DNA of 64,000 nt from Leptolyngbya sp. Heron Island J (GTDB lineage: Bacteria > Cyanobacteriota > Cyanobacteriia > Phormidesmidales > Phormidesmidaceae), in the NCBI RefSeq assembly GCF_000482245.1, contig NZ_AWNH01000039.1, positions 1-64,000 on the forward strand. Reading direction: 5' to 3'. The translations under genes were made by a program, and so were the position numbers. The notes below the pieces were generated by a model that saw nothing but the letters and a program-made list of their open reading frames with translations, was not told where the DNA came from and made no database searches. Shown here piece by piece: positions 1 through 64,000 of the stretch (position 1 is its first letter; each line of letters opens with the position of its first letter).

Positions 1-12
1 AGAGGATTTGAG

Positions 13-1071
13 ATGACCATTGCAATGGGCCGTGCTGGAGCTAATCGAGGCGTCTTCGACGTCGTCGATGACTGGCTCAAGCGCGATAGATTTGTCTTCG
101 TCGGCTGGTCCGGTTTGCTGCTGTTCCCCTGCGCCTTCTTGGCCATTGGCGGCTGGCTCACTGGCACCACCTTCGTTACGTCCTGGTATACCCATGGACT
201 CGCGTCTTCCTATCTCGAAGGCGCTAACTTTCTGACAGTTGCTGTCTCCTCTCCCGCTGACAGCATGGGCCACTCCCTGCTCCTGCTCTGGGGGCCTGAG
301 GCTCAAGGTGACTTCGTTCGCTGGTGTCAAATCGGCGGCCTCTGGGCGTTTGTCGCACTCCATGGTGCCTTCGCCTTGATTGGATTCATGCTCCGGCAGT
401 TCGAGGTCGCTCGGCTCGTCGGCCTGCGTCCTTACAACGCCATCGCTTTCTCGGCACCCATCGCCGTGTTCGTGTCGGTGTTCTTGATGTACCCCTTGGG
501 CCAATCCAGCTGGTTCTTTGCACCCAGCTTCGGTGTGGCCGCCATCTTCCGATTCCTGCTCTTTTTGCAGGGCTTCCACAACTGGACCCTCAACCCCTTC
601 CACATGATGGGCGTTGCCGGTGTCCTGGGCGGCGCACTCTTGTGTGCCATCCACGGAGCTACCGTGGAAAACACACTGTTTGAAGATGGCGAAGGGGCTA
701 ACACCTTCCGTGCCTTCGAACCCACTCAGGCCGAAGAAACCTACTCCATGGTGACGGCAAACCGCTTCTGGTCTCAGATTTTTGGTATCGCCTTCTCCAA
801 CAAGCGGTGGTTGCATTTCTTCATGCTCTTCGTCCCCGTGACCGGGCTATGGATGAGTGCCATTGGCATTGTCGGTCTCGCACTCAACCTGCGAGCTTAC
901 GACTTTGTCTCTCAGGAAACCCGCGCTGCGGAAGACCCTGAATTCGAAACGTTCTACACCAAGAACATTCTGCTTAACGAAGGTATTCGTGCGTGGATGG
1001 CTCCTCAGGACCAGCCCCACGAGAAGTTTGTATTCCCCGAAGAGGTACTGCCACGTGGTAACGCTCTCTAG
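13..1071 (+). CDS. psbD: Photosystem II D2 protein
   Basis: D2 is one of the two reaction-centre core subunits of photosystem II in the thylakoid membrane; it binds P680 chlorophyll, pheophytin, QA and the non-haem iron. The 352-residue length is the family's usual length. His197 (in NPFHMMG) is the P680 chlorophyll ligand and His214 (in AIHGATVEN) the iron/QA-side ligand; both fall at the canonical numbers when counted from this ATG, which confirms the start. A purine-rich AGAGGA lies 7 bases upstream. The last 17 bases overlap psbC. Codon use is strikingly C-ending, unlike the T-ending psbC that follows. Confidence 0.98.
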
Positions 1072-2434
1072 TAATTACATTTCGGGTCGTGACCAGCAAT
1101 CTACCGGTTTTGCCTGGTGGTCTGGTAACGCTCGTCTGATTGATCTGTCTGGTAAGCTGCTGGGTGCACATGTAGCCCACGCTGGTCTTATCGTTCTATG
1201 GACTGGTGCGATGACCTTGTTTGAGGTCTCTCACTTTGTGCCTGAGAAGCCTCTTTATGAGCAAGGCTTCATCCTGTTACCTCACCTAGCGACTTTGGGT
1301 TGGGGTGTAGGTCCTGGTGGTGAAATTGTTGATACATTTCCCTACTTTATCGTTGGTGTTCTACACCTAATTTCTTCTGCGGTTCTCGGTCTAGGCGGTG
1401 TATATCACGCTGTTCGTGGTCCTGAGACACTTGAAGAGTATTCCAGCTTCTTCCAGCAAGATTGGAAGGACAAGAATCAGATGACCAACATTATTGGTTA
1501 TCACCTGATTCTTTTGGGTATTGGTGCTCTATTGCTCGTATTCAAAGCCACCCTGTTTGGCGGTGTCTACGACACGTGGGCTCCTGGTGGTGGTGACGTT
1601 CGTGTCATTACTAACCCCACCCTTGACCCTGCTGTTATTTGGGGCTATGTAGTTGGCGCTCCCTTTGGTGGCGACGGCTGGATTGTTGGTGTTAACAGCA
1701 TGGAAGACATCATCGGTGGCCACATTTGGATTGGTCTGATCTGTATTTCCGGTGGTATCTGGCACATCCTAACCAAGCCTTTTGGCTGGGTTCGTCGTGC
1801 CTTCATCTGGTCTGGTGAAGCTTATCTTTCCTACAGTTTGGGTGCGTTGTCCATGATGGGCTTCATTGCATCCTGCTTTGTGTGGTTCAACAACACTGCT
1901 TACCCCAGTGAATTCTACGGTCCTACCAATGCTGAGTCTTCTCAGGCACAGGCCATGACCTTCTTGGTTCGTGACCAGCGCTTGGGTGCCAACATTGGTG
2001 CAGCTCAAGGTCCTACTGGTCTTGGTAAGTACCTGATGCGCTCTCCTACTGGTGAGATCATCTTCGGTGGTGAGACTATGCGTTTCTGGGACTTTGATGG
2101 TCCTTGGCTAGCTCCCCTGCGTGGTACTAATGGCCTTGACCTTGACAAGCTTAAGAACGATATTCAGCCTTGGCAGGTACGTCGTGCTGCTGAGTACATG
2201 ACTCACGCTCCTAACGCGTCTCTGAACTCTGTAGGTGGCGTTATCACTGAGATTAACTCTGTTAACTTTGTGAACCCCCGTCAGTGGCTGTCGACTTCTC
2301 ACTTCGTTCTGGGCTTCTTCTTCTTGGTTGGTCACCTATGGCATGCGGGCCGCGCTCGTGCTGCTGCTGGTGGTTTCGAGAAGGGTCTTGACCGTGAGAA
2401 CGAGCCAGTATTGGCAATGGACGATCTAGACTAA
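1055..2434 (+). CDS. psbC: Photosystem II CP43 chlorophyll-binding protein
   Basis: CP43 is the inner-antenna protein of photosystem II and also supplies ligands to the Mn4CaO5 cluster through its large lumenal loop. The start is the GTG inside the 3' end of psbD (17-base overlap), the conserved psbC arrangement; the protein then begins V-T-L-S. GAGGT about 9 bases upstream, within psbD, serves as ribosome binding site. The GGETMRFWD motif holds Glu340 and Arg343 here, equivalent to the Mn-cluster residues Glu354/Arg357 of the longer numbering. The 459-residue length matches cyanobacterial CP43. An in-frame open stretch continues upstream to 857 but is psbD sequence. Translation is probably coupled to psbD. 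Confidence 0.98.
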
Positions 2435-2456
2435 GGCTTAGTCTCAGTATCGTTTG

Positions 2457-2490
2457 AAAAAGCCTCTACCTGCTGGTGGAGGCTTTTTGA
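2457..2490 (+). terminator. Intrinsic terminator of psbDC
   Basis: AAAAAGCCTC (2457-2466) pairs with GAGGCTTTTT (2479-2488), with four more inner pairs (TACC/GGTG, one wobble) and a TGCT loop. It ends in a T run and lies 22 bases after the psbC stop. Confidence 0.93.
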
Positions 2491-2599
2491 TTTGTGGGCT
2501 GATTGTCCACTTCGTTGTCAAGTATCTAAGCCAATAACCACAGGTATTTAAAGGGTTTTTAAATGCAAGAATGATTAATGTTGCGATCGCTATAGTTCT

Positions 2600-3097
2600 A
2601 TGAGGTATCTAAGCTCTGTTTGTTGGAGACGCTGGCTGCTGAGCTGTTTGTTGGTAGGTGTAATGTGTTTAAGCTGGCCCAATACAGCCCAGGCAAAAAA
2701 CTATGATCGGCAGAGTCTGCGGCAACAAAGTTTTGCCGGTCAAGACTTACGCGGTAATAACTACACCAGCACCGATATGGCAGAAGCAGACCTGAGCAAT
2801 ACAGACTTGCGTGGTGTGCGTCTGTTCGACACCAACCTGACCAAAGCAAACCTAGAAAATGCCGATATGACTGGCGCTACCCTAGATGGAGCCCGGTTTA
2901 TTAGAGCTAATCTTAAAAACGCAATTCTTGAGGGTGCTTACGCATTTAGCACCGATTTTCGTAAAGCGAATATAGAAGGTGCGGATTTTACAGACGTTGA
3001 TCTTGATGTCAAAACGAATGACATGCTCTGTGAAGTTGCAACAGGCGTAAATCCGGTAACCGGACGAACAACAAAAGATACGCTGTATTGTCCTTAA
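2600..3097 (+). CDS. Lumenal/secreted pentapeptide-repeat protein
   Basis: A 165-residue protein with an N-terminal signal peptide (hydrophobic stretch about residues 12-24, cleavage likely after AQA at about 32). It is followed by tandem A(D/N)LxX pentapeptide repeats (about residues 45-130), which fold as a right-handed quadrilateral beta helix. The C-terminal tail has two Cys (NDMLCEV and TLYCP) that could form a disulfide. It resembles thylakoid-lumen pentapeptide proteins such as the plant 15-kDa lumenal protein; molecular function in that family is not established. A HIP1 octamer sits just upstream at 2583-2590. Lumenal rather than periplasmic location is inferred from family resemblance. 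Confidence 0.85.
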   Translation: MRYLSSVCWRRWLLSCLLVGVMCLSWPNTAQAKNYDRQSLRQQSFAGQDLRGNNYTSTDMAEADLSNTDLRGVRLFDTNLTKANLENADMTGATLDGARFIRANLKNAILEGAYAFSTDFRKANIEGADFTDVDLDVKTNDMLCEVATGVNPVTGRTTKDTLYCP

Positions 3098-3188
3098 CTT
3101 TTAGCTTGAGAACCACAGTTTCTTTGAGCGCTTACGACTTACTAGTTAGCCCACAATTCATATAAACCGGAGTCCTGACCTGAGGGGA

Positions 3189-3845
3189 TTAGCCGTAACC
3201 ATGTTCAGCTAAGAAATCGAGAGAAATGTCTGGCTGACCTACTGTGCTGGCTGGCTGGGTAAACCGCTCTACATACTTGCCCAAAATATCTCCTTCTAAA
3301 TTGACGGCATCACCAGGCTGGAGATACTGCAGATTCGTTTCATCATAGGTGACTGGAATAACAGCCACCTTAAACCAGTCACCTGGTGGACTACAGTCTG
3401 CGATCGTCAGGCTAATACCATTAACACCAATGCTGCCCTTGGGGACGACATAGCGTGCCACTGGACTTTTGGGAACTGTAAAGCTAATTTCCCAGGCGCT
3501 ATCAGTTTTAATAATATCGCCTACATAACCCTGGCCATCAACATGGCCAGTTACAAAATGGCCACCAATTTTGGACCCTACCCGCAAAGACGACTCCAGA
3601 TTGACAGGACGATCCGGAGGAATATGTCCTAACGTCGAGCGTTCTAGGGTTTCAGGGGACGCAGTCACAATAAATCCTTTCGGCAAAATAGTCGCAACGG
3701 TCAGACAAACACCGTCTACGGCGATACTATCACCTAAAGCAATGTCTGCCATGATAGGACTAGAACCATCAAGGCCACTGATCTGTAAGCGATCGTTGTC
3801 TAGGGTTTGAAGCTTTCCTAAAGCTTGAATTAGTCCGGTAAACAC
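3189..3845 (-). CDS. ribE: Riboflavin synthase, alpha subunit
   Basis: Converts two 6,7-dimethyl-8-ribityllumazines to riboflavin plus a pyrimidinedione, the last step of riboflavin synthesis. The protein starts MFTGLIQ, the characteristic N-terminus of the family. It consists of two lumazine-binding repeats: residues about 1-97, with GVCLTV and GHFVTGHVDG, and about 98-200, with GSIGVNGISLT. The 218-residue length is normal. It stands alone, without the other rib genes nearby, as is usual in cyanobacteria. Convergent with the pentapeptide gene at 2600. Confidence 0.95.
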   Translation of the reverse strand: MFTGLIQALGKLQTLDNDRLQISGLDGSSPIMADIALGDSIAVDGVCLTVATILPKGFIVTASPETLERSTLGHIPPDRPVNLESSLRVGSKIGGHFVTGHVDGQGYVGDIIKTDSAWEISFTVPKSPVARYVVPKGSIGVNGISLTIADCSPPGDWFKVAVIPVTYDETNLQYLQPGDAVNLEGDILGKYVERFTQPASTVGQPDISLDFLAEHGYG

Positions 3846-4210
3846 CTTCTTATGATGAATTGGGGAATAAAAACGTAACGCTGGTACCCGAGCTATTTAA
3901 TAGCAGTACAATTGTTGCAGTCAGATTTGCATAATGGTACGTATACCAGCCATAGAAATCGAATCCTAAATGAAGATTTCTAGAATTTAGCTAAAGATTT
4001 TTATGCAATGGTCAACAAGTTAGGGAGAGCTCTCTTAGCTTAGAAGTGGAAGGCTATATAAAACTGATTAGCACATACTATTTATCACCGATGATTTTTG
4101 ACCCGCAGCCATTATATTTTCGAGATAGTCTGACACAGTTTGGGTAAATTTCAGGTGATAAAGTCTAGTTATTGGGTTAGATTCCTGCGGAGCCAAGAGG
4201 ATTAATATCC
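3846..4210. other. Intergenic region, ribE / BFN gene (divergent)
   Basis: 365 bases between divergently transcribed genes, AT-rich, presumably holding both promoters. I found no strong inverted repeat, RNA gene or conserved ORF. GAGGA just before the ATG at 4211 is the ribosome binding site of the next gene. Confidence 0.5.
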
Positions 4211-4708
4211 ATGATCGAAATGAAAGTTGCTGGCATTGCACTGGATGCAGTCTCACGAAATCCTGTGATTTTGCTGCGTGACGCATCCGAACGACGAGCA
4301 CTGCCTATTTTTATTTCCAATGAGCAGGCCCGCGCAATTATCGTCGCCTTGGAAAATGAAGAGTCTGTGCGGCCTATGACCCATGATCTATTTGCCAATT
4401 TGCTAGACGATTGGGAATTAGAACTTGAGCGTGTGGTGATTCATTCCTTAAAGGACAACACGTTCTATGCCACGATGACTCTAAAACAGGGAGAGGTGAC
4501 CAAAGAACTGGATTCTCGTCCCAGTGATGCTATCTCAATTGCGCTGCGGATGGGAGCTCCCATTTGGGTTATGGAAGAGGTTGTGGCCGACGCTTCAATT
4601 CCAGTTGATCGAGAGGCTGACGAAGCGGAGAAAGAAGCATTTCGCGATTTTGTTTCTAACTTAAGTCCATCAGATTTTGCTCAGCAGGGCCGCTCATCTA
4701 ACCAGTAG
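4211..4708 (+). CDS. Bifunctional nuclease (BFN/DUF151) domain protein
   Basis: A 165-residue cytoplasmic protein consisting mainly of a BFN/DUF151 domain (about residues 1-135). Typical blocks are the N-terminal VAGIALDA...PVILL, the central LPIFISNEQA followed by RPMTHDL, and the SRPSDAISIALR motif. Members of this family from plants have been reported with RNase and DNase activity; in bacteria the role is unclear. The tail (about 140-165) is acidic then Ser/Gln-rich. An AGAGGA ribosome binding site lies about 10 bases upstream. It is 30 bases from the following aldo/keto reductase gene, so the two may be co-transcribed. Confidence 0.88.
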   Translation: MIEMKVAGIALDAVSRNPVILLRDASERRALPIFISNEQARAIIVALENEESVRPMTHDLFANLLDDWELELERVVIHSLKDNTFYATMTLKQGEVTKELDSRPSDAISIALRMGAPIWVMEEVVADASIPVDREADEAEKEAFRDFVSNLSPSDFAQQGRSSNQ

Positions 4709-4738
4709 GTTCTGCGGGTTGAGGCAACTGCTAACCCC

Positions 4739-5845
4739 ATGCACTATCGGCGCTTTGGTAAAACTGAATTAAACCTGTCTGTATTTTCTCTGGGTACAAT
4801 GCGCTGTTTAGAAAATGCAGAGTCTTTGCACCAGGTTTTGGCTGACGCAATTGGCCGAGGCATTAATCACATTGAGACAGCACGGGGCTATGGTCAAAGT
4901 GAACGCTACATTGGTCAGGCGCTAAGTAGTTTTGAGCGGTCTAAGTTAATTTTGACGACCAAGTTGCTGCCAGATAGCGATGTTGATCGGCTGGTGGATG
5001 AGTCGTTAGCGCGTTTAAACACGGGCTATATTGACTGCCTGGCAGTGCATGGGGTGAATACACCGGAGCATTTGCAGCAGGTTAAAGCAATGCTGCCAGG
5101 GTTAACACAGGTGGTAGCCGATGGTCGGGTACGTCACGTAGGGGCGTCTAGCCATGGGTCACTGGACGTGGTGATGGGTGCGATCGCACTGCCCATCATC
5201 AGCTTTATCAACCTGCACTATTACTTTTTTAACCAACGCAATGCCGCTGCTATCAAGCTAGCGCACCAAAGAGATTTAGGGATTTTTATCATTTCCCCAG
5301 GCGATAAAGGGGGACAACTCTACACCCCTTCTGACCGACTTCGGCAACTATGTGCTCCATTTGATCCGCTGCTGCTTACCTATCGATGGCTGCTGAGTGA
5401 CCCGCGTATTACCACCCTCAGTGTGGGACCTGCACTGCCAGCTGAACTTAATTGGCCACTGCAGATAGCCGATAAGACTGACTCCCTGACCAAGCCAGAA
5501 CAGGAAACCTTAGCACGTCTGCACCAGACACAGGCTGATGCTTTAGGAACTGAGCACTGCCGCCAGTGCTACGAGTGTCTTCCTTGTCCAGAAGCAATTC
5601 ATATTCCAGAAGTTTTACGGCTGCGTAACCTGGCTCTGGCCTATGACATGACAAAATTTGGCCAATATCGCTATGGCATGTTTGAGCGTGCTGGTCACTG
5701 GTTTCCAGGACGCAAAGGCAACCGCTGCACCGACTGCGATGACTGTCTGCCTCGCTGTCCGGAGCAGCTAGATATCCCGACGCTATTACGCGATACCCAC
5801 CAGCGACTAAAGGGACCTGAGCGCAGACGATTGTGGAGCGATTGA
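4739..5845 (+). CDS. Aldo/keto reductase with C-terminal ferredoxin-type Fe-S motifs
   Basis: 368 residues: an N-terminal aldo/keto reductase TIM barrel (about 1-265) and a C-terminal Fe-S region. The barrel shows the family pattern (YRRFGKTELNLSVFSLGT, HIETARGYGQSE, LTTKL, LAVHGVN). The expected active-site Asp of NhxDTA is replaced in 'NHIETARGYG' (Glu), a variation common in this Fe-S subfamily. The Fe-S part has CxxCxxCxxCP (about residues 280-290) and CxxCxxCxxxCP (about 329-340), enough for two [4Fe-4S] clusters. Substrate unknown. Start chosen because MHYRRFGKT is the normal beginning of the family. Follows the BFN gene by 30 bases. Confidence 0.9.
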   Translation: MHYRRFGKTELNLSVFSLGTMRCLENAESLHQVLADAIGRGINHIETARGYGQSERYIGQALSSFERSKLILTTKLLPDSDVDRLVDESLARLNTGYIDCLAVHGVNTPEHLQQVKAMLPGLTQVVADGRVRHVGASSHGSLDVVMGAIALPIISFINLHYYFFNQRNAAAIKLAHQRDLGIFIISPGDKGGQLYTPSDRLRQLCAPFDPLLLTYRWLLSDPRITTLSVGPALPAELNWPLQIADKTDSLTKPEQETLARLHQTQADALGTEHCRQCYECLPCPEAIHIPEVLRLRNLALAYDMTKFGQYRYGMFERAGHWFPGRKGNRCTDCDDCLPRCPEQLDIPTLLRDTHQRLKGPERRRLWSD

Positions 5846-6000
5846 ATTAAGACTTAACAGACAGTAACAGCTGCGTATCAATTAATCTCAGGAGTCTTAA
5901 ATTCTTACAATGGCCGCAGGGATATCAGATGAGGTGCGTTAACTTTAGGGCCTGTCCAGTGTGACAGTAACGCCTAAATCACCTTCGAGGCTTATTTTTT

Positions 6001-7215
6001 ATGGTTGCGATTCCGCACGCACATTTATCTACCCCAGATCAAAGCAATACTGACGAGCGTGTGGCAGTTTTGCTTATGGGCTATGGCGAAGTAGAAAGTT
6101 ATGAAGACTTTGCCAACTACAACGAACAAGCACTGAATTTACTGACGGCTAAATTTGCGCCTGTACCAACCTGGATTTATCCTCCCCTAGCTAAGCTCCT
6201 AGCACTCTTTGATCGCCACGAGTGGGATCACCAGCACGATCACTTCATTTCGCCCCACAATGGCATTTTTGAACGTCAGCGAGCGGGAATTGAAAATCAC
6301 CTTCAGGCCAAGTGGGGGCAGCGGGTTAGCGTTTTTAAAGCGTTTAACTTTTGTGCTCCATTTTTACCTGGGCAGGTACTCGAGGAAATTCAAGCCCAGG
6401 GCTTTACCAAGCTATTGATCTACCCGCTGCTAGTCGTGGATTCGATTTTCACCAGTGGCATTGCTGTGGAACAGGTTAACAGTGCGTTAGCCAAGACCTT
6501 TACGGGGGGAGAAGACCATTGGCTCAAAAGCACACGCTATATACCGTCCTTCTATAACCAGCCAGATTACATTGAGCTGCTAGCCCGTCAGGTGGAGGAC
6601 AAAATTCAGCAGCATTTGGCAGTTGCTCATCTCCCCTCACAAACTGGCATCGTGCTGATGAACCACGGTTGCCCCCATAAAGCAAAAGGATTTACCTCAG
6701 GTATTACGGAGAGTCAGCTACTCTACGATGCAGTCCGAGAACGGTTGGTCTATAACTATCCCTTGATTTCGATTGGCTGGCTGAACCATGACACACCCAT
6801 GATTGAGTGGACGCAGCCCAATGTCACTCTAGCCGCGCAAAATCTGATGGATCTAGGAGCTACAGCGCTCGTATTTATGCCCATTGGCTTCGTTACCGAA
6901 AATCACGAAACCCTATTGGATGTGGAGCACATCATTGGCCACTTACGCCGTAAACGGCCTGATGTTACCTATGTGCAAATGCCTTGCGTCAATGACAACG
7001 AGAGCTTTACAGCAATGGCGGCTGGCTGGGTTGATGGCCTGATTTCAGATCTTCTGGGTGAGCAGGGCATCGTTGTCAATCAGCGCGCGCAGCTTACAGA
7101 GGATTTCTCAGGACATCACCATGACAGTGCTCACAACGGGCACCACCATGACGGACATCATCATAGCGACCATGGCCACAGTCACCACCATAGCCACCAT
7201 GCCCACCACCATTAG
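6001..7215 (+). CDS. Ferrochelatase-like protein with His-rich C-terminal tail
   Basis: 404 residues of the class II chelatase (HemH/CbiX) fold. VAVLLMGYGEVESYEDF corresponds to the N-terminal strand of ferrochelatase. MNHGCP corresponds to the first catalytic-His motif (usually S-H-G-x-P), and PIGFVTENHETL to the second catalytic motif with its Glu. The last ~33 residues are mostly His with Asp, Ser and Gly, a likely metal-binding tail. There is no C-terminal chlorophyll-binding-like (CAB) helix, which canonical cyanobacterial HemH carries, so this is probably not the main haem-synthesis enzyme. Insertion of iron, cobalt or nickel into a tetrapyrrole, or metal storage, are all possible. Terminated by the hairpin at 7248. 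Confidence 0.8.
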   Translation: MVAIPHAHLSTPDQSNTDERVAVLLMGYGEVESYEDFANYNEQALNLLTAKFAPVPTWIYPPLAKLLALFDRHEWDHQHDHFISPHNGIFERQRAGIENHLQAKWGQRVSVFKAFNFCAPFLPGQVLEEIQAQGFTKLLIYPLLVVDSIFTSGIAVEQVNSALAKTFTGGEDHWLKSTRYIPSFYNQPDYIELLARQVEDKIQQHLAVAHLPSQTGIVLMNHGCPHKAKGFTSGITESQLLYDAVRERLVYNYPLISIGWLNHDTPMIEWTQPNVTLAAQNLMDLGATALVFMPIGFVTENHETLLDVEHIIGHLRRKRPDVTYVQMPCVNDNESFTAMAAGWVDGLISDLLGEQGIVVNQRAQLTEDFSGHHHDSAHNGHHHDGHHHSDHGHSHHHSHHAHHH

Positions 7216-7247
7216 GGCTGTCTGTTTCAAATAAAAAAATAAGTAAC

Positions 7248-7285
7248 AATGATCGGTAGCACTTAATCGCTATCGATCATTTTTT
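7248..7285 (+). terminator. Intrinsic terminator
   Basis: A 13-bp stem (AATGATCGGTAGC with GCTATCGATCATT, one G-T wobble), 8-base loop, followed by six T. It lies 33 bases after the ferrochelatase-like stop codon and just before the next gene. Confidence 0.9.
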
Positions 7286-7294
7286 GCATTTAGT

Positions 7295-7735
7295 ATGGGT
7301 GTCTTCGAACAGTCAATCTTGATTCGGGCCAGCGCTACGACGGTTGAACGGTGCATTTGCGATCGCACCCTCATGCATCAATGGCTCAACCCAGCCCTAC
7401 GCTGTGAACCCATGGGAGATACCTGGAGCACAGAGTTAAACAGTCAGACCCGATTTATCATTCAAATCCCGTTACTACAGCCCAGCCTAATCAGTACGGT
7501 GGTCGAACGTCGTCCGGGGCTAGTCGTGTGGGCGTTTACCGGCTTTTTTACCGGCAAAGACCGGTGGGAATGCATCCCAGAAGCAACCGGAACCCGTTTA
7601 CTCAACAGGTTCGCATTTGAAATTCCCAACCCCCTAGTGGCCTTTGGATTTAATCAGTTTGCTGCTAATTGGACCAAGCAGGACATGGAAGCTCAGCTCA
7701 AGCGCCTGAGACAAGTGGCTGAGCGATTAGGCTAA
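7295..7735 (+). CDS. SRPBCC (START/Bet v 1-like) family protein
   Basis: A 146-residue single-domain protein with the helix-grip (SRPBCC) pattern: an N-terminal VFEQSILIRAS strand, a central set of short beta strands ending with WECIPEATGTRLLNRFAFE, and a long C-terminal helix (NWTKQDMEAQLKRLRQVAERLG). These proteins bind hydrophobic ligands or act as cyclases; the ligand here is unknown. The ATG lies in the tail of the preceding terminator, so it probably has its own promoter. Confidence 0.8.
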   Translation: MGVFEQSILIRASATTVERCICDRTLMHQWLNPALRCEPMGDTWSTELNSQTRFIIQIPLLQPSLISTVVERRPGLVVWAFTGFFTGKDRWECIPEATGTRLLNRFAFEIPNPLVAFGFNQFAANWTKQDMEAQLKRLRQVAERLG

Positions 7736-7738
7736 AAA

Positions 7739-7766
7739 ATTAAAGGGGCCAGATTAAAGGGACCAG
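7739..7766. repeat. Tandem 14-bp repeat
   Basis: ATTAAAGGGGCCAG is directly followed by ATTAAAGGGACCAG, one mismatch. It begins immediately after the SRPBCC stop codon. No function is evident. Confidence 0.85.
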
Positions 7767-7800
7767 AAAAACTACGGGAAAGACCATCTCACGCTTTCCC
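7766..7800 (-). terminator. Terminator for the small minus-strand gene at 7821
   Basis: On the minus strand GGGAAAG and CTTTCCC form a 7-bp stem with an 11-base loop, followed within five bases by a run of five T. It sits 20 bases beyond the stop of the minus-strand gene. Confidence 0.7.
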
Positions 7801-7820
7801 TGTCCGGTTCTTCCTATGCC

Positions 7821-8048
7821 CTACTGCCCAAAATTAATGGGTGGTGCTTCCATAAAGCCATCTTCTTGCAGCACCTCACCAATCAGTGCCTTATCTTGAT
7901 TAATACACTCAGGCTTTTGGGCATACTGGCAAACCCTGGCATACAGTCGAGCACGGGTGCCCTTAGAGCCATTAGAAAACTGGACAACATCATCAATGAT
8001 GGTGACACCGCATACAGGACAGGTCTGTTCTTGGGATGGGTTAGTCAT
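7821..8048 (-). CDS. Small Cys-rich conserved hypothetical protein
   Basis: A 75-residue protein with CPVCG near the N-terminus and two further Cys (ARVCQY and PECINQ), so a zinc ribbon or similar metal site is likely. The centre (FSNGSKGTRARLYARVCQY) is highly basic and looks conserved. I recognise it as a type of small cyanobacterial hypothetical but know no function. I chose the ATG at 8048 (MTNPSQ); an in-frame ATG at 8081 would add 11 residues and cannot be excluded because neither has a strong ribosome binding site. Confidence 0.7.
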   Translation of the reverse strand: MTNPSQEQTCPVCGVTIIDDVVQFSNGSKGTRARLYARVCQYAQKPECINQDKALIGEVLQEDGFMEAPPINFGQ

Positions 8049-8401
8049 GCTATTCACTCGATTACAATACGCTCCACCCATGGTAACTAGGTGGTTCCCT
8101 ATCTTAAGTTAAGTACTCTTACTCATTTCAGCCACCTGTTTTGTATCGTTTGACAACAAAAATGTTCAGTATTGGCGATTTCAAGCAGTCAAACATACAG
8201 GTCTCTGTTAAGTCAGGTATTGCCTATTTTGGAAGTTCGGTACAACTTATTTAAGACATGCCACGCTTTTTAGCAAAATGTGAAATCATAGAGAATACCT
8301 AGCTGCATAGCTAAGCTTCATCTAGCAAGATTTTGGAGCTTGGGCAGACTAACTTCCTATTCTGGGATCAGACCAATATCTGGTTCGTTAAGAGTCTTCC
8401 T
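8049..8401. other. Intergenic region upstream of the DICT/HD gene
   Basis: About 350 bases between divergent genes. I see no RNA gene, clear operator or strong hairpin; it presumably holds both promoters. A TTG at 8333 is in frame with the next gene but has no ribosome binding site. Confidence 0.45.
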
Positions 8402-9823
8402 ATGAACTCTGAGGCTACCCTTAATCAACTCAAAACCCTTTTGCCCGAGGGGCAAATGCCCTCCAGCTATGGTGTTTACTTTAAAAACACACTGGTGGCC
8501 CTTTGTCATGCCTTGGAGGATCACATTCTCGAACAACCAGAGAGCGATCAGCCCCTAGTACTGGTGACCTTTCAACAGGGAAAGTGGTACCTACAGGAAG
8601 CCGATCGCTACCTAAATATTGCCAATTGTTCACAGCGTGTTGCGATCGCAGCTGTCCCCGACAGTGGTTTTGGTGACCATGCCACCAGTCAGCTGGCGAA
8701 TGTAGATATGGTGGATCTACAGCCAAATGACAGCCTCACCGAAGAATGGAATCTGATTATTCTAGCCCCAGGCTATGCCTCCATGGTGCTTTGCCACGAG
8801 CTATCAGAAGACGAATATCGTAGCGACAGCATCCCCAATGTAGACGTTGAACGCAAATTTTACGGACTTTGGACTTTTGAGCGTGGACCTGTGGAAGCCG
8901 CTGCCAAAATCTTGATTGAGCGCATGCGGCCCTATAATCCAACCCTGGCCCAGCAACTAACAGAACACTACAACACGATCAAAAGTAATCCGTCCGGGAC
9001 CGCAACTGATCTCAGCGGTGTTGTCTCTCGCATCGTTAACTATTTGCAGAGCAGTCAGCAGCAGCTGGTTACCGTCAGCCGCCAAACCCGCGAGCTTTGG
9101 GAGCTAGAAGGTCAAGCCTCAAAGCTGAACCGCAACTTGGCTGCCAATAAGCTCCAGGCGTTCCTGCGCATGGTGCAAAAAATTGATGAACGCGACTCTG
9201 CCAATCCTGCCGCTTCCCTACAAGTTTCAGCTTTGGCAGAGACCCTGGGGCAGCTGCTTGACTTGCCCACATTAAAACTACGCCGCCTGCGGCTTGCGGG
9301 GCTACTATTTCGTATCGGCCTGGCTGAAGCCCCTAAAGAAATTTTTCAGCAAACGGCAGACCAACTGGATGAAGCTAGTTTAGTTTTTTGGCGCGATCGC
9401 GCTGCCCTGGGTGGTCAGCTGCTCTCGTCCATGCCAGAACTAGCCCCCATCAGCCGCATTGTGACCCACCAATTAGAATACTGGGATGGTAGCGGTACCC
9501 CAGACGGCCTCAAAGCCGAGGCCATCCCGATCGAGTCAAGAATTTTGGGTTTGGTCGCCTATTTTCAAGAACTGACAGAATCAAGAGGTGAACGAAAAGC
9601 GATGTCTCCAGGGGAGGCCTTAGCCGTCTGCGAACAACATAGCGGTCGTCGCTTTGATCCCAGGCTAGTTGAGTCTTTAAGCACTGTTATTCGACTGGCT
9701 GAAATTGGCATGCTACAGCTGCCGAAACGTCCTAGCCAGCAGCCCATTGTTTGGCTTGAAGATCTTAAACCTGGAGCAGCAGAACACAGGCATCCCTCCA
9801 CAATGCAGGAAGTCACCTCATGA
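8402..9823 (+). CDS. DICT sensory domain + degenerate HD-GYP protein
   Basis: 473 residues. The N-terminal half (about 1-190) matches the DICT sensory domain found with diguanylate cyclases and two-component proteins. The C-terminal half (about 255-440) aligns with HD-GYP c-di-GMP phosphodiesterases: LRLAGLLFRIG, THQLEYWDGSGTPDGL, IPIESRILGLVAYFQELTE, GRRFDPRLVE. The metal-binding residues are largely lost: the HD pair is Phe-Arg, the later Asp of the DAFDA segment is gone, and GYP is GTP. It is therefore probably a non-catalytic ligand-binding or adaptor protein. ATG at 8402 preferred over TTG 8333 because AAGAG lies 8-10 bases upstream. Overlaps the next gene by 4 bases (ATGA), so the two are translationally coupled. 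Confidence 0.82.
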   Translation: MNSEATLNQLKTLLPEGQMPSSYGVYFKNTLVALCHALEDHILEQPESDQPLVLVTFQQGKWYLQEADRYLNIANCSQRVAIAAVPDSGFGDHATSQLANVDMVDLQPNDSLTEEWNLIILAPGYASMVLCHELSEDEYRSDSIPNVDVERKFYGLWTFERGPVEAAAKILIERMRPYNPTLAQQLTEHYNTIKSNPSGTATDLSGVVSRIVNYLQSSQQQLVTVSRQTRELWELEGQASKLNRNLAANKLQAFLRMVQKIDERDSANPAASLQVSALAETLGQLLDLPTLKLRRLRLAGLLFRIGLAEAPKEIFQQTADQLDEASLVFWRDRAALGGQLLSSMPELAPISRIVTHQLEYWDGSGTPDGLKAEAIPIESRILGLVAYFQELTESRGERKAMSPGEALAVCEQHSGRRFDPRLVESLSTVIRLAEIGMLQLPKRPSQQPIVWLEDLKPGAAEHRHPSTMQEVTS

Positions 9824-10401
9824 CCCCATCAGAAATTAAGGCAGTTCTGCAGGGAACTAAAAAGGATCTGATGGGTGCTGAGTTAGCTGGCATGGACCTC
9901 AGTGGTTTAGACCTATCCCAAGCCAATCTAAAGGGGGCCAACCTGAACGGCACCATCCTCAAACAGGCAGATCTCCGCGCTAACCTGCGCGGAGCTGACT
10001 TAATGGGGGCTAACCTAACTGCGGCAGACCTTCGTAATGCCGATTTACGAGGAGCCGTGCTACTAGAAGCAGATACCACTGATAGCAGTTTCGCTGGGGC
10101 GTTTCTAGCTGGTGCCGTTTTAAGCAACCTTAACCTGATGGCAGTCGATCTGCGAGGAGCCGACTTACGAGGAGCAAACCTTTCTGGCTGCAACCTTCGC
10201 AATGCTGACCTGGGTAACGCCAATCTATCAGGAGCCGATTTATCTGGGTCCGATTTAGAAGAAGCCAATTTGAGTGGAGCTGTGTTACGAGGGGCTAATT
10301 TAAGCCAAGCCAATCTCTTATGTGCCCATGTCAACAATGCCAATTTTGACGGCGTGGTCCTAGCAGGTGCTTGCTTAACCGGGACACCGTTAGATACCTA
10401 A
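9820..10401 (+). CDS. Pentapeptide-repeat protein
   Basis: 193 residues. A short helical start (MTPSEIKAVLQGTKKDL) precedes about 33 pentapeptide units of A(D/N)LxX type spanning residues about 17-185; no signal peptide, so cytoplasmic. Such beta-helices act as protein-interaction surfaces; no specific target can be read from sequence. One unit near residues 48-55 (ADLRA-NLRG) is a residue short, breaking the register once. Its ATG overlaps the stop region of the DICT/HD gene by 4 bases, suggesting the two products work together. Confidence 0.9.
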   Translation: MTPSEIKAVLQGTKKDLMGAELAGMDLSGLDLSQANLKGANLNGTILKQADLRANLRGADLMGANLTAADLRNADLRGAVLLEADTTDSSFAGAFLAGAVLSNLNLMAVDLRGADLRGANLSGCNLRNADLGNANLSGADLSGSDLEEANLSGAVLRGANLSQANLLCAHVNNANFDGVVLAGACLTGTPLDT

Positions 10402-10431
10402 TCATCCTTCCAGGAAGGATATCGCAGAGAG

Positions 10432-10692
10432 ATGAGCACTCAAACAAGAGGCAAAACCGTTTTTTTATTGGCATCGATGGTGGGTTGGCTCCTTAGTGGA
10501 GGAGCTTTAATTTATCTCACTCCATTTCTAGCCAATCAGATAGCTCCTTCTGATACCACCCATTTGTGGATGGAAAACCTGACGCGGGGAGGATATAACC
10601 CCATACTCGCTTTGGCCGGTGGAGGCAGCATTCTTATCTGTACTATCATTGGCAATGCCGTCTGGTATAGATATTTTGAAAACCAGACTTAG
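10432..10692 (+). CDS. Small two-helix membrane protein, unknown function
   Basis: 86 residues with two predicted membrane helices (about 9-33 and about 58-80), joined by a short loop containing TRGGYNP. I do not recognise the family. The ATG at 10432 follows a purine-rich AGAGAG and the AGGAAGGA stretch. It lies 30 bases behind the pentapeptide gene on the same strand and probably forms the third gene of that operon. Confidence 0.7.
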   Translation: MSTQTRGKTVFLLASMVGWLLSGGALIYLTPFLANQIAPSDTTHLWMENLTRGGYNPILALAGGGSILICTIIGNAVWYRYFENQT

Positions 10693-11041
10693 CAGAAGGC
10701 CTTAAAGCTGAGGAGTTGGGGAACATTGAACTTGAATTCACTATCAAGTCCAAGAGAGTTCTCTGGCTTGTTTATAAATTTATATAAGAATTTAATCGAA
10801 AGTAATGTTAACTACAGCAATGTGGCCTAGGATTAAGCTGAAATTCAGTTGACAAATTGCTCGCTTAGTTTGTTTGTATGGTAAAAAGGACAGGCAGCTT
10901 TTCTCCACGTTGAGCTTGTTCCATTCTTTACCTCTCTTTAAACATAAAGGGAAGTTTTCTTAATTCATCAATTAGTTCGTCTTAACTTGATATCGCTACA
11001 TTGCTTCGTGGCCTGAACAAATAGCCACGGAGTGTGTAGTT
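10693..11041. promoter_or_regulatory. Upstream region of the phosphate-binding protein gene
   Basis: 350 AT-rich bases. Octamers resembling half-sites of the cyanobacterial Pho box (CTTAACCT-like) occur at 10926 (CTTTACCT), 10936 (CTTTAAAC), 10959 (CTTAATTC) and 10981 (CTTAACTT), the last two 22 bases apart. The matches are imperfect, so PhoB/SphR control is only suggested. Confidence 0.3.
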
Positions 11042-11995
11042 ATGGTTAAGTTCGCTCAATTTTTTGGCACGGCAGCTGCTGTAGCTTTGGCAGGTGTCCT
11101 AACGGCTACGTCTGCAATTGCCCAAACTATCGCCATTGACGGTTCTAGTACCGTTTTTCCCATCACTGAAGCGATGGCTGAAGAGTATGCCCTCAGCGGT
11201 AACTCTGCAGAGATTACTGTTGGCGTTTCCGGCACTGGCGGTGGTTTCAAAAAATTCTGTGCTGGTGAGACTGTTATCTCTAACGCATCTCGTCCGATCA
11301 AAGACATAGAGAAAGAGCTTTGTGCCACAAATAACATTGATTACATTGCTATTCCTGTTGCCTATGATGCTCTAACTATTGTGGTCAATCCTGCCAACGA
11401 TTGGGCAACTGAAATGACCGTTGAGCAACTGAACGCAATGTGGCGTCCTGAAGCCGAAGGCACCATTACTCGCTGGAATCAGCTTGATTCCTCCTGGCCC
11501 GATGAAGAAATCGGTCTATATGGCCCTGGTACTGATTCAGGTACATTTGACTACTTCACCGATGAAATCAACGGTGACGGGGGTGTTAGCCGTGCTGACT
11601 ACACTGCTAGTGAAGATGACAACATCCTGGTACGGGGTGTTGCTGGCGATCCCTATGCTATCGGTTACTTCGGTTTAGCTTACTTTGCTGAGAACGCTGA
11701 CATTCTGAAGGCCGTCAGCATCTTCAATGAAGAGCTCGGTGAGTTTGTTGAACCCACTGTAGAAAATGTTGAAGCTGACATTTACCAGCCGCTGGGCCGT
11801 CCCATCTTCATTTACGTAAACACTGCAGCTTTGGCTGATACCAGCACTGGTGTTGCTGACTTTGTTGAGTACTACATTGAGCAAGCCGATGCAGGCGAAC
11901 TCATTCTTGATGTCGGTTATGTTCCTCTGCCTGAAGATGCCACCGACGCTACTCTCGAAGCTTACGACACAGAAGCTAACACTATTTTCAACTAG
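11042..11995 (+). CDS. PstS/SphX-type periplasmic phosphate-binding protein
   Basis: 317 residues with a signal peptide (cleavage likely after ATSAIA, about residue 27) and a PBP-like domain. [30 protein letters not shown] and [12 protein letters not shown] are the phosphate-contacting motifs of the PstS family. Such proteins deliver phosphate to the PstCAB transporter. No pstC, pstA or pstB lies nearby, so this is a stand-alone copy like SphX. Two hairpins follow the stop codon, then two TonB-like genes. Confidence 0.92.
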
Positions 11996-12016
11996 TCATT
12001 GATTAGCATTCGATTT

Positions 12017-12050
12017 CTTCCTTGGGGGGTCTTCCCTGAGGAAGGGGTTT
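12017..12050 (+). terminator. Probable terminator after the phosphate-binding gene
   Basis: CTTCCTTGGGG (12017-12027) pairs with CCCTGAGGAAG (12034-12044), 11 bp with two wobbles and a 6-base loop; only a short T run follows. Position directly after the gene supports a terminator. Confidence 0.65.
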
Positions 12051-12095
12051 ATTAGCTTTTCAACTTTCACACGTTCAGTGTGCATCAATCCTTTC

Positions 12096-12124
12096 ACCTT
12101 GGAGGAAGTTCGCGCCTCCAAGGT
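12096..12124 (+). terminator. Second hairpin before the TonB-like gene
   Basis: ACCTTGGAGG pairs perfectly with CCTCCAAGGT around a 9-base loop, followed by TTTCC. It may be a second terminator or a leader hairpin of the gene at 12158. Confidence 0.5.
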
Positions 12125-12157
12125 TTCCTTGGTGTTTATTGTTCTCCTTGCTAGAGC

Positions 12158-13114
12158 ATGGTTAGTGTTGCTCCCTCTGAATCTCGTAAGCGTTTAGCCA
12201 AAATGGGCAGAACCCTGGCGATGCAACCGATTTTGTTTATTCAGGCATTGCCCTATGTCACAGCGCAGCTATCAGCCTATGGCATCAGTTTTCTCAAACG
12301 TCCAGTGGTATGGATGGCTCTAGGGGTACATGGCGCACTGTTGATCTTGCCAGCTGTTGACCTATCAGCACCACAGCAGGAAGAAATTGTGGAACCGGAA
12401 TCGTCAGAAGAGATCACCATTGAAGCCGTTAGCCTCAGCGATATTTTGGCTCCCACCGAACCGGTGCCGCCGCTGGCAGAACCGCAGGCACCACCACCTG
12501 AAGCACCGGCTACTGTGACAGCTGCACCGCCTGTACTTACAGAAGTCCCTGAGCAGCTTGAAGAGATTATTGAAGAGCCGCCAGACGAATTCGAAGACGA
12601 GGTTGAGGGCATATTCGACAATGAATTTGAGGATGACGACAGCGCTCAAGCCTTTGCCTTTGATCCTGCTCAGCAATCATCCTTGAGCAATAGTTTGAGC
12701 CAGTTTCTAGGAGCTTCCAACGAAGGCACAAGTAACTTTGACGTGACTACCGAATGGTTAGGGATTGATCCAACCGATCCCATAGATATCAGATTTAGAA
12801 CAAAAGATATTGCCAATGTCGTCGAACCCTCTGCTTTTTTTACACCTGATAGCATCAACGCTGGCACGTATTTACCTTTTCCCCAGGTGACATTCAAACA
12901 AATTGCTAGAAATATTGATCTTGTCAGGCGTGAGGGATTAGGGAAAGCTCTGGAAAGTGCTGGTATGTCACAGGTTGAAGAGGGTTTGTATGGTGGTCAT
13001 CCTTTCTATGGTGTCTATGCAGCGGATGGACAACCAGTTAATTACATCTCATTGATTGACTTGAAGGGGACAACACTTGTGTTTGTCTGGCCAAATGATC
13101 CTCGGCAGAGCTAA
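12158..13114 (+). CDS. TonB-like single-span envelope protein (first of a tandem pair)
   Basis: 318 residues. A basic cytoplasmic N-terminus precedes one membrane helix (about residues 48-66) of the form LGVHGALLIL, with a His placed as in the SxxxH helix of TonB proteins. A Pro/Glu-rich periplasmic linker follows (about 70-165, highly acidic toward the end), then a C-terminal globular part (about 190-318) that I do not recognise and that lacks the TonB C-terminal fold signature. The neighbour at 13355 repeats the helix-plus-linker layout. Energy transduction to an outer-membrane partner is inferred, not shown. Confidence 0.6.
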   Translation: MVSVAPSESRKRLAKMGRTLAMQPILFIQALPYVTAQLSAYGISFLKRPVVWMALGVHGALLILPAVDLSAPQQEEIVEPESSEEITIEAVSLSDILAPTEPVPPLAEPQAPPPEAPATVTAAPPVLTEVPEQLEEIIEEPPDEFEDEVEGIFDNEFEDDDSAQAFAFDPAQQSSLSNSLSQFLGASNEGTSNFDVTTEWLGIDPTDPIDIRFRTKDIANVVEPSAFFTPDSINAGTYLPFPQVTFKQIARNIDLVRREGLGKALESAGMSQVEEGLYGGHPFYGVYAADGQPVNYISLIDLKGTTLVFVWPNDPRQS

Positions 13115-13354
13115 GGCATTCAACACAGGGGTCACTTAACCTGGTCTTACCCACACAGTCCAATACAGTTAGATACCTGGAACAGGTTACATCAAAAATG
13201 CTAGCCCAATTGTTTAAGCTAGATATGGCAGTGAAGGTTTGGTTAGGACAGTTTAGAGCCTTGACACTTAACTACTCCAAGCAGTTTCGTCATCCTCATT
13301 TTTCCGTCCTTCGCTACATGGGTTGGCCTGCTATTAACTTTTGCCCACATTGTC

Positions 13355-14353
13355 ATGAACGTTTTGAAGATCCTTTTTAATCCTATTTTTTTGCTAGCAG
13401 TGGGGCTGCATGCAGGGCTATTGATGATTCCAGTCGCTGGGGGTTCATCTGACGAAATTGTGCCTGCACCTGATCCTGAGGGAGAAAGTATTACAGTCAC
13501 TCGGATTCCACCTAAATCAACGCAGCCCACACAGCCCAGTGGCCAAACAGCCGTTCCTCGACCCGATGCAACCAGCTTGCGACCAGCAGCAGCGGGATCG
13601 CAAACTTCAGGCACTAATCAGCAACAGGCACAAATACAGGGTCGGCCTCAAACTGGTCAAAGGGCTAATCAGGGTTCAATAACTGGGCAGGGCGCTGATA
13701 ATCGTCGTCAGGCTAGCAGTCGCACTACGGAAAATCGGCCAAATCGTGAGGCCACCCAAGACAGCGCTAACGAAGTTGCGGTGCTGCCCGCTAATAACAG
13801 TGACACTAATAACAGTGCTGGAAACGCTGCCTCCAGAACACCTACAGAGCAGGCAGCTCCGACCCTGGTAGCGCTCAAAGATGGGGCGCAAACTCAGGAA
13901 GTGCCCAAGCTGCTGCGAGATTTCCTAGCGCGTCTGCGGCACAGTGTGTTGATAACCACAGAACCGGAGGTTGAAGAGGCAAAGCAGGCGTGGTTAGAAA
14001 ACCTGCGCGAGCAACCAGCCATACAAGTCTCAGAGCCTCAAGCATTAGATCAGGGATTGGCAATCAGTTATCCAATTACGGATGGGGGCAGTCCTCGTCG
14101 TTATCTGAGCTGTCTCACCCCTGCACCGGAAAAAGGATTAGTGGGTGTGGTAATTAATCCTGGCGGCGCGATCGCAACTGAACCGACCCTATTACGCAGC
14201 TCTGGCTATGAATTTCTCAACGACATTGCTCTAGCCAAACTCCAGGACTACACTGACTTCCCCGAAGCAAACACCCAGAAACTCTACACAGTAGATATCG
14301 AGGTGGACTACGACCAAGATGCTTGTATAGAGCTGAGCGACCTCAAAAAATAG
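13355..14353 (+). CDS. Energy transducer TonB family protein
   Basis: 332 residues. The N-terminal membrane helix (about 8-27, LAVGLHAGLLMIPVAG) carries the TonB-type His. A long Gln/Pro/Ser/Asn-rich linker (about 30-175) spans the periplasm. The C-terminal domain (about 225-325) has the TonB pattern: GVVINPGGAI, a polar PTLLRSSG segment, LNDIALAKLQDYTDFP and a final YTVDIEV strand. TonB proteins use proton-motive force through ExbB/ExbD to open outer-membrane transporters. No exbBD or receptor gene is in view. The only in-frame start is this ATG, which has no clear ribosome binding site. Confidence 0.75.
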   Translation: MNVLKILFNPIFLLAVGLHAGLLMIPVAGGSSDEIVPAPDPEGESITVTRIPPKSTQPTQPSGQTAVPRPDATSLRPAAAGSQTSGTNQQQAQIQGRPQTGQRANQGSITGQGADNRRQASSRTTENRPNREATQDSANEVAVLPANNSDTNNSAGNAASRTPTEQAAPTLVALKDGAQTQEVPKLLRDFLARLRHSVLITTEPEVEEAKQAWLENLREQPAIQVSEPQALDQGLAISYPITDGGSPRRYLSCLTPAPEKGLVGVVINPGGAIATEPTLLRSSGYEFLNDIALAKLQDYTDFPEANTQKLYTVDIEVDYDQDACIELSDLKK

Positions 14354-14407
14354 TTGAAGCCGTTTACAAACTTAACGTGCTGAAGGCTGCAGCAAGGCCA
14401 AAACTTA

Positions 14408-15241
14408 TTAGACCTGAGAACGGTCAGTCAGAATTTCTTGACCGTCTTCGGTAATCAGCACCGTATGCTCAAATTGGGCCGATAGCTTGCGATCGCACGT
14501 TACCACCGTCCAGCGATCGCGCAGCGTTCGCGTCACCTTAGACCCTTCATTCACAATGGGCTCAATCGCTAAAGCCATCCCCGGCTTTAGCGTGACATTG
14601 GGCAACTCCTTAGTCCGAAAGTTAAACACCGATGGCGGCTCGTGTAGGTTACGGCCTACACCATGGCCTGTAAAGTCTTCAACCACTGTATAGCCGCTAG
14701 CCTGAATGCTATCTTCAATCGCACCAGCAATATCCAGCAGCGTTTTCCCTGGTAAAGCTTGGGCAACGCCTGCATACAATGCCGCTTCAGCAGCCTGCAT
14801 CAGCCCCTGGGCTCTGCTATTAATCTTGCCAACAGCGATCGTTATACAGGAATCACCGTGAAACCCTTCAAAATAAGCTCCGGTGTCCACTTTCAGCAAA
14901 TCCCCGGTCTTAATCACCTTGCGTTTTCGTGGAATCCCATGGACAACTTCATCGTTGATACTGGCACAAATAGACCCTGGAAACCCATGGTAGCCCTTGA
15001 AACTGGGTGTAGCCCCCATCTCACGAATGCGACGCTCTGCATAGTCATCTAGATCCGCTGTGGTCATACCTGACTGCACCAGCTCAGAAATTTCCTTCAA
15101 AACCGTTGCAACGATGCGACCAGCCTGACGCATGGTGTCCTGTTCAGGCATAGACTTTAACTCAATCCCCTGATGTTTGCGAGGTCCTACCATAACCGGT
15201 ACAGCCAGGGCTCGCGACAGCAAATTACCTAAAACATTCAT
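14408..15241 (-). CDS. map: Methionine aminopeptidase, type I
   Basis: Removes the initiator Met from nascent proteins. The 277-residue protein shows the pita-bread fold motifs with the five metal ligands: Asp in KVDTGAY, Asp in FHGDSC, His in [12 protein letters not shown], Glu in AIEPIV and Glu in FEHTVLI. The first ~35 residues form an extension common in cyanobacterial Map. Convergent with the TonB gene. Confidence 0.95.
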
Positions 15242-15467
15242 AAGTGGGTGATTGATATTTTGAACTGGGGTAAACGTGTAGTGATTGAGAATTATTTAGC
15301 TCGCACTACATATAGTATGCAGGATTCTTCACCCCATTCCCCACTGCCTATTCCCCCATCAGCGAAATCAGCCATGGTCGATTACCCGTTCTATATTTCC
15401 TAAAAAAATCCTTGGTGTTTATGACCATGTTGGCCTAATATTAAAGACCGTGCGCTTTTCAGGGCTT

Positions 15468-15848
15468 ATGAACGCTGAGGAGATTATCCGCTCTATAGAA
15501 GCGGAACATATCAAAGAAGATATTCCCAAGATCTATGTTGGGGATACAGTTCGGGTCGGTGTCCGAATTGTTGAAGGTGGTAAGGAACGTGTGCAGCCCT
15601 ACGAGGGTACTGTGATTGCCATGCGCAATGGCGGTATCAACGAGACTATTACCGTACGTCGCATCTTTCAAGGTGTCGGTGTGGAACGTGTTTTCTTGCT
15701 ACACGCGCCTCGCGTAGCCAATATTAAGGTTTTACGCAGAGGTAAAGCGCGTCGTGCTAAGTTGTATTACCTTCGCGATCGCGTCGGTAAGGCAACTCGC
15801 TTGAAGCAGCGCTTTGATCGTCCCATTGAAAAATCAGGCAAAAAATAG
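15468..15848 (+). CDS. rplS: 50S ribosomal protein L19
   Basis: L19 sits at the 30S-50S interface. The 126-residue product begins [14 protein letters not shown], the usual cyanobacterial start; a GTG at 15450 is in frame but would add six atypical residues. [17 protein letters not shown] and [15 protein letters not shown] are the conserved family blocks. First gene of the rplS-trnW-secE-nusG-rplKAJL block. A bulged hairpin (15847-15874) overlaps its stop codon and may mark the transcript end or a processing site. Confidence 0.97.
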
Positions 15849-15908
15849 CTGTAGGGCGTCTAAAGCCCACAGCTTAAGCTTTACAATGGGACAAGTTCAA
15901 AGAGTCGT

Positions 15909-15981
15909 GCGTCCTTAGTTCAGTTGGTAGAACGTCGGTCTCCAAAACCGAATGTCGGGGGTTCGAGTCCTCCAGGGCGCG
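15909..15981 (+). tRNA. trnW: tRNA-Trp (anticodon CCA)
   Basis: 73 bases. The acceptor stem GCGTCCT pairs with AGGGCGC (one G-T), the D arm is GTTC/GAAC, and the anticodon loop CTCCAAA contains CCA. The T arm is GGGGG/CCTCC around TTCGAGT, with discriminator G. The 3' CCA is not encoded. The position between rplS and secE is the conserved cyanobacterial order. Confidence 0.97.
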
Positions 15982-15994
15982 CTGAGCGATCAGT

Positions 15995-16080
15995 AAAAGT
16001 TCTGCCTAAAGCTTTTAGATTTGTTGCTCAAAAGAGGTTTTTATTGATCTCTTAAGCAAGTCGCTTTAGGTGGGACTTTT
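15995..16080 (+). promoter_or_regulatory. Structured element between trnW and secE
   Basis: AAAAGTTCTGCCTAAAGC (15995-16012) pairs along all 18 bases, with three wobbles, with GCTTTAGGTGGGACTTTT (16063-16080). Inside is a second stem (TTGCT/AGCAA at 16024/16055, then AAGAG/CTCTT at 16032/16049). It could be a terminator for trnW, a processing signal or a secE leader; only a weak T run follows. Confidence 0.5.
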
Positions 16081-16150
16081 GTTTGGTTAGCTCTAGGTCA
16101 ATGAATGATTCAGTGGCCGGACTCCACTAGCAAACAAGGAAGCTAATGAC

Positions 16151-16387
16151 GTGGTCAAAAAGGATGCTAAGGAAGTAGTTAAAAAGCAGCCAAGCGACTC
16201 TGCTGACTCGTTTGACGCCGGATCTTTTGTAAAAAGTACGCGCGAAGAGTTGAGTAAAGTAGTTTGGCCCTCCAGGCAGCAGCTGATCAGCGAATCTCTA
16301 GCTGTCATTTTGATGGTGGGTGTATCTGCGACGCTAATTTACTTAGTGGACAGACTCTTTGGTTGGGCTTCTAGGCAGGTGTTCTAA
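16151..16387 (+). CDS. secE: Preprotein translocase subunit SecE
   Basis: SecE clamps SecY in the plasma and thylakoid membrane translocon. This 78-residue short form has a charged N-terminus, the conserved STREELSKVVWPSRQQL amphipathic helix (about 29-45) and one membrane helix (about 50-68). The start is GTG. The stop codon shares one base with the nusG ATG (TAATG), indicating coupling. Confidence 0.95.
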   Translation: MVKKDAKEVVKKQPSDSADSFDAGSFVKSTREELSKVVWPSRQQLISESLAVILMVGVSATLIYLVDRLFGWASRQVF

Positions 16388-17019
16388 TGACTTACGCTTC
16401 TGACGATCCAAATTATGGAGCTGATAGTGATGAGGTTTCTGAAGAACCGAAAAAGTCACAATCACGCTGGTATGCAGTTCAGGTAGCCTCCGGATGTGAG
16501 AAACGCGTCAAGATGAATCTTGAGCAGCGATCCATCACATTGGATGTTGCCAGCCGTATCTTTCAGATCGAAATCCCGCAAACCCCTGCGGTAAAGCTAC
16601 GTAAGGACGGCAGTCGTCAGAATATCGAGGAAAAAGTTTTTCCTGGGTATGTTCTCATCCGCATGATTCTGGATGACGACGTTTGGCAGGTGGTCAAAAA
16701 CACCCCCCATGTCATTAACTTTGTCGGCGCTGAGCAGCGCCGTGCCACTGGACGTGGGCGAGGGCATGTTAAACCCATGCCTTTGAGTAGAGCCGAAGTC
16801 GAACGTATCTTTAAGCAGACCCAAGAGCAAGCACCCGTAGTCAAAGTTGACATGGCTGAGGGTGACAAGATCTTGGTGCTTTCCGGTCCGTTTAAGGACT
16901 TTAGTGGCGAGGTCATTGAAGTTAGTCCCGAGCGGAGCAAGCTTAAGGCATTGCTATCGATTTTTGGCCGTGATACCCCCGTTGAGCTGGAATTTAACCA
17001 AGTGCAAAAAGAGAGTTAA
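16387..17019 (+). CDS. nusG: Transcription termination/antitermination protein NusG
   Basis: 210 residues: an acidic N-terminal extension (about 1-25), the NGN domain (about 26-150; WYAVQVASGCEKRVKMNLEQR and FPGYVLIRM) and a KOW domain (about 160-208; DKILVLSGPFKDFSGEV). NusG binds RNA polymerase and links it to Rho or ribosomes. Begins on the last base of the secE stop codon. Confidence 0.97.
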   Translation: MTYASDDPNYGADSDEVSEEPKKSQSRWYAVQVASGCEKRVKMNLEQRSITLDVASRIFQIEIPQTPAVKLRKDGSRQNIEEKVFPGYVLIRMILDDDVWQVVKNTPHVINFVGAEQRRATGRGRGHVKPMPLSRAEVERIFKQTQEQAPVVKVDMAEGDKILVLSGPFKDFSGEVIEVSPERSKLKALLSIFGRDTPVELEFNQVQKES

Positions 17020-17022
17020 TCA

Positions 17023-17448
17023 ATGGCGAAGAAGGTAGTTGCGATTATTAAGCTGGCAATCCCAGCTGGAAAAGCGAACCCTGCACCGCCAATTGGTCCC
17101 GCCTTGGGTCAGCACGGGGTCAACATTATGGCGTTTTGCAAAGAGTACAACGCCAAGACCTCTGACAAAGCAGGACTGATTGTTCCGGTTGAAATTTCTG
17201 TTTTTGAAGACAGAAGCTTCACCTTTATTCTCAAAACACCGCCAGCCTCTGTGCTAATCAAAAAGGCGGCAAAGATTGAGAAGGGTTCCGGTGAGCCAAA
17301 TAAAGTAACAGTTGGCTCGATTACCCGCGCCCAATTGCAAGAAATTGCTGAGATGAAGATGCCTGACCTTAACGCCAATGACGTTGAAGCAGCCATGAAT
17401 ATCATCGAAGGCACTGCCCGCAATATGGGAGTCACCGTGTCTGACTAA
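17023..17448 (+). CDS. rplK: 50S ribosomal protein L11
   Basis: 141 residues, usual length, part of the GTPase-associated centre with L10 and L7/L12. Conserved blocks are [22 protein letters not shown] (positions 7-28) with GVNIMAFCK after it, and the C-terminal rRNA-binding domain ending [11 protein letters not shown]. Starts 3 bases after nusG, so the two are co-transcribed. Confidence 0.97.
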
Positions 17449-17491
17449 GTTCAGAACATCGGTTGTCATGCTAATTATTTGACTAAAAGTC

Positions 17492-17523
17492 TGGGGAAGA
17501 AGCTGAGCTTCGCCATCACCCCA
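17492..17523 (+). promoter_or_regulatory. Candidate L1-binding hairpin before rplA
   Basis: TGGGG (17492) pairs with CCCCA (17519) and an inner GAAGC/GCTTC stem is separated by an asymmetric loop. It ends where the AAGGAG of rplA begins. L1 autoregulates its operon in many bacteria through an rRNA-like site; whether this hairpin is that site is inference from shape and place. Confidence 0.35.
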
Positions 17524-17533
17524 AGGAGTAACC

Positions 17534-18253
17534 ATGGTAAAGAAAGTGTCTCGCCGCTTGAAAGAGCTGCAGGCGAAAGTACAAGACAAACTCTACGAGC
17601 CGCTTGAGGCAATGCAGCTAGTCAAAGAAACGGCTACTGCTAAGTTTACAGAAACTATCGAAGCGCATATTCGATTGGGCATTGATCCCAAATACACCGA
17701 CCAGCAGTTACGAACTACTGTAGCCTTACCTAAAGGAACTGGTCAGGAGGTGCGTGTTGCCGTCATTGCCCGTGGTGAGAAAGTGGCTGAGGCAACCGAC
17801 AATGGTGCAGATATTGCCGGTTCTGAAGAACTGATCGACGAAATCCAGAAGGGTATGATGGATTTTGACATCCTGGTAGCTACCCCCGATATGATGCCTA
17901 AGGTGGCGAAGCTGGGACGTATTTTAGGTCCTCGTGGTTTAATGCCATCTCCCAAAGGCGGCTCGGTCACATTCGATTTGGCTCAGGCAATCAATGACTT
18001 CAAAGCAGGTAAGTTAGAGTTTCGTGCTGATAAAGCTGGTATTGTCCACGTTATGTTTGGCAAAGCCGACTTTCCAGCTGAAGACCTGCTAACCAATTTA
18101 AAGGCCCTGCAGGAGACCATTGATCGTAACCGTCCCTCTGGTGCTAAGGGTCGCTACTGGCGAACAATGTCAGTGGCTGCTACTATGGGTCCTGCGATTA
18201 AATTAGATATTAGTGCACTACGTGATCTGAATCTTGAAGACGTAGCTGCATAA
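17534..18253 (+). CDS. rplA: 50S ribosomal protein L1
   Basis: 239 residues with the two-domain L1 pattern. [20 protein letters not shown] and the [12 protein letters not shown] stretch are the family signature (about 117-148), and the C-terminal part contains [22 protein letters not shown]1 forms the mobile stalk that helps release E-site tRNA. An AAGGAG ribosome binding site lies 6 bases upstream. Confidence 0.97.
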
Positions 18254-18315
18254 ATTATCAATCAGCGTTGATTATTCAACAGCGAAAAGCTTTGGAGGTA
18301 TTGCTGCTCTTATAA

Positions 18316-18394
18316 ACACCCATAACTAAATAAGCATTCGAAGACAGCAGGTGCATTTTGCTTAATAGCCTGCCGAGATGCAGAGAAAGGGTGT
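18316..18394 (+). promoter_or_regulatory. Ribosomal L10 leader
   Basis: The spacer before rplJ shows the L10-leader pattern. ACACCC (18316) pairs with GGGTGT (18389), GCAT (18334) with ATGC (18378), and GCAGG (18347) with CCTGC (18369). The conserved AGACAGCAGGTG and CCTGCCGAG segments are in the expected places. L10 in complex with L7/L12 binds this RNA and represses rplJ-rplL. Confidence 0.85.
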
Positions 18395-18411
18395 GAGTAG
18401 CGCTCATCTTT

Positions 18412-18440
18412 GGGTCTTGGCGGATAGCTGAGGCCCTTTT
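18412..18440 (+). terminator. Attenuator after the L10 leader
   Basis: GGGTCTT (18412-18418) pairs with GAGGCCC (18430-18436), two wobbles, 11-base loop, followed by TTTTGATTTT. Placed between the L10 leader and rplJ it can act as the transcription attenuator controlled by L10 binding. Confidence 0.65.
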
Positions 18441-18518
18441 GATTTTGAAGTCTGAGTTTGGGTTTGAGCTGGCCAATATTTCTAACTGTATCCCCGCAAT
18501 TAAGGAGGTGAGATCCGA

Positions 18519-19058
18519 ATGGGGAGAACCCTAGAAAACAAAAAAGAGATTGTTGCCGAACTCAAGGATCTCCTGAGTGACACTCAATCTATTTTTGTTA
18601 TTGACTACAAAGGTCTGACGGTGGCTGAAATCAGCGACCTACGTAATCGTATCCGTGAAAAGGGTGGCACTTGCAAAATTGCGAAGAACACTCTGATCCG
18701 CATTGCGGTTCAAGATGACGAAAATTGGCAGCCTGTGCAGGAATTATTGAAAGATACCACTGCATTACTGCTAACCAAAGAAGACATTGGTAGTGTCGTC
18801 AAGGAATACAAGAAATTCCAGAAGGACACTAAAAAGACCGAATTGCGTGGTGGCGTTCTAGAAGGCAAAGCTCTGACTGGTGCAGAAGCAGAAGCCCTGG
18901 CCGACCTACCTAGCAAGGAAGAGCTTTATGCCAAGATTGCAGGTGCTATCAACGCTCTGGCAACCAAGGTTGCAGTGGGCGTCAAAGAAGTCCCGTCGTC
19001 TATTGCTCGTGGTCTTCAAGCCTATGTCGACAAAGAAGGTGGCGAAGGCGGCGAATAG
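18519..19058 (+). CDS. rplJ: 50S ribosomal protein L10
   Basis: 179 residues, anchor of the L7/L12 stalk. The N-terminal rRNA-binding part (ENKKEIVAELKDLLS, FVIDYKGLTVAEISDLR) and the long C-terminal helix that holds L7/L12 dimers are present. A near-perfect Shine-Dalgarno (AAGGAGGTGA at 18502) precedes the ATG. Expression is presumably controlled by the leader at 18316. Confidence 0.97.
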   Translation: MGRTLENKKEIVAELKDLLSDTQSIFVIDYKGLTVAEISDLRNRIREKGGTCKIAKNTLIRIAVQDDENWQPVQELLKDTTALLLTKEDIGSVVKEYKKFQKDTKKTELRGGVLEGKALTGAEAEALADLPSKEELYAKIAGAINALATKVAVGVKEVPSSIARGLQAYVDKEGGEGGE

Positions 19059-19112
19059 CTCCCAGTTTTGTTCCACTAGTTATCTGTTTTGTAATTAATC
19101 AAGGAGAAATCC

Positions 19113-19502
19113 ATGTCTGCTGCAACTGACGAAATTTTGGAAAAGCTGAAGACACTAACACTGTTAGAAGCATCTGAGCTAGTTAAACAAATCGAAGACA
19201 CTTTTGGTGTAAGTGCTGCTGCTCCTGCTGGTGGCATGATGATGATGGCTCCTGGCGCTGCTGGTGGCGGTGGTGAAGAAGCTGAAGAGAAGACTGAATT
19301 TGACGTTGTTCTCGAAGACTTCGGCGGCAATAAGATTGCTGTGCTTAAAGCTGTTCGTGCTCTTACCGGCCTTGGTCTTAAGGAAGCTAAGGCAATCGTT
19401 GAAGGTGCGCCTAAAGCAATCAAAGAAGGCGTTTCCAAGGATGATGCTGAAGCGGCTAAGAAGCAGCTGGAAGAAGCTGGTGCTAAGGTATCTGTTAAGT
19501 AA
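19113..19502 (+). CDS. rplL: 50S ribosomal protein L7/L12
   Basis: 129 residues. The N-terminal dimerisation helix is followed by an Ala/Gly/Met hinge (about 30-55) and the C-terminal factor-binding domain ([37 protein letters not shown]). An AAGGAG site sits 8 bases before the ATG. Last gene of the ribosomal block. Confidence 0.97.
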
Positions 19503-19600
19503 ACAGCTACTGAGCCAAAGATTTATCCTGACTACGTAGATAGCCTGAGCCAGGCTTAACAAGTCTGAGAAAATCTATTATTTAGTTAGCTCTTCGTTCT

Positions 19601-19634
19601 AAAAGCCCTGTCATCGTGAGGTAGCAGGGCTTTT
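19601..19634 (+). terminator. Intrinsic terminator of rplJL
   Basis: A perfect 10-bp stem AAAAGCCCTG/CAGGGCTTTT with a 14-base loop and terminal T run. The rest of the 19503-19840 spacer shows nothing else I can support. Confidence 0.93.
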
Positions 19635-19840
19635 AGGTTGAATCTGAACTGAGCACATTGCCTTGAGATATTACGTGATGTGAATGCCGGAGAACTTAAT
19701 TTGTGTCTGGACAGTCATTGACAATAACGTGTTGGCACCAAAGACTTCAGCAGATAGGCAATCATTTGACGAAATTGCGGGTCAATACGCTGCATCAATC
19801 GTTTGCTAAGCGATTTTTCTAAAATGCTTTTGTCTGAGCC

Positions 19841-21268
19841 ATGCGCACATTAAAAAATTACAAATTTGAGATACTTCTGTTCTTAGCGACTTTTAGTATT
19901 TTAGGGATCTTTTTCCTGAGCATTTCAGGGGCGCTTAGACCGAGACCTAGCAATGTCACCATCAAATCAAACGCTAGTACGCCAAGTTCTGACAAATCGG
20001 CTGAAGTTGCTGCCAAAGTCACACTATCAGAACGATTAAGCGAGGGCACCCAAAGCTTACTGCCTAATCCTTCGGGCTCCAAAGTGCAAGGCATTGCTGC
20101 CTACGCGGCAGGCGATTATGCGGTGGCGATCGCAAATTTAGAAACAGCGCTAGAAGAAAACCGTAATGACCCCGAAGCCTTTATATATTTGAACAATGCC
20201 CGTATTGGTAATCAAACAGCCCACACGCTGGCTGTGATTGCCCCCATTGGGGATACCAGCGAAATTGGCTTAGAGATCTTGCGGGGGGCGGGTCAAGCTC
20301 AATACGAATTAAATCAACTTGTTGGGGACGATGGAGTACCGATTAAACTCCTGATTGCCAATGATAATAACGATCCCAGCATTGCCAAATCTGTGGCGGC
20401 TGAACTGGTCAACCGATCAGAGGTGCTGGGGGTCTTAGGCCATTACAGCAGCGGCGTTACCTTAGCTGCAGCACCAGTTTATAACCAGGGTCAACTGCCC
20501 ATGGTTTCCGCTATTAGCACATCAGTGGAACTCTCCGGCTTAAGTCCCTATATTTTTCGGACAGTGCCCAGTGACAGTTTTGCCGCCGCCGCTCTGGCTC
20601 GTTACATGATTAACGGCCTTAATGCCCAGAAAGCCGTTCTTTACTACGATTCCAATAGCGCCTATAGCCTGTCACTAAAAAGCGAGTTTACAACCTCAGT
20701 GTTTAGTGATGGAGGCGAAATCATCAACGAATATGATTTGGCCGGTACAGCTTTTGATGCCGATACACAGATTGCCATTGCTCTTGAGCAAGGAGTCGAC
20801 GTGGTGATGTTGGCATCTAGCACTGATACGCTGGATCCGTCACTAGCCGTGATGGCAGCCATCAACAACGAAATCCCCCTGATTGGAGGTGATGATCTAT
20901 ACCATCCTCGCGTCTTGCAAGACGGAGGAGTCGATGCAGAAGGGTTAGTTGTCGCGGTGCCGTGGCATGTATTATCAGATCCAAATTCTGCATTTGTCAC
21001 AGAGGCTCAGCAAATTTGGGGGGGTGATGTGAGCTGGCGCAGTGCTATGGCCTATGATGCAATCGCAGCCCTAGGAGCGGCTTTACTAGAAGACCCGAGC
21101 CGCGAAGGTATCCGTAACACGTTATATGGAGCTGACTTCTCAGCTGATGGAGCCACAGGAGAAGTACACTTTTTGCCCTCAGGCGATCGGAATCGAGCAG
21201 CTCAGCTTGTACAGATTCAAGCAGGTGAACGCTCTGGCCTTGGGTTTGACTTCATCCCAATTGACTAA
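19841..21268 (+). CDS. ABC-type amino-acid/urea-family substrate-binding protein
   Basis: 475 residues. An N-terminal membrane segment (about 9-30) anchors or exports the protein. A TPR-like helix pair follows (about 80-120, GDYAVAIANLETALEENRNDPEA). The rest (about 125-470) is a type I periplasmic-binding fold of the Leu/Ile/Val-binding (Peripla_BP_6) family: LAVIAPIGD, LGVLGHYSSGVTLAAAPVYNQ, FRTVPSD. Ligand unknown. No permease or ATPase gene adjoins, so it may act as a sensor or partner of a distant transporter. Confidence 0.85.
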   Translation: MRTLKNYKFEILLFLATFSILGIFFLSISGALRPRPSNVTIKSNASTPSSDKSAEVAAKVTLSERLSEGTQSLLPNPSGSKVQGIAAYAAGDYAVAIANLETALEENRNDPEAFIYLNNARIGNQTAHTLAVIAPIGDTSEIGLEILRGAGQAQYELNQLVGDDGVPIKLLIANDNNDPSIAKSVAAELVNRSEVLGVLGHYSSGVTLAAAPVYNQGQLPMVSAISTSVELSGLSPYIFRTVPSDSFAAAALARYMINGLNAQKAVLYYDSNSAYSLSLKSEFTTSVFSDGGEIINEYDLAGTAFDADTQIAIALEQGVDVVMLASSTDTLDPSLAVMAAINNEIPLIGGDDLYHPRVLQDGGVDAEGLVVAVPWHVLSDPNSAFVTEAQQIWGGDVSWRSAMAYDAIAALGAALLEDPSREGIRNTLYGADFSADGATGEVHFLPSGDRNRAAQLVQIQAGERSGLGFDFIPID

Positions 21269-21301
21269 TGAAAATTTAACCCAGGTTGGCCAAGTTCGGA
21301 T

Positions 21302-22225
21302 TTAATCCATGGCCTCAAACTCCATTGTTTCTGAAATCCAGAAAAAGTCAGCTAACTCTGGAGTCATCGCTGTTGGGTTAAGCAGTACGCTGTAGGCTAT
21401 GAAGTCATTCCCTAAACGTCGCTGCACCCGGCTGGGAATCCCAAAATCAAAAACAACGTGGCCCTCACCTGCTAATACAATCACCTGGGTGTCTGGAGAA
21501 GCCATGACATAATCAGCAACAGATTCAGCCATAGTTTCATCCCAAAGTACCTGAGCCGCAAAGAAATTTTCAAAGCTGGGACCGCTGTTGCCATGACCAC
21601 CGTGATGACCAAATACCTGGGCTACCATCGCTTGGTAGTTTTCGTCACTGGTGTCAATTTCATCAATGGGAGGAATATAGGTTAGATCGTCTCCTGTCAA
21701 GCTAGCCAAGCCCTGTTGGGCTACTTTACGAGTAATTTCTCGGGGAGTATTGAGGGCAATTAAAGGAATTTGATTGCGCTGGGCATAGCGAATGATGGGG
21801 GCATAAAGTTCCCAATCAAATCCCCAGCGGGTTTCATATTCACTCTGTGCTATCAGCTCTGCTTCGGTAATCTCGCCAGCGATATATTGATCAAGCACTG
21901 ACTGAAACGGACGCTGGAACATTTCTAGACCAATGGCAATCTCACCACGAGCCTCATGCATGGCTTTAATAATTTTGAGCTGAGCGACATGATCGGCCTC
22001 GTCCGTATGGGTTTCACCTAGGTAGATAACACTGGCATCGGTTAGTGCAGCCAAAATTTCTTGATTGGATGGAGCACTGTCTGGAGCAGTTTGAGAAGTT
22101 TGTGCGATCGCATCCCCAGGCTCCACCGCAGTAGATTGCACCCTCATGAAGAAATGACGCTGCCCCAAACCCAATCCAATAATCAAGAAGGCTGTTCCAC
22201 CGCCCAAGAGCCAGGAAAGTCGCAC
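21302..22225 (-). CDS. ChaN family protein
   Basis: 307 residues. An N-terminal membrane/signal segment (about 4-22) lacks a lipobox Cys. The rest is a ChaN (haem-binding uptake, Tiki-like) domain: IYLGETHTDEADHVAQ, IGLEMFQRPFQ and a late AGEGHVVFDFGIP. The conserved GETH and GEGH motifs resemble the metal/haem-binding residues of this family. A His/Gly stretch (GHHGGHG, about 211-217) could add metal binding. GTG start with GGAG 8 bases upstream. Convergent with the binding-protein gene. Confidence 0.85.
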   Translation of the reverse strand: MRLSWLLGGGTAFLIIGLGLGQRHFFMRVQSTAVEPGDAIAQTSQTAPDSAPSNQEILAALTDASVIYLGETHTDEADHVAQLKIIKAMHEARGEIAIGLEMFQRPFQSVLDQYIAGEITEAELIAQSEYETRWGFDWELYAPIIRYAQRNQIPLIALNTPREITRKVAQQGLASLTGDDLTYIPPIDEIDTSDENYQAMVAQVFGHHGGHGNSGPSFENFFAAQVLWDETMAESVADYVMASPDTQVIVLAGEGHVVFDFGIPSRVQRRLGNDFIAYSVLLNPTAMTPELADFFWISETMEFEAMD

Positions 22226-22433
22226 AGGCCAAACTCCATCAAAAAATATTTAGACGTAGTCTAACCTAGATTTTCTAACGACGGTTTTGGATGGGGCACA
22301 GATAAAGCATTAGAGCAGCAGAGCAATAAGTTATATATGCTGTGAAAAATTGCGCGGTAGGATTGAGCATCTCTTGCCAGGGTTTACTACCAACAGATAG
22401 GTTACTAATGCTGCCTCCAAAGTCACTTAATTC

Positions 22434-23423
22434 ATGACCGTTACCAATGCTGCCGCCACTACAATTACCCTGCCTGAAATGGGCTGTGGCACCTGGGCTT
22501 GGGGTAATCGCTTGCTCTGGGACTACGATGAAAGTATGGATGCTGGTCTGCAGCAGGTATTTAACTATTGCGTAGAAAACGGAGTCACTCTCTTTGATAC
22601 AGGTGATTCTTACGGAACAGGAAAACTCAACGGTCAAAGTGAAAAACTGTTAGGGCAGTTTAGCCAGACATATCAAGGTCCTAATCAAGAAAAAATTTGT
22701 CTAGCGACCAAACTGGCCGCCTATCCATGGCGACTTACCCGCAACATGATGGCCAACGCTGGACGAGCATCAAAAGCACGCATGGGTCGTCTGGATATTG
22801 CCCAAATGCACTGGCCCACCGCTAACTATTTTCCCTGGCAAGAAGGACCTCTGTTAGACGGCCTAGCCGATCTCTATGAGCAAGGTTTAGTCAAAGGTGT
22901 CGGTCTATCCAACTATGGTCCTAAGCGTTTACGCTGGGTACAGAAGCGATTTGCAGAACGCGGCGTACCGATTACATCGCTACAGGTGCAGTATTCACTA
23001 TTGTCCACCTATCCAGTCACAGAGTTAGGGTTAAAGGACGTCTGTGACGAACTCGGCATCCAAATGATTGCCTATAGTCCGCTCGGATTAGGACTTCTCA
23101 CTGGGAAGTACGGAGAAAATACTCCTAAGCCTAAAGGATTACGGGGGATTTTATTTCGACAGTTATTACCAGGCATTCAACCCTTACTCGACTGTTTGAG
23201 AGAAGTGGCAACAGAACGGGGCAAGACCATGGCCCAAACATCCCTGAACTGGTGCATTTGCAAAGGCATGACCCCAATTCCTGGCGCAAAAAACTTAGAC
23301 CAAGCAAAGCAAAATATTGGCGCATTGGGCTGGAGATTAAGTCCTAGCGAGGTAGGAGAATTAGATCGAGCAGCCGCTAACTCCGACAAGCAAATGGTGC
23401 AAAATATCTTTCAAACTCGGTAA
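22434..23423 (+). CDS. Aldo/keto reductase
   Basis: 329 residues, one aldo/keto reductase TIM barrel using NADPH. The catalytic tetrad is visible: Asp and Tyr in LFDTGDSYGTG, Lys in LATKLAAYPW, His in IAQMHWPT. The C-terminal cofactor motif is PIPGAKNLDQAKQNIGALGW. It resembles pyridoxal-reductase-like and plastid AKRs; substrate not predictable. Divergent from chaN. Confidence 0.92.
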   Translation: MTVTNAAATTITLPEMGCGTWAWGNRLLWDYDESMDAGLQQVFNYCVENGVTLFDTGDSYGTGKLNGQSEKLLGQFSQTYQGPNQEKICLATKLAAYPWRLTRNMMANAGRASKARMGRLDIAQMHWPTANYFPWQEGPLLDGLADLYEQGLVKGVGLSNYGPKRLRWVQKRFAERGVPITSLQVQYSLLSTYPVTELGLKDVCDELGIQMIAYSPLGLGLLTGKYGENTPKPKGLRGILFRQLLPGIQPLLDCLREVATERGKTMAQTSLNWCICKGMTPIPGAKNLDQAKQNIGALGWRLSPSEVGELDRAAANSDKQMVQNIFQTR

Positions 23424-23898
23424 TCCAGCCTCCCTCACCAACAGATTCCGAATATTTCACCACAAGATTGAGGATGTTCAGAGGGAACTTTAGAAATAAG
23501 TGAATTTAAGGACCACACAGGTCTAAGAACGGTTCACGGTTATGTGTCTATGGCGCAGGCTGGAAGAGTACGGACGGAGGAATGCGAGAAATGCTTGAAT
23601 TAGTCACATTTCAGTTCTCTAAAACTTGTCTTAACCGAGCCTTCAACAGTGCCATGCCCCGCTAGCCAGGCTGAAGCAATCCATTTTTCAGTTAAATCGA
23701 GATTATGTCAGGATAGCCAGTGGCTATCCTTTTTTTTAACTATCCTTGAACTCGCCTGCAGCCAGTGAGTTTTTGATCAACCACAGCTACTATGGCTCTT
23801 GATAACGGTATCCCATTCTTGTAGCATCGGCTTCGGCTTAAACTAGCTGACCTAGCATTAAACATGAAACAGACTTGGTAATTGGTAAAACGAGCCGT
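23424..23898. other. Intergenic region with an orphan terminator
   Basis: 475 bases with no convincing ORF. A strong terminator lies at 23711, about 290 bases after the AKR stop, so either the AKR mRNA has a long 3' UTR or an independent small RNA is encoded at about 23450-23737. I could not match it to 6S, tmRNA, SRP or Yfr1. Confidence 0.45.
23711..23737 (+). terminator. Strong intrinsic terminator
   Basis: GGATAGCCA and TGGCTATCC form a 9-bp perfect stem with a single central base (so the real loop is a few bases), followed by an uninterrupted run of eight T. Confidence 0.9.
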
Positions 23899-24756
23899 TT
23901 AACCATGATTAGCTAACGCTTTCAAGAGTTTTCCATGAACCTCTGGTGATGACCCTACTACCACACCAGGCCATTGATAATCCTCACAGGTACTTAGTTC
24001 AGGTAAGGGATTGCCTTGATGGTCGGTCACGATATAGCCCATCTCCTGGGCCATCCAGCTCAAGGCACCTCCATCGATAAACTTGCCAGCGGCTAAAATC
24101 ACGCCGGTCAGATCGCCCGTGAATAGACCATTGGTATTAGGAATTGTCACTTCGCGAGAATAGTCAGTCTTGACGCAAAGCGCCTCAAACTGTCCCTGCA
24201 AAGAATCTGTCAGATGAGTCAGTGCCCAACTGAGCAACACCCGATCCTTAGGGGTGTAAATCTTTAAGGGCTGACAGCTATCCAAATCGTCGGCTAGCGT
24301 GCCATAAAATGTACCCTGCCCCCGCAGACTGTAATAAAACCGATCGAGCTCAGGGCTCAGGGCGATCACCGCTTCAAAACCATCGGCATTCAAAACAGTG
24401 AGAATAATCTGATAATTAGGATGACCATCCATATAAAACCGGGTACCGTCAATGGGGTCAAGTGTAACCAAATAGTCGTCCTGAGGGCCGAGTTCAATCG
24501 AGCGAAAATACTTGGTGTTATAGGTTTTCTCAAACTCTTCGCCATAAAAACGAATATTGGAGAACAGTGACAGTAGGGTCACCTCAATAAAGGTTTGAAT
24601 GGACAGATCAGCATCCGTAAGGGCCGTTGCAAAAAAGTTCTCCGAGTCAAACTTATCTGGATGAGCTGCAATACTACTCTGGATTTTTCGAGCGTAGCCT
24701 GCCGCTATCTTGAGATGGGGGAGTAAGGCGTCTAAAATTTCGCGTGGAGTAGGCAT
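23899..24756 (-). CDS. Inositol monophosphatase family protein
   Basis: 285 residues with the Li-sensitive phosphatase motifs: the metal-binding Glu pair in YGEEFE (about 72-77), LDPIDGTRFY (about 99-108) and GGALSWMAQEMG near the C-terminus (motif WD.AA is altered to GGALSW). These enzymes remove phosphate from inositol, PAP or sugar bisphosphates with Mg. Substrate is uncertain. Convergent with the AKR transcript. Confidence 0.85.
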   Translation of the reverse strand: MPTPREILDALLPHLKIAAGYARKIQSSIAAHPDKFDSENFFATALTDADLSIQTFIEVTLLSLFSNIRFYGEEFEKTYNTKYFRSIELGPQDDYLVTLDPIDGTRFYMDGHPNYQIILTVLNADGFEAVIALSPELDRFYYSLRGQGTFYGTLADDLDSCQPLKIYTPKDRVLLSWALTHLTDSLQGQFEALCVKTDYSREVTIPNTNGLFTGDLTGVILAAGKFIDGGALSWMAQEMGYIVTDHQGNPLPELSTCEDYQWPGVVVGSSPEVHGKLLKALANHG

Positions 24757-24796
24757 GGGGGATTTTGATTAATGGTTGGTAGGGAAATCTCGTGTC

Positions 24797-24840
24797 ATGG
24801 ATGTGTAGGGGCATTACATGCAATGCCCCTACACATCCAT
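24797..24840. repeat. Perfect 19-bp hairpin, dispersed-repeat type
   Basis: The arms 24797-24815 and 24822-24840 are exact inverted repeats around ACATGC, with the core GTAGGGGCATT...AATGCCCCTAC. Hairpins with this core are widespread intergenic repeats in cyanobacterial genomes. It lies between two minus-strand genes. Confidence 0.85.
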
Positions 24841-24871
24841 ATTCCATCATGGCCATCAAAATAGACGTAGC

Positions 24872-25552
24872 CTACAGCCCACTGCCCGCCGATGCATCTA
24901 AGGCAGCTGCCACCACATAGTGATTTTCATCTTGCTGCAATTGCACTAACAGCTTTCTAGCCTGGGGATGCTCACACCCGGTTAAGGCTGTTGCTGCCCG
25001 CCAGCGATCGCGCCAGATAGTGCTACTAGCTAACCCGGTCAAAGCCTCTAATGCTCGACTTTGTAGTGGCGACATCAGCACCTGTCGCAGTGACAAAATT
25101 GCGGTTTCCTTAACAGTCTGGGTGGGATCATCCAACGCCTTCAGTGAGATCTCAAGTAAGACATCAGGATGGTTACTTTCTTGCAAAATTGACAACACAG
25201 TTTGTCGTAAAAGCCAATTGTTATTACTTTCGAAGAGTTGGACCAGCAACGGTATGGACACATCTCCAAATTCATAGAGGGAGTTAGCCACTTCTGCCAG
25301 CACATTGGCATCGGTCTCAGTGTTGATCAACTCCTGCAAACTAGCGAATGCAGCCTCATCTGGTGCATGATTGCCAAACCCCATAACTGCCAAACGCCGC
25401 AATAAAAACGAGTTTTCTGTTGATAAGCGCTGCAAAATAGGTATAGCTACCTCAGTTGATACCTGTGCCAGCGTATTTAAGGCATTAATGCGTATATTTA
25501 GCGCAGAAGATCGTAAGTCTGTCTCTAGCTTGTTAAGTTCGTCAGTGTTCAT
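24872..25552 (-). CDS. HEAT-repeat protein
   Basis: 226 residues made of about six HEAT/armadillo-type helical repeats (for example IRINALNTLAQVSTEVAIP, LLRRLAVMGFGNH, WRDRWRAATALTG). Similar folds occur in phycobilin lyases and NblB-type phycobilisome proteins, but nothing here proves a pigment role. No signal peptide. Two genes upstream of the inositol-phosphatase-type gene on the same strand, separated by the 24797 hairpin. Confidence 0.75.
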   Translation of the reverse strand: MNTDELNKLETDLRSSALNIRINALNTLAQVSTEVAIPILQRLSTENSFLLRRLAVMGFGNHAPDEAAFASLQELINTETDANVLAEVANSLYEFGDVSIPLLVQLFESNNNWLLRQTVLSILQESNHPDVLLEISLKALDDPTQTVKETAILSLRQVLMSPLQSRALEALTGLASSTIWRDRWRAATALTGCEHPQARKLLVQLQQDENHYVVAAALDASAGSGL

Positions 25553-25724
25553 GGACTTTTTGGTGGGGGGTAGCCCCCCTGAGGCGTTAGCCTATAAAAA
25601 GTTGGCATTGCTGAGCATCAGGATAACTTTATCGGAGAAATCCTGAGTAATTGCAGCAACCCTAGACCGGGTCATGGGCTAAATCAGCAATGGTTGGGTT
25701 CACTCTATTCTTATTGATCATGGT

Positions 25725-26417
25725 ATGGATGTTCAAATAGCGGCTTATCACAGTCTGCGGTGGTTGTTACGTCCTTTTTTGCTGCGGGGGGTTGCGATCG
25801 CAACCCACGGCCTCAACCATATCCCCCAGCAAGGCGCGGCCATTATCGTCTGCAATCATCGTTCTGATACGGACGGACTGTTAATGACATTGGCCCTACC
25901 CCGTTATATCGCCTGGATTGTGGCCGATTACATGACCACAATACCGATGACCCGACATCTGCTGGCCCTGACTGGCATGGTACCTGTCAAAACGGAAGGA
26001 CAACCCACACCTTCTTCTATCAAACAAGCACTTGGCCGTCTAAAGCAGGGAAAACTACTCGGCATCTTCCCAGAAGGCGAAGACTATATTTTTGCCAATG
26101 ACTTTACAGCCCCGCTCGCCCAGCTGCGCTCAGGCTTTGCTCACCTGGCCTATATGGCTCAGGTTCCCGTCATTCCGGCAATGATCGTACCTCAAGCAGA
26201 GAAATTAGAGCCGATCACAATTCCGACCACAGTCCGACCACACATTGAAAAACACTACGATCTGGCAAATATTCAGTCCATTGTCCGCTACCGATCGGCG
26301 GATGTCAGAATTGGTAAAGCCATTTCTCTAGAGACCGTAGCCCGTCTTGATAAACACGAACAAGTTGGTTGGCTGCAGATGCAAACCCGTCAAGCCATGT
26401 TAAATCTACAAAACTAG
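25725..26417 (+). CDS. 1-acyl-glycerol-3-phosphate acyltransferase family (PlsC)
   Basis: 230 residues. VCNHRSDTDG holds the HxxxxD catalytic motif (about 44-49) and GIFPEGEDY the second acceptor-binding motif. TGMVPVKTEGQP lies between them. Transfers an acyl group to lysophosphatidate or a related acceptor at the membrane. The hydrophobic stretches around the motifs fit a peripheral or monotopic membrane enzyme. Exact substrate not certain. Confidence 0.88.
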   Translation: MDVQIAAYHSLRWLLRPFLLRGVAIATHGLNHIPQQGAAIIVCNHRSDTDGLLMTLALPRYIAWIVADYMTTIPMTRHLLALTGMVPVKTEGQPTPSSIKQALGRLKQGKLLGIFPEGEDYIFANDFTAPLAQLRSGFAHLAYMAQVPVIPAMIVPQAEKLEPITIPTTVRPHIEKHYDLANIQSIVRYRSADVRIGKAISLETVARLDKHEQVGWLQMQTRQAMLNLQN

Positions 26418-26427
26418 CTTGAGTGAC

Positions 26428-27507
26428 TCAGGTCAGATCTGGAAAAGTAGCCTTCACAGCCGGATGCACTAGCTGATGATTGACCACATTTAGCCCCTCA
26501 GCCAGCGCAGCATCATTTTCTAACGCCCCTAATCCCATGTTGGCTAGCTTCAGAACATAAGGCAGGGTGCTATTGTTCAAAGCCTCAGTTGCAGTCCGGG
26601 GTACTGCGCCCGGCATATTGGGCACACCATAGTGCAACACCCCGGACTCGACATAAACTGGTTCACTATGGGAGGTGGGTCGCACAGTTTCAACACAACC
26701 GCCTTGATCCACTGCCACATCCACAATCACGGCTCCTTCAGGCATCTGCTCTACCAACGCCTGAGAAACCAGTATGGGCGGGCGGCGTCCAGGTACCAAT
26801 ACAGCCCCAATGAGCAAATCAGCCCAGGAAACAGCCATTTCAATATTGGCAGAATTGCTATACAGCAGCTGAACCCGTGACCCAAATAGTTCTTCTAACT
26901 GATTTAAGCGGTCTAAGTTGATATCGATCAGCGTCACCTGAGCCCCTAACCCAACCGCCATTTTGGTGGCCTCAGTGCCAACAACACCGCCGCCCAGCAC
27001 CACAACCCGACCTGGACTGACACCTGGAATGCCGCCTAGCAAAACACCGCGACCGCCCTGCTGCTTTTCTAAAAACCTGACCCCAAACTGCATCGACAGT
27101 CGCCCGGCAATAATACTCATCGGTGTCAGCAATGGACGCTGATGATTTTTCTCAACGGTTTCATATGCGATAGCAGTAGCCCCACTTTGAATTAACGCTT
27201 CGGTCAGGCTGCGACTAGCGGCCAAATGCAAGTAGGTAAAGAGTAGCTGTTCCTCTTGTAAATAGTCGTATTCTTTGGGCAGTGGCTCTTTGACTTTGAC
27301 CACCATGGCCTGCTGCCAAACTTCAGACGCTGTCCCTAGGGTAGCCCCAGCCTGCTGGTAATCAGTATTACTAAAGCCAGCTCCCACCCCAGCATCAGCT
27401 TCTACTACGACCTGATGGCCCTTTTCTGTCAGTGCCCTAACGCTGCTAGGACTCAGACCCACGCGAAACTCCAGGTTTTTAATTTCTTTAGGCACACCGA
27501 TCTGCAC
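26428..27507 (-). CDS. ald: Alanine dehydrogenase
   Basis: Interconverts alanine and pyruvate + ammonia with NAD. The 359-residue protein begins MQIGVPKEIKNLEFRVGLSP, typical of Ald. It shows KVKEPLPKEY, a Rossmann GGGVVGTEATKMAVGLGA (about 172-189) and the C-terminal NMPGAVPRTATEALNN segment. Convergent with the acyltransferase, 10 bases apart. Confidence 0.95.
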   Translation of the reverse strand: MQIGVPKEIKNLEFRVGLSPSSVRALTEKGHQVVVEADAGVGAGFSNTDYQQAGATLGTASEVWQQAMVVKVKEPLPKEYDYLQEEQLLFTYLHLAASRSLTEALIQSGATAIAYETVEKNHQRPLLTPMSIIAGRLSMQFGVRFLEKQQGGRGVLLGGIPGVSPGRVVVLGGGVVGTEATKMAVGLGAQVTLIDINLDRLNQLEELFGSRVQLLYSNSANIEMAVSWADLLIGAVLVPGRRPPILVSQALVEQMPEGAVIVDVAVDQGGCVETVRPTSHSEPVYVESGVLHYGVPNMPGAVPRTATEALNNSTLPYVLKLANMGLGALENDAALAEGLNVVNHQLVHPAVKATFPDLT

Positions 27508-27710
27508 AGGTCGCTCCCCTATAGGTGAAGGGTTTTAATTGCGCCCAATCCAGGGCTTTACCACCCTAGAACTGGCTGCTAATTCTAGCTTAACGTTCCC
27601 CTAAAAAGGCGGATTTGCCAAACAGACAGAATTCACCGATCACGAAAACACATTGACGAACTCTCCCTTTGATAGTGAGAATAGATGGGTATAAAGTAGT
27701 AATTAACACC

Positions 27711-27881
27711 GTGACTGATATCAAGCCTTCCATGAGTCCCAAGCTCGAACGACCCAAAAAAGGGTTTAACGAATACGCTGAGCAGCTCAATGGACGAGCA
27801 GCTATGGTGGGCTTTTTAGTGTTGATTGCTATTGAGTATTTTACTGGGCAAAGCATCGTTTCATTAATTGGCTTAAAGTAG
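27711..27881 (+). CDS. High-light-inducible chlorophyll a/b-binding-like protein
   Basis: A 56-residue one-helix protein of the Hli/SCP family. GFNEYAEQLNGRAAMVGF is the chlorophyll-binding motif (ExxNGRxAMxGF), followed by the membrane helix and a short GQSIVSLIGLK end. These proteins bind chlorophyll and carotenoid and protect PSII and pigment synthesis in excess light. I chose GTG at 27711; a TTG at 27669 would add 14 residues unlike the family. Confidence 0.88.
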   Translation: MTDIKPSMSPKLERPKKGFNEYAEQLNGRAAMVGFLVLIAIEYFTGQSIVSLIGLK

Positions 27882-27940
27882 GCTTATCCTTTTAGCTACC
27901 AGCGATACACTAAAGCCATAGGCCAAAAGTTCTTTTTCCT

Positions 27941-28165
27941 ATGGCTCAGGCAAAAATCAAGCCTCTCACGTTTGCAGAATATCTGAACAACGACGATGGT
28001 TCAGATATTCGCTATGACCTACTGAGTAATGGAGAACTCATGCCATTGCCAAACGGGTCTGAAGAAAATGACTATTTGGTGATGGAGTACGGCAGCAGTG
28101 AAGTGATTATTTCTGCAGCATTGCCAAATTTGGAATTAACGCCCAAAACACTTTTTGGAGCTTAA
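27941..28165 (+). pseudogene. Internally deleted Uma2 (DUF820) endonuclease remnant
   Basis: The 74-codon frame joins a Uma2-like N-terminus (LTFAEYLNNDDGSDIRYDLL...GELMPLP) directly to a Uma2-like C-terminus (EVIISAALPNLELTPKTLF). The ~110 residues between, including the PD-(D/E)xK catalytic core, are missing. Full proteins of this family are about 190 residues. The simplest reading is one in-frame deletion. It might still be translated but cannot be a nuclease. Confidence 0.7.
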
Positions 28166-28472
28166 AGTTAAGATTTTCAAACACCTAGAATTTAAGGCGT
28201 ACATATAGAAGAGCCACCAGCTTTTAGCCGCTGGCTCGATGAATTGGTTAACGATGCGCTAGCAGTGGCTTCTGATGCGATCGCATAACCGGACTTTATC
28301 GTTAGTAGACGGGCTGAGGTGGCCATTGCCAACCTGGGTTTGTGTGGCGCATTCAAGGCTACAGAAAAAGGTGAATGGTAAAACCATCCACCCCCTTGCT
28401 AGCCGGAGCAAGTTTGTCGGCTATGCCACGGCGGCTATCTCCAGAAAGGGAAGCCGCCGTGGTTGATCAAAG
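28166..28472. other. Decayed intergenic region between Uma2 remnant and dnaK
   Basis: About 300 bases without an intact gene. It holds a 27-codon open tail ending at 28288 (reading EEPPAFSRWLDELVND...), possibly another gene remnant. Two hairpins follow: GGTGAATGGT/ACCATCCACC (28370-28392) and the 11-bp CCACGGCGGCT/AGCCGCCGTGG (28426-28462). The latter may end the dnaK transcript although it has no T run. Confidence 0.45.
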
Positions 28473-30383
28473 TTACTTGTCGCTTTCTTCTGAGAACTCA
28501 GCATCAATGACGTCGTCGTCGTCACCGCCGCCACTGGGGGCCTCACCAGGAGTGCCTGCATCAGCTGCCGCTGCCGCTGCATCAGCACCTCCGTACATAT
28601 TGCTGCTCAGCGCGAACAAGGCTTGCTGTAGGGATTCGGTGCCTGCTTTGATCTTGTCAGTATCATCAGATGCGATCGCATCCTTCAGACTAGCAATCTC
28701 AGTTTCAACCTTGGACTTATCATCCTCGGAGACCTTATCGCCCAGTTCACCCATCTGCTTCTCAGCCTGATAAACCAGAGAATCAGCCTGATTCTTGACA
28801 TCGATCTTCTCGCGACGCTCTTTATCAGCTGTGGAGTTTGCCTCAGCATCCCGAACCATCCGATCAACCTCATCATCAGACAGAGTGGACGCACCCGTAA
28901 TACTGATGGACTGCTCCTTACCAGTGCCTTTATCCTTAGCAGTGACATTCAAAATACCGTTAGCATCGATATCAAACGTCACTTCAATCTGAGGCACACC
29001 CCGAGGAGCAGGAGGAATTCCATCTAGACGGAACACACCTAAATCCTTGTTATCGTTAGCCATCTCACGCTCACCTTGGAGAACGTGAATTTCAACGTTA
29101 GTCTGGCCGTCTACTGCTGTGGAGAAGACTTCAGACTTCTTGGTGGGGATCGTAGTATTTCTGGGGATGAGCTTAGTCATCACACCACCCAGGGTTTCTA
29201 CACCCAAAGACAGAGGCGTAACGTCTAGTAGGAGAATGTCCTTCACTTCGCCAGCCAGAACACCGCCCTGAATCGCAGCCCCAATAGATACTACTTCATC
29301 AGGGTTCACGCTCTGGTTGGGCTCTTTACCTAGGGTCTTAGAAACCAATTCTTGAACCGCAGGGATACGAGTGGAACCACCTACTAGTACTACTTCATGG
29401 ATGTCGCCCTTAGAAAGCTTGGCATCACGAATCGAATTTTCGACAGGAATGCGGCAGCGGTCAATCAGGTCAGAGCATAGCTCCTCAAACTTAGCTCGAG
29501 TCAGCGTTAGATCGAGGTGCTTAGGACCATCTTGAGTCGCGGTGATAAACGGCAGGTTGATTTCCGCTTGGGTAACACTGGAGAGTTCGATCTTGGCTTT
29601 TTCCGCTGCCTCAGTCAGACGCTGAAGCGCCTGCTTGTCCTTACGTAGATCAATGCCTTCTTGAGACATAAATTGCTCAGCCAGGTGATCTACGATCTTC
29701 TTGTCAAAGTCATCACCACCCAGGTGAGTGTCACCTGATGTGGACAGTACTTCAAATACACCATCGCCCACTTCCAAGATGGAAACATCGAAGGTACCAC
29801 CACCCAAGTCAAATACAAGAATGGTTTCGTTACTCTTCTTATCGAGACCGTAAGCCAGTGCAGCAGCAGTGGGCTCGTTAATAATCCGCAGCACTTCAAG
29901 GCCTGCAATCTTACCAGCGTCTTTAGTCGCCTGACGCTGAGAGTCATTAAAATAGGCAGGAACGGTAATTACCGCCTGAGTCACCTGGTCACCGAGGTAC
30001 TTACTAGCGTCGTCTGCTAGCTTACGCAGTACCTGAGCAGAAATTTCTTCAGGGGCAAACTGCTTGTCAGCGTTGGTGCACTCAATCTTGACATTGCCAT
30101 TTACGTTGAGAACGTTGTATGGCACTTCTGAAGACTCGTTGTTCACTTCATCATGGCGACGACCAATGAAACGCTTCACGGAGTAAAACGTATTCATGGG
30201 GTTCATCACAGCCTGACGCTTGGCAATTTGACCTACTAGACGATCGCCACTCTTAGCGTAGGCAACGACAGAAGGAGTGGTGCGAAAACCTTCCGCATTA
30301 GCGATTACAGTGGGTTTACCACCTTCCATTACGGCAACCACAGAGTTTGTGGTTCCTAAGTCGATTCCAACTACTTTTCCCAT
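28473..30383 (-). CDS. dnaK: Chaperone DnaK (Hsp70)
   Basis: 636 residues. The N-terminal ATPase domain starts [16 protein letters not shown] and includes [12 protein letters not shown]. The substrate-binding domain follows from about 390, and the tail ends in the acidic [10 protein letters not shown] motif typical of cyanobacterial DnaK2. Start chosen at 30383 because [13 protein letters not shown] is the family beginning and GGAG lies 8 bases upstream; the frame is open for 20 more codons. No grpE or dnaJ adjoins. Confidence 0.96.
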
Positions 30384-30528
30384 ATCAATTGCTCCGGCTG
30401 AATAGTCACTTAATAACTGAGAACCTTGAAATTGATTTCTCAAAAGCTCATTACTATAGTGCTAATCCAAAGCAATTCTCTGAAGGGGGGGTTACCGAAC
30501 CTGGATTTCGGTCATAGGGCAGATTGGA

Positions 30529-31446
30529 CTAGGCTTTCGTCAGAATTTGCTCATCTAATTCAAAGTTCACCGTTTGTTCTGACTGAGAATAGTCGTTTTG
30601 GTAAGCATCTTTGAGTCCATCGACTAAGCTATATCGCGGCAGCCAATCCAGGTCATTTTTAGCTTTATCAATAGATGCGAAGAAATGCTGAACTCGCATA
30701 GGAAACGCTTTACGTTTGCCAAAGTCAAACTGACTCGGGTCATAGTGGCGGATGTCTGGCGCAGGTTTATCCATAGCTTTAGCACAGGCCTGAGCCAGGC
30801 CGTCAAAGGTTACGTAGCGTTCACCTGAGATGTTGTAAATCTGTCCAATGGCTTTGGGGTTACCTAAAACGGCCACCATGGCTTGAGCGAGGTCTTCGCA
30901 ATGGCCCAGTTGGGTAATTGCTTTGCCGTTACCGGGTATGGGCAGTGGTCGGTCATGGCTGATGCGATCAAAGAACCATTTTTCCAGGGGGTTATAGTTC
31001 TGAGGTCCATATATGTAGACAGGTCGAATTGAGGTGAAGGGGACTCCTTGCTGAATCAGGTAGTCTTCAGTGTGATGCTTGCCTTTGTGACGGCTATTGG
31101 GGTCAACAGGGTCGCCTTCCACATGGGGCATTTGCTCACTTTTGAGATATACACCAGCCGAGCTGACATAGATAAAGTGCTGGACGGTACCGTCAAACAA
31201 CTCAACCAAGGGCTGGGTGTCGCTGAGTTCGCGTCCGTTGTTGTCGTAGATGGCATCGAAGGTTTTGCCAGCAAGGGCAGTTTTGAGGTCGTCGGGAGAT
31301 TTGCGATCGCACCTCACCACCTCCACACCCTGAGGCACAGACCGATTACCACGATTTAATAACGTCACAGTATGCCCTGCAGCCAACAGTAATCGAGTTA
31401 GGTATACCCCAATAAACCGTGTCCCACCCATCACTAAAATTCTCAT
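30529..31446 (-). CDS. NAD-dependent epimerase/dehydratase, CSP41-like
   Basis: 305 residues of the atypical SDR family. MRILVMGGTRFIGVYLTRLL is the NAD-binding start, with YVSSAGVYLKS and RPVYIYGPQNYNP further on. The usual YxxxK catalytic pair is not obvious (HKGKHHTEDYL is found instead). This pattern matches the CSP41/chloroplast stem-loop RNA-binding homologues of cyanobacteria, which bind or cleave RNA rather than modify sugars. ATG 31446 chosen over upstream TTG 31461. Confidence 0.82.
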   Translation of the reverse strand: MRILVMGGTRFIGVYLTRLLLAAGHTVTLLNRGNRSVPQGVEVVRCDRKSPDDLKTALAGKTFDAIYDNNGRELSDTQPLVELFDGTVQHFIYVSSAGVYLKSEQMPHVEGDPVDPNSRHKGKHHTEDYLIQQGVPFTSIRPVYIYGPQNYNPLEKWFFDRISHDRPLPIPGNGKAITQLGHCEDLAQAMVAVLGNPKAIGQIYNISGERYVTFDGLAQACAKAMDKPAPDIRHYDPSQFDFGKRKAFPMRVQHFFASIDKAKNDLDWLPRYSLVDGLKDAYQNDYSQSEQTVNFELDEQILTKA

Positions 31447-31629
31447 AGCCAGCCCCAACAATCCAAGAGATTATCTGCTCTCAAATCTTATGGAAGATTG
31501 TTACGTTGGCAAAGCATTACCGAGCAGAATCTCACTAGAGATGATCCAGAACACCTGCAATTGCCACCAGCGGTGTTTTGTCAATATTTATTTTTTTACT
31601 TTATTTGAAGTATAAGTATTAGTAACTCT

Positions 31630-31665
31630 CTCACTTTTTATAACGAATTCGTTACAAAAAGTGAG
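31630..31665. repeat. 36-bp near-perfect palindrome
   Basis: CTCACTTTTT and AAAAAGTGAG flank the perfect 14-base palindrome TAACGAATTCGTTA; the single mismatch is A31640/C31655. It may be a regulator binding site or a bidirectional terminator. Confidence 0.8.
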
Positions 31666-31701
31666 GGCCAATATGTAAATTTGTATCGCATCTGCGGCTG
31701 C

Positions 31702-31724
31702 ATCCCTAGTCGATAGGGATTTTC
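31702..31724 (+). terminator. Terminator-like hairpin in the chlH leader
   Basis: ATCCCTA/TAGGGAT around GTCGA, followed by TTTTC. It could attenuate chlH or end a short upstream RNA. A second small hairpin AGGTTTT/AAAACCT follows at 31740-31755. Confidence 0.45.
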
Positions 31725-31969
31725 TGATACAAACACAGTAGGTTTTAAAAAACCTGTTTAGATGTTATGGAATATTGCTCATTACAGTAATCACTAGAGT
31801 TTTGTAAAGTATTTTTTGCAAATGCTTTTTTGATTACCTGGTCGATCTGCACCAACTAATGAGTCAAACGGGTGATAATGCATCATTCTTCTGAAATAGC
31901 ATCATCCCCGACCGGCAGTCATCACCTCTGACAAAAAGAGACAACACACTGAGCAAGGAGTCAAACTGC

Positions 31970-34900
31970 ATGTTCACCAACGTCAAGCCCACTGTGAGAC
32001 ATATCTCACCCGAGAACCTTGGCGAACGGTCTTTAATGAAGGTGGTTTATGTCGTTCTAGAACCACAGTACCAAAGTGCTCTATCAGCAGCTGTTAAATC
32101 GATAAACGCTAACAATCCCCACATTGCCGTAGAGGTTAGCGGCTATTTAATCGAAGAACTTCGGGACAATGATAATTATGAAGCCTTCAAGCAAGACGTT
32201 TCTGAAGCTAACGTCTTTGTAGCCTCCTTAATTTTTATTGAAGAACTCGCTGAGAAAGTTGTCACTGCCGTTCAGCCTTATCGTGACAGTCTTGATGTAG
32301 CCGTAGTTTTCCCATCTATGCCTCAGGTGATGCGCCTTAATAAGATGGGCAGTTTCTCCATGGCTCAATTGGGACAATCCAAGAGCGCTATTGGTGAATT
32401 CATGAAGAAGCGCCGTCAGAAACAAGGCGGCAGCTTCGAAGACGCGATGCTCAAGCTATTGCGTACCCTACCAAAGGTCTTAAAGTATTTGCCTGTTGAC
32501 AAGGCACAGGATGCTCGTAACTTCATGCTCAGCTTCCAGTACTGGCTGGGTGGTTCTCCCGAAAACTTGGAGAACTTCATGCTAATGCTGGCAGATCGCT
32601 ACATGTTTGGCGACAAGGACATTGAGGGCGCTCCCGAGAATATGGACTACGAGGAGCCGGTCACCTATCCCGATACAGGTATTTGGCACCCTCTCGCGCC
32701 TTGCATGTATGAAGATATTAAGGAGTACCTGAACTGGTATGGGTCACGTCAGGATCTACCGGCGTCACATAAACGAGAGCAAGCTCCCTGCGTGGGTCTA
32801 GTCCTGCAACGGACACACTTGGTCACTGGTGACGAAGCCCACTATGTCTCAATGGTGCAAGAACTTGAGTACCTGGGCGCTCAGGTCATTCCTGTGTTTG
32901 CAGGCGGCTTAGATTTCTCTAAACCAGTAGAACAGTTTTTCTATGAACCGGTTAGCCAAGAACCCATTGTTGATGCTGTTGTTTCGTTGACCGGCTTTGC
33001 TCTTGTAGGAGGTCCTGCTCGTCAAGACCATCCCAAAGCTATTGAGTCACTCCAAAAGCTTAATCGCCCCTACATGGTTGCGCTCCCCTTGGTCTTCCAA
33101 ACCACTGAAGAATGGGAAAATAGCGATCTAGGTTTGCACCCTATCCAGGTTGCTTTGCAAATGGCCATTCCTGAACTGGACGGTGCTATCGATCCGATTG
33201 TAGTGTCCGGTCGTGATGGCATGACCGGTCGCGCCATTACTCTTCAAGATCGAGTAGAAATCATCTCCAAGCGGGCCCTCAAGTGGGCCAATCTGCGCCG
33301 TGTTGAGCGTGCTCACAAAAAGCTAGCCGTTACCGTCTTTAGTTTCCCCCCCGATAAAGGCAATGTTGGTACCGCTGCCTACCTGAACGTCTTTGGCTCC
33401 ATATACGAAGCCATGGTGGAGATGAAGGAGCAGGGATACACCATTGAGAACATGCCCGAATCGGCAGAAGCCCTAATGCTAGAGGTGATCAACGACGCTC
33501 AAGCTCAATACAACAGTCCTGAGTTGAACATTGCCTATCGCATGTCAGTGGCTGAATATGAGCAGCTCACACCCTACTCTGAGCGCCTGGAAGAAAACTG
33601 GGGACCACCGCCAGGAAACCTGAATACTGACGGTCAAAACCTACTGGTATACGGGAAAACCTACGGCAACCTATTTATTGGTGTACAACCCACCTTTGGT
33701 TACGAAGGCGACCCCATGCGGCTATTGTTCTCCCGTTCCGCTAGCCCACATCACGGATTTGCTGCTTACTACACGTTCCTAGAGAAAATTTGGAAAGCGG
33801 ATGCTGTGTTGCACTTTGGCACCCACGGCTCTCTAGAGTTTATGCCTGGCAAGCAAATGGGGATGTCAGGTCAGTGCTACCCCGACAATTTGATTGGGAG
33901 TACACCTAATCTCTATTATTACGCCGCCAACAATCCCTCCGAGGCCACTATTGCCAAACGCCGTGGCTACGCTGAAACCATCAGCTATCTCACGCCGCCT
34001 GCTGAAAATGCTGGTCTTTACAAGGGTCTCAAAGAACTCAGTGAACTAATTGGGTCTTATCAGGGGCTGAAGGAAGGTGGTCGCGCCATCTCCATTGTCA
34101 ACGCCATCATCGAAAAAGCTCGTCAGGTCAACCTAGACCGAGATGTTGTTTTACCTGATGTGGAAGACTCCAGCGAGATCAGCAAAGAGGATCGAGACAC
34201 CCTGGTAGGTAAGATCTACATCAAGCTGATGGAGATCGAGTCTCGTTTGTTACCCTGTGGTCTTCATGTGATTGGTAAGCCCCCCACTGCTGAGGAGGCC
34301 GTTGCCACATTGGTTAATATTGCGGGCCTCGACCGTGAGGAGGAAGGGTTCAAGAGTCTTCAGCGGATTATTGCTGAAAGCATTGGTCGCAACATTGATG
34401 AAATCTATAACAACAGTGATCTGGGTGTTTTAGATGACGTACAACTGTTGTACGAAATTAATGAGGCTACCCGCGCTGCTGTTGGTGCAATTGTTAATGA
34501 ACAGTTGGATGATGAGGGACGAGTGTCTCTCAAAACCATGCTGAAGTTCTTTAACTTTGGTAAGCAGAAAGATCCCTGGTTAGAAGCTCTACACAATCTT
34601 GGTTATAAGAATGTGGACGAAGAAGCTCTCAAACCGTTGTTTGAATATTTGCAATTCTGCTTAAAGCAGGTGGTTGCGGACAATGAGCTATCTTCTTTAC
34701 TCAGAGCTTTAGATGGCGAATATATATTGCCGGGTCCTGGTGGCGACCCCATCCGTAACCCAGATGTCTTGCCCACTGGCAAAAATATTCACGCCCTTGA
34801 TCCTCAGTCAATTCCTACAACAGCAGCAGTTCAATCTGCCAAGGTGGTAGTTGATCGCCTGTTGGAACGTCAGCGCCAGGACAATGGTGGCCAGTATCCT

Positions 34901-35965
34901 GAGACCATTGCCTCTGTACTTTGGGGAACCGACAATATCAAGACCTATGGTGAGTCATTGGCTCAAATGCTCTGGTTTGTTGGGGTTAAGCCAGTTCCTG
35001 ATGCCTTGGGTCGTGTCAATAAGCTGGAGATTGTTCCCCTAGAGGAATTGGGTCGTCCTCGGATTGATGTTGTTATCAACTGTTCCGGTGTTTTCCGCGA
35101 CCTATTTGTTAACCAGATGGCACTGCTTGACCGAGCTGTGAAGATGGCAGCTGAAGCTGATGAGCCATTGGAAATGAACTTTGTTCGTAAGCACGCTCTC
35201 AAACAGGCTGAGGAGATGGGGCTGTCAGTCCGCGAAGCAGCCACTCGCATCTTCTCTAACGCATCGGGTTCCTATGCCGCTAACGTCAACCTGGCAGTTG
35301 AAAACAGCAGTTGGGAAGAAGAATCTGAGCTTCAGGAAATGTATCTTAAGCGGAAGTCCTTTGCCTTCAATTCGGATAATCCGGGCGTGATGGACCAATC
35401 GCGTGACCTGTTTGAAGCGTCTCTAAAAACAGCTGATGTGACTTTCCAGAATCTCGACTCGTCTGAAATCTCTTTGACTGACGTTTCTCACTACTTTGAT
35501 TCTGACCCGACCAAAGTTATTGGCCAGTTACGGGGTGATGGCAAAAAGCCTACTTCGTTTGTAGCAGACACTACCACTGCCAATGCTCAAGTGCGAACGC
35601 TTTCAGAAACAGTTCGACTAGATTCTCGCACTAAACTGCTCAATCCAAAATGGTATGAGGGCATGTTAGCCAATGGCTACGAGGGCGTGCGTGAGCTATC
35701 CAATCGTCTAGTTAACACTATGGGTTGGTCGGCAACAGCTGACGCGGTTGACAACTGGGTTTATGAGGATGCTAACACTACCTTTATCGCAGATGAGGAG
35801 ATGTGTAAGCGTCTGATGGATCTCAATCCCAACTCTTTCCGCCGCATGGTTACTACTTTGCTAGAAGTTAATGGCCGAGGCTACTGGGAAACCAATGATG
35901 AAAACCTTGAGCGGTTACAGGAACTCTATGAGGAAGTAGAAAATCGCATTGAAGGTGTGGAATAG
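31970..35965 (+). CDS. chlH: Magnesium chelatase subunit H
   Basis: 1331 residues, the full length of cyanobacterial ChlH. It is the porphyrin-binding subunit that, with ChlI and ChlD, inserts Mg into protoporphyrin IX, the first committed step of chlorophyll synthesis. Recognisable blocks include the N-terminal [36 protein letters not shown] (the HGSLEF segment is diagnostic of the CobN/BchH family) and [16 protein letters not shown]. An AAGGAG ribosome binding site lies about 10 bases upstream. chlI and chlD are not in the window. Confidence 0.98.
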
Positions 35966-36078
35966 GTTAAATCTTTCTTGATTTAGTTCTCTGTCACTCA
36001 CAGTGGTGACAGCACATCTATTGCCGTGCAAAACAAAAGTCTCTTCTAAAGATAGAGAACAAATACTTACATCTAAAG

Positions 36079-36115
36079 ACGCCCTGCATGCCCTAGAGAC
36101 ATGCAGGGCGTTTTG
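36079..36115 (+). terminator. Intrinsic terminator of chlH
   Basis: A 12-bp perfect stem ACGCCCTGCATG/CATGCAGGGCGT, 9-base loop, followed by TTTT. It is 114 bases after the chlH stop. From here to 36399 I see no gene; there is a 13-base imperfect direct repeat (GTGTGAGGTGACT, GTGTGAGGTAACT) at 36371-36396. Confidence 0.92.
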
Positions 36116-36399
36116 CACATAGACTTGCTTTTAAGCAGTGTTCTCAGGAAGGAGATTGCCAACGAATGACAGCAGCACGAGGACGGAATAAGGCCAATAT
36201 CGCAGTAGGAAAATTTCAGGCCTCTAAATTGTCCTGAGCCATCCCTCAACCGCTATGTATCGGCTGAGATGAGCGCCAAATAGGCAGTTTTATCAATGTG
36301 CCACTTTCATTTACGTACCATGATCAGTCACAGAGCTAAAAGCCTGCCCATAAGCTAAGTAGCCATAGGTGTGTGAGGTGACTGTGTGAGGTAACTAAA

Positions 36400-36546
36400 G
36401 TGATACAGCGTCTATGGCATGCTCTGGTTATCACCATTGGTCTCTATCTGCTATTCGGGTTTCAATCCCTTGACGGAAATCCGTCCTTAAAACAAGCGCA
36501 ACCCAATAATGGTTTTCATGAAATGCTGGCACGACTGCTAATGTGA
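36400..36546 (+). CDS. Possible small membrane protein (48 residues)
   Basis: A short frame starting GTG, with GAGG 8 bases upstream. It encodes a basic N-terminus, one hydrophobic helix (LVITIGLYLLFGF, about residues 9-21), then a polar Asn/Gln-rich part and a short amphipathic end. I do not recognise it. It has a plausible ribosome binding site and lies just 13 bases from the convergent GHL10 gene. Translation is unproven. Confidence 0.4.
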   Translation: MIQRLWHALVITIGLYLLFGFQSLDGNPSLKQAQPNNGFHEMLARLLM

Positions 36547-36559
36547 AGGATAGACGGTG

Positions 36560-38071
36560 CTAGGGCAATGCGCAAAATTTTCTCACTCGGTCAAACTCTG
36601 GATCTTGCCAAGAATAGGCAAAGTGACTAATTGATTGAATATTTGGAGCAGCTTGCTGAATAGCTGCCATCTGTGCTTCCAGGGAGGGGCGATTATTGAT
36701 GGACTTACCCCACACCCCCGCTAAAGCAGGGCGAACGTTACTGGCATTACCCTGACGTAGAACCATTTGCACCTCTTGGACAATGCAGCGGGTATTGCCA
36801 CAAATGCTGTAGGCCATTGGATGCCAACTTATGGAAGAGGGAAAACGATTCCAATGCTGCAATCGGGAGTCATAGCCCTGGGTACCTACAGGCTGGTTAG
36901 CACTCGGAAAAAAGACAGCACCGGCAGGAATATTTTGTTGCTTTACGGATTGTGTAGCAGTGTTGAGAAAGTCAATTACACCTTGCACGGCATGGGCCAC
37001 ACTTAATCGCCATAGTTCTAGCTGCAAAACAGGTCGACGCACCGACGCTGAAACATCACTGGTGCTGCCATTTTGTCGGCGACTTTGCCAGAGGGGTTCG
37101 ATTTCACCGGGAAACTGCTGATCGACTCGCTCAATATCTCCATCTGTCAGATAGCCACGATCGAGAAACTGTCGAATAAGTCCTCTGCCTTTATTGTTTA
37201 GGGCTCTTTGTATTAGTGAGTTTTGGGCGGCGTTACCGTAAATCCATAGATCACCAACCTGACCGACAACAGAATTACCACCAGTCCCTCGCGGGTAGCG
37301 AATATAGTCGAAGAGCACACCGTCTGGTTTACGCTGAAGTATCAGCTCCAGCATGCGAAGATAGTCGCTCTGAGCCTGATAGTTGTAGGGATCGATAAAA
37401 ATTTCTTCAGGATTATTGCTACCACCACGACTAGCAAACTCTGAGGTGGTCTCACCACGACCATTACGGGCAAGCACCTGCTGGCGATCGCGACGTTGGC
37501 CATAGGAGTAGCCGAAATTCATCGTGAACATCCAGGCGTATACCTTGAGGCCACGCTTGTGGCCTACTGCGATCGCATCTGCCAACAAATCCCGATTTTC
37601 ATAGCCCTGTTGCTGCACCACACTCGGCCAGACAGTCCGATTATCCCGCTGGGGAAGCAGCACCTGACCGTTGTAAAACGCTTCCGCATAAACTTCGGTG
37701 TACCCCAGATTCACCACCCGATCCATCAGAGCGTCCAATACTCCTGGTCGTAAATCACAAGGATACAGTCGCAGCCAAATCGCCTGCTGGCGAGGCCATT
37801 GACGCTGACGACAAGACCGCAACATATCAGTATGACGTTTGAGCAGATCGCTGTACTGTGCGATCGCAACTGCATCACCACTTGCCGCCTGTTGACGTAG
37901 ACTCTCTTTAGCATCAACCTCAACCTGAGACAGCTGACAATACCGATTCAGCTCAGCAGCTTGAGCAAATCCAGGCGTCGGACGATGGAGCATCACCACA
38001 CTCAGCAATGCCAACAAACTGACCAACAAACAATAGCGCTTGCTCAAATGCCAAAGATTTACCATAGCCAT
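36560..38071 (-). CDS. Secreted GHL10-type glycoside hydrolase family protein
   Basis: 503 residues with a signal peptide (hydrophobic residues about 14-30, cleavage after GFAQA). The rest is a TIM barrel of the hypothetical glycosidase GHL10 group: AIWLRLYPCDLRPG, VYAEAFYNG, LKVYAWMFTMNFG, PDGVLFDYIRYPR and ISWHPMAYSICG. These are regarded as polysaccharide-acting enzymes; substrate unknown. An in-frame ATG two codons later (38065) is an equally possible start. Confidence 0.85.
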   Translation of the reverse strand: MAMVNLWHLSKRYCLLVSLLALLSVVMLHRPTPGFAQAAELNRYCQLSQVEVDAKESLRQQAASGDAVAIAQYSDLLKRHTDMLRSCRQRQWPRQQAIWLRLYPCDLRPGVLDALMDRVVNLGYTEVYAEAFYNGQVLLPQRDNRTVWPSVVQQQGYENRDLLADAIAVGHKRGLKVYAWMFTMNFGYSYGQRRDRQQVLARNGRGETTSEFASRGGSNNPEEIFIDPYNYQAQSDYLRMLELILQRKPDGVLFDYIRYPRGTGGNSVVGQVGDLWIYGNAAQNSLIQRALNNKGRGLIRQFLDRGYLTDGDIERVDQQFPGEIEPLWQSRRQNGSTSDVSASVRRPVLQLELWRLSVAHAVQGVIDFLNTATQSVKQQNIPAGAVFFPSANQPVGTQGYDSRLQHWNRFPSSISWHPMAYSICGNTRCIVQEVQMVLRQGNASNVRPALAGVWGKSINNRPSLEAQMAAIQQAAPNIQSISHFAYSWQDPEFDRVRKFCALP

Positions 38072-38310
38072 GCACTAAACGAGCATTAACAAAAAAAAGC
38101 TGTGATCAAAACACACAGAACATTAAGACCACTGTCAGTAACTAAGTGAATACTCAAACCCAGATACTAAAAGCTGGCAGATTGTAACACCCTTTGCCTA
38201 AACGCTTACGGTTATATGTGAATTTCCTTAGATCCCTTAATTTCACCCCTTAGAAAAGCACTAATCTGCTCTCTAGTGATGGCTCTGGCCTCAATATCAA
38301 TCAAACAGAT

Positions 38311-38631
38311 TCACTCATCAGACGTATCCGGGGCAGTCTCCATTTCCAGCGTATTGAGTAATTCCTTAAGCTTCACTCGCTGAATATAAGGCCATCCACC
38401 ATTCAATTCAATATCCCTGAGTAAGTGGTACAGATGCTGTCGGTTGTTAGGCAATGATTCTTGAAAAAGGGTCTCACAGATATCTCGATGCAAGTCTTCC
38501 AACTCTCGCAAGAGAGTCAAAAGAGCCGCACAATCATTAGCCCTCTTGCGAGCCGCGACCTGCACTGCCAATCGAATTTCCTCAATATCAGCCGTTACCT
38601 GATTAGGAGCATCTGAAGAGTAAAGATTCAT
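38311..38631 (-). CDS. Conserved hypothetical protein
   Basis: 106 residues, mostly helical, no signal or membrane segment. The central part (LLTLLRELEDLHRDICETL and HLYHLLRDIELNGGWPYI) looks like a paired-helix domain. I do not recognise a named family. Stand-alone minus-strand gene; the GHL10 gene begins 240 bases further downstream on the same strand. Confidence 0.6.
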   Translation of the reverse strand: MNLYSSDAPNQVTADIEEIRLAVQVAARKRANDCAALLTLLRELEDLHRDICETLFQESLPNNRQHLYHLLRDIELNGGWPYIQRVKLKELLNTLEMETAPDTSDE

Positions 38632-38985
38632 TTGAATTCTAGAAATATGAGTTCATTTAAATTTGATTGTCACCCGTGATATGACCGAAGCCTGACGATG
38701 TGGACAATTTAGTCCAACTTTCATCACGCCCTTGTCTTGATACGACGGTCGAGCTTGTCAATCAGAGCCATAGATTTGGGAATTTTCAGCATTCACCGGG
38801 GACTCGTCCGTGTAAAATACTTTCGGGAAGGTTAGTTGACTATCCTGGGGGTGTCTTCGGCAAGCCTAGGGAAAGGGCTTTTTGAAACAGAAAGCTTTAG
38901 GCATAGGCAACATCATAAGCCCCTAGTCGGTTCTATAGCCACTGACAAATTTTCTTGCATAAATCTTTTTTGTTTGAGGTTAACC
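38632..38985. promoter_or_regulatory. psbO upstream region
   Basis: 354 bases between divergent genes. A small terminator-like hairpin AAGCCT/GGGCTT followed by five T lies at 38862-38883, about 100 bases before psbO; it may attenuate psbO or end a short RNA. The frame stays open upstream of psbO to 38836 but carries no family similarity. Confidence 0.4.
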
Positions 38986-39819
38986 ATGAGGTATCGTGCC
39001 CTAATCGTTGCATTTTTAGCACTCTGCATGAGTGTTTTAACAGCATGTAGCGATGCTCCCAGTGCTGACAGTGACACCCCCCTAACCTACGATCAGATTA
39101 GAAATACAGGATTGGCCAATAGCTGTCCTCAAATTTCTAGCGTTCGTCGCGGGGAAATCGCCATCGAAAACGGCAAGTCTTATCAGATCGCAGGTCTATG
39201 CTTAGAGCCGACTAGCTATTTTGTTAAAGAAGAGCCCACCAACAAGCGTAGGGAAGCTGAGTTTGTTCCCGGTAAGTCCCTAACTCGTTACACCTCTAGT
39301 TTGGATCAAGTTCGCGGTGCATTAGAGTTAGATACGGATGGTAGCCTAATTTTCCGTGAGAAGGATGGTATTGATTTCCAGGCTGTTACAGTTCTGCTTC
39401 CAGGCGGCGAAGAAGTTCCTTTTCTATTCACTGTCAAGGGACTGGTTGCTAAGACTCAGGCTGGTCTAAATGCCATTACATCATCGACTGACTTTATCGG
39501 TGACTACCGTGTGCCTTCATACCGCACCTCTAATTTCCTGGATCCAAAAGGTCGTGGTTTGACAACAGGTTACGATACAGCAGTCGCTTTACCGGCTGGT
39601 GGTGACAAGGAAGAGCTGATCAAAGAGAATATGAAGGCTTTCAAGGTTGGCGAGGGTACTATTTCTCTTCAAGTTGAGAAAGTTGATAGCGTCACAGGAG
39701 AAATTGCCGGTACGTTTGAGGCCGATCAGCCTTCTGACACTGATATGGGTACATCAGAGCCCTCAGAAGTCAAGGTTCAAGGCCTATTCTATGGTCGTGT
39801 TGAAACACTTGACGCTTAG
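38986..39819 (+). CDS. psbO: Photosystem II manganese-stabilising protein PsbO
   Basis: 277 residues, an extrinsic lumenal subunit that stabilises the Mn4CaO5 cluster. Diagnostic segments are LTYDQIRNTGLANSCP, FVKEEPTNKRREAEFVPGK, EKDGIDFQAVTVLLPGGEEVPF, STDFIGDYRVPSYR and FLDPKGRGLTTGYD. The signal peptide ends in LTAC-S, a lipobox, so the mature protein may be lipidated at Cys21. GAGG lies 7 bases before this ATG. The 38-bp terminator follows. Confidence 0.97.
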   Translation: MRYRALIVAFLALCMSVLTACSDAPSADSDTPLTYDQIRNTGLANSCPQISSVRRGEIAIENGKSYQIAGLCLEPTSYFVKEEPTNKRREAEFVPGKSLTRYTSSLDQVRGALELDTDGSLIFREKDGIDFQAVTVLLPGGEEVPFLFTVKGLVAKTQAGLNAITSSTDFIGDYRVPSYRTSNFLDPKGRGLTTGYDTAVALPAGGDKEELIKENMKAFKVGEGTISLQVEKVDSVTGEIAGTFEADQPSDTDMGTSEPSEVKVQGLFYGRVETLDA

Positions 39820-39888
39820 AATCAGCCTAAGTATTCGGCTATATACAACTTATTGGAGCTACCTTTTGGCATGTAGCCCCTAATGATT

Positions 39889-39928
39889 AAAGGGTGGATG
39901 GTTCTCCGGAGAACCATCCACCCTTTTT
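39889..39928 (+). terminator. Intrinsic terminator of psbO
   Basis: A 38-base perfect palindrome (arms 39889-39907 and 39908-39926, core GGTTCTCCGGAGAACC) ending in TTTTT. Confidence 0.93.
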
Positions 39929-39959
39929 AATGAAGAACTCAGCATCTTACGTAAAATCA

Positions 39960-39992
39960 TCATGAAGATTTTGCCCCCAACTTTGCCCCCAA
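39960..39992 (-). pseudogene. Ten-codon vestige resembling an integrase start
   Basis: On the minus strand TTG begins a frame reading (M)GAKLGAKSS then stop. As I recall, several cyanobacterial tyrosine integrases start this way. The rest of the gene is absent. With ten codons the match could be chance. Confidence 0.25.
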
Positions 39993-40136
39993 CAATGAGC
40001 TTGCGATCGCTTGCGAGCACAAATTTCCGTATATGCGTCGTTGTTCGGGAATGATAGCGGCGTGTAATCTATCGAGTAGTCTGCAGCAAGCTATTGTGAT
40101 TTCAGTCACTGTGCTGTTTATCTTTGATCTCCACTA

Positions 40137-40166
40137 TTAAGTCATTACGCATCGGTAATGACTTAA
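40137..40166. repeat. 12-bp inverted repeat upstream of sigF
   Basis: TTAAGTCATTAC and GTAATGACTTAA are perfect inverted repeats around GCATCG, 81 bases before the sigma-factor ATG. No T run follows, so an operator or leader hairpin is likelier than a terminator. The remaining 39929-40246 sequence shows nothing else clear. Confidence 0.7.
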
Positions 40167-40246
40167 GTTCTTGTCTCTCGTAGCTCAATACTGCATCTAT
40201 CCCAGCGGGCATAGAGTTGAGCCTGTACATGTTAAAGGGGTTCCCC

Positions 40247-41041
40247 ATGTCGTCCAAACTCAACAAAGCACTCAAAAGCGAAACTCTAGAGCTGCTGAAT
40301 AACTATCAGAAAAATAGTTCACCTGAGCTACGCAACAAGCTAGTCCAAATGAATCTTGGTTTAGTACGTCGAGAAGCTCATCACTGGCTGTACCACTCCA
40401 ACGAAACCTTTGACGATTTGATGCAGGTTGGCAGTCTAGGCCTGATTCGCGCCATTGAGCGTTTTGATATGTCTAAAGGCTATGCCTTTAGTTCCTTCGC
40501 TATCCCCTACATTCGTGGCGAAATTCAGCACTACTTAAGAGATCGAAGTGCCATCGTTCGCATTCCAAGACGTTGGCAGTCGTTGCAGCATCAGTCCGCT
40601 CGGATCATCCGTCAGCTACAAGAGCAATTAGATCGTAAACCCACCGATCAAGAAATCGCGGATCAACTAAAAATCACGGTTCAGGAATGGCAAGACGTTA
40701 AGTTAGCAAGTCGGAACCGCTCACTACTGAGTTTAGACGCCCCCATTCAGGATGAAGGGAGTGGCTCAGCCTCCCTCAGTGATTTATTACCTGACCCCAA
40801 ATATCGTAGCTTTCAACTAGCTCAAGAAGACCGTATTCGTCTTCAGCAGGGATTAGCACAGCTAGAGCGTAGGACACAAGAAGTATTGGAATTCGTCTTT
40901 TTACACGATTTAACGCAAAAAGAAACCGCTGAACGCCTGGGCATTAGTGCTGTCACCGTTTCTCGTCGAGTTAAAAGTGGGCTTAAGCGTCTGAGAGATC
41001 TTATGGCTCCCCACGAAGAGGACGAAAAGGATTTTGCCTAA
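40247..41041 (+). CDS. sigF: Group 3 RNA polymerase sigma factor, SigF type
   Basis: 264 residues. Region 2 (about 35-105: LVQMNLGLVRREAHHW, FDDLMQVGSLGLIRAIERFD, FSSFAIPYIRGEIQHYLRD), region 3 (PTDQEIADQL) and region 4 (QKETAERLGISAVTVSRRVKSGLKRLRDL) are complete; region 1.1 is absent. SigF in cyanobacteria directs pilus/motility and stress genes. ATG 40247 is preferred because AAGGGG lies 7 bases upstream; ATG 40229 and TTG 40217 are in frame. The lipoprotein gene follows 65 bases later. Confidence 0.88.
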   Translation: MSSKLNKALKSETLELLNNYQKNSSPELRNKLVQMNLGLVRREAHHWLYHSNETFDDLMQVGSLGLIRAIERFDMSKGYAFSSFAIPYIRGEIQHYLRDRSAIVRIPRRWQSLQHQSARIIRQLQEQLDRKPTDQEIADQLKITVQEWQDVKLASRNRSLLSLDAPIQDEGSGSASLSDLLPDPKYRSFQLAQEDRIRLQQGLAQLERRTQEVLEFVFLHDLTQKETAERLGISAVTVSRRVKSGLKRLRDLMAPHEEDEKDFA

Positions 41042-41106
41042 TAGGCTATGCATTTGGCGAATCTTGCTTTATACTTTGCGAACAAAAGTCCTTGGAGGAG
41101 GTAAAG

Positions 41107-41928
41107 ATGCAGCGTCTGCTCTTGGTATTGCTAATAACGACTGGGGCAATTTCCCTGAGCGGTTGTGGGTTCTTTAATCGCAACAGTGATGTTGCTGAAG
41201 AGCCAACTACCCCAACGGAAGAAGCCGCCACTCAATCAGTGGAAACCGCAGAAGGTGACCTTCCTGATATCCCCGAGGGTGAAGATTCAGACAGTGTAGT
41301 TGCGGTTACCGAAAATTCTCCTACAGTTATTGCCCGTGATCTAATTCAGTCTACTAATCCAAATGAGAGGACTATTGGCGTCGAGCGTACTCGTAATGAT
41401 CCCTTTGCGGAATTAACGATTCCTCTGATTCCTCCCGAACCGATTGAAGTTCCAGAATCTAATACTGGCCAACCTGCTACTGCGGCTACAGGCGCTACTG
41501 CTCAAGCAGGCACTAACAATAATGCTGGTAATGCACAGGGAAGTCCCGTAATATCAGACCGCCAGGTCGAGTTAGGTCGACCTGAAATAGCCGCTTTACC
41601 TGAAATTCCGCAGCCGACAACAGCAAGAGCTGTAAGGGTATCCGGTGTCATCCAAATTGGGGGTTCTCCTTACGCTATTGTCAAAGCGCCAAATGAGATA
41701 GAGCGCTATGTCAGACAGGGAGAGAGAATCGCTGGTGGTAGCGTTGTCGTCAAGCGCATCGATACGGGTTCTATCGAACCACGGGTGATTTTGGTTGAGA
41801 ACGGTATTGAAGTGGAGCGTTTCGTTACAGCCGACGAAGTCGTCGAAGAGGAAGAAGACACATCTCCTGCCACAGAAGCCGTTTCTGCAATTGGGACTTT
41901 GCCAACATTGCCTCGCCCCGGTCTTTGA
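41107..41928 (+). CDS. Lipoprotein with PilP/GspC-like C-terminal domain (tentative)
   Basis: 273 residues. The signal peptide ends in a lipobox (SLSGC, Cys19). A long acidic, Pro/Thr/Asn-rich linker (about 25-180) leads to a compact beta domain (about 185-250) reading VRVSGVIQIGGSPYAIVKAP, then YVRQGERI, VVVKRID and a late ILVENGIEV. That pattern recalls the small beta domain of PilP/GspC secretion and pilus proteins. The assignment is by eye. GGAGG 8 bases upstream fixes this ATG. The sigF neighbour, a pilus regulator in cyanobacteria, supports the idea. Confidence 0.6.
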   Translation: MQRLLLVLLITTGAISLSGCGFFNRNSDVAEEPTTPTEEAATQSVETAEGDLPDIPEGEDSDSVVAVTENSPTVIARDLIQSTNPNERTIGVERTRNDPFAELTIPLIPPEPIEVPESNTGQPATAATGATAQAGTNNNAGNAQGSPVISDRQVELGRPEIAALPEIPQPTTARAVRVSGVIQIGGSPYAIVKAPNEIERYVRQGERIAGGSVVVKRIDTGSIEPRVILVENGIEVERFVTADEVVEEEEDTSPATEAVSAIGTLPTLPRPGL

Positions 41929-41967
41929 GACAACGTTAATTAGTTGAATCTCAATAACGATTTAATC

Positions 41968-42000
41968 AACGCCGCTAGTTTTGATACTAGCGGCGTTTAC
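41968..42000 (+). terminator. Intrinsic terminator
   Basis: A perfect 12-bp stem AACGCCGCTAGT/ACTAGCGGCGTT around a 6-base loop, then TTTACTTT. It ends the sigF-lipoprotein unit. Confidence 0.85.
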
Positions 42001-42201
42001 TTTAACTTTGATTTTGTTTCAAAGCAACAAAGCTATTTTGGATATTGCGCCTCTTTCTAAAGAATTATTTCTAAAATCTGCGATATGCAACAATTCTTAA
42101 ATGCCGTGAATGTAAGTTCTGTTCAGAGGAGTAGTAACCTGGTGAACAGGTAGCTTGCTGCTTGCATTTATTACTCGTCTTTGAACAAGAGAGGACTATT
42201 C

Positions 42202-42387
42202 ATGGTTAAGCGTGGATCCAAAGTACGTATCCTACGAAAGGATTCTTATTGGTTTCAAGATATTGGCACGGTTGCTTCTGTTGACCAAAGCGGTATCAAG
42301 TATCCGGTCGTTGTTCGGTTTGACAAGATTAACTACGCTGGCGTTAATACCAACAACTTTGCCGAATCGGAAGTCAAGGAACTCTAG
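42202..42387 (+). CDS. psaE: Photosystem I subunit IV, PsaE
   Basis: 61 residues, an SH3-like protein on the stromal (cytoplasmic) face of PSI that helps dock ferredoxin. [18 protein letters not shown] and [20 protein letters not shown] are diagnostic. It is slightly shorter than the usual ~70 because the C-terminus ends at SEVKEL. The ATG at 42202 (GAGGA 8 bases upstream) is the family start. The neighbour mutM begins 59 bases later, a common cyanobacterial pairing. Confidence 0.96.
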
Positions 42388-42446
42388 TAGTTCCAGCACT
42401 CTAGGATGGCTTGGTAGAATTAGCAAAGCTGTTTGTCTAATTTGCC

Positions 42447-43292
42447 TTGCCAGAACTTCCTGAAGTAGAAACTGTCCGACGAGGGCTCAGTCGAGTTACT
42501 CTGTATCAACCTATTCGGGGTGGGGATGTGCTTTTAGACCGCAGCATTGCCCATCCCGTTTCTATTGAAGATTTCTTACCAGCCATTCTGGGAGCGGAAA
42601 TTACGGCATGGCAGCGTCGGGGTAAGTATTTGATGGCTGTTTTAGCACGTCATCAACAACCGGCTGGCTGGTTAGGCTGCCACCTCAGGATGACCGGGCA
42701 ACTCCTATGGGTTGAACAGTCAATGCCTGTATCGTCCCACTGCCGTGTTCGAATCTTTTTTGAGCATGGGCGAGAGCTACGCTACGTTGACCAGCGCACC
42801 TTTGGGCGTCTATGGTGGGTGCCTCCGGAGACACGGCCTGAGCAAATTATGACGGGACTGCAGCGGTTAGGCCCAGAGCCTTTTGCCGATGAGTTTTCTC
42901 TGGTATATCTCAAGAATTGGTTTGGGCGTCGGCAGCGGCCTGTGAAAAACGCATTGCTTGACCAAGCGCTGGTGGCAGGGATTGGCAATATCTATGCTGA
43001 TGAGGCGCTGTTTTTGAGCGGCATTCGACCCACGATGAGGTGCGATCGCATTTCTCAACCACAACTCAAGCGACTCCACACGGCTATCCGCAAAGTGCTC
43101 ACTGACAGTATTGAGGCCGGTGGCACCACCTTTAGCGACTTTCGCGATATCCATGGCATCAATGGCAATTATGGCGGTGTTGCCTGGGTCTATGACCGCG
43201 AAGATGAGCCCTGTCGTGTCTGTAGCACTCCCATTCAGCGCATTAAGCTAGCCGGACGTTCAGCTCACTACTGCCCAAGCTGCCAGAAATAA
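42447..43292 (+). CDS. mutM: Formamidopyrimidine-DNA glycosylase (Fpg)
   Basis: 281 residues. Removes 8-oxoguanine and FaPy from DNA and nicks the site. The start is TTG: it must be, because the next residues P-E-L-P-E provide the catalytic Pro2 and Glu3. Other motifs are the helix-two-turn-helix DQALVAGIGNIYADEALF and the C-terminal zinc finger CxxC...CxxC (CRVC, CPSC). The TTG start suggests weak translation or coupling to psaE. Confidence 0.95.
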   Translation: MPELPEVETVRRGLSRVTLYQPIRGGDVLLDRSIAHPVSIEDFLPAILGAEITAWQRRGKYLMAVLARHQQPAGWLGCHLRMTGQLLWVEQSMPVSSHCRVRIFFEHGRELRYVDQRTFGRLWWVPPETRPEQIMTGLQRLGPEPFADEFSLVYLKNWFGRRQRPVKNALLDQALVAGIGNIYADEALFLSGIRPTMRCDRISQPQLKRLHTAIRKVLTDSIEAGGTTFSDFRDIHGINGNYGGVAWVYDREDEPCRVCSTPIQRIKLAGRSAHYCPSCQK

Positions 43293-43338
43293 TCTGATTA
43301 AGCGCGATAATATAACGAGCAGTTAATTCTTCTTAGTA

Positions 43339-43554
43339 ATGGCTATCAAAAAAGGTACTTTTGTCCGCGCCGTGCGCGAAAAACTAGAAAACAGCGTAGA
43401 AGCCACTGCTAGTGATACTCGGTTTCCTCCCTATATTTTTGAGACCCCAGGCGAGATTCTCGAAATGCGTGACGACTACGCCCTGGTTAAATTTGGTCGA
43501 GTCCCTACTCCCAACATTTGGCTACAGATAGCTCAGCTTGAAGAGTTTAAATAA
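43339..43554 (+). CDS. ndhO: NAD(P)H-quinone oxidoreductase subunit O
   Basis: 71 residues, a cyanobacterial/plant-specific subunit of the NDH-1 complex in cyclic electron flow and respiration. MAIKKGTFVRAVREKLENS, RFPPYIFETPGEI and the ALVKFGRVPTPNIWLQ stretch are characteristic. Follows mutM by 46 bases on the same strand, perhaps one transcript from psaE. Confidence 0.95.
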   Translation: MAIKKGTFVRAVREKLENSVEATASDTRFPPYIFETPGEILEMRDDYALVKFGRVPTPNIWLQIAQLEEFK

Positions 43555-43559
43555 ACACA

Positions 43560-43591
43560 CATTAGGCACATATTACATTAGGCACATATTA
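43560..43591. repeat. Tandem 16-bp duplication
   Basis: CATTAGGCACATATTA occurs twice in direct succession, six bases after the ndhO stop. It is probably a recent slippage duplication. Confidence 0.9.
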
Positions 43592-43794
43592 AGAATCCTG
43601 ATGGGATACTGCCAAGGCTCAGCCGCTCTCGACACAATGGAGATAGAAACCTTGTCCACGTCTAGAATGGTCGTTTGACAATATTTGACAATAGAGAAAG
43701 GCAGGTTTGGACTCGGTTAATCCATTTAGTGAACCGTTTTCAGGGTAACTGACAGGCTTGTTCAGATGCCCTGAAGCGGTCTGTTAGGAGTCCT

Positions 43795-44787
43795 ATGGTA
43801 GTCGCCAGTCCATCGCTTCAAACCGCAGTTATAAATAAGGCTGCGATCTCAATTCCCAAAATTACCGTCATTGGAGCAGGTAATGTCGGTGCCAGCCTGG
43901 CTCGATGCCTGCTTTCCCAAAATTTAGGCCATGTTGTGCTGTTAGATATCATCGAAGGCCGTCCTCAGGGTCTAGCCCTCGATATGGCAGAGGCACAGCC
44001 CTTAGAAGGGTATAGCTACAACATTACTGGAACCAACAACTATCAAGATACAGCCGGATCACAAGTGATTGTGATTACCGCCGGGCTGCCTCGCAAACCC
44101 GGAATGTCTAGAGATGACCTGCTCAAAGTTAACGGCAGTATCATCCTAGACGTAATGGCAAAAGCTCTTCCTCACTCCCCCAACGCCTATTTTATTTTGG
44201 TCACTAATCCATTGGATGTGATGACCTATCTCGCCTGGAGGAGTAGTGGCCTGCCCCACAGCCGTGTGCTTGGGCAGGCAGGCGTACTCGATTCCGCCAG
44301 GTTCCGTACATTTATCGCGCAAGCTTTAAAGGTTCCACCCCAGGACGTAGCCACCATGGTGCTGGGTGGCCACGGTGATTTGATGGTGCCATTAATCAGC
44401 TATACCACTGTCAACGGGATTCCCCTGACTGAACTACTACCAGCCGCAGAAATCGAGCAACTGGTAGAACGCACCCGTCAGGGCGGAGCCGAAATTGTGA
44501 ACTATCTCAAAACGGGTGGAGCTTTTTATGCACCTGCAGCCGCTACAGCTAGTATGGTTGCAGCCATTCTGCAAAACCAGTCATCCATACTACCCGTTTC
44601 CGCCTATCTGGATGGCCAATATGGGCTCAAAGATATCTACCTAGGCGTTCCCTGCCGTCTCAATAGCAAGGGTGTAGCTTCTGTTGTCGAACTGTCCATA
44701 ACCGCTAATGAGCAGCAGGGACTTCAGACCTCGGCTGACTCAGTCCGAAAAACCCTGGACAAGGCACTACCCATGTTTTCAGTTTAA
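43795..44787 (+). CDS. mdh: Malate dehydrogenase
   Basis: 330 residues of the LDH/MDH superfamily. [15 protein letters not shown] is the NAD-binding motif (about 22-36). [14 protein letters not shown] holds the substrate-selecting Arg of malate dehydrogenases; [10 protein letters not shown] and GGHGD (catalytic His) follow. Interconverts malate and oxaloacetate. The stop codon overlaps that of the convergent lipA within TTAA. Confidence 0.94.
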
Positions 44788-45671
44788 ACAGCCTGGGGAC
44801 GAAGACGCGGATACTCAATCATCAGCCGTCGCACTTCCTCAGCATGGTAGGAGCTACGTGTCAGCGGAGAAGATACAACCTGTAAAAAGCCCATAGCCTC
44901 ACCAATCCGTTGCCACTGATCGAACTGCTCAGGCGTAATAAAATCTTGTACACCCAGGTGCTTTTGAGTGGGCTGCAAATATTGCCCAATCGTCAGGATG
45001 TCGCAGTCTACAGCTCGCAAGTCGGCCATTACTTGACGGACTTCTTCATCGGTTTCCCCTAACCCCACCATAATGCCTGACTTGGTGTAAATCCAGGGCG
45101 CAAGCTCACGGGTACGCTTCAGTAGTTCAAGGCTACGCTGATAGTCACCCTGGGGACGCACACGCCGATAGAGCCGCAGCACAGTTTCTGTATTGTGGTT
45201 CATCACCTCAGGCGCTGCTGACAGAATGGTCTTAAGGGCATCCCAGTTACCACACAAATCAGGAATCAGTACTTCAATAGTGGTGTTGGGTGAAAGCTTC
45301 CGTGTCTCTTCAATGCAACGGACAAATTGGCTGGCACCACCATCAGGCAAGTCATCACGGTTGACCGAGGTAATCACCACATGGTTTAAACCCATGCGTC
45401 GTACCGCTTCGCCCAAACGTAAAGGCTCCGTTGGATCTAATGCCTGAGGCTTTTTCTCAAAGTCAATATCGCAATAGGGACAGGCCCGAGTACAGGCGGG
45501 TCCCATAATTAAAAATGTGGCCGTCCCAGCATTAAAGCACTCACCAATATTTGGGCAAGAAGCTTCTTCACACACGGTGTTGAGAGCCAGATCCTGCAAA
45601 ATACCTTTAACGTTACCAACTCTTTCCCATTGAGGAGCTTTAACTCTAAGCCAGTCTGGTTTAACGGTCAC
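44784..45671 (-). CDS. lipA: Lipoyl synthase
   Basis: 295 residues, a radical-SAM enzyme inserting two sulfurs into octanoyl groups. CTRACPYC (CxxxCxxC) binds the SAM cluster. The N-terminal [12 protein letters not shown] binds the auxiliary cluster, and the C-terminal RSSYHAEE supplies its Ser ligand. Length is normal. Convergent with mdh with overlapping stop codons. Confidence 0.96.
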
Positions 45672-45883
45672 ACTACGTTACCTCTATAAATTAGGGTTGC
45701 GATTGCCAGATATTTAACGGCACTAATGATTCTAACAACTTCAGGCCAAGGATATGGCCGGTTTCAAAGCGCAAAGTAAAACCTGGCAGAGTGCAAACCT
45801 ATCCCTGGAAAATCAGTGAAATGGGTAAGATATTCAATAATTAAGACATCTCAACTGCCCTACGTCTTCTCGTCTTTTCTGTA

Positions 45884-46474
45884 ATGCAAGGTCTTCATCC
45901 CTTAGCTCGCAGTTTCGCCCTATTGTGCATCGGTTCAGCCCTGGCCTTGTCCATTTTAGAGTGGCATGATCCGTTGGGCTGGAAGGTCGCCGATGCTCGA
46001 CCGACCGAAGAAAATAATAACCTCAGCACTCGCATCTCGATTACGAAGGGTCGCCGACCTCAGCCAGCACAGCACCTGCCGCAGTCAGATATTCAAATCG
46101 TAGTACGGTTGAACACACGAACAGTCACTGTGTATCGACGGGGTGAAAGCATCAAGGAATATCTCATCGCCATTGGTCAGCAAGAATGGGAAACCCCAGA
46201 AGGTAGTTTCAAGGTGATTCAAAAGGACGAATACCCTATATGGCAACACCCAATTACCGGGGAAATCGTACCAGCAGGAAAGGATAACCCCTTAGGCTCA
46301 CGCTGGATTGGCTTTTTATCAAGCCCTGATGGTGAAATTGGCTTTCATGGAACTAATGAAGAAAGTTTGATTGGTGAAGCCATATCTCACGGCTGTATAC
46401 GCATGCTAAATGAAGACATTGAAGATCTGTACACCTACGTTGAGCTCGGCACTATAGTCATGGTGAAGCGATAA
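45884..46474 (+). CDS. L,D-transpeptidase (YkuD family)
   Basis: 196 residues with an N-terminal membrane/signal segment (about 10-26) and a YkuD domain (about 68-195). The catalytic motif is SHGCIRM (Cys about 167), preceded by the conserved IGFHGT. Such enzymes form 3-3 crosslinks in peptidoglycan or attach proteins to it. KVIQKDEYPIWQHP is the family's mid-domain signature. Probably anchored in the periplasm. Confidence 0.9.
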   Translation: MQGLHPLARSFALLCIGSALALSILEWHDPLGWKVADARPTEENNNLSTRISITKGRRPQPAQHLPQSDIQIVVRLNTRTVTVYRRGESIKEYLIAIGQQEWETPEGSFKVIQKDEYPIWQHPITGEIVPAGKDNPLGSRWIGFLSSPDGEIGFHGTNEESLIGEAISHGCIRMLNEDIEDLYTYVELGTIVMVKR

Positions 46475-46650
46475 AAAAGGTTCAAGGGCTGCGACCGATC
46501 ACGATTTAGGTGACCTATGGGACAGAACGCAGCAAATCATTTAGCCTATTTATAGTGAATGATTTTTAAGATCCATAAAAATTCTTAAAGTCGGCAATCG
46601 GGCTTACCTGCAGTAGCAGCGTCCTATATCCAGCAATTTTTCTTTATCTA

Positions 46651-46980
46651 ATGACTTTTGATCCAGTTTGGATTTCCGGCGTGTTTTTATGGGCTCTAGC
46701 GCTCTACCTAATGTTTTCACCCCTGGCCCTGCGACTAGTTGGTGCTTTGGAACAGCAGGCAGGGGGCTGGCTAGCATCCAGAAAAAATGCGTCTGACTTA
46801 GCAGAGCTTTACGCGTCGGTTATGAGTATTGTGCCCTTTATCTTGGCGGGGGGCCTTTGCAACTACCTCTTGGATATCAGTATGGGACGCAGCTGGACTT
46901 TGAGTGTTGGCATCATTAGCTGCATCGGCAGTGGCGTTTATGAATTGGGCCGCCGTGATGGGCAAGCAAATCAAGACTAG
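46651..46980 (+). CDS. Small membrane protein, unknown
   Basis: 109 residues with three hydrophobic segments (about 8-30, 57-74 and 80-98) and a polar loop QQAGGWLASRKNASDLAELYA between the first two. I do not recognise the family. Convergent with tsaB, 15 bases apart. Confidence 0.65.
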   Translation: MTFDPVWISGVFLWALALYLMFSPLALRLVGALEQQAGGWLASRKNASDLAELYASVMSIVPFILAGGLCNYLLDISMGRSWTLSVGIISCIGSGVYELGRRDGQANQD

Positions 46981-46995
46981 AGCGCAGCTACTCAT

Positions 46996-47649
46996 TTAGG
47001 ACGTGACGGGATGTTGACCATAAAACGGAATCACCTCGCGCCAGTTGGGATATTCATTTGTTTTCCATTGCTCATAGCCAAGTTGCAATAGCGATGATGT
47101 AGTGGTAGCTAGGCCTACACCTGATTCCAGTGATAATTGAACCAGCGGGTGGGACCATTGGCTCTGTTTTAGCTGCCAGTCCTCAGCGGCTAAAACTGTA
47201 TCTTCTAGCTTTGAGAGTAAGGTTTTTCCAGTCCAGTGGTAGACCGCACCATAAACTGCGCCTCGTTTAGCAGGCATAGTAATGGCAATATCTGTGGCTG
47301 ATGATTGAGCGATCTCAGACTCAGATTTTGGGGCGGACGTTGCCAGGTAGTGGTGGGCAAAAGCCGCTAACGCAGAGATACCGAAAAGAGGAATGTCTAA
47401 CTGCTGTGCCAGGGTACGGGCGGTGGCAACGCCTATACGCGTGCCGGTAAACCCGCCGGGGCCAATGCATACGGCAATAAATTTCAAGTCCTGCCAGCAT
47501 TGAGGGGCTAAAAACTCTTGCAGTAGAGCATGGAGCTGACTGGATAAATCGCGACCCAAATCCCAGGATTGGTAACGATGCATCTGGTCAAAATTGCTGA
47601 TGGCTAATCCTAGTTCAGGTGTGGATGTGTGAAGCGCCAAGCCAAACAT
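46996..47649 (-). CDS. tsaB: tRNA t6A biosynthesis protein TsaB
   Basis: 217 residues of the ASKHA fold. It is a partner of TsaD in making N6-threonylcarbamoyladenosine at position 37 of ANN-decoding tRNAs. LALHTSTPELGLAI (about 4-17) and CIGPGGFTGTRIGVATARTLAQ (about 62-83; GPGGFTGTRIG is diagnostic) are clear. ATG 47649 preferred over in-frame GTG 47667; neither has a strong ribosome binding site. Confidence 0.9.
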   Translation of the reverse strand: MFGLALHTSTPELGLAISNFDQMHRYQSWDLGRDLSSQLHALLQEFLAPQCWQDLKFIAVCIGPGGFTGTRIGVATARTLAQQLDIPLFGISALAAFAHHYLATSAPKSESEIAQSSATDIAITMPAKRGAVYGAVYHWTGKTLLSKLEDTVLAAEDWQLKQSQWSHPLVQLSLESGVGLATTTSSLLQLGYEQWKTNEYPNWREVIPFYGQHPVTS

Positions 47650-47726
47650 TTTTAAGTCATACCGCACAGTTGATAGCGAATCCTCAGCCCTATGGCTGCG
47701 ACTCTGCCCATCAACGTTACCAGACT

Positions 47727-48446
47727 CTAGGGACTGGCTTCAGCACTAGATGATTGAGTCGCCGCAAAATAGAAACCTAAGAGCAATGTCCGGTTTTGCC
47801 ATTTTTTAAAGCTCACAGCCCTGAAAAACATCAGATAGGCAAGGTAGCCAATCAAAGGAGCAATCAATAACAATTCCAGGGAACTTAGACGAACGGCATT
47901 CACCAGACTGACTATCGTTAGGAGCAGACAGCCTAGGGATAGATTGCGATACATAATGTGTGAAGCAATCAGAGTATCTGCAGCTGCTACAGAAGGACTG
48001 TTGCGCTCACGCAGATAGGCTTTGAGGCGACTATCCATCCAGTCTAGGTTTTTCGGTATCCCAATTTTTTCTCGTAGCTGTAATACCAGTCGATCTTCGA
48101 ATTCTAGAGAGTAGGACTGATCTGGCTTCATTTTTTGCAGTGCTTGGTCTCTGTCTGTTAGCTGAGTGCCAAAATACATGTAGTCACATCTGAAAAGCTT
48201 GCATAGACGAAGAAAATACTTCCAACTGAGTCCCTGAATAGTGCCACCAATGATATAGCTGAGAAACAGAATCGTTAGCGAGATCGCTAGCGTTCCACTA
48301 CTCTTAATCACCGGCACCAAATCCGTCAGGCTAGCCACCGGGTTATAAATCAAAAACCCCGCCAAAACGAATGGCGCACCTCCGACAATTGCGGCAAATA
48401 GTTCAAAGGGACCAAGGGAATACTTCAGCTGTTCCATAGGATGCAA
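47727..48446 (-). CDS. Integral membrane protein, unknown
   Basis: 239 residues with about four membrane helices (about 14-35, 49-70, 168-186, 190-210) and a polar central region (about 75-160) rich in charged residues. I do not recognise the family. It lies 77 bases upstream of tsaB on the same strand. Confidence 0.6.
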   Translation of the reverse strand: MHPMEQLKYSLGPFELFAAIVGGAPFVLAGFLIYNPVASLTDLVPVIKSSGTLAISLTILFLSYIIGGTIQGLSWKYFLRLCKLFRCDYMYFGTQLTDRDQALQKMKPDQSYSLEFEDRLVLQLREKIGIPKNLDWMDSRLKAYLRERNSPSVAAADTLIASHIMYRNLSLGCLLLTIVSLVNAVRLSSLELLLIAPLIGYLAYLMFFRAVSFKKWQNRTLLLGFYFAATQSSSAEASP

Positions 48447-48508
48447 TACCGATCTGCACGGTTCTTCAGCAAATCAAACTGATTTTCCACAAAATCAGGC
48501 AGTTAACC

Positions 48509-49495
48509 TCACTTAAAGGTAAACGTCATCACCAGAGGCAGATGATCTGATGCCGTCCCCACCTCTGTCACCACGCGGGTATCGTTCAGTTCAATCGTTG
48601 CTGGCGTGTAGAACAAGTAATCCAGCTTGTGTTCAAGGGGTTCAGAGGGAAATGTGGGCTGTTCAGTCCATTGGTCTCTGGATACAGCCGATGTAAACAG
48701 TGCGGACTCCGCCATAATTTCAATCGACCGCTCCCCTTCCTCCGGGCGATTGAGGGCACTGTTAAAATCCCCCACTAGCAATACCGGATAGTCTTGAGCA
48801 TAGGTTTCAGCCATTTCCCGTACGGCACGGGTTTGATTAAATCGAGTAGGGTTATCAAAGGCTTCCAGGTGAACATTAATAATAATCAGCGGCCGATCAT
48901 TGATGTCGACTTGAGTCACCTGAGCCAGACGGTCTAAATAGACAGCGTTGTAAAAAAATGGACGGCTAGCTACTTTTTCCAACACGACACGCTCATTTTT
49001 TACGATTGGGTGGCGACTCAGTACCGCCTGACCGGAGACGATTTTGCCAAAGTGGGCTGATATGGGCCAATAGGGAAATGGCACATAGTTTTTGTCCCAG
49101 TTGATGGCTAACCCGGCATAGGGTAGCGCCAGGGCATTGGCTAGAGCATCTAGCTGATTGACGTTGTAAGAGCGTTTGGAGTCGATATCGATTTCTTGAA
49201 AAGCGATGATATCGGGATTGAGGGGGCGGAGAGCTGCGATCGCATCTTTCAAATGCCCCTCAAATAAATCCTGAGGTCGTTCCACAGCTTCCTGATTAGT
49301 CAACCCCGACAAGTACCCAATGTTGTAGGACACCAAGGAAAACGTACTACTGTCAGCTTCAGAACTATCGACATCATAGGTGAGGATATCTGTATATTGC
49401 TCACGGGGATAGCTACCGGCAGTAGCCCAGACATAAAACACCACTAGTGCCAGCGCTAAAGAACCTAAAATCGCCAAAACTAACTTCAACATCAT
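48509..49495 (-). CDS. Endonuclease/exonuclease/phosphatase family protein
   Basis: 328 residues: an N-terminal membrane anchor or signal (about 4-25) and an EEP domain. FSLVSYNIGYL, FQEIDID (metal-binding Glu), NVHLEA, LLVGDFNSALN (DFN motif) and GTASDHLPLVM (catalytic Asp-His) are all present. The family includes nucleases, sphingomyelinases and inositol phosphatases. The membrane anchor makes a phosphodiesterase outside the cytoplasm likely, but the substrate is unknown. Confidence 0.85.
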   Translation of the reverse strand: MMLKLVLAILGSLALALVVFYVWATAGSYPREQYTDILTYDVDSSEADSSTFSLVSYNIGYLSGLTNQEAVERPQDLFEGHLKDAIAALRPLNPDIIAFQEIDIDSKRSYNVNQLDALANALALPYAGLAINWDKNYVPFPYWPISAHFGKIVSGQAVLSRHPIVKNERVVLEKVASRPFFYNAVYLDRLAQVTQVDINDRPLIIINVHLEAFDNPTRFNQTRAVREMAETYAQDYPVLLVGDFNSALNRPEEGERSIEIMAESALFTSAVSRDQWTEQPTFPSEPLEHKLDYLFYTPATIELNDTRVVTEVGTASDHLPLVMTFTFK

Positions 49496-49538
49496 TTCAT
49501 CCTCACCGGATTTAGTACTTAATGCCCGTACTCAATCT

Positions 49539-49560
49539 AAGACCCGAACGTTCGGGTCTT
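49539..49560. repeat. 22-bp perfect palindrome between divergent genes
   Basis: AAGACCCGAACG followed by its exact complement TTCGGGTCTT (11-bp arms meeting at ACGT). Both flanking genes read away from it, so it is unlikely to be their terminator and may be an operator. Confidence 0.75.
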
Positions 49561-49763
49561 CAGATACCTGAATAACTTGTTAAGTTCACCCCAAGAATAG
49601 ATGGCAATATTCCCGAACTTGATGCACCTTTGGGTAATCTGATGATGCTATCAAGACAATGGGCTAATTTAATTGGGGCAAATGTCTTCTAAATTCAAGC
49701 ATTTTCCAAATTTAACGGGCGCTTTTGTCTGCTGCGCGGTTCAAACAATGATTTAAGGCCTTC

Positions 49764-50861
49764 ATGTCTGTAAAAAACCTAATTTTCTTCGGTCTACTGA
49801 TATTTGTGCCGATTTCTGCCGCTGCCCATTTCCTTGGCTGGGGTGAACTGACCGTTTTTGTTACAGCTGCGATCGCAATCATTCCGCTAGCAGGCTGGAT
49901 GGGCCAAGCTACAGAGGAAATTGCTGTGGTTGTAGGCCCTTCCTTGGGGGGGCTACTCAACGCCACCTTCGGCAACGCTACAGAATTGATTATTGCCCTG
50001 ATTGCACTCAATGCCGGGCTGATCAATGTAGTTAAATCCAGCATCACTGGCTCAATTATCGGTAACTTACTGCTAGTGATGGGCCTATCGATGCTGCTGG
50101 GAGGCATCAAGTTTAAGGAGCAGGCCTTCCAGCCAGTGATTGCCCGCATGAACGCATCTTCTATGAATTTAGCGGTCATCGCGATTTTATTACCGACGGC
50201 GGTAGACTTTACTTCACCCTCCATCACTGAGCCCACACTACAGCGCCTATCTGTAGCCGTAGCTATCGTTTTAATTCTGGTTTACGGTCTCACACTGCTG
50301 TTTTCGATGAAAACCCACGCCTATCTCTACGATGTGGGCACCGCTGAAGAGGAAGGGTTAGCAGAAGAAGAACATCATGAACAGCCTAACCTTCCCCTTT
50401 GGATTGGGGTGCTTTTGGCAGCCACCCTGGTTGTGGCCGTGGAGTCCGAGTGGCTAGTGGGTTCTTTAGAAGTGGCCACTGAGCAGCTGGGACTATCGGA
50501 ACTATTCACCGGGGTGATTCTGCTGCCCATCATTGGTAACGCAGCAGAGCATGCCACGGCTATCACCGTAGCTTTGAAAAACAAGATGGACCTATCTCTA
50601 TCTGTTGCAGTTGGGTCCAGTATGCAGATTGCCTTGTTTGTGGCTCCAGTGCTGGTCATTGCTGGCTGGTTAATGGGTAAACCCATGGACCTTGACTTTA
50701 ATAATTTTCAGCTAATCGCCGTGGCCGTTTCAATTTTGATTGCCAATTCCATTAGCAGCGATGGTAGTTCCAATTGGTTAGAGGGGACATTATTGCTAGC
50801 AACCTACACCATTATTGGTCTGGCCTTCTTTTTCCATCCCATGATTGAAGGAATTGGTTGA
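49764..50861 (+). CDS. cax: Calcium/proton exchanger (CaCA family)
   Basis: 365 residues with about 11 membrane helices. The two alpha repeats are [16 protein letters not shown] (about 72-87) and [17 protein letters not shown] (about 257-273). An acidic cytoplasmic loop separates the halves (about 190-212, [12 protein letters not shown]). Exports Ca2+ in exchange for H+. Its last 50 bases overlap the convergent hydrolase gene. Confidence 0.93.
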
Positions 50862-51666
50862 TTAAGGTGGCAATGAGATCGCATTCCGTCTGAGTTAAGT
50901 CATGATCGGCCTCAGGGAGCACCTCAAACTTTGCACCTGGTATCCCTTGACCATAGGTTTCACAATGCCATAGCGGAATGGTCGTATCCTGGGCACCGGC
51001 AATTACCAAAGCAGGCCTATTGATTTTGTGAATATCTTTCTCAACCGTGTCAATGGCATCCTCGGGGCGTAGCCGATCAACGATAAAGGATTTGGCGACG
51101 GGCTGTTTGCCAAACTCCCGTCGGGCCATGGCCACCTGTTCATAAGTCTTTTGCTGACCCGTGACTTGAGCAATGGGTTTAATACCAGTGAGCACCCAAT
51201 CCACCACAGGGGTTTCCCACAAAATTGGCCGCATATAGTTGTAGCGTCCCACAAAACTGTCATCACGAATCCCGGCCGGGGCGATCAAAATCAGCTGGCT
51301 GAGCACGGATGGATTTACATCAGCCTGCTCAATAGCAAAGGCAGCACTGGTCCACCCCCCATAGGAATGCCCTATTAGCGCCACATTGGTGAGTCCTAAT
51401 GCAGCAATAAACTCGCTTAAAAATGCAGTTTGATGCCAGATGGTGTATTTGAGCTTGGGCTTAGAGGAGCCGCCAAACCCTAGCAAGTCTAGAGCAATAC
51501 AGCGATAGCGCTCAGCTAGCCTTGTCATCAAGGAACGCCACAGACTGCTTTCCCCCAGAAAACCATGAAGAAACAGTAAGACAGGGGACTCCTGTGTGCC
51601 AGATTCGGTCCCAAAGTCTAGGTAGGCCGCTTGATATTGACTAAGCTGAACCGTTGATTTTTGCAC
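50812..51666 (-). CDS. Alpha/beta hydrolase
   Basis: 284 residues. LFLHGFLGESSLWR holds the oxyanion HG motif. GHSYGG carries the nucleophile Ser (about 99), and DTTIP and ADHDLTQ supply Asp and His. Substrate not predictable; similar cyanobacterial proteins are annotated as esterases or lipases. The 3' end overlaps cax by 50 bases in antisense. Confidence 0.9.
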   Translation of the reverse strand: MQKSTVQLSQYQAAYLDFGTESGTQESPVLLFLHGFLGESSLWRSLMTRLAERYRCIALDLLGFGGSSKPKLKYTIWHQTAFLSEFIAALGLTNVALIGHSYGGWTSAAFAIEQADVNPSVLSQLILIAPAGIRDDSFVGRYNYMRPILWETPVVDWVLTGIKPIAQVTGQQKTYEQVAMARREFGKQPVAKSFIVDRLRPEDAIDTVEKDIHKINRPALVIAGAQDTTIPLWHCETYGQGIPGAKFEVLPEADHDLTQTECDLIATLINQFLQSWDGKRRPDQ

Positions 51667-51789
51667 CCCTCGTCTCCTGGTATAACTGTTCTCATCTTCT
51701 AAGATCGCAGCCCACTTTGGAGTTCAGGTCAGAAGATTCAGGTCAGAAAATACTGATTGACTCCTAGTTTTTTTGGGTAAGAGCAAAAT

Positions 51790-52605
51790 ATGACGTATTG
51801 GTTTGCAGGCCAGTTATATCAAGGCGAGCAAGTAACGATAGCAGCGAATGATCCGGCTATAGCGTACGGGGCCAGTGTGTTTACCACAATGCGGATTTAT
51901 GAGAATAGTCTGACGCATCCGCTTACCGCCTGGGACTGGCATCGCGATCGCATTTCCCAATCTCTGCATTACTTCGCTTGGTCCTCACCCAACTGGCAGC
52001 GCACCATCACAGGCTGTCAAGCATTGCTCAACCAATATCCAGTTCTCAGACTAACGATTCTGGCCGATGGTCGTGAACTGATTACCGGCCGACCGCTACC
52101 TCAAAATCTAGAACAGCAACAACAGCAAGGAGTCACAGCCTGGGTTGCTGCAGCCCCCACATATCAGCGCAGTTTACCTGGCCACAAAACCAGCAACTAT
52201 CTGCCATGCTGGTTAGCCATGCAAACCGCTAAAACCCACGGAGCCCGCGATGCCATTTTGACCACAGCGACTGGAGAATGGCTAGAAACTAGTACTGGCA
52301 ATCTGTGGGGATATCGCGATGACCGTTGGTGGACACCACCTCTAACCTCAGGATTGCTGCCAGGTATCAGCCGCTCCAGATTAATCAAAAACCTGAAACA
52401 TCAGGCCATAACTGATGTTTGCTGGACCAGTGACATCGTCACACAATTCGAATGTTTAGCCTACAGCAACTGCGTGATTGAGCTGCTCCCAATTCACACA
52501 GTTCTGCTTGAGAATATTAAACTAAACTATAGTTCTACCCATGAAGGTCTAACTGCCCTCAGGCAAATGTTTTACAGGCCTTCGCTTTACGACCCCAACT
52601 GCTAA
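51790..52605 (+). CDS. pabC: Class IV aminotransferase, probable 4-amino-4-deoxychorismate lyase
   Basis: 271 residues of PLP fold type IV. AIAYGASVFTTMRIYEN is the N-terminal motif, GHKTSNYLPCW carries the PLP Lys (about 131), and ETSTGNLWGY and SGLLPGISRSRL follow. PabC makes p-aminobenzoate for folate. Branched-chain or D-amino acid transaminases share the fold, so the exact reaction is likely but not certain. Confidence 0.78.
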   Translation: MTYWFAGQLYQGEQVTIAANDPAIAYGASVFTTMRIYENSLTHPLTAWDWHRDRISQSLHYFAWSSPNWQRTITGCQALLNQYPVLRLTILADGRELITGRPLPQNLEQQQQQGVTAWVAAAPTYQRSLPGHKTSNYLPCWLAMQTAKTHGARDAILTTATGEWLETSTGNLWGYRDDRWWTPPLTSGLLPGISRSRLIKNLKHQAITDVCWTSDIVTQFECLAYSNCVIELLPIHTVLLENIKLNYSSTHEGLTALRQMFYRPSLYDPNC

Positions 52606-52723
52606 GCGGAGTAGGCCATGCAGAATCCTGAAATGCGTTAACATAAGTTAATAAATCTCAGTTCAGCATCGGCGAACTCGCTAAAAATGCTGACAATTAA
52701 GAACTTTAGGAGGCTTACTCCCT

Positions 52724-54568
52724 GTGAATAAGCGCTGGAGAAACGCAGGACTCTATGTACTTCTGGTAGTTGTCGTTATCGCACTGGCTACCGCATTCTT
52801 TGAACAGCCCCGAATTGAAACTGAAACATGGCGTTACAGCCGCTTTATCAACCAAGTTGAAAGCCGTGCCATTGAAAAAGTTTATATTAGCGCTGATCGC
52901 ACCCAGGCTCGTTTTCCCGATCCGAGTGGTGAAGAGCGTCGGGTTGTCGTTAACCTACCCAGCGACCCTGGTCTTGTTGATATTCTCACCGAAAACTCTG
53001 TAGATATCGAAGTCCAGCGTCAGGCTGAAGAAAACCGACTGCTGCAGGTACTCAGTACGCTACTGATTCCTATCTTGCTGCTAGTCGTACTGTTTTTTGT
53101 TCTACGACGCGCCCAAAATGGTCCTGGCAGTCAGGCCATGAACTTTGGTAAGTCCAAGGCTCGTGTGCAGATGGAGCCCCAAACTCAAGTCACTTTTGGT
53201 GATGTGGCTGGTATTGATCAAGCCAAGCTAGAGCTGACCGAAGTGGTTGATTTCTTGAAAAATGCCGACCGCTTTACTGCTGTTGGAGCCAAAATTCCCA
53301 AGGGTGTGTTGCTGGTGGGTCCTCCAGGTACTGGTAAGACCTTATTGGCTAAGGCCGTTGCAGGAGAAGCTGGCGTGCCATTCTTCTCAATCTCCGGTTC
53401 TGAGTTTGTTGAAATGTTTGTCGGTGTCGGTGCTTCCCGAGTCCGTGATCTGTTTGAGCAAGCTAAGAGCAATGCTCCCTGCATTGTCTTTATCGACGAG
53501 ATTGATGCCGTTGGTCGACAGCGAGGTGCTGGCCTCGGCGGTGGTAACGATGAGCGAGAGCAAACTTTAAACCAGCTGCTCACCGAGATGGATGGTTTTG
53601 AGGGCAATACCGGCATCATTATCATTGCAGCAACTAACCGCCCTGATGTGTTAGATGCTGCCCTGCTACGTCCTGGTCGTTTTGACCGTCAGGTCGTGGT
53701 CGACCGTCCCGACTACTCCGGTCGCCTGGAAATTCTGAAGGTTCACTCACGCGGCAAGACCTTTAGCAAGGACGTTGATCTTGAGAAGATTGCCCGTCGT
53801 ACCCCTGGTTTTACTGGTGCTGACCTTTCCAACTTGTTGAATGAAGCGGCTATTCTGGCTGCTCGTCGCAATCTGACTGAAATTTCCATGGATGAGGTCA
53901 ATGATGCTATTGACCGTGTCTTGGCAGGCCCCGAAAAGAAAGATCGGGTCATGAGCGAAAAGCGCAAGTCTCTTGTGGCTTACCACGAAGCGGGTCATGC
54001 CCTCGTGGGTGCATTAATGCCAGATTACGACCCTGTACAGAAAATCAGCATCATTCCCCGTGGTCAAGCAGGCGGATTGACCTGGTTTACTCCCAGTGAA
54101 GAGCGTTTAGAGTCTGGCCTATACTCTCGCTCTTATCTGAAAAATCAGATGGCTGTGGCTCTGGGCGGTCGTTTGGCTGAAGAGATTGTCTTTGGCGACG
54201 AGGAAGTTACAACAGGGGCTTCTAACGACCTGCAACAGGTCGCCCGAGTAGCTCGCCAAATGATTACTCGCTTTGGGATGAGCGAAAAGCTAGGTCCAGT
54301 TGCTCTGGGTCGTCAACAAGGTAACCCCTTCTTGGGACGTGATATTGCCACTGAGCGTGATTTCTCTGAGGAAACGGCTGCTGTAATTGATGCAGAAGTT
54401 CGGGGCCTTGTGGATGTTGCTTACAGCCGGGCTAAGCAGGTTTTAGTTGAAAATCGTAAGGTCCTTGATCAGCTAGCTGAGATGCTAGTAGACAAGGAAA
54501 CGGTTGATTCTGATGAACTGCAACGCTTGTTGATTGACAATAATGTCAGTATGGCAAGCATTGCTTAA
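52724..54568 (+). CDS. ftsH: ATP-dependent zinc metalloprotease FtsH
   Basis: 614 residues, GTG start with AGGAGG upstream. Two membrane helices (about 8-24 and 109-126) flank a lumenal/periplasmic domain. The AAA+ domain has Walker A GPPGTGKT (199-206) and the SRH motif; the protease active site is HEAGH (421-425). Cyanobacterial FtsH complexes degrade damaged D1 in PSII repair and other membrane proteins; which paralogue this is cannot be decided from the sequence alone. Confidence 0.97.
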
Positions 54569-54616
54569 AGCTATAGCAAGCGTTTCCCAGACTTGTTCCT
54601 GAAGAGTTTGGTACTC

Positions 54617-54644
54617 AAAGCCGCCGGAATTCCGGCGGCTTTTT
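54617..54644 (+). terminator. Intrinsic terminator of ftsH
   Basis: A 26-base perfect palindrome (AAAGCCGCCGGAA and TTCCGGCGGCTTT) with T run, 48 bases after the stop. The spacer to 54820 shows nothing else. Confidence 0.92.
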
Positions 54645-54820
54645 GTTTGATTAACGATTGAGTTTTTGTTACAAGGTTTGGCAAATTGTTAGCAGGGCTT
54701 ACAAAAGCAACATCTTCTGTATCGCAAATTGGTCTAAAAGCCTAAGAGCTGAAAACAGATACGATTACGCCTGCACAATAGGCGTAGCACTAGGCCGCCC
54801 CTTCAGATTATGACCAAGTT

Positions 54821-55564
54821 ATGACAGTGATACATTCAGCCCATCATCATTTACAACACTCTTTGGAATATCAACAACGATGGCTGCAAACATTGCGCCG
54901 CCATCGGGTGATTGCTGTCATTAGGGCTGAAACAGTAGAGAGTGGACTAAATATGGCTCTAGCTGCGGCTGAAGGAGGTATCCAGCTGATTGAGGTTACC
55001 TGGAATAGTTATCAGCCCGTGGCCTTGTTGCAAGCAATTCAACAGGCGTTAACCCACTGCACCGTAGGTGTTGGGACAATTTTGATGGAAGAGGATTTGC
55101 GGGTTGCGATCGCAACCGGTGCTCAATTTTGCTTTAGCCCCCATACTTCGATGGCATTGCTACGCCATGGTCGTACCGTACACATTCCCACAGTGGCAGG
55201 AGCAATGACACCGACAGAAATATTAACCGCTTGGGAAGCCGGGGCAAGCAGTGTAAAGGTATTCCCAATTAAAGCCCTGGGTGGAGCCACCTATCTTGAA
55301 TGTTTACAAGGTCCTTTGGAGCATATTCCCCTGATTCCCTCTGGAGGCGTCACTCCTAAGAACGCGACCGCTTTATTAGCAGCTGGTGCAACGGCAATAG
55401 GAATTTCCAGCGGATTATTTAGCCATGAACACGTACGACATCAAAACTGGTCAGCCATTACGCAGCGAGCTACCCGATTGATGCAAGGGATTGAATCCAT
55501 GCCTTTAGCTACCGAGTTTAAAGGCCTCAACAAACAACCCGTAAACCATGCCCAGTTTAAATGA
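54821..55564 (+). CDS. eda: 2-keto-3-deoxy-6-phosphogluconate aldolase
   Basis: 247 residues, KDPG/KHG aldolase fold. IAVIRAETVESGLNMALA, IEVTWNS (catalytic Glu), VGVGTIL, FSPHTS and SVKVFPI (Schiff-base Lys, about 147) are present. It cleaves KDPG to pyruvate and glyceraldehyde 3-phosphate in the Entner-Doudoroff route. The ~25-residue N-terminal extension and the C-terminal ~25 residues are unusual, the latter overlapping ycf20 by 60 bases. Confidence 0.92.
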   Translation: MTVIHSAHHHLQHSLEYQQRWLQTLRRHRVIAVIRAETVESGLNMALAAAEGGIQLIEVTWNSYQPVALLQAIQQALTHCTVGVGTILMEEDLRVAIATGAQFCFSPHTSMALLRHGRTVHIPTVAGAMTPTEILTAWEAGASSVKVFPIKALGGATYLECLQGPLEHIPLIPSGGVTPKNATALLAAGATAIGISSGLFSHEHVRHQNWSAITQRATRLMQGIESMPLATEFKGLNKQPVNHAQFK

Positions 55565-55837
55565 GTTAAGTAATTCCAGTAACACCGTACGCCGTTCGTT
55601 AGAGCGAGACCGGTAATATAGCCAGCTGATGGCTTCTACCATCACTAATAGGATGGCTGCAATCAAAATATCAATCTCTGCGGTTTGTCCGGCTGTAGCC
55701 GAAATGGCTGTAGCAAAGAAACTCCCGAACAATAAACTAATAACCGCCAAAGAAATCCGCCGCCAAGGATTGAATACCCACTGACTAAAGCGTTGACCGG
55801 CTTGTTCTACTAATGTACTTAATCGAGTCCGTTGCAT
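55505..55837 (-). CDS. ycf20: Ycf20 (DUF565) family protein
   Basis: 110 residues, cyanobacterial/plastid family with membrane segments at about 28-46 and 55-72. RLSTLVEQAGQRFSQWV and NPWRRISLAVISLLFGSFF are characteristic. The plant and algal homologue has been linked to non-photochemical quenching. It begins 3 bases after the RDD/pentapeptide gene, so the two are an operon, and its 3' end overlaps eda in antisense. Confidence 0.9.
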   Translation of the reverse strand: MQRTRLSTLVEQAGQRFSQWVFNPWRRISLAVISLLFGSFFATAISATAGQTAEIDILIAAILLVMVEAISWLYYRSRSNERRTVLLELLNSFKLGMVYGLFVEAFKLGS

Positions 55838-55840
55838 GGC

Positions 55841-58111
55841 TTACTCAGCATCCAGCACTTGCTGACAGGCAGGATGAATTCCTCCTTGGGCACAAATGTA
55901 GTTTAACTGGCGACCATCCAAGTTACGCACGCGGCTGAAATTGACCCCCTGGAGATGATTGACCGCATTTAATTGGGCATTCGGAGTAATAAAACTGCCA
56001 GTAACACCCATACCATCATCAAAAATGGCCCCCGCCAGATCAGCATCGGTCAGGGTGCTGCCAGTCAAGGTTGCCTGTCTCAAGTCGGCATCTCGCAAAT
56101 TAACCTGCCGCAAATCAGCTTGAGTAAAATCGACACCATCTAGCTGTGCATCTTGAAAATCTGCAGCTGTTAAATTAGCGTGACTAAAATCAGCACCAAT
56201 TAAATTAGCCCCCACCCACTCCGTTTGGGGAAGCGTCGCTTTGGTCCAACGACTATGGGCCGCTTCAATGCGATTGAGCCTGGCTCGACTCAGATCGGCT
56301 TGCTCAAATATTGCCTGAGTCAGATCAGCACCAACTAAATTACTTCCCTGCCACTGACTCTGGGGCGCATTGACATGCACTAGTCGGGCATTGGTTAACT
56401 GGGTTCTGGCCAAATTGCCGTAGGTTAAATTTGCATCCCTTAGATCGGCACGTCTTAGATTAGCGTGACTTAACTGTATTCCCTGTAAATTGGCGTCCTC
56501 TAAACTGGCAGCAACCAGGGTTACGCCGCTGAGATCGCTAATAATATCGTCATAGGAATCAGGTTTACCATCGGCACCCACATCAAAGAAACTAGCACCT
56601 GCTAGATTCGCCTGACTTAAGTTTGCACCTTGCCAGCTGGTACCGGCTGCTAATAATCCGGGCTGAATCAAACGAAAAGAACGGTCAGCATCATGATGCC
56701 GACCTAGGTTGACGCGGTCCAGGTTAATACCGGCTAACCCGTTGCTGTGGGTCGTGAGTATTTTTGCGATCGCACCTTGCACTACATGACGCTGCTCTAA
56801 TCGCATATGGCGAGTGTCACCATCTAGCGACTGTTGCAGATCATTCTCTAGGACACGACTCAATGTCAACAAAGATGGCAAACTATCCAACCCTTGACTA
56901 ACCAACGCCTGCTGGATGGTCGCCAACATTTCTGGCTGCGAACTTTGACTCAAAAGATCTGCCAAATAATCAGCCATACGAGGATCATCGACCTGAGCCA
57001 ACATTAAGATGGCCGCTCTATAATCTCCACCGGCCTGTGTCTTAGCCATCAAAGCCTGAGCCGTCTGCAAAAAAGCATCATTCTCAGACTGAGCCGCCGC
57101 ACGGGGCTGAAATACACGCCCCATACCAAAACCAACTAGGCAAGCAAGCACCAAACCACTCGTCACCAGCCATAGTGATCTATTCGTATTAGAGGAGCGA
57201 TTCGCCAGCGGCGACAGTGTCAGACTGCCGCCATTCTGCAGTGAGCGCGGGGGTAGCACCAATGAGGTCAAATTTCCCTCGGCCTCGGTCAACCACCAAT
57301 CATCATCATCATTAGCAGTTTCACCATAAAGTTGAATCGAACTGATTTCCTCTGACATAGGTGCACTACTCATGGGCAAAGAATAACGCAGAGACTCACC
57401 AGAAATAGGTAAATATCCGGCAGGTATTATCGTCACCTGGGTCTTAGCAATGCGATCGTGCCAGGCCCGCCGAGCAGATGTGAGCATCGTTGCGCTTTCA
57501 ACTAACGCGAAAAAGCTAACTGCCACCGGAGTCCAAACTCCTAAAGAAATGCCGGTGACCATAGTGCCGCCCCCAACCACTGCCACAGGCAACCCCCAAC
57601 GCACAGTCTCACGGGTCACAACTTGCAGCAGGCTCAGCTGACCACCAACGGTTGAAATCACCTGAATTCCTAACCATTGCCTGGGCCACGTGCGACCGGT
57701 AAAACGTAGTTGAACCAGCTGTCCACCAGCCACAAGCACCGGCATAATCAAAGCAAACGTCCAGGCAATATTAGTCAGACGCGGCACCATACGATGCAGC
57801 TGATGGGGTGGGATTTGGGCCATCCAGGCCCAAGCCTTCTGGGCACTATGCACAAAGGGATTTAGAGCTACACGAGTCTCGCTTAACTCGCCAGATATAG
57901 GGACAGGCATATCATCAGCTGTTGTCTCAATTGGCGGTAGAGCGCTAACCGTCAAGACATATTGTCCTCCTCCCCAAGGGACTGCAGCACTCATGATTAC
58001 TAGCCCAACTTCTAGTCCCCAGGCCACCAAGCGTTTACAGGCTAATGCCATTGATCGCGCCCTGGGAGCAAGAACTATTGAGTTCCGAGCATTCATGATT
58101 TGCTGAGCCAT
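55841..58111 (-). CDS. RDD-domain membrane protein with C-terminal pentapeptide repeats
   Basis: 756 residues. An RDD-type membrane domain (about 25-225; helices about 28-46, 115-135, 175-210, with the diagnostic RAWHDRIAKT stretch) is followed by a charged linker, a further membrane helix (about 315-333) and a helical region (about 345-470). A pentapeptide beta-helix spans about 485-725 (ANLSQANLAGASFF and later). At about 505-516 an aspartate-rich loop DVGADGKPDSYD interrupts the repeats and resembles a calcium-binding loop. The tail ends CAQGGIHPACQQ. Function unknown. Followed after 3 bases by ycf20. Confidence 0.85.
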   Translation of the reverse strand: MAQQIMNARNSIVLAPRARSMALACKRLVAWGLEVGLVIMSAAVPWGGGQYVLTVSALPPIETTADDMPVPISGELSETRVALNPFVHSAQKAWAWMAQIPPHQLHRMVPRLTNIAWTFALIMPVLVAGGQLVQLRFTGRTWPRQWLGIQVISTVGGQLSLLQVVTRETVRWGLPVAVVGGGTMVTGISLGVWTPVAVSFFALVESATMLTSARRAWHDRIAKTQVTIIPAGYLPISGESLRYSLPMSSAPMSEEISSIQLYGETANDDDDWWLTEAEGNLTSLVLPPRSLQNGGSLTLSPLANRSSNTNRSLWLVTSGLVLACLVGFGMGRVFQPRAAAQSENDAFLQTAQALMAKTQAGGDYRAAILMLAQVDDPRMADYLADLLSQSSQPEMLATIQQALVSQGLDSLPSLLTLSRVLENDLQQSLDGDTRHMRLEQRHVVQGAIAKILTTHSNGLAGINLDRVNLGRHHDADRSFRLIQPGLLAAGTSWQGANLSQANLAGASFFDVGADGKPDSYDDIISDLSGVTLVAASLEDANLQGIQLSHANLRRADLRDANLTYGNLARTQLTNARLVHVNAPQSQWQGSNLVGADLTQAIFEQADLSRARLNRIEAAHSRWTKATLPQTEWVGANLIGADFSHANLTAADFQDAQLDGVDFTQADLRQVNLRDADLRQATLTGSTLTDADLAGAIFDDGMGVTGSFITPNAQLNAVNHLQGVNFSRVRNLDGRQLNYICAQGGIHPACQQVLDAE

Positions 58112-58386
58112 TTGGCAACCTTGATGTTTTCAATAATCTAGAGAGAATCGTTCTACGCTGACAGCACCAGATCAGTGAATTGGCACTCCTAAAGAAGTCT
58201 TTTAGCTCAGATGATACAGGCCATACAACAATTCCACTTTGTTAACTATTGGCAAACTGTCACACATGTAATAGTGTTAGCTGTATTGTGTCACTAGTAT
58301 TGAGATATACATTCCTGAGGGATGTTGTTCAGATAAAGACCTAGTGTTCTCGTAAGGCTACCCCATAAGTTGCCGAGGTGCTATTG

Positions 58387-58782
58387 ATGAAAAATATTGC
58401 CACAAAAAACATTGCTTCTCTTCTAATCGCTACCGCTGTGGCTGCTGCACCCACCGCTGCTGTTTATGGTCAATCAGCGGAAATCAGCGGCACTAGTGGT
58501 GGTGCTCAAACATCAGCCGAGTGTGGTTTTGTACCAGCTCAACCTGACCATTCTTTCACTATCACGCAGTCAGCGGCTTCCGTGTCGATCGAAGTATCTG
58601 GCACTGGGGATTACACCCTGTTAATGGTTGGCCCCGATGGTTCGCGAGAGTGCATCCTGGCCCATGATTTTGACGGGGGTGCGATTCAGTCCCGAGGACT
58701 CTATAAACAAGGAACTTATAATCTCTATGTGGGCGACATTGATGGTACTGGCGCTCCGTTTACGCTCACTGTTCAACAATAA
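58387..58782 (+). CDS. Small secreted protein, unknown
   Basis: 131 residues with a signal peptide (about 1-29, ending AAVYG). The rest is a compact beta-rich domain (about 45-130) with two Cys (SAECGF and SRECIL) that could bond. GTGDYTLLMVGPDGS and YNLYVGDIDGTGAPFTLTV look like a PPC (pre-peptidase C-terminal) or similar secreted beta-sandwich. ATG 58387 is chosen because GAGG lies 8 bases upstream; the GTG at 58378 overlaps that site. Confidence 0.72.
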   Translation: MKNIATKNIASLLIATAVAAAPTAAVYGQSAEISGTSGGAQTSAECGFVPAQPDHSFTITQSAASVSIEVSGTGDYTLLMVGPDGSRECILAHDFDGGAIQSRGLYKQGTYNLYVGDIDGTGAPFTLTVQQ

Positions 58783-58815
58783 ATTCTGCTCGCAGCCAGA
58801 TTTCCTCCATAAATC

Positions 58816-58858
58816 AAACGCCCTTTGAAACTACGGCAAGTCTCCAAAGGGCGTTTTT
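58816..58858 (+). terminator. Intrinsic terminator
   Basis: A 12-bp perfect stem AAACGCCCTTTG/CAAAGGGCGTTT, 17-base loop, ending in TTTTT. It ends the small secreted protein transcript. Confidence 0.9.
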
Positions 58859-58883
58859 ATTTTTTATGAAGGTAAACGGATGG

Positions 58884-59321
58884 TTAAGTGTCAGCCGGGG
58901 GTAAAACATCTACATCAACAATGGTCACATTGTCTGCAGGACCATCATCCAGATTAGATACGTCAACATTGATGGCGTCTACATCAATAGTTCCCTCAGC
59001 AGCAACCCTGACAAAGGTACCATCCATTGCCTGCAGGGCTGCACCACAGCTAGGGCAAGATAAGGGAATAGTTTTGAATCCCGTTAACGGCTGGTCACAA
59101 GCCGGGCAAGAACCCTCCACTAAATTACGTCTAAGCCAAAACTGGACACCGACAACCAGTACAACTGGAATTAGTAATAACAGAACAATCAGCACTAACA
59201 AAGACTTTAGGAGCCAACCAATACCTACGGTAGTCATCAGCAAAAAACCAATGGCCAGGGTTAACCAACATCCCATGCCAGAGAAATTGAGCTGTAACTG
59301 TTTGAAACCGTTGGGAGCCAT
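58884..59321 (-). CDS. Membrane protein with zinc ribbon
   Basis: 145 residues: two hydrophobic helices (about 18-35 and 38-62), then a four-Cys ribbon CPAC...CPSC (about 71-91), then an acidic tail rich in Val/Asp. I do not recognise a named family; it may be a membrane-tethered metal-ribbon protein. Convergent with the small secreted protein. Confidence 0.7.
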   Translation of the reverse strand: MAPNGFKQLQLNFSGMGCWLTLAIGFLLMTTVGIGWLLKSLLVLIVLLLLIPVVLVVGVQFWLRRNLVEGSCPACDQPLTGFKTIPLSCPSCGAALQAMDGTFVRVAAEGTIDVDAINVDVSNLDDGPADNVTIVDVDVLPPADT

Positions 59322-59383
59322 CCGGTCGCCTCCTATGGTCGCGCTGAATCTATATCTTATCGTCTCTGTCCCACCGCTTAGAG

Positions 59384-60589
59384 CTAGCGGGTCCGAATGC
59401 TGGGGTCTGGCGCGTTAAGATTTTTAGCTGTAGTGGTGGAGAAATTATCTAGCAGTTGTTTTAGCTGTTCTGTCAGTGCAGCTTTGCTAAACTTTGCTAA
59501 CGTTTGTTCTCGCAACCAGGGGCCATTACAACGAGGATCGTCTCCTTGCAAAGCTTCCATACAGGCTGCTGCTACCGCCGCTGGATTTCGGTGGGGCACA
59601 CGCCAGCCCAAACGAGCATCTTGTAGCGGATCGGCAGAACCGTCATCATCACCAGAAATCACTGGAATACCACAAGCCATAGCTTCCAGGTAGACAATGC
59701 CAAATCCTTCTTGGGAAGGCATGACGTACACATTTGCAAGGCGATAGTGCTCAACCAGTTCTTCACTAGGTACAAAGCCAGCAAATACAACTCTCTCAGC
59801 TACGCCTAAATCGTTAGCAAGCTGGACTAGTCGCGGCTGATCATCACCACGACCGATCACCAGGTACTTCACATTTGGAAAGGACATGGCAATCTCAGGC
59901 AATGCCCTGATCGTTACATCTACTCCTTTATAGGGATCACCTCGCCACAGCCGGGCAACGGTCATTAATACTCGCGCGTCTGTCAGACCATAGCGCTGTT
60001 TGAGGTCAGGGGATGCGATCGCAGGTGTAAATCCTTGACCATCGACCGTACAAGGCAGAATATCAATACGTTCGGCCTCCAACTGATTGGCCTTACAAGC
60101 CAGAGAACGACTGTATCTGCTGATCGTCCAAATACTATCAGCAGACCGCAAAGCATTACCTTCAGCAGGTTTTAAGGGAAACCAAACTTCTTTCCCATAG
60201 GTAAGTACCGTATAGGGCACTCGCGCCAATCGAGCTAGCTGTCGTGTCATCACCGCTAGATTAATGTGCCCACAAAACAACCGGCGTGGTCGCTTTAGCA
60301 ACAGATGAAACCCCAAGGCCAAGGCCAGCCGAATCCTATCAAGCATCGGATAACTTGATTGAAAACAGTGAAACCTGAAATGAGACATGAACTCAGGTGG
60401 AATGCTCCTGTAGCTGTCTCGTAATAAAAAAATATCGGCTGTTTCAACCGTATTCAAAGCGGCATAAGCTGTCAGAACATCCTTGATATAGGACTGAATC
60501 CCACCTTCACAACTAAATACTTCAATAAAAACAAAGGTATCCTTGGCGCACTTATCACGAGCTAATTGCATCTGCAAAGCTCCAGCCAT
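59384..60589 (-). CDS. Glycosyltransferase family 4 (GT-B)
   Basis: 401 residues. EVFSCEGGIQSYIKDVL (N-terminal domain), LMTVARLWRGDPYKGVDVTIRAL and YVMPSQEGFGIVYLEAMACGIPVI are GT4 features; the EGFGIVYLE segment is the EX7E motif. It transfers a sugar from a nucleotide donor, probably in exopolysaccharide or lipid-glycan assembly. No other polysaccharide genes adjoin, so the acceptor is unknown. Confidence 0.88.
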   Translation of the reverse strand: MAGALQMQLARDKCAKDTFVFIEVFSCEGGIQSYIKDVLTAYAALNTVETADIFLLRDSYRSIPPEFMSHFRFHCFQSSYPMLDRIRLALALGFHLLLKRPRRLFCGHINLAVMTRQLARLARVPYTVLTYGKEVWFPLKPAEGNALRSADSIWTISRYSRSLACKANQLEAERIDILPCTVDGQGFTPAIASPDLKQRYGLTDARVLMTVARLWRGDPYKGVDVTIRALPEIAMSFPNVKYLVIGRGDDQPRLVQLANDLGVAERVVFAGFVPSEELVEHYRLANVYVMPSQEGFGIVYLEAMACGIPVISGDDDGSADPLQDARLGWRVPHRNPAAVAAACMEALQGDDPRCNGPWLREQTLAKFSKAALTEQLKQLLDNFSTTTAKNLNAPDPSIRTR

Positions 60590-60695
60590 GTAGGGTGTGC
60601 AAGGTACTCATAATCTAATAATTGAATAAACCTGACTGACACTGCGTCAGAATTCACTAAAACATTGGACACGGTTAACCCTATTTCGTAATCAC

Positions 60696-61115
60696 CTATG
60701 ACGTGGTTGGACACTTAACGATTCGGAGACAGTTACGTCCCAAGTCGTTACGCTCATAGTTTACGTCAGCTAACCGCCGCATTAAAAACCAACCATAGCC
60801 ACCCACCTTAAGCGTCCCTGGTTTTGGCTCAGGTAACTTGTCGGGATCAAAAGGTTTTCCCATATCCCAGACCTGCACCTCTAACCTTTCTTTCCAGAGA
60901 AAAAGATCTATTTCAATCGGAGTGTCTGACGGTAAGTCCTTATGAGCATGTCTGACAGCGTTGGTAAATCCTTCTGCCAAAGCCAAATTTACTTGATCAA
61001 AAACAGCCTCAAGCCATGGCAGCTGAGATGCGACACAAAAACGATCAAACCACTGCTGTACTTGAGTTAAGTCTTCTAATCTACTTTGAACTATCAACTG
61101 ATCTTGCTTTAACAT
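60696..61115 (-). CDS. ATP-binding anti-sigma-factor-type kinase (HATPase, RsbW-like)
   Basis: 139 residues of the GHKL fold. QVNLALAEGFTNAVRHAHK is the N box, EVQVWDMGKPFDPD and GGYGWFLMRRLADVNY are the G boxes. Such proteins phosphorylate anti-anti-sigma proteins or bind sigma factors. The target is unknown; note sigF elsewhere in the window. It lies 106 bases upstream of the glycosyltransferase on the same strand. Confidence 0.88.
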   Translation of the reverse strand: MLKQDQLIVQSRLEDLTQVQQWFDRFCVASQLPWLEAVFDQVNLALAEGFTNAVRHAHKDLPSDTPIEIDLFLWKERLEVQVWDMGKPFDPDKLPEPKPGTLKVGGYGWFLMRRLADVNYERNDLGRNCLRIVKCPTTS

Positions 61116-61302
61116 GTCCGACTAACCGGCACGTTCGCACCAATAGTTTGCCCGAAATCAACTAAAAAATCGATAGAGATGCCCAGAGAAGGAAGTGTCT
61201 TAGCCGTATCTTGACACATTAAAAAGCTTCTTGAAAATCCGCAACTACATAGCGAATATTCAAGAAGCCAATGCTAAAGTCCTATGACTCAGGAGTCAAT
61301 GC

Positions 61303-61785
61303 CTAAAAAAGACCTAAGGTCAAAGACTTGTCAATGGGAAGAGCTGCACCGATGCCCAGCCATAGAGTGGCCAAAGTACCAAACATGAACACAGCAGTCG
61401 CAACAGGGCGACGGAAAGGGTTCTGGAACTTATTCACATTCTCAATGAAGGGAACAAGCATCAAACCAAGAGGAATAGCCGTTTGCAGAGCAATTCCTAA
61501 AAGCTTGTTAGGTACAACCCGCAGAATTTGGAAAGCGGGGTAAAGATACCACTCGGGAAGAATTTCTAGGGGTGTCGCAAAAGGATTCGCAGGTTCACCT
61601 ACAAGAGCAGGATCAAGTACTGCTAGCGCTACGCAGCATGCAATGCTACCCAGAATTACTACTGGAAAGATATACAGCAAATCGTTTGGCCAAGCAGGCT
61701 CACCATAGTAGTTGTGACCCATACCCTGCTTCAGCTTCTCTCTAAGTTGAGGATCACTGAGATCAGGCTTCTTAATTGTTGCCAT
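61303..61785 (-). CDS. petD: Cytochrome b6f subunit IV
   Basis: 160 residues, usual length, three membrane helices. [38 protein letters not shown] (PEWY at the Qo site) and [11 protein letters not shown] are diagnostic. Part of the cytochrome b6f complex linking PSII to PSI. AGGAG lies about 12 bases before the ATG. Downstream of petB in one operon. Confidence 0.97.
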
Positions 61786-61938
61786 AGCTCAAATCGTCTC
61801 CTAATTTACCTCTGAACAGAACGTGCGGCCTGGTATATCAGCTTAACCCTGAACTCAGCCAGCAACCAGATTTGGCAATCAACCAAAATATTTGGCCATA
61901 GCCCAAGAATCAACTCAGGATTAAACCACCTCCAATGC

Positions 61939-62607
61939 CTACAAAGGACCAGAAATACCCTGCTTACGAATCATCAAGAAGTGAGTCAACATAAACACGG
62001 CCATTAACCAAGGCAACACAAACGTGTGCAGGCTGTAGAAGCGAGTCAACGTAGCTTGACCCACACTTTCACCACCGCGAATAAACTCAACCATCAGACC
62101 ACCCACAACAGGGATAGCACTAGGCACACCGGATACAATTTTCACAGCCCAGTAACCAACTTGGTCCCAGGGTAGGGAGTAGCCAGTTACGCCAAAGGAA
62201 ACAGTAACGACTGCCATGATTACACCAGTCACCCAAGTCAGCTCACGGGGATTCTTAAAACCACCTGTGAGATATACCCGAAAGACATGGAGAATCATCA
62301 TCAGCACCATCATGCTGGCAGACCAGCGATGAATAGAGCGAATTAACCAACCGAAACTCACGTCAGTCATTAGGTACTGAACTGAGTTAAATGCTTCTAC
62401 TACAGTTGGCTTGTAGTAGAAAGTCATTGCGAAGCCAGTCGCAAACTGGATGATAAAGCAGACAAGGGTAATACCACCAAGGCAATAGAAAATATTGACG
62501 TGAGGCGGCACATACTTACTGGAGATATCATCAGCGAGAGCCTGAATCTCAAGACGCTCATTAAACCACTGATAGGCTTTAGAGTCGGTGACTTGCTTAG
62601 TAAACAT
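61939..62607 (-). CDS. petB: Cytochrome b6
   Basis: 222 residues, four membrane helices with the His ligands to hemes bL and b[54 protein letters not shown] and [12 protein letters not shown] are present. Start chosen at 62607 ([15 protein letters not shown]), which gives exactly the standard length; the frame is open for 31 more codons upstream but those residues are not family-like. Precedes petD by 153 bases. Confidence 0.97.
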
Positions 62608-62999
62608 GAAGCGCGGATATAAAAATAGATCTATGCCGTTACTAAAAAATGTAACACAACCACCCTTGAGAAACTGGCTATTTTGAAACTTCCGCCCCAT
62701 GCTTATTTATTAGGGGGAGCGACCTAATCGTTCACCAGCCATGGCTTTAGGAAGGATAATCCTCAGCTTCAGCACTGACAAATGCGCTTGATATTTTACT
62801 GAGATTCATTTACAAAACTTAATTCAATATTTTCGTCTGCTGACACTTATCAATTCCAGCCGTAGGAAGGCAAAGGATCACAGTATTCTGAGGAAGCCGC
62901 TATGCTGGCTTAAAGGGATATTTATGGACATCCTGGCAGCTTAACGATGGATTTCCTCTTATAAGTTAAGCAACGGTGTTGTTTGAGCTTTAGCAAAGA
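62608..62999. promoter_or_regulatory. Divergent petB / ctpA promoter region
   Basis: 392 bases between the two genes, AT-rich; both promoters must be here. I see no strong inverted repeat or ORF beyond the petB upstream extension. Confidence 0.45.
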
Positions 63000-64000
63000 A
63001 TGAGAAAAATTGGGCTGCTACGCGTAGTTCTCTTAAGAGGCATCTGTGCGATATGCGTCGCGACAATTCTAAATTTAGGGTTTGCACAGCCACCAGCTTT
63101 AGCCTTCACAGAGCAACAAAAGCTGGTGATGGAAGTTTGGCGAATTGTTAATCGGGCGTATTTGGATGAAACCTTTAATCACCAAAACTGGTGGTTTACC
63201 CGTGAAAAGGTACTGAAGCGCCCTATAAACACCTGGGGGACCGCCTATGAGGAAACCCAGAAGATGCTCCAAACCTTAGATGATCCCTACACTCGTTTCT
63301 TACCACCTGAGCAGTATCAAAGCTTACAAACAAACACGTCTGGAGAACTGCTAGGGGTTGGATTACAAATTGCTAAGGATGATGATAATCAGTATCTACG
63401 GGTAATTGCCCCCATTGAGGGGTCGCCAGCGGAACGGGCAGGGTTATCCCCAAAGGATGAGATTACTACCATCAATGGGATTTCCACGCAGACTTTTTCC
63501 TTAGATGAGGCGGCAGCACGCATGCGGGGTCCAGCTGGAACGATTGTTACCCTCGGAATTGAACGGATGGGCACTGATTCCTTTGAGGTCAACCTTACTC
63601 GTGAACGCATTAATCTAAATCCTGTGTTCTCAGAACTGCGTTCTGAGAACAATAAAAAGATTGGTTATATTCGTCTGGGGCAGTTTAACGGTAATGCGGT
63701 AGAAGATATCCACCAGGCATTGATGACCCTGGAAAAGCAAGGTTCAGACGGCTACATTCTGGATTTGCGCAATAATCCTGGAGGACTTTTACAGGCCGGG
63801 ATTGAAATCGCTAGGTTCTGGTTGAATGAAAGCACAATTGTCTACACCGTCAATCGCCAGGGAGTCTTGGAGAGCTTTGAAGCTGGCACCGCAGCATTAA
63901 CTCAAAAACCTTTGGTACTGCTAGTAAATGGAGGGACTGCCAGTGCTAGTGAAATTTTGGCAGGGGCGCTACAGGATAATCATCGGGCTCAATTAGTGGG
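63000..64000 (+). CDS. ctpA: Carboxyl-terminal processing protease CtpA (partial, runs off the window)
   Basis: The 333 codons seen encode a signal peptide (basic start, hydrophobic about 6-32, cleavage after PALA), then an N-terminal helical domain. The PDZ domain is about 105-190 (ELLGVGLQI, GSPAERAGLSPKDEI, INGIS), followed by the start of the S41 protease domain (GYIRLGQFN, DLRNNPGGLLQAG). The catalytic Ser is in NGGTASASEI (about 316). The catalytic Lys lies beyond the window. CtpA cleaves the C-terminal extension of the PSII D1 precursor in the lumen. Other tail-specific proteases share the fold, but the gene order beside petBD supports CtpA. Confidence 0.92.
   Translation, partial: MRKIGLLRVVLLRGICAICVATILNLGFAQPPALAFTEQQKLVMEVWRIVNRAYLDETFNHQNWWFTREKVLKRPINTWGTAYEETQKMLQTLDDPYTRFLPPEQYQSLQTNTSGELLGVGLQIAKDDDNQYLRVIAPIEGSPAERAGLSPKDEITTINGISTQTFSLDEAAARMRGPAGTIVTLGIERMGTDSFEVNLTRERINLNPVFSELRSENNKKIGYIRLGQFNGNAVEDIHQALMTLEKQGSDGYILDLRNNPGGLLQAGIEIARFWLNESTIVYTVNRQGVLESFEAGTAALTQKPLVLLVNGGTASASEILAGALQDNHRAQLV

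Follow-up and report, generated by a model that had tools for sequence, protein, structure and literature searches.

A pair of TonB-like genes, here called X and T2, follows the phosphate-binding protein gene sphX in a cyanobacterial genome of 8.06 Mb, an arrangement shared by many filamentous cyanobacteria. We read the three genes as a phosphate-starvation module in which X and T2 would act as ExbB/ExbD-driven transducers for phosphate uptake, X representing a new TonB-like class, and we put this reading at a probability of roughly 0.6. Because the pair is conserved and tied to sphX, and because some relatives have exbB and exbD at the same place, the reading that fits best is a specialised transducer linked to phosphate. 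The locus is of value mainly in that a TonB-like pair is conserved downstream of a Pho-box-like promoter, and in that a new domain is encoded beside the binding-protein genes of several nutrients.

Organization of the sphX-X-T2 locus

The window, the whole 64,000-nucleotide stretch of DNA that was analysed, is part of contig C39. The gene order is sphX/pstS, X and T2, followed by map on the opposite strand (Table 1). The sphX/pstS product scores 281.8 bits against the PstS family TIGR02136 (cut-off 206.6), and the closest named SphX among the matches listed, from Leptolyngbya sp. PCC 7375, is 84% identical; this cultured strain carries the module in the same layout as the window. The open reading frames of X and T2 were found where the earlier note had put them, directly behind this stand-alone phosphate-binding gene. 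Its remark that exbB/exbD and a receptor are absent nearby also held, as no window ORF of at least 100 residues is similar (E ≤ 1e-6) to the exbB/exbD references or to 12 TonB-dependent receptors and 5 porins of the same genome. The genome as a whole holds 28 matches to the TonB-dependent receptor barrel family, five OprB-type porin matches, five ExbB-family genes (none of these five loci on the window's contig) and two further PstS loci, one of them with pstC-pstA-pstB (L215).

Table 1. Features of the sphX-X-T2 locus, in window coordinates.
Feature	Position	Strand	Remarks
sphX/pstS, periplasmic phosphate-binding protein	11042..11995	+	TIGR02136 above cut-off
X, TonB-like protein, new C-terminal domain, 318 aa	12158..13114	+	
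X membrane helix, TonB-type His H58	12299..12358	+	H58 invariant in 4-row alignment
X C-terminal domain, aa 190-318	12725..13111	+	no Pfam family
T2, TonB-like protein, divergent TonB_C, 332 aa	13355..14353	+	
T2 TonB_C domain, aa 263-319	14141..14311	+	
map, methionine aminopeptidase M24, convergent flank	14408..15241	-	outside module; in relatives often adjoins T2
Pho-box-like triple repeat, 5' of sphX	10915..10944	+	19/24 match to YTTAAYYW x3, 11-bp period
Second triple repeat of the Pho-box-like kind, 3' of the first by 44 bp (four periods)	10959..10988	+	
Terminator-like 17-pair hairpin between sphX and X	12012..12049	+	

SphR boxes are described as YTTAAYYW repeats with three-base spacers (PMC13226834), and PMC1906773 gives the box as CTTAACCT. 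Tandem 8-bp SphR boxes with an 11-bp period, a feature of the Pho regulon, are present 5' of sphX as putative sites; those at 10915 and 10959 are two of the 12 top-scoring positions (19/24) among about 128,000 scanned on both strands. A score of at least 19 recurs 5' of sphX in 20 of 40 relatives, compared with 2.8% of mononucleotide shuffles, and is reached upstream of X in 3/47, of T2 in 1/33 and of map in 0/30. The stretch between sphX and X contains a hairpin (fold z-score -4.6), and a scan for sigma-70-type sites found none between these two genes. With this hairpin 3' of sphX and no such site found before X, expression of X and T2 probably depends on read-through and is lower; the hairpin is possibly an attenuator that lowers both relative to sphX.

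TonB-like anatomy of X and T2

In line with the earlier note, both proteins carry a His within a hydrophobic N-terminal helix, WMALGVHGALLILP in X (H58) and FLLAVGLHAGLLMIP in T2 (H19), with a long linker behind it. By script, the His helix was scored in 43 of 46 X proteins, in all 39 T2 proteins and in 12 of 15 distant X proteins, the remaining three of which fall just under the hydropathy cut-off. The exceptions among the 46 are L016, where the helix is visible but under the same cut-off, a 186-aa protein of L089 without a helix, and L100, which is cut by the contig end. The Ser-x3-His pattern is a mark of TonB; with a single exception, the 94 helices counted by script have Ser or Ala four residues before the His. 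The helix-less protein (L089:8876-9436) is an X-domain protein located between X and a long T2-type protein, and its start looks signal-peptide-like by eye.

The C-terminal domains of the two proteins differ as the earlier note had described, only T2 having a recognisable TonB domain, although the match is weak and divergent. Whole T2 matches TonB_C at E 0.023, below the curated cut-off, and its domain alone at E 0.0038, while in an alignment of T2-type domains six of eight members match PF03544 at E ≤ 0.1 (best 3e-6); because the window copy by itself does not reach that cut-off, the TonB_C assignment holds at the level of the family only. The end of X is indeed an unrecognised domain: the whole protein has no Pfam match at E ≤ 1, none of 33 X C-domains matches any Pfam family at E ≤ 0.1, and an hhalign profile comparison with the T2-type TonB_C domain gave a probability of 0.1%. 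We therefore call X TonB-like rather than TonB, its C-domain having no TonB_C match by sequence. Two cysteines are common to many X C-domains, and the window copy has neither.

Two AlphaFold2 runs of six rows each, headed by the window copy and by L163, respectively, predict a helix followed by four strands for the X C-domain, to which the first model adds a strand ahead of the helix. Both models are of low confidence (mean pLDDT 61 and 60), with block means of about 66-86 in the C-terminal core and values below 50 in the N-terminal part. Foldseek returned no match at E ≤ 0.001 for either model, and a PDB sequence search with the X C-domain profile returned only matches at E ≥ 0.4. Using VIA, the best match to the first model was a NAC domain (Z 6.2), with weak rows for BamC, DcrB, CyanoP and Mog1; all of these likenesses are within VIA's range for common arrangements and were rejected. 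TonB C-terminal domains are not among the VIA rows shown, an absence that is no proof either way.

Conservation of the arrangement across the order

Of the 63 genomes of the order, 56 gave a match to a four-row X profile (E ≤ 0.001), some of them N-terminally only. The set of 44 X loci analysed, with genes called by a simple ORF script, comprises 40 regions from full-length or longer matches, three earlier loci and L016; genomes with only partial or N-terminal X matches are outside this count, and 43 of the loci are from the same order, L016 being from another family. In 41 of the 44 the gene directly 5' of X is sphX, in the same orientation (median gap 159 bp), the misses being L099 and L100, at contig ends, and L016, where X is behind sphX-pst genes. 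T2 follows within 0.9 kb 3' of X in 42 of the 44 (median 106 bp), missing in L016 and, at a contig end, in L072; a second X-type gene stands between X and T2 in L077 and L089. Conservation across an order makes the arrangement more than chance. The co-occurrence of X with pstS that the earlier note had proposed to examine is thus present, and it is false that homologues of X never adjoin tonB or pstS.

Only eight of the 44 maps (L017, L064, L070, L071, L081, L082, L089 and L093) show genes like exbB and/or exbD within four genes of X; exbB itself is marked in L070, L081 and L089 and was recognised by eye in L017, and an exbD-like gene is the only exb mark in L071, L082 and L093. Fused proteins in L069, L070 (= L163), L081 and L089 combine a His helix with an X domain and two stretches of T2 type; the two of them scanned by Pfam gave TonB_C or TonB_2 once each, above cut-off in L081 only. 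The earlier note had suggested a divided or specialised transducer. The specialised, phosphate-linked half of that suggestion is supported by the sphX and T2 counts above and by exbB/exbD in some relatives, while a divided transducer is unsupported, because each protein has its own helix and some relatives have two T2-type domains and the X domain fused.

Distant X homologues and their link to exbB/exbD

A profile of the X C-domain alone, built from 33 of 49 domains, was run on 386 genomes from across the phylum and had matches in 15, one of them the window's own. In 10 of 14 distant regions (L201-L204, L206-L211) X adjoins sphX, pstS-type or pst genes, and exbB/exbD are present in nine (L202, L203, L204, L206-L211). 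The order in L202 is sphX-X-exbB-exbD, with ExbB and ExbD confirmed by Pfam; UBA11370 has sphX-pstC-pstA-pstB-X, then two more TonB-like genes and a convergent exbD-exbD-exbB; and Acaryochloris sp. IP29b has a sphX-type gene-pstC-pstA-pstB-exbB-exbD-exbD-sphX-X. In these other families X sits behind pstB, points away from sphX, or has exbBD on one side and a pstS-type gene on the other; independent placements of this kind speak for a functional link with pst genes. The T2 profile found no T2 in the ten pst-linked regions of other families, so that T2 is not obligatory. In the other four distant regions, X adjoins znuA (L213), an SBP_bac_6 domain within a 1068-aa ORF (L212), or, with two genes between, an ABC importer with an SBP_bac_8 protein (L205); no binding-protein gene was seen in the region of L214.

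As a control, 79 regions covering 82 PstS-family matches in 48 of 146 genomes were surveyed, and X was present in seven. Genes for exbB/exbD, detected by similarity to a few reference proteins so that misses are possible, occur in four of the seven regions with X (two of the four from one genus) and in none of the 72 without it; the Fisher probability, calculated by hand, is about 2e-5 if regions are independent, which those of related genomes are not. A SphX profile search gave many non-cyanobacterial loci and 14 that are cyanobacterial by title among the 80 listed, and the X domain is present in four (L121, L133, L163 and L192), all within the 14.

Receptor or porin genes like those of this genome (12 receptors, 5 porins) were found beside none of the scanned loci. 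Large neighbouring ORFs considered as receptors were rejected: L076 and L080 each encode an O-antigen ligase of about 870 aa, the neighbour of 800 aa in L205 is a methyltransferase/glycosyltransferase-type protein and that of 758 aa in L301 a pyruvate formate lyase.

X-type genes beside importers of other nutrients

X-type or X-like genes also adjoin znuA in L213 and L290 (Pfam ZnuA) and iron-type binding proteins in L018 and L293 (SBP_bac_8) and L212 and L304 (SBP_bac_6), L018 being from the window's own genome and L293 from Leptolyngbya sp. PCC 7375; in L301 an X-type gene adjoins a modA-type protein (SBP_bac_11) and a fused permease-ATPase. The zinc, iron-type and modA-type substrates are assigned by family membership, and L018, L293 and L304, which are below the C-domain profile threshold, are X-like by helix and general layout. 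In a 46-row C-domain tree, the zinc-linked pair, one row from each of two families, clusters together (94/90), as do two iron-linked rows across taxonomic families (99/95), while L304 and L301 sit on long branches. The rows linked to pst are not united in a single group, and one of them, L201, stands with the FutA-linked rows at low support (91/61). TonB_C-type paralogues among L287-L306 are beside no marked binding-protein gene, a contrast that is soft because the maps mark only genes with a reference.

The proteins at L018:9121-9939 (contig C112) and L293:5728-6543 are TonB-like, with a Cys-containing C-domain, and are encoded beside a FutA-type binding-protein gene; a fur-like ORF, named by eye, lies a few kb from the former (L018:14663-15127). 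A third protein like these is in L291, with no marked binding-protein gene in its fragment. The X-domain protein at L301:3029-3856 may be a molybdate-linked transducer.

Proposed mechanism and alternative readings

The anatomy of X and T2, together with established knowledge of TonB, points to two ExbB/ExbD-driven transducers; gene neighbourhood is itself no proof of function. Co-transcription, drive by ExbB/ExbD and a role in transport are what we infer for the pair. Both proteins would be anchored in the inner membrane, their His helices driven by the ExbB/ExbD proton channel, which is encoded beside the module in some relatives and elsewhere in this genome. The long linkers would bring two different C-terminal domains across the periplasm: the TonB_C-type domain of T2 might act on an outer-membrane TonB-dependent receptor, and the X domain on a second site that depends on which ABC importer is the partner, the likeliest being the substrate-binding protein of that importer or the channel supplying it. 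Membrane energy would thereby help to load the periplasm with phosphate at times of scarcity.

The occurrence of this undescribed domain beside phosphate, zinc, iron-type and molybdate-type genes suggests that membrane energy goes into an outer step of nutrient uptake in some cells, and that this may be a general strategy. A bolder proposal is that X forms a separate class of proton-motive-force transducer, whose C-domain acts on the substrate-binding proteins of ABC importers and not on TonB boxes. We hold it only tentatively; if it were true, one type of motor would actively load periplasmic carriers of phosphate, zinc, iron and molybdate.

It is unlikely that X and T2 are instead envelope proteins of the TolA/SjdR/GltJ kind, serving outer-membrane integrity, cell-wall remodelling or motility through ExbB/ExbD-type motors, with the proximity of sphX reflecting envelope changes in starvation. 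Such roles have precedent in Anabaena, where TonB1 (SjdR), which resembles GltJ/AgmX, is reported to shape septal peptidoglycan (PMC8262864) and TonB2 is proposed to be TolA-like (PMC8597729), and no receptor adjoins the X and T2 genes. SjdR is like X and T2 in being a TonB-like cyanobacterial protein without the complete TonB-box-binding motif, and unlike them in its cytoplasmic extension and septal role; a link to pst is not mentioned in the available portion of the paper (PMC8262864). An envelope role leaves unexplained why X-type genes stand beside four kinds of binding protein (phosphate, zinc, iron-type and molybdate-type), and why exbB/exbD appear only at those pstS regions that contain X.

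We consider it rather improbable that X is a regulator or tether, its C-domain sensing whether the binding protein is loaded or empty, or holding that protein near the membrane, and its His helix a relic. Cells are well known to sense phosphate limitation through Pst, which favours this idea, as does the position of X beside binding-protein genes and not receptors. A relic would hardly be kept in nearly all X and T2 proteins, and a passive tether has no need of the exbB/exbD found at many X loci.

Distances correlate among all four proteins, X, SphX, T2 and the map product: over all pairs the coefficients are 0.77 for X-SphX and 0.79 for X-T2, and where map is known they are 0.86 and 0.84, with 0.85 for X-map. 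Partial correlations given map are 0.37 (X-SphX) and 0.32 (X-T2). This measure is not informative as to the partner of X and does not single out SphX. Least probable is that an old cluster has simply been kept by descent while X and T2 serve general TonB functions such as iron uptake, for although these distances correlate, the map flank often recurs within the order and genomes of the order mostly have two to four T2-type domain matches, other families link X to pst genes in different arrangements and Pho-box-like sites lie 5' of sphX.

Relation to known systems and to phosphate uptake

The phosphate-linked module shares with TonB-ExbB-ExbD (E. coli TonB; Anabaena TonB3, all5036) the N-terminal His helix, the low-complexity linker, the TonB_C of T2 and the exbB/exbD near some relatives; unlike that system, it is linked to a phosphate-binding protein and Pho-box-like sites and not to a siderophore receptor, and X, without TonB_C, ends in a domain of no known family. 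The anchor-linker-domain layout is also that of TolA in TolA-TolQ-TolR. X matches tolA_full at E 0.063 only, over helix and linker; it differs from TolA in sequence, its C-domain having no Pfam match, TolA included, and in its linkage to ABC importers.

Uptake of inorganic iron in Synechocystis is reported to need TonB and ExbB/ExbD (PMC7676907, citing Jiang 2015 and Qiu 2018), which is similar in applying membrane energy to the outer-membrane step of an inorganic nutrient and different in that the nutrient is iron, not phosphate, and the TonB canonical; a comparable role has been speculated for manganese (PMC7020235). Inorganic phosphate is described as crossing the outer membrane by diffusion through porins (PMC7250820). 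With the conserved TonB-like pair, the Pho-box-like promoter and the exbB/exbD of relatives, this step would be an energised one in some cyanobacteria, and energy-dependent loading of the periplasm with phosphate becomes testable, at least in filamentous cyanobacteria. In the open-licence literature, represented mainly by titles and the beginnings of abstracts, we found no description of a linkage between TonB/ExbB and a phosphate-binding protein in cyanobacteria.

The phenotype studied in SAR11, Prochlorococcus and marine Synechococcus (PMC7250820) is one that such a module could produce, and the module is a candidate only where it exists. Its authors state that Pst cannot explain the phenotype and propose ion pairing; TonB and ExbB do not occur in the main text. 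Five small genomes of the same class (1.7-2.6 Mb), probably picocyanobacteria, have no ExbB-family match among the matches listed, and if they are picocyanobacteria the module therefore cannot explain the published case.

Other genes of the window

A gene encoding DICT, CHASE6_C and HD_5 domains (8333-9823) overlaps a pentapeptide-repeat gene (9820-10401), and the same pair is also found 5' of sphX in the close relatives L063, L065, L066 and L067. At 19841-21268 the window encodes a periplasmic-binding-protein-type protein (Peripla_BP_6) with a TPR stretch at its N-terminus. The product of 6001-7215 is a ferrochelatase-family protein with weak similarity to CbiX and a very His-rich C-terminal tail, which could be a metal-storing chelatase.
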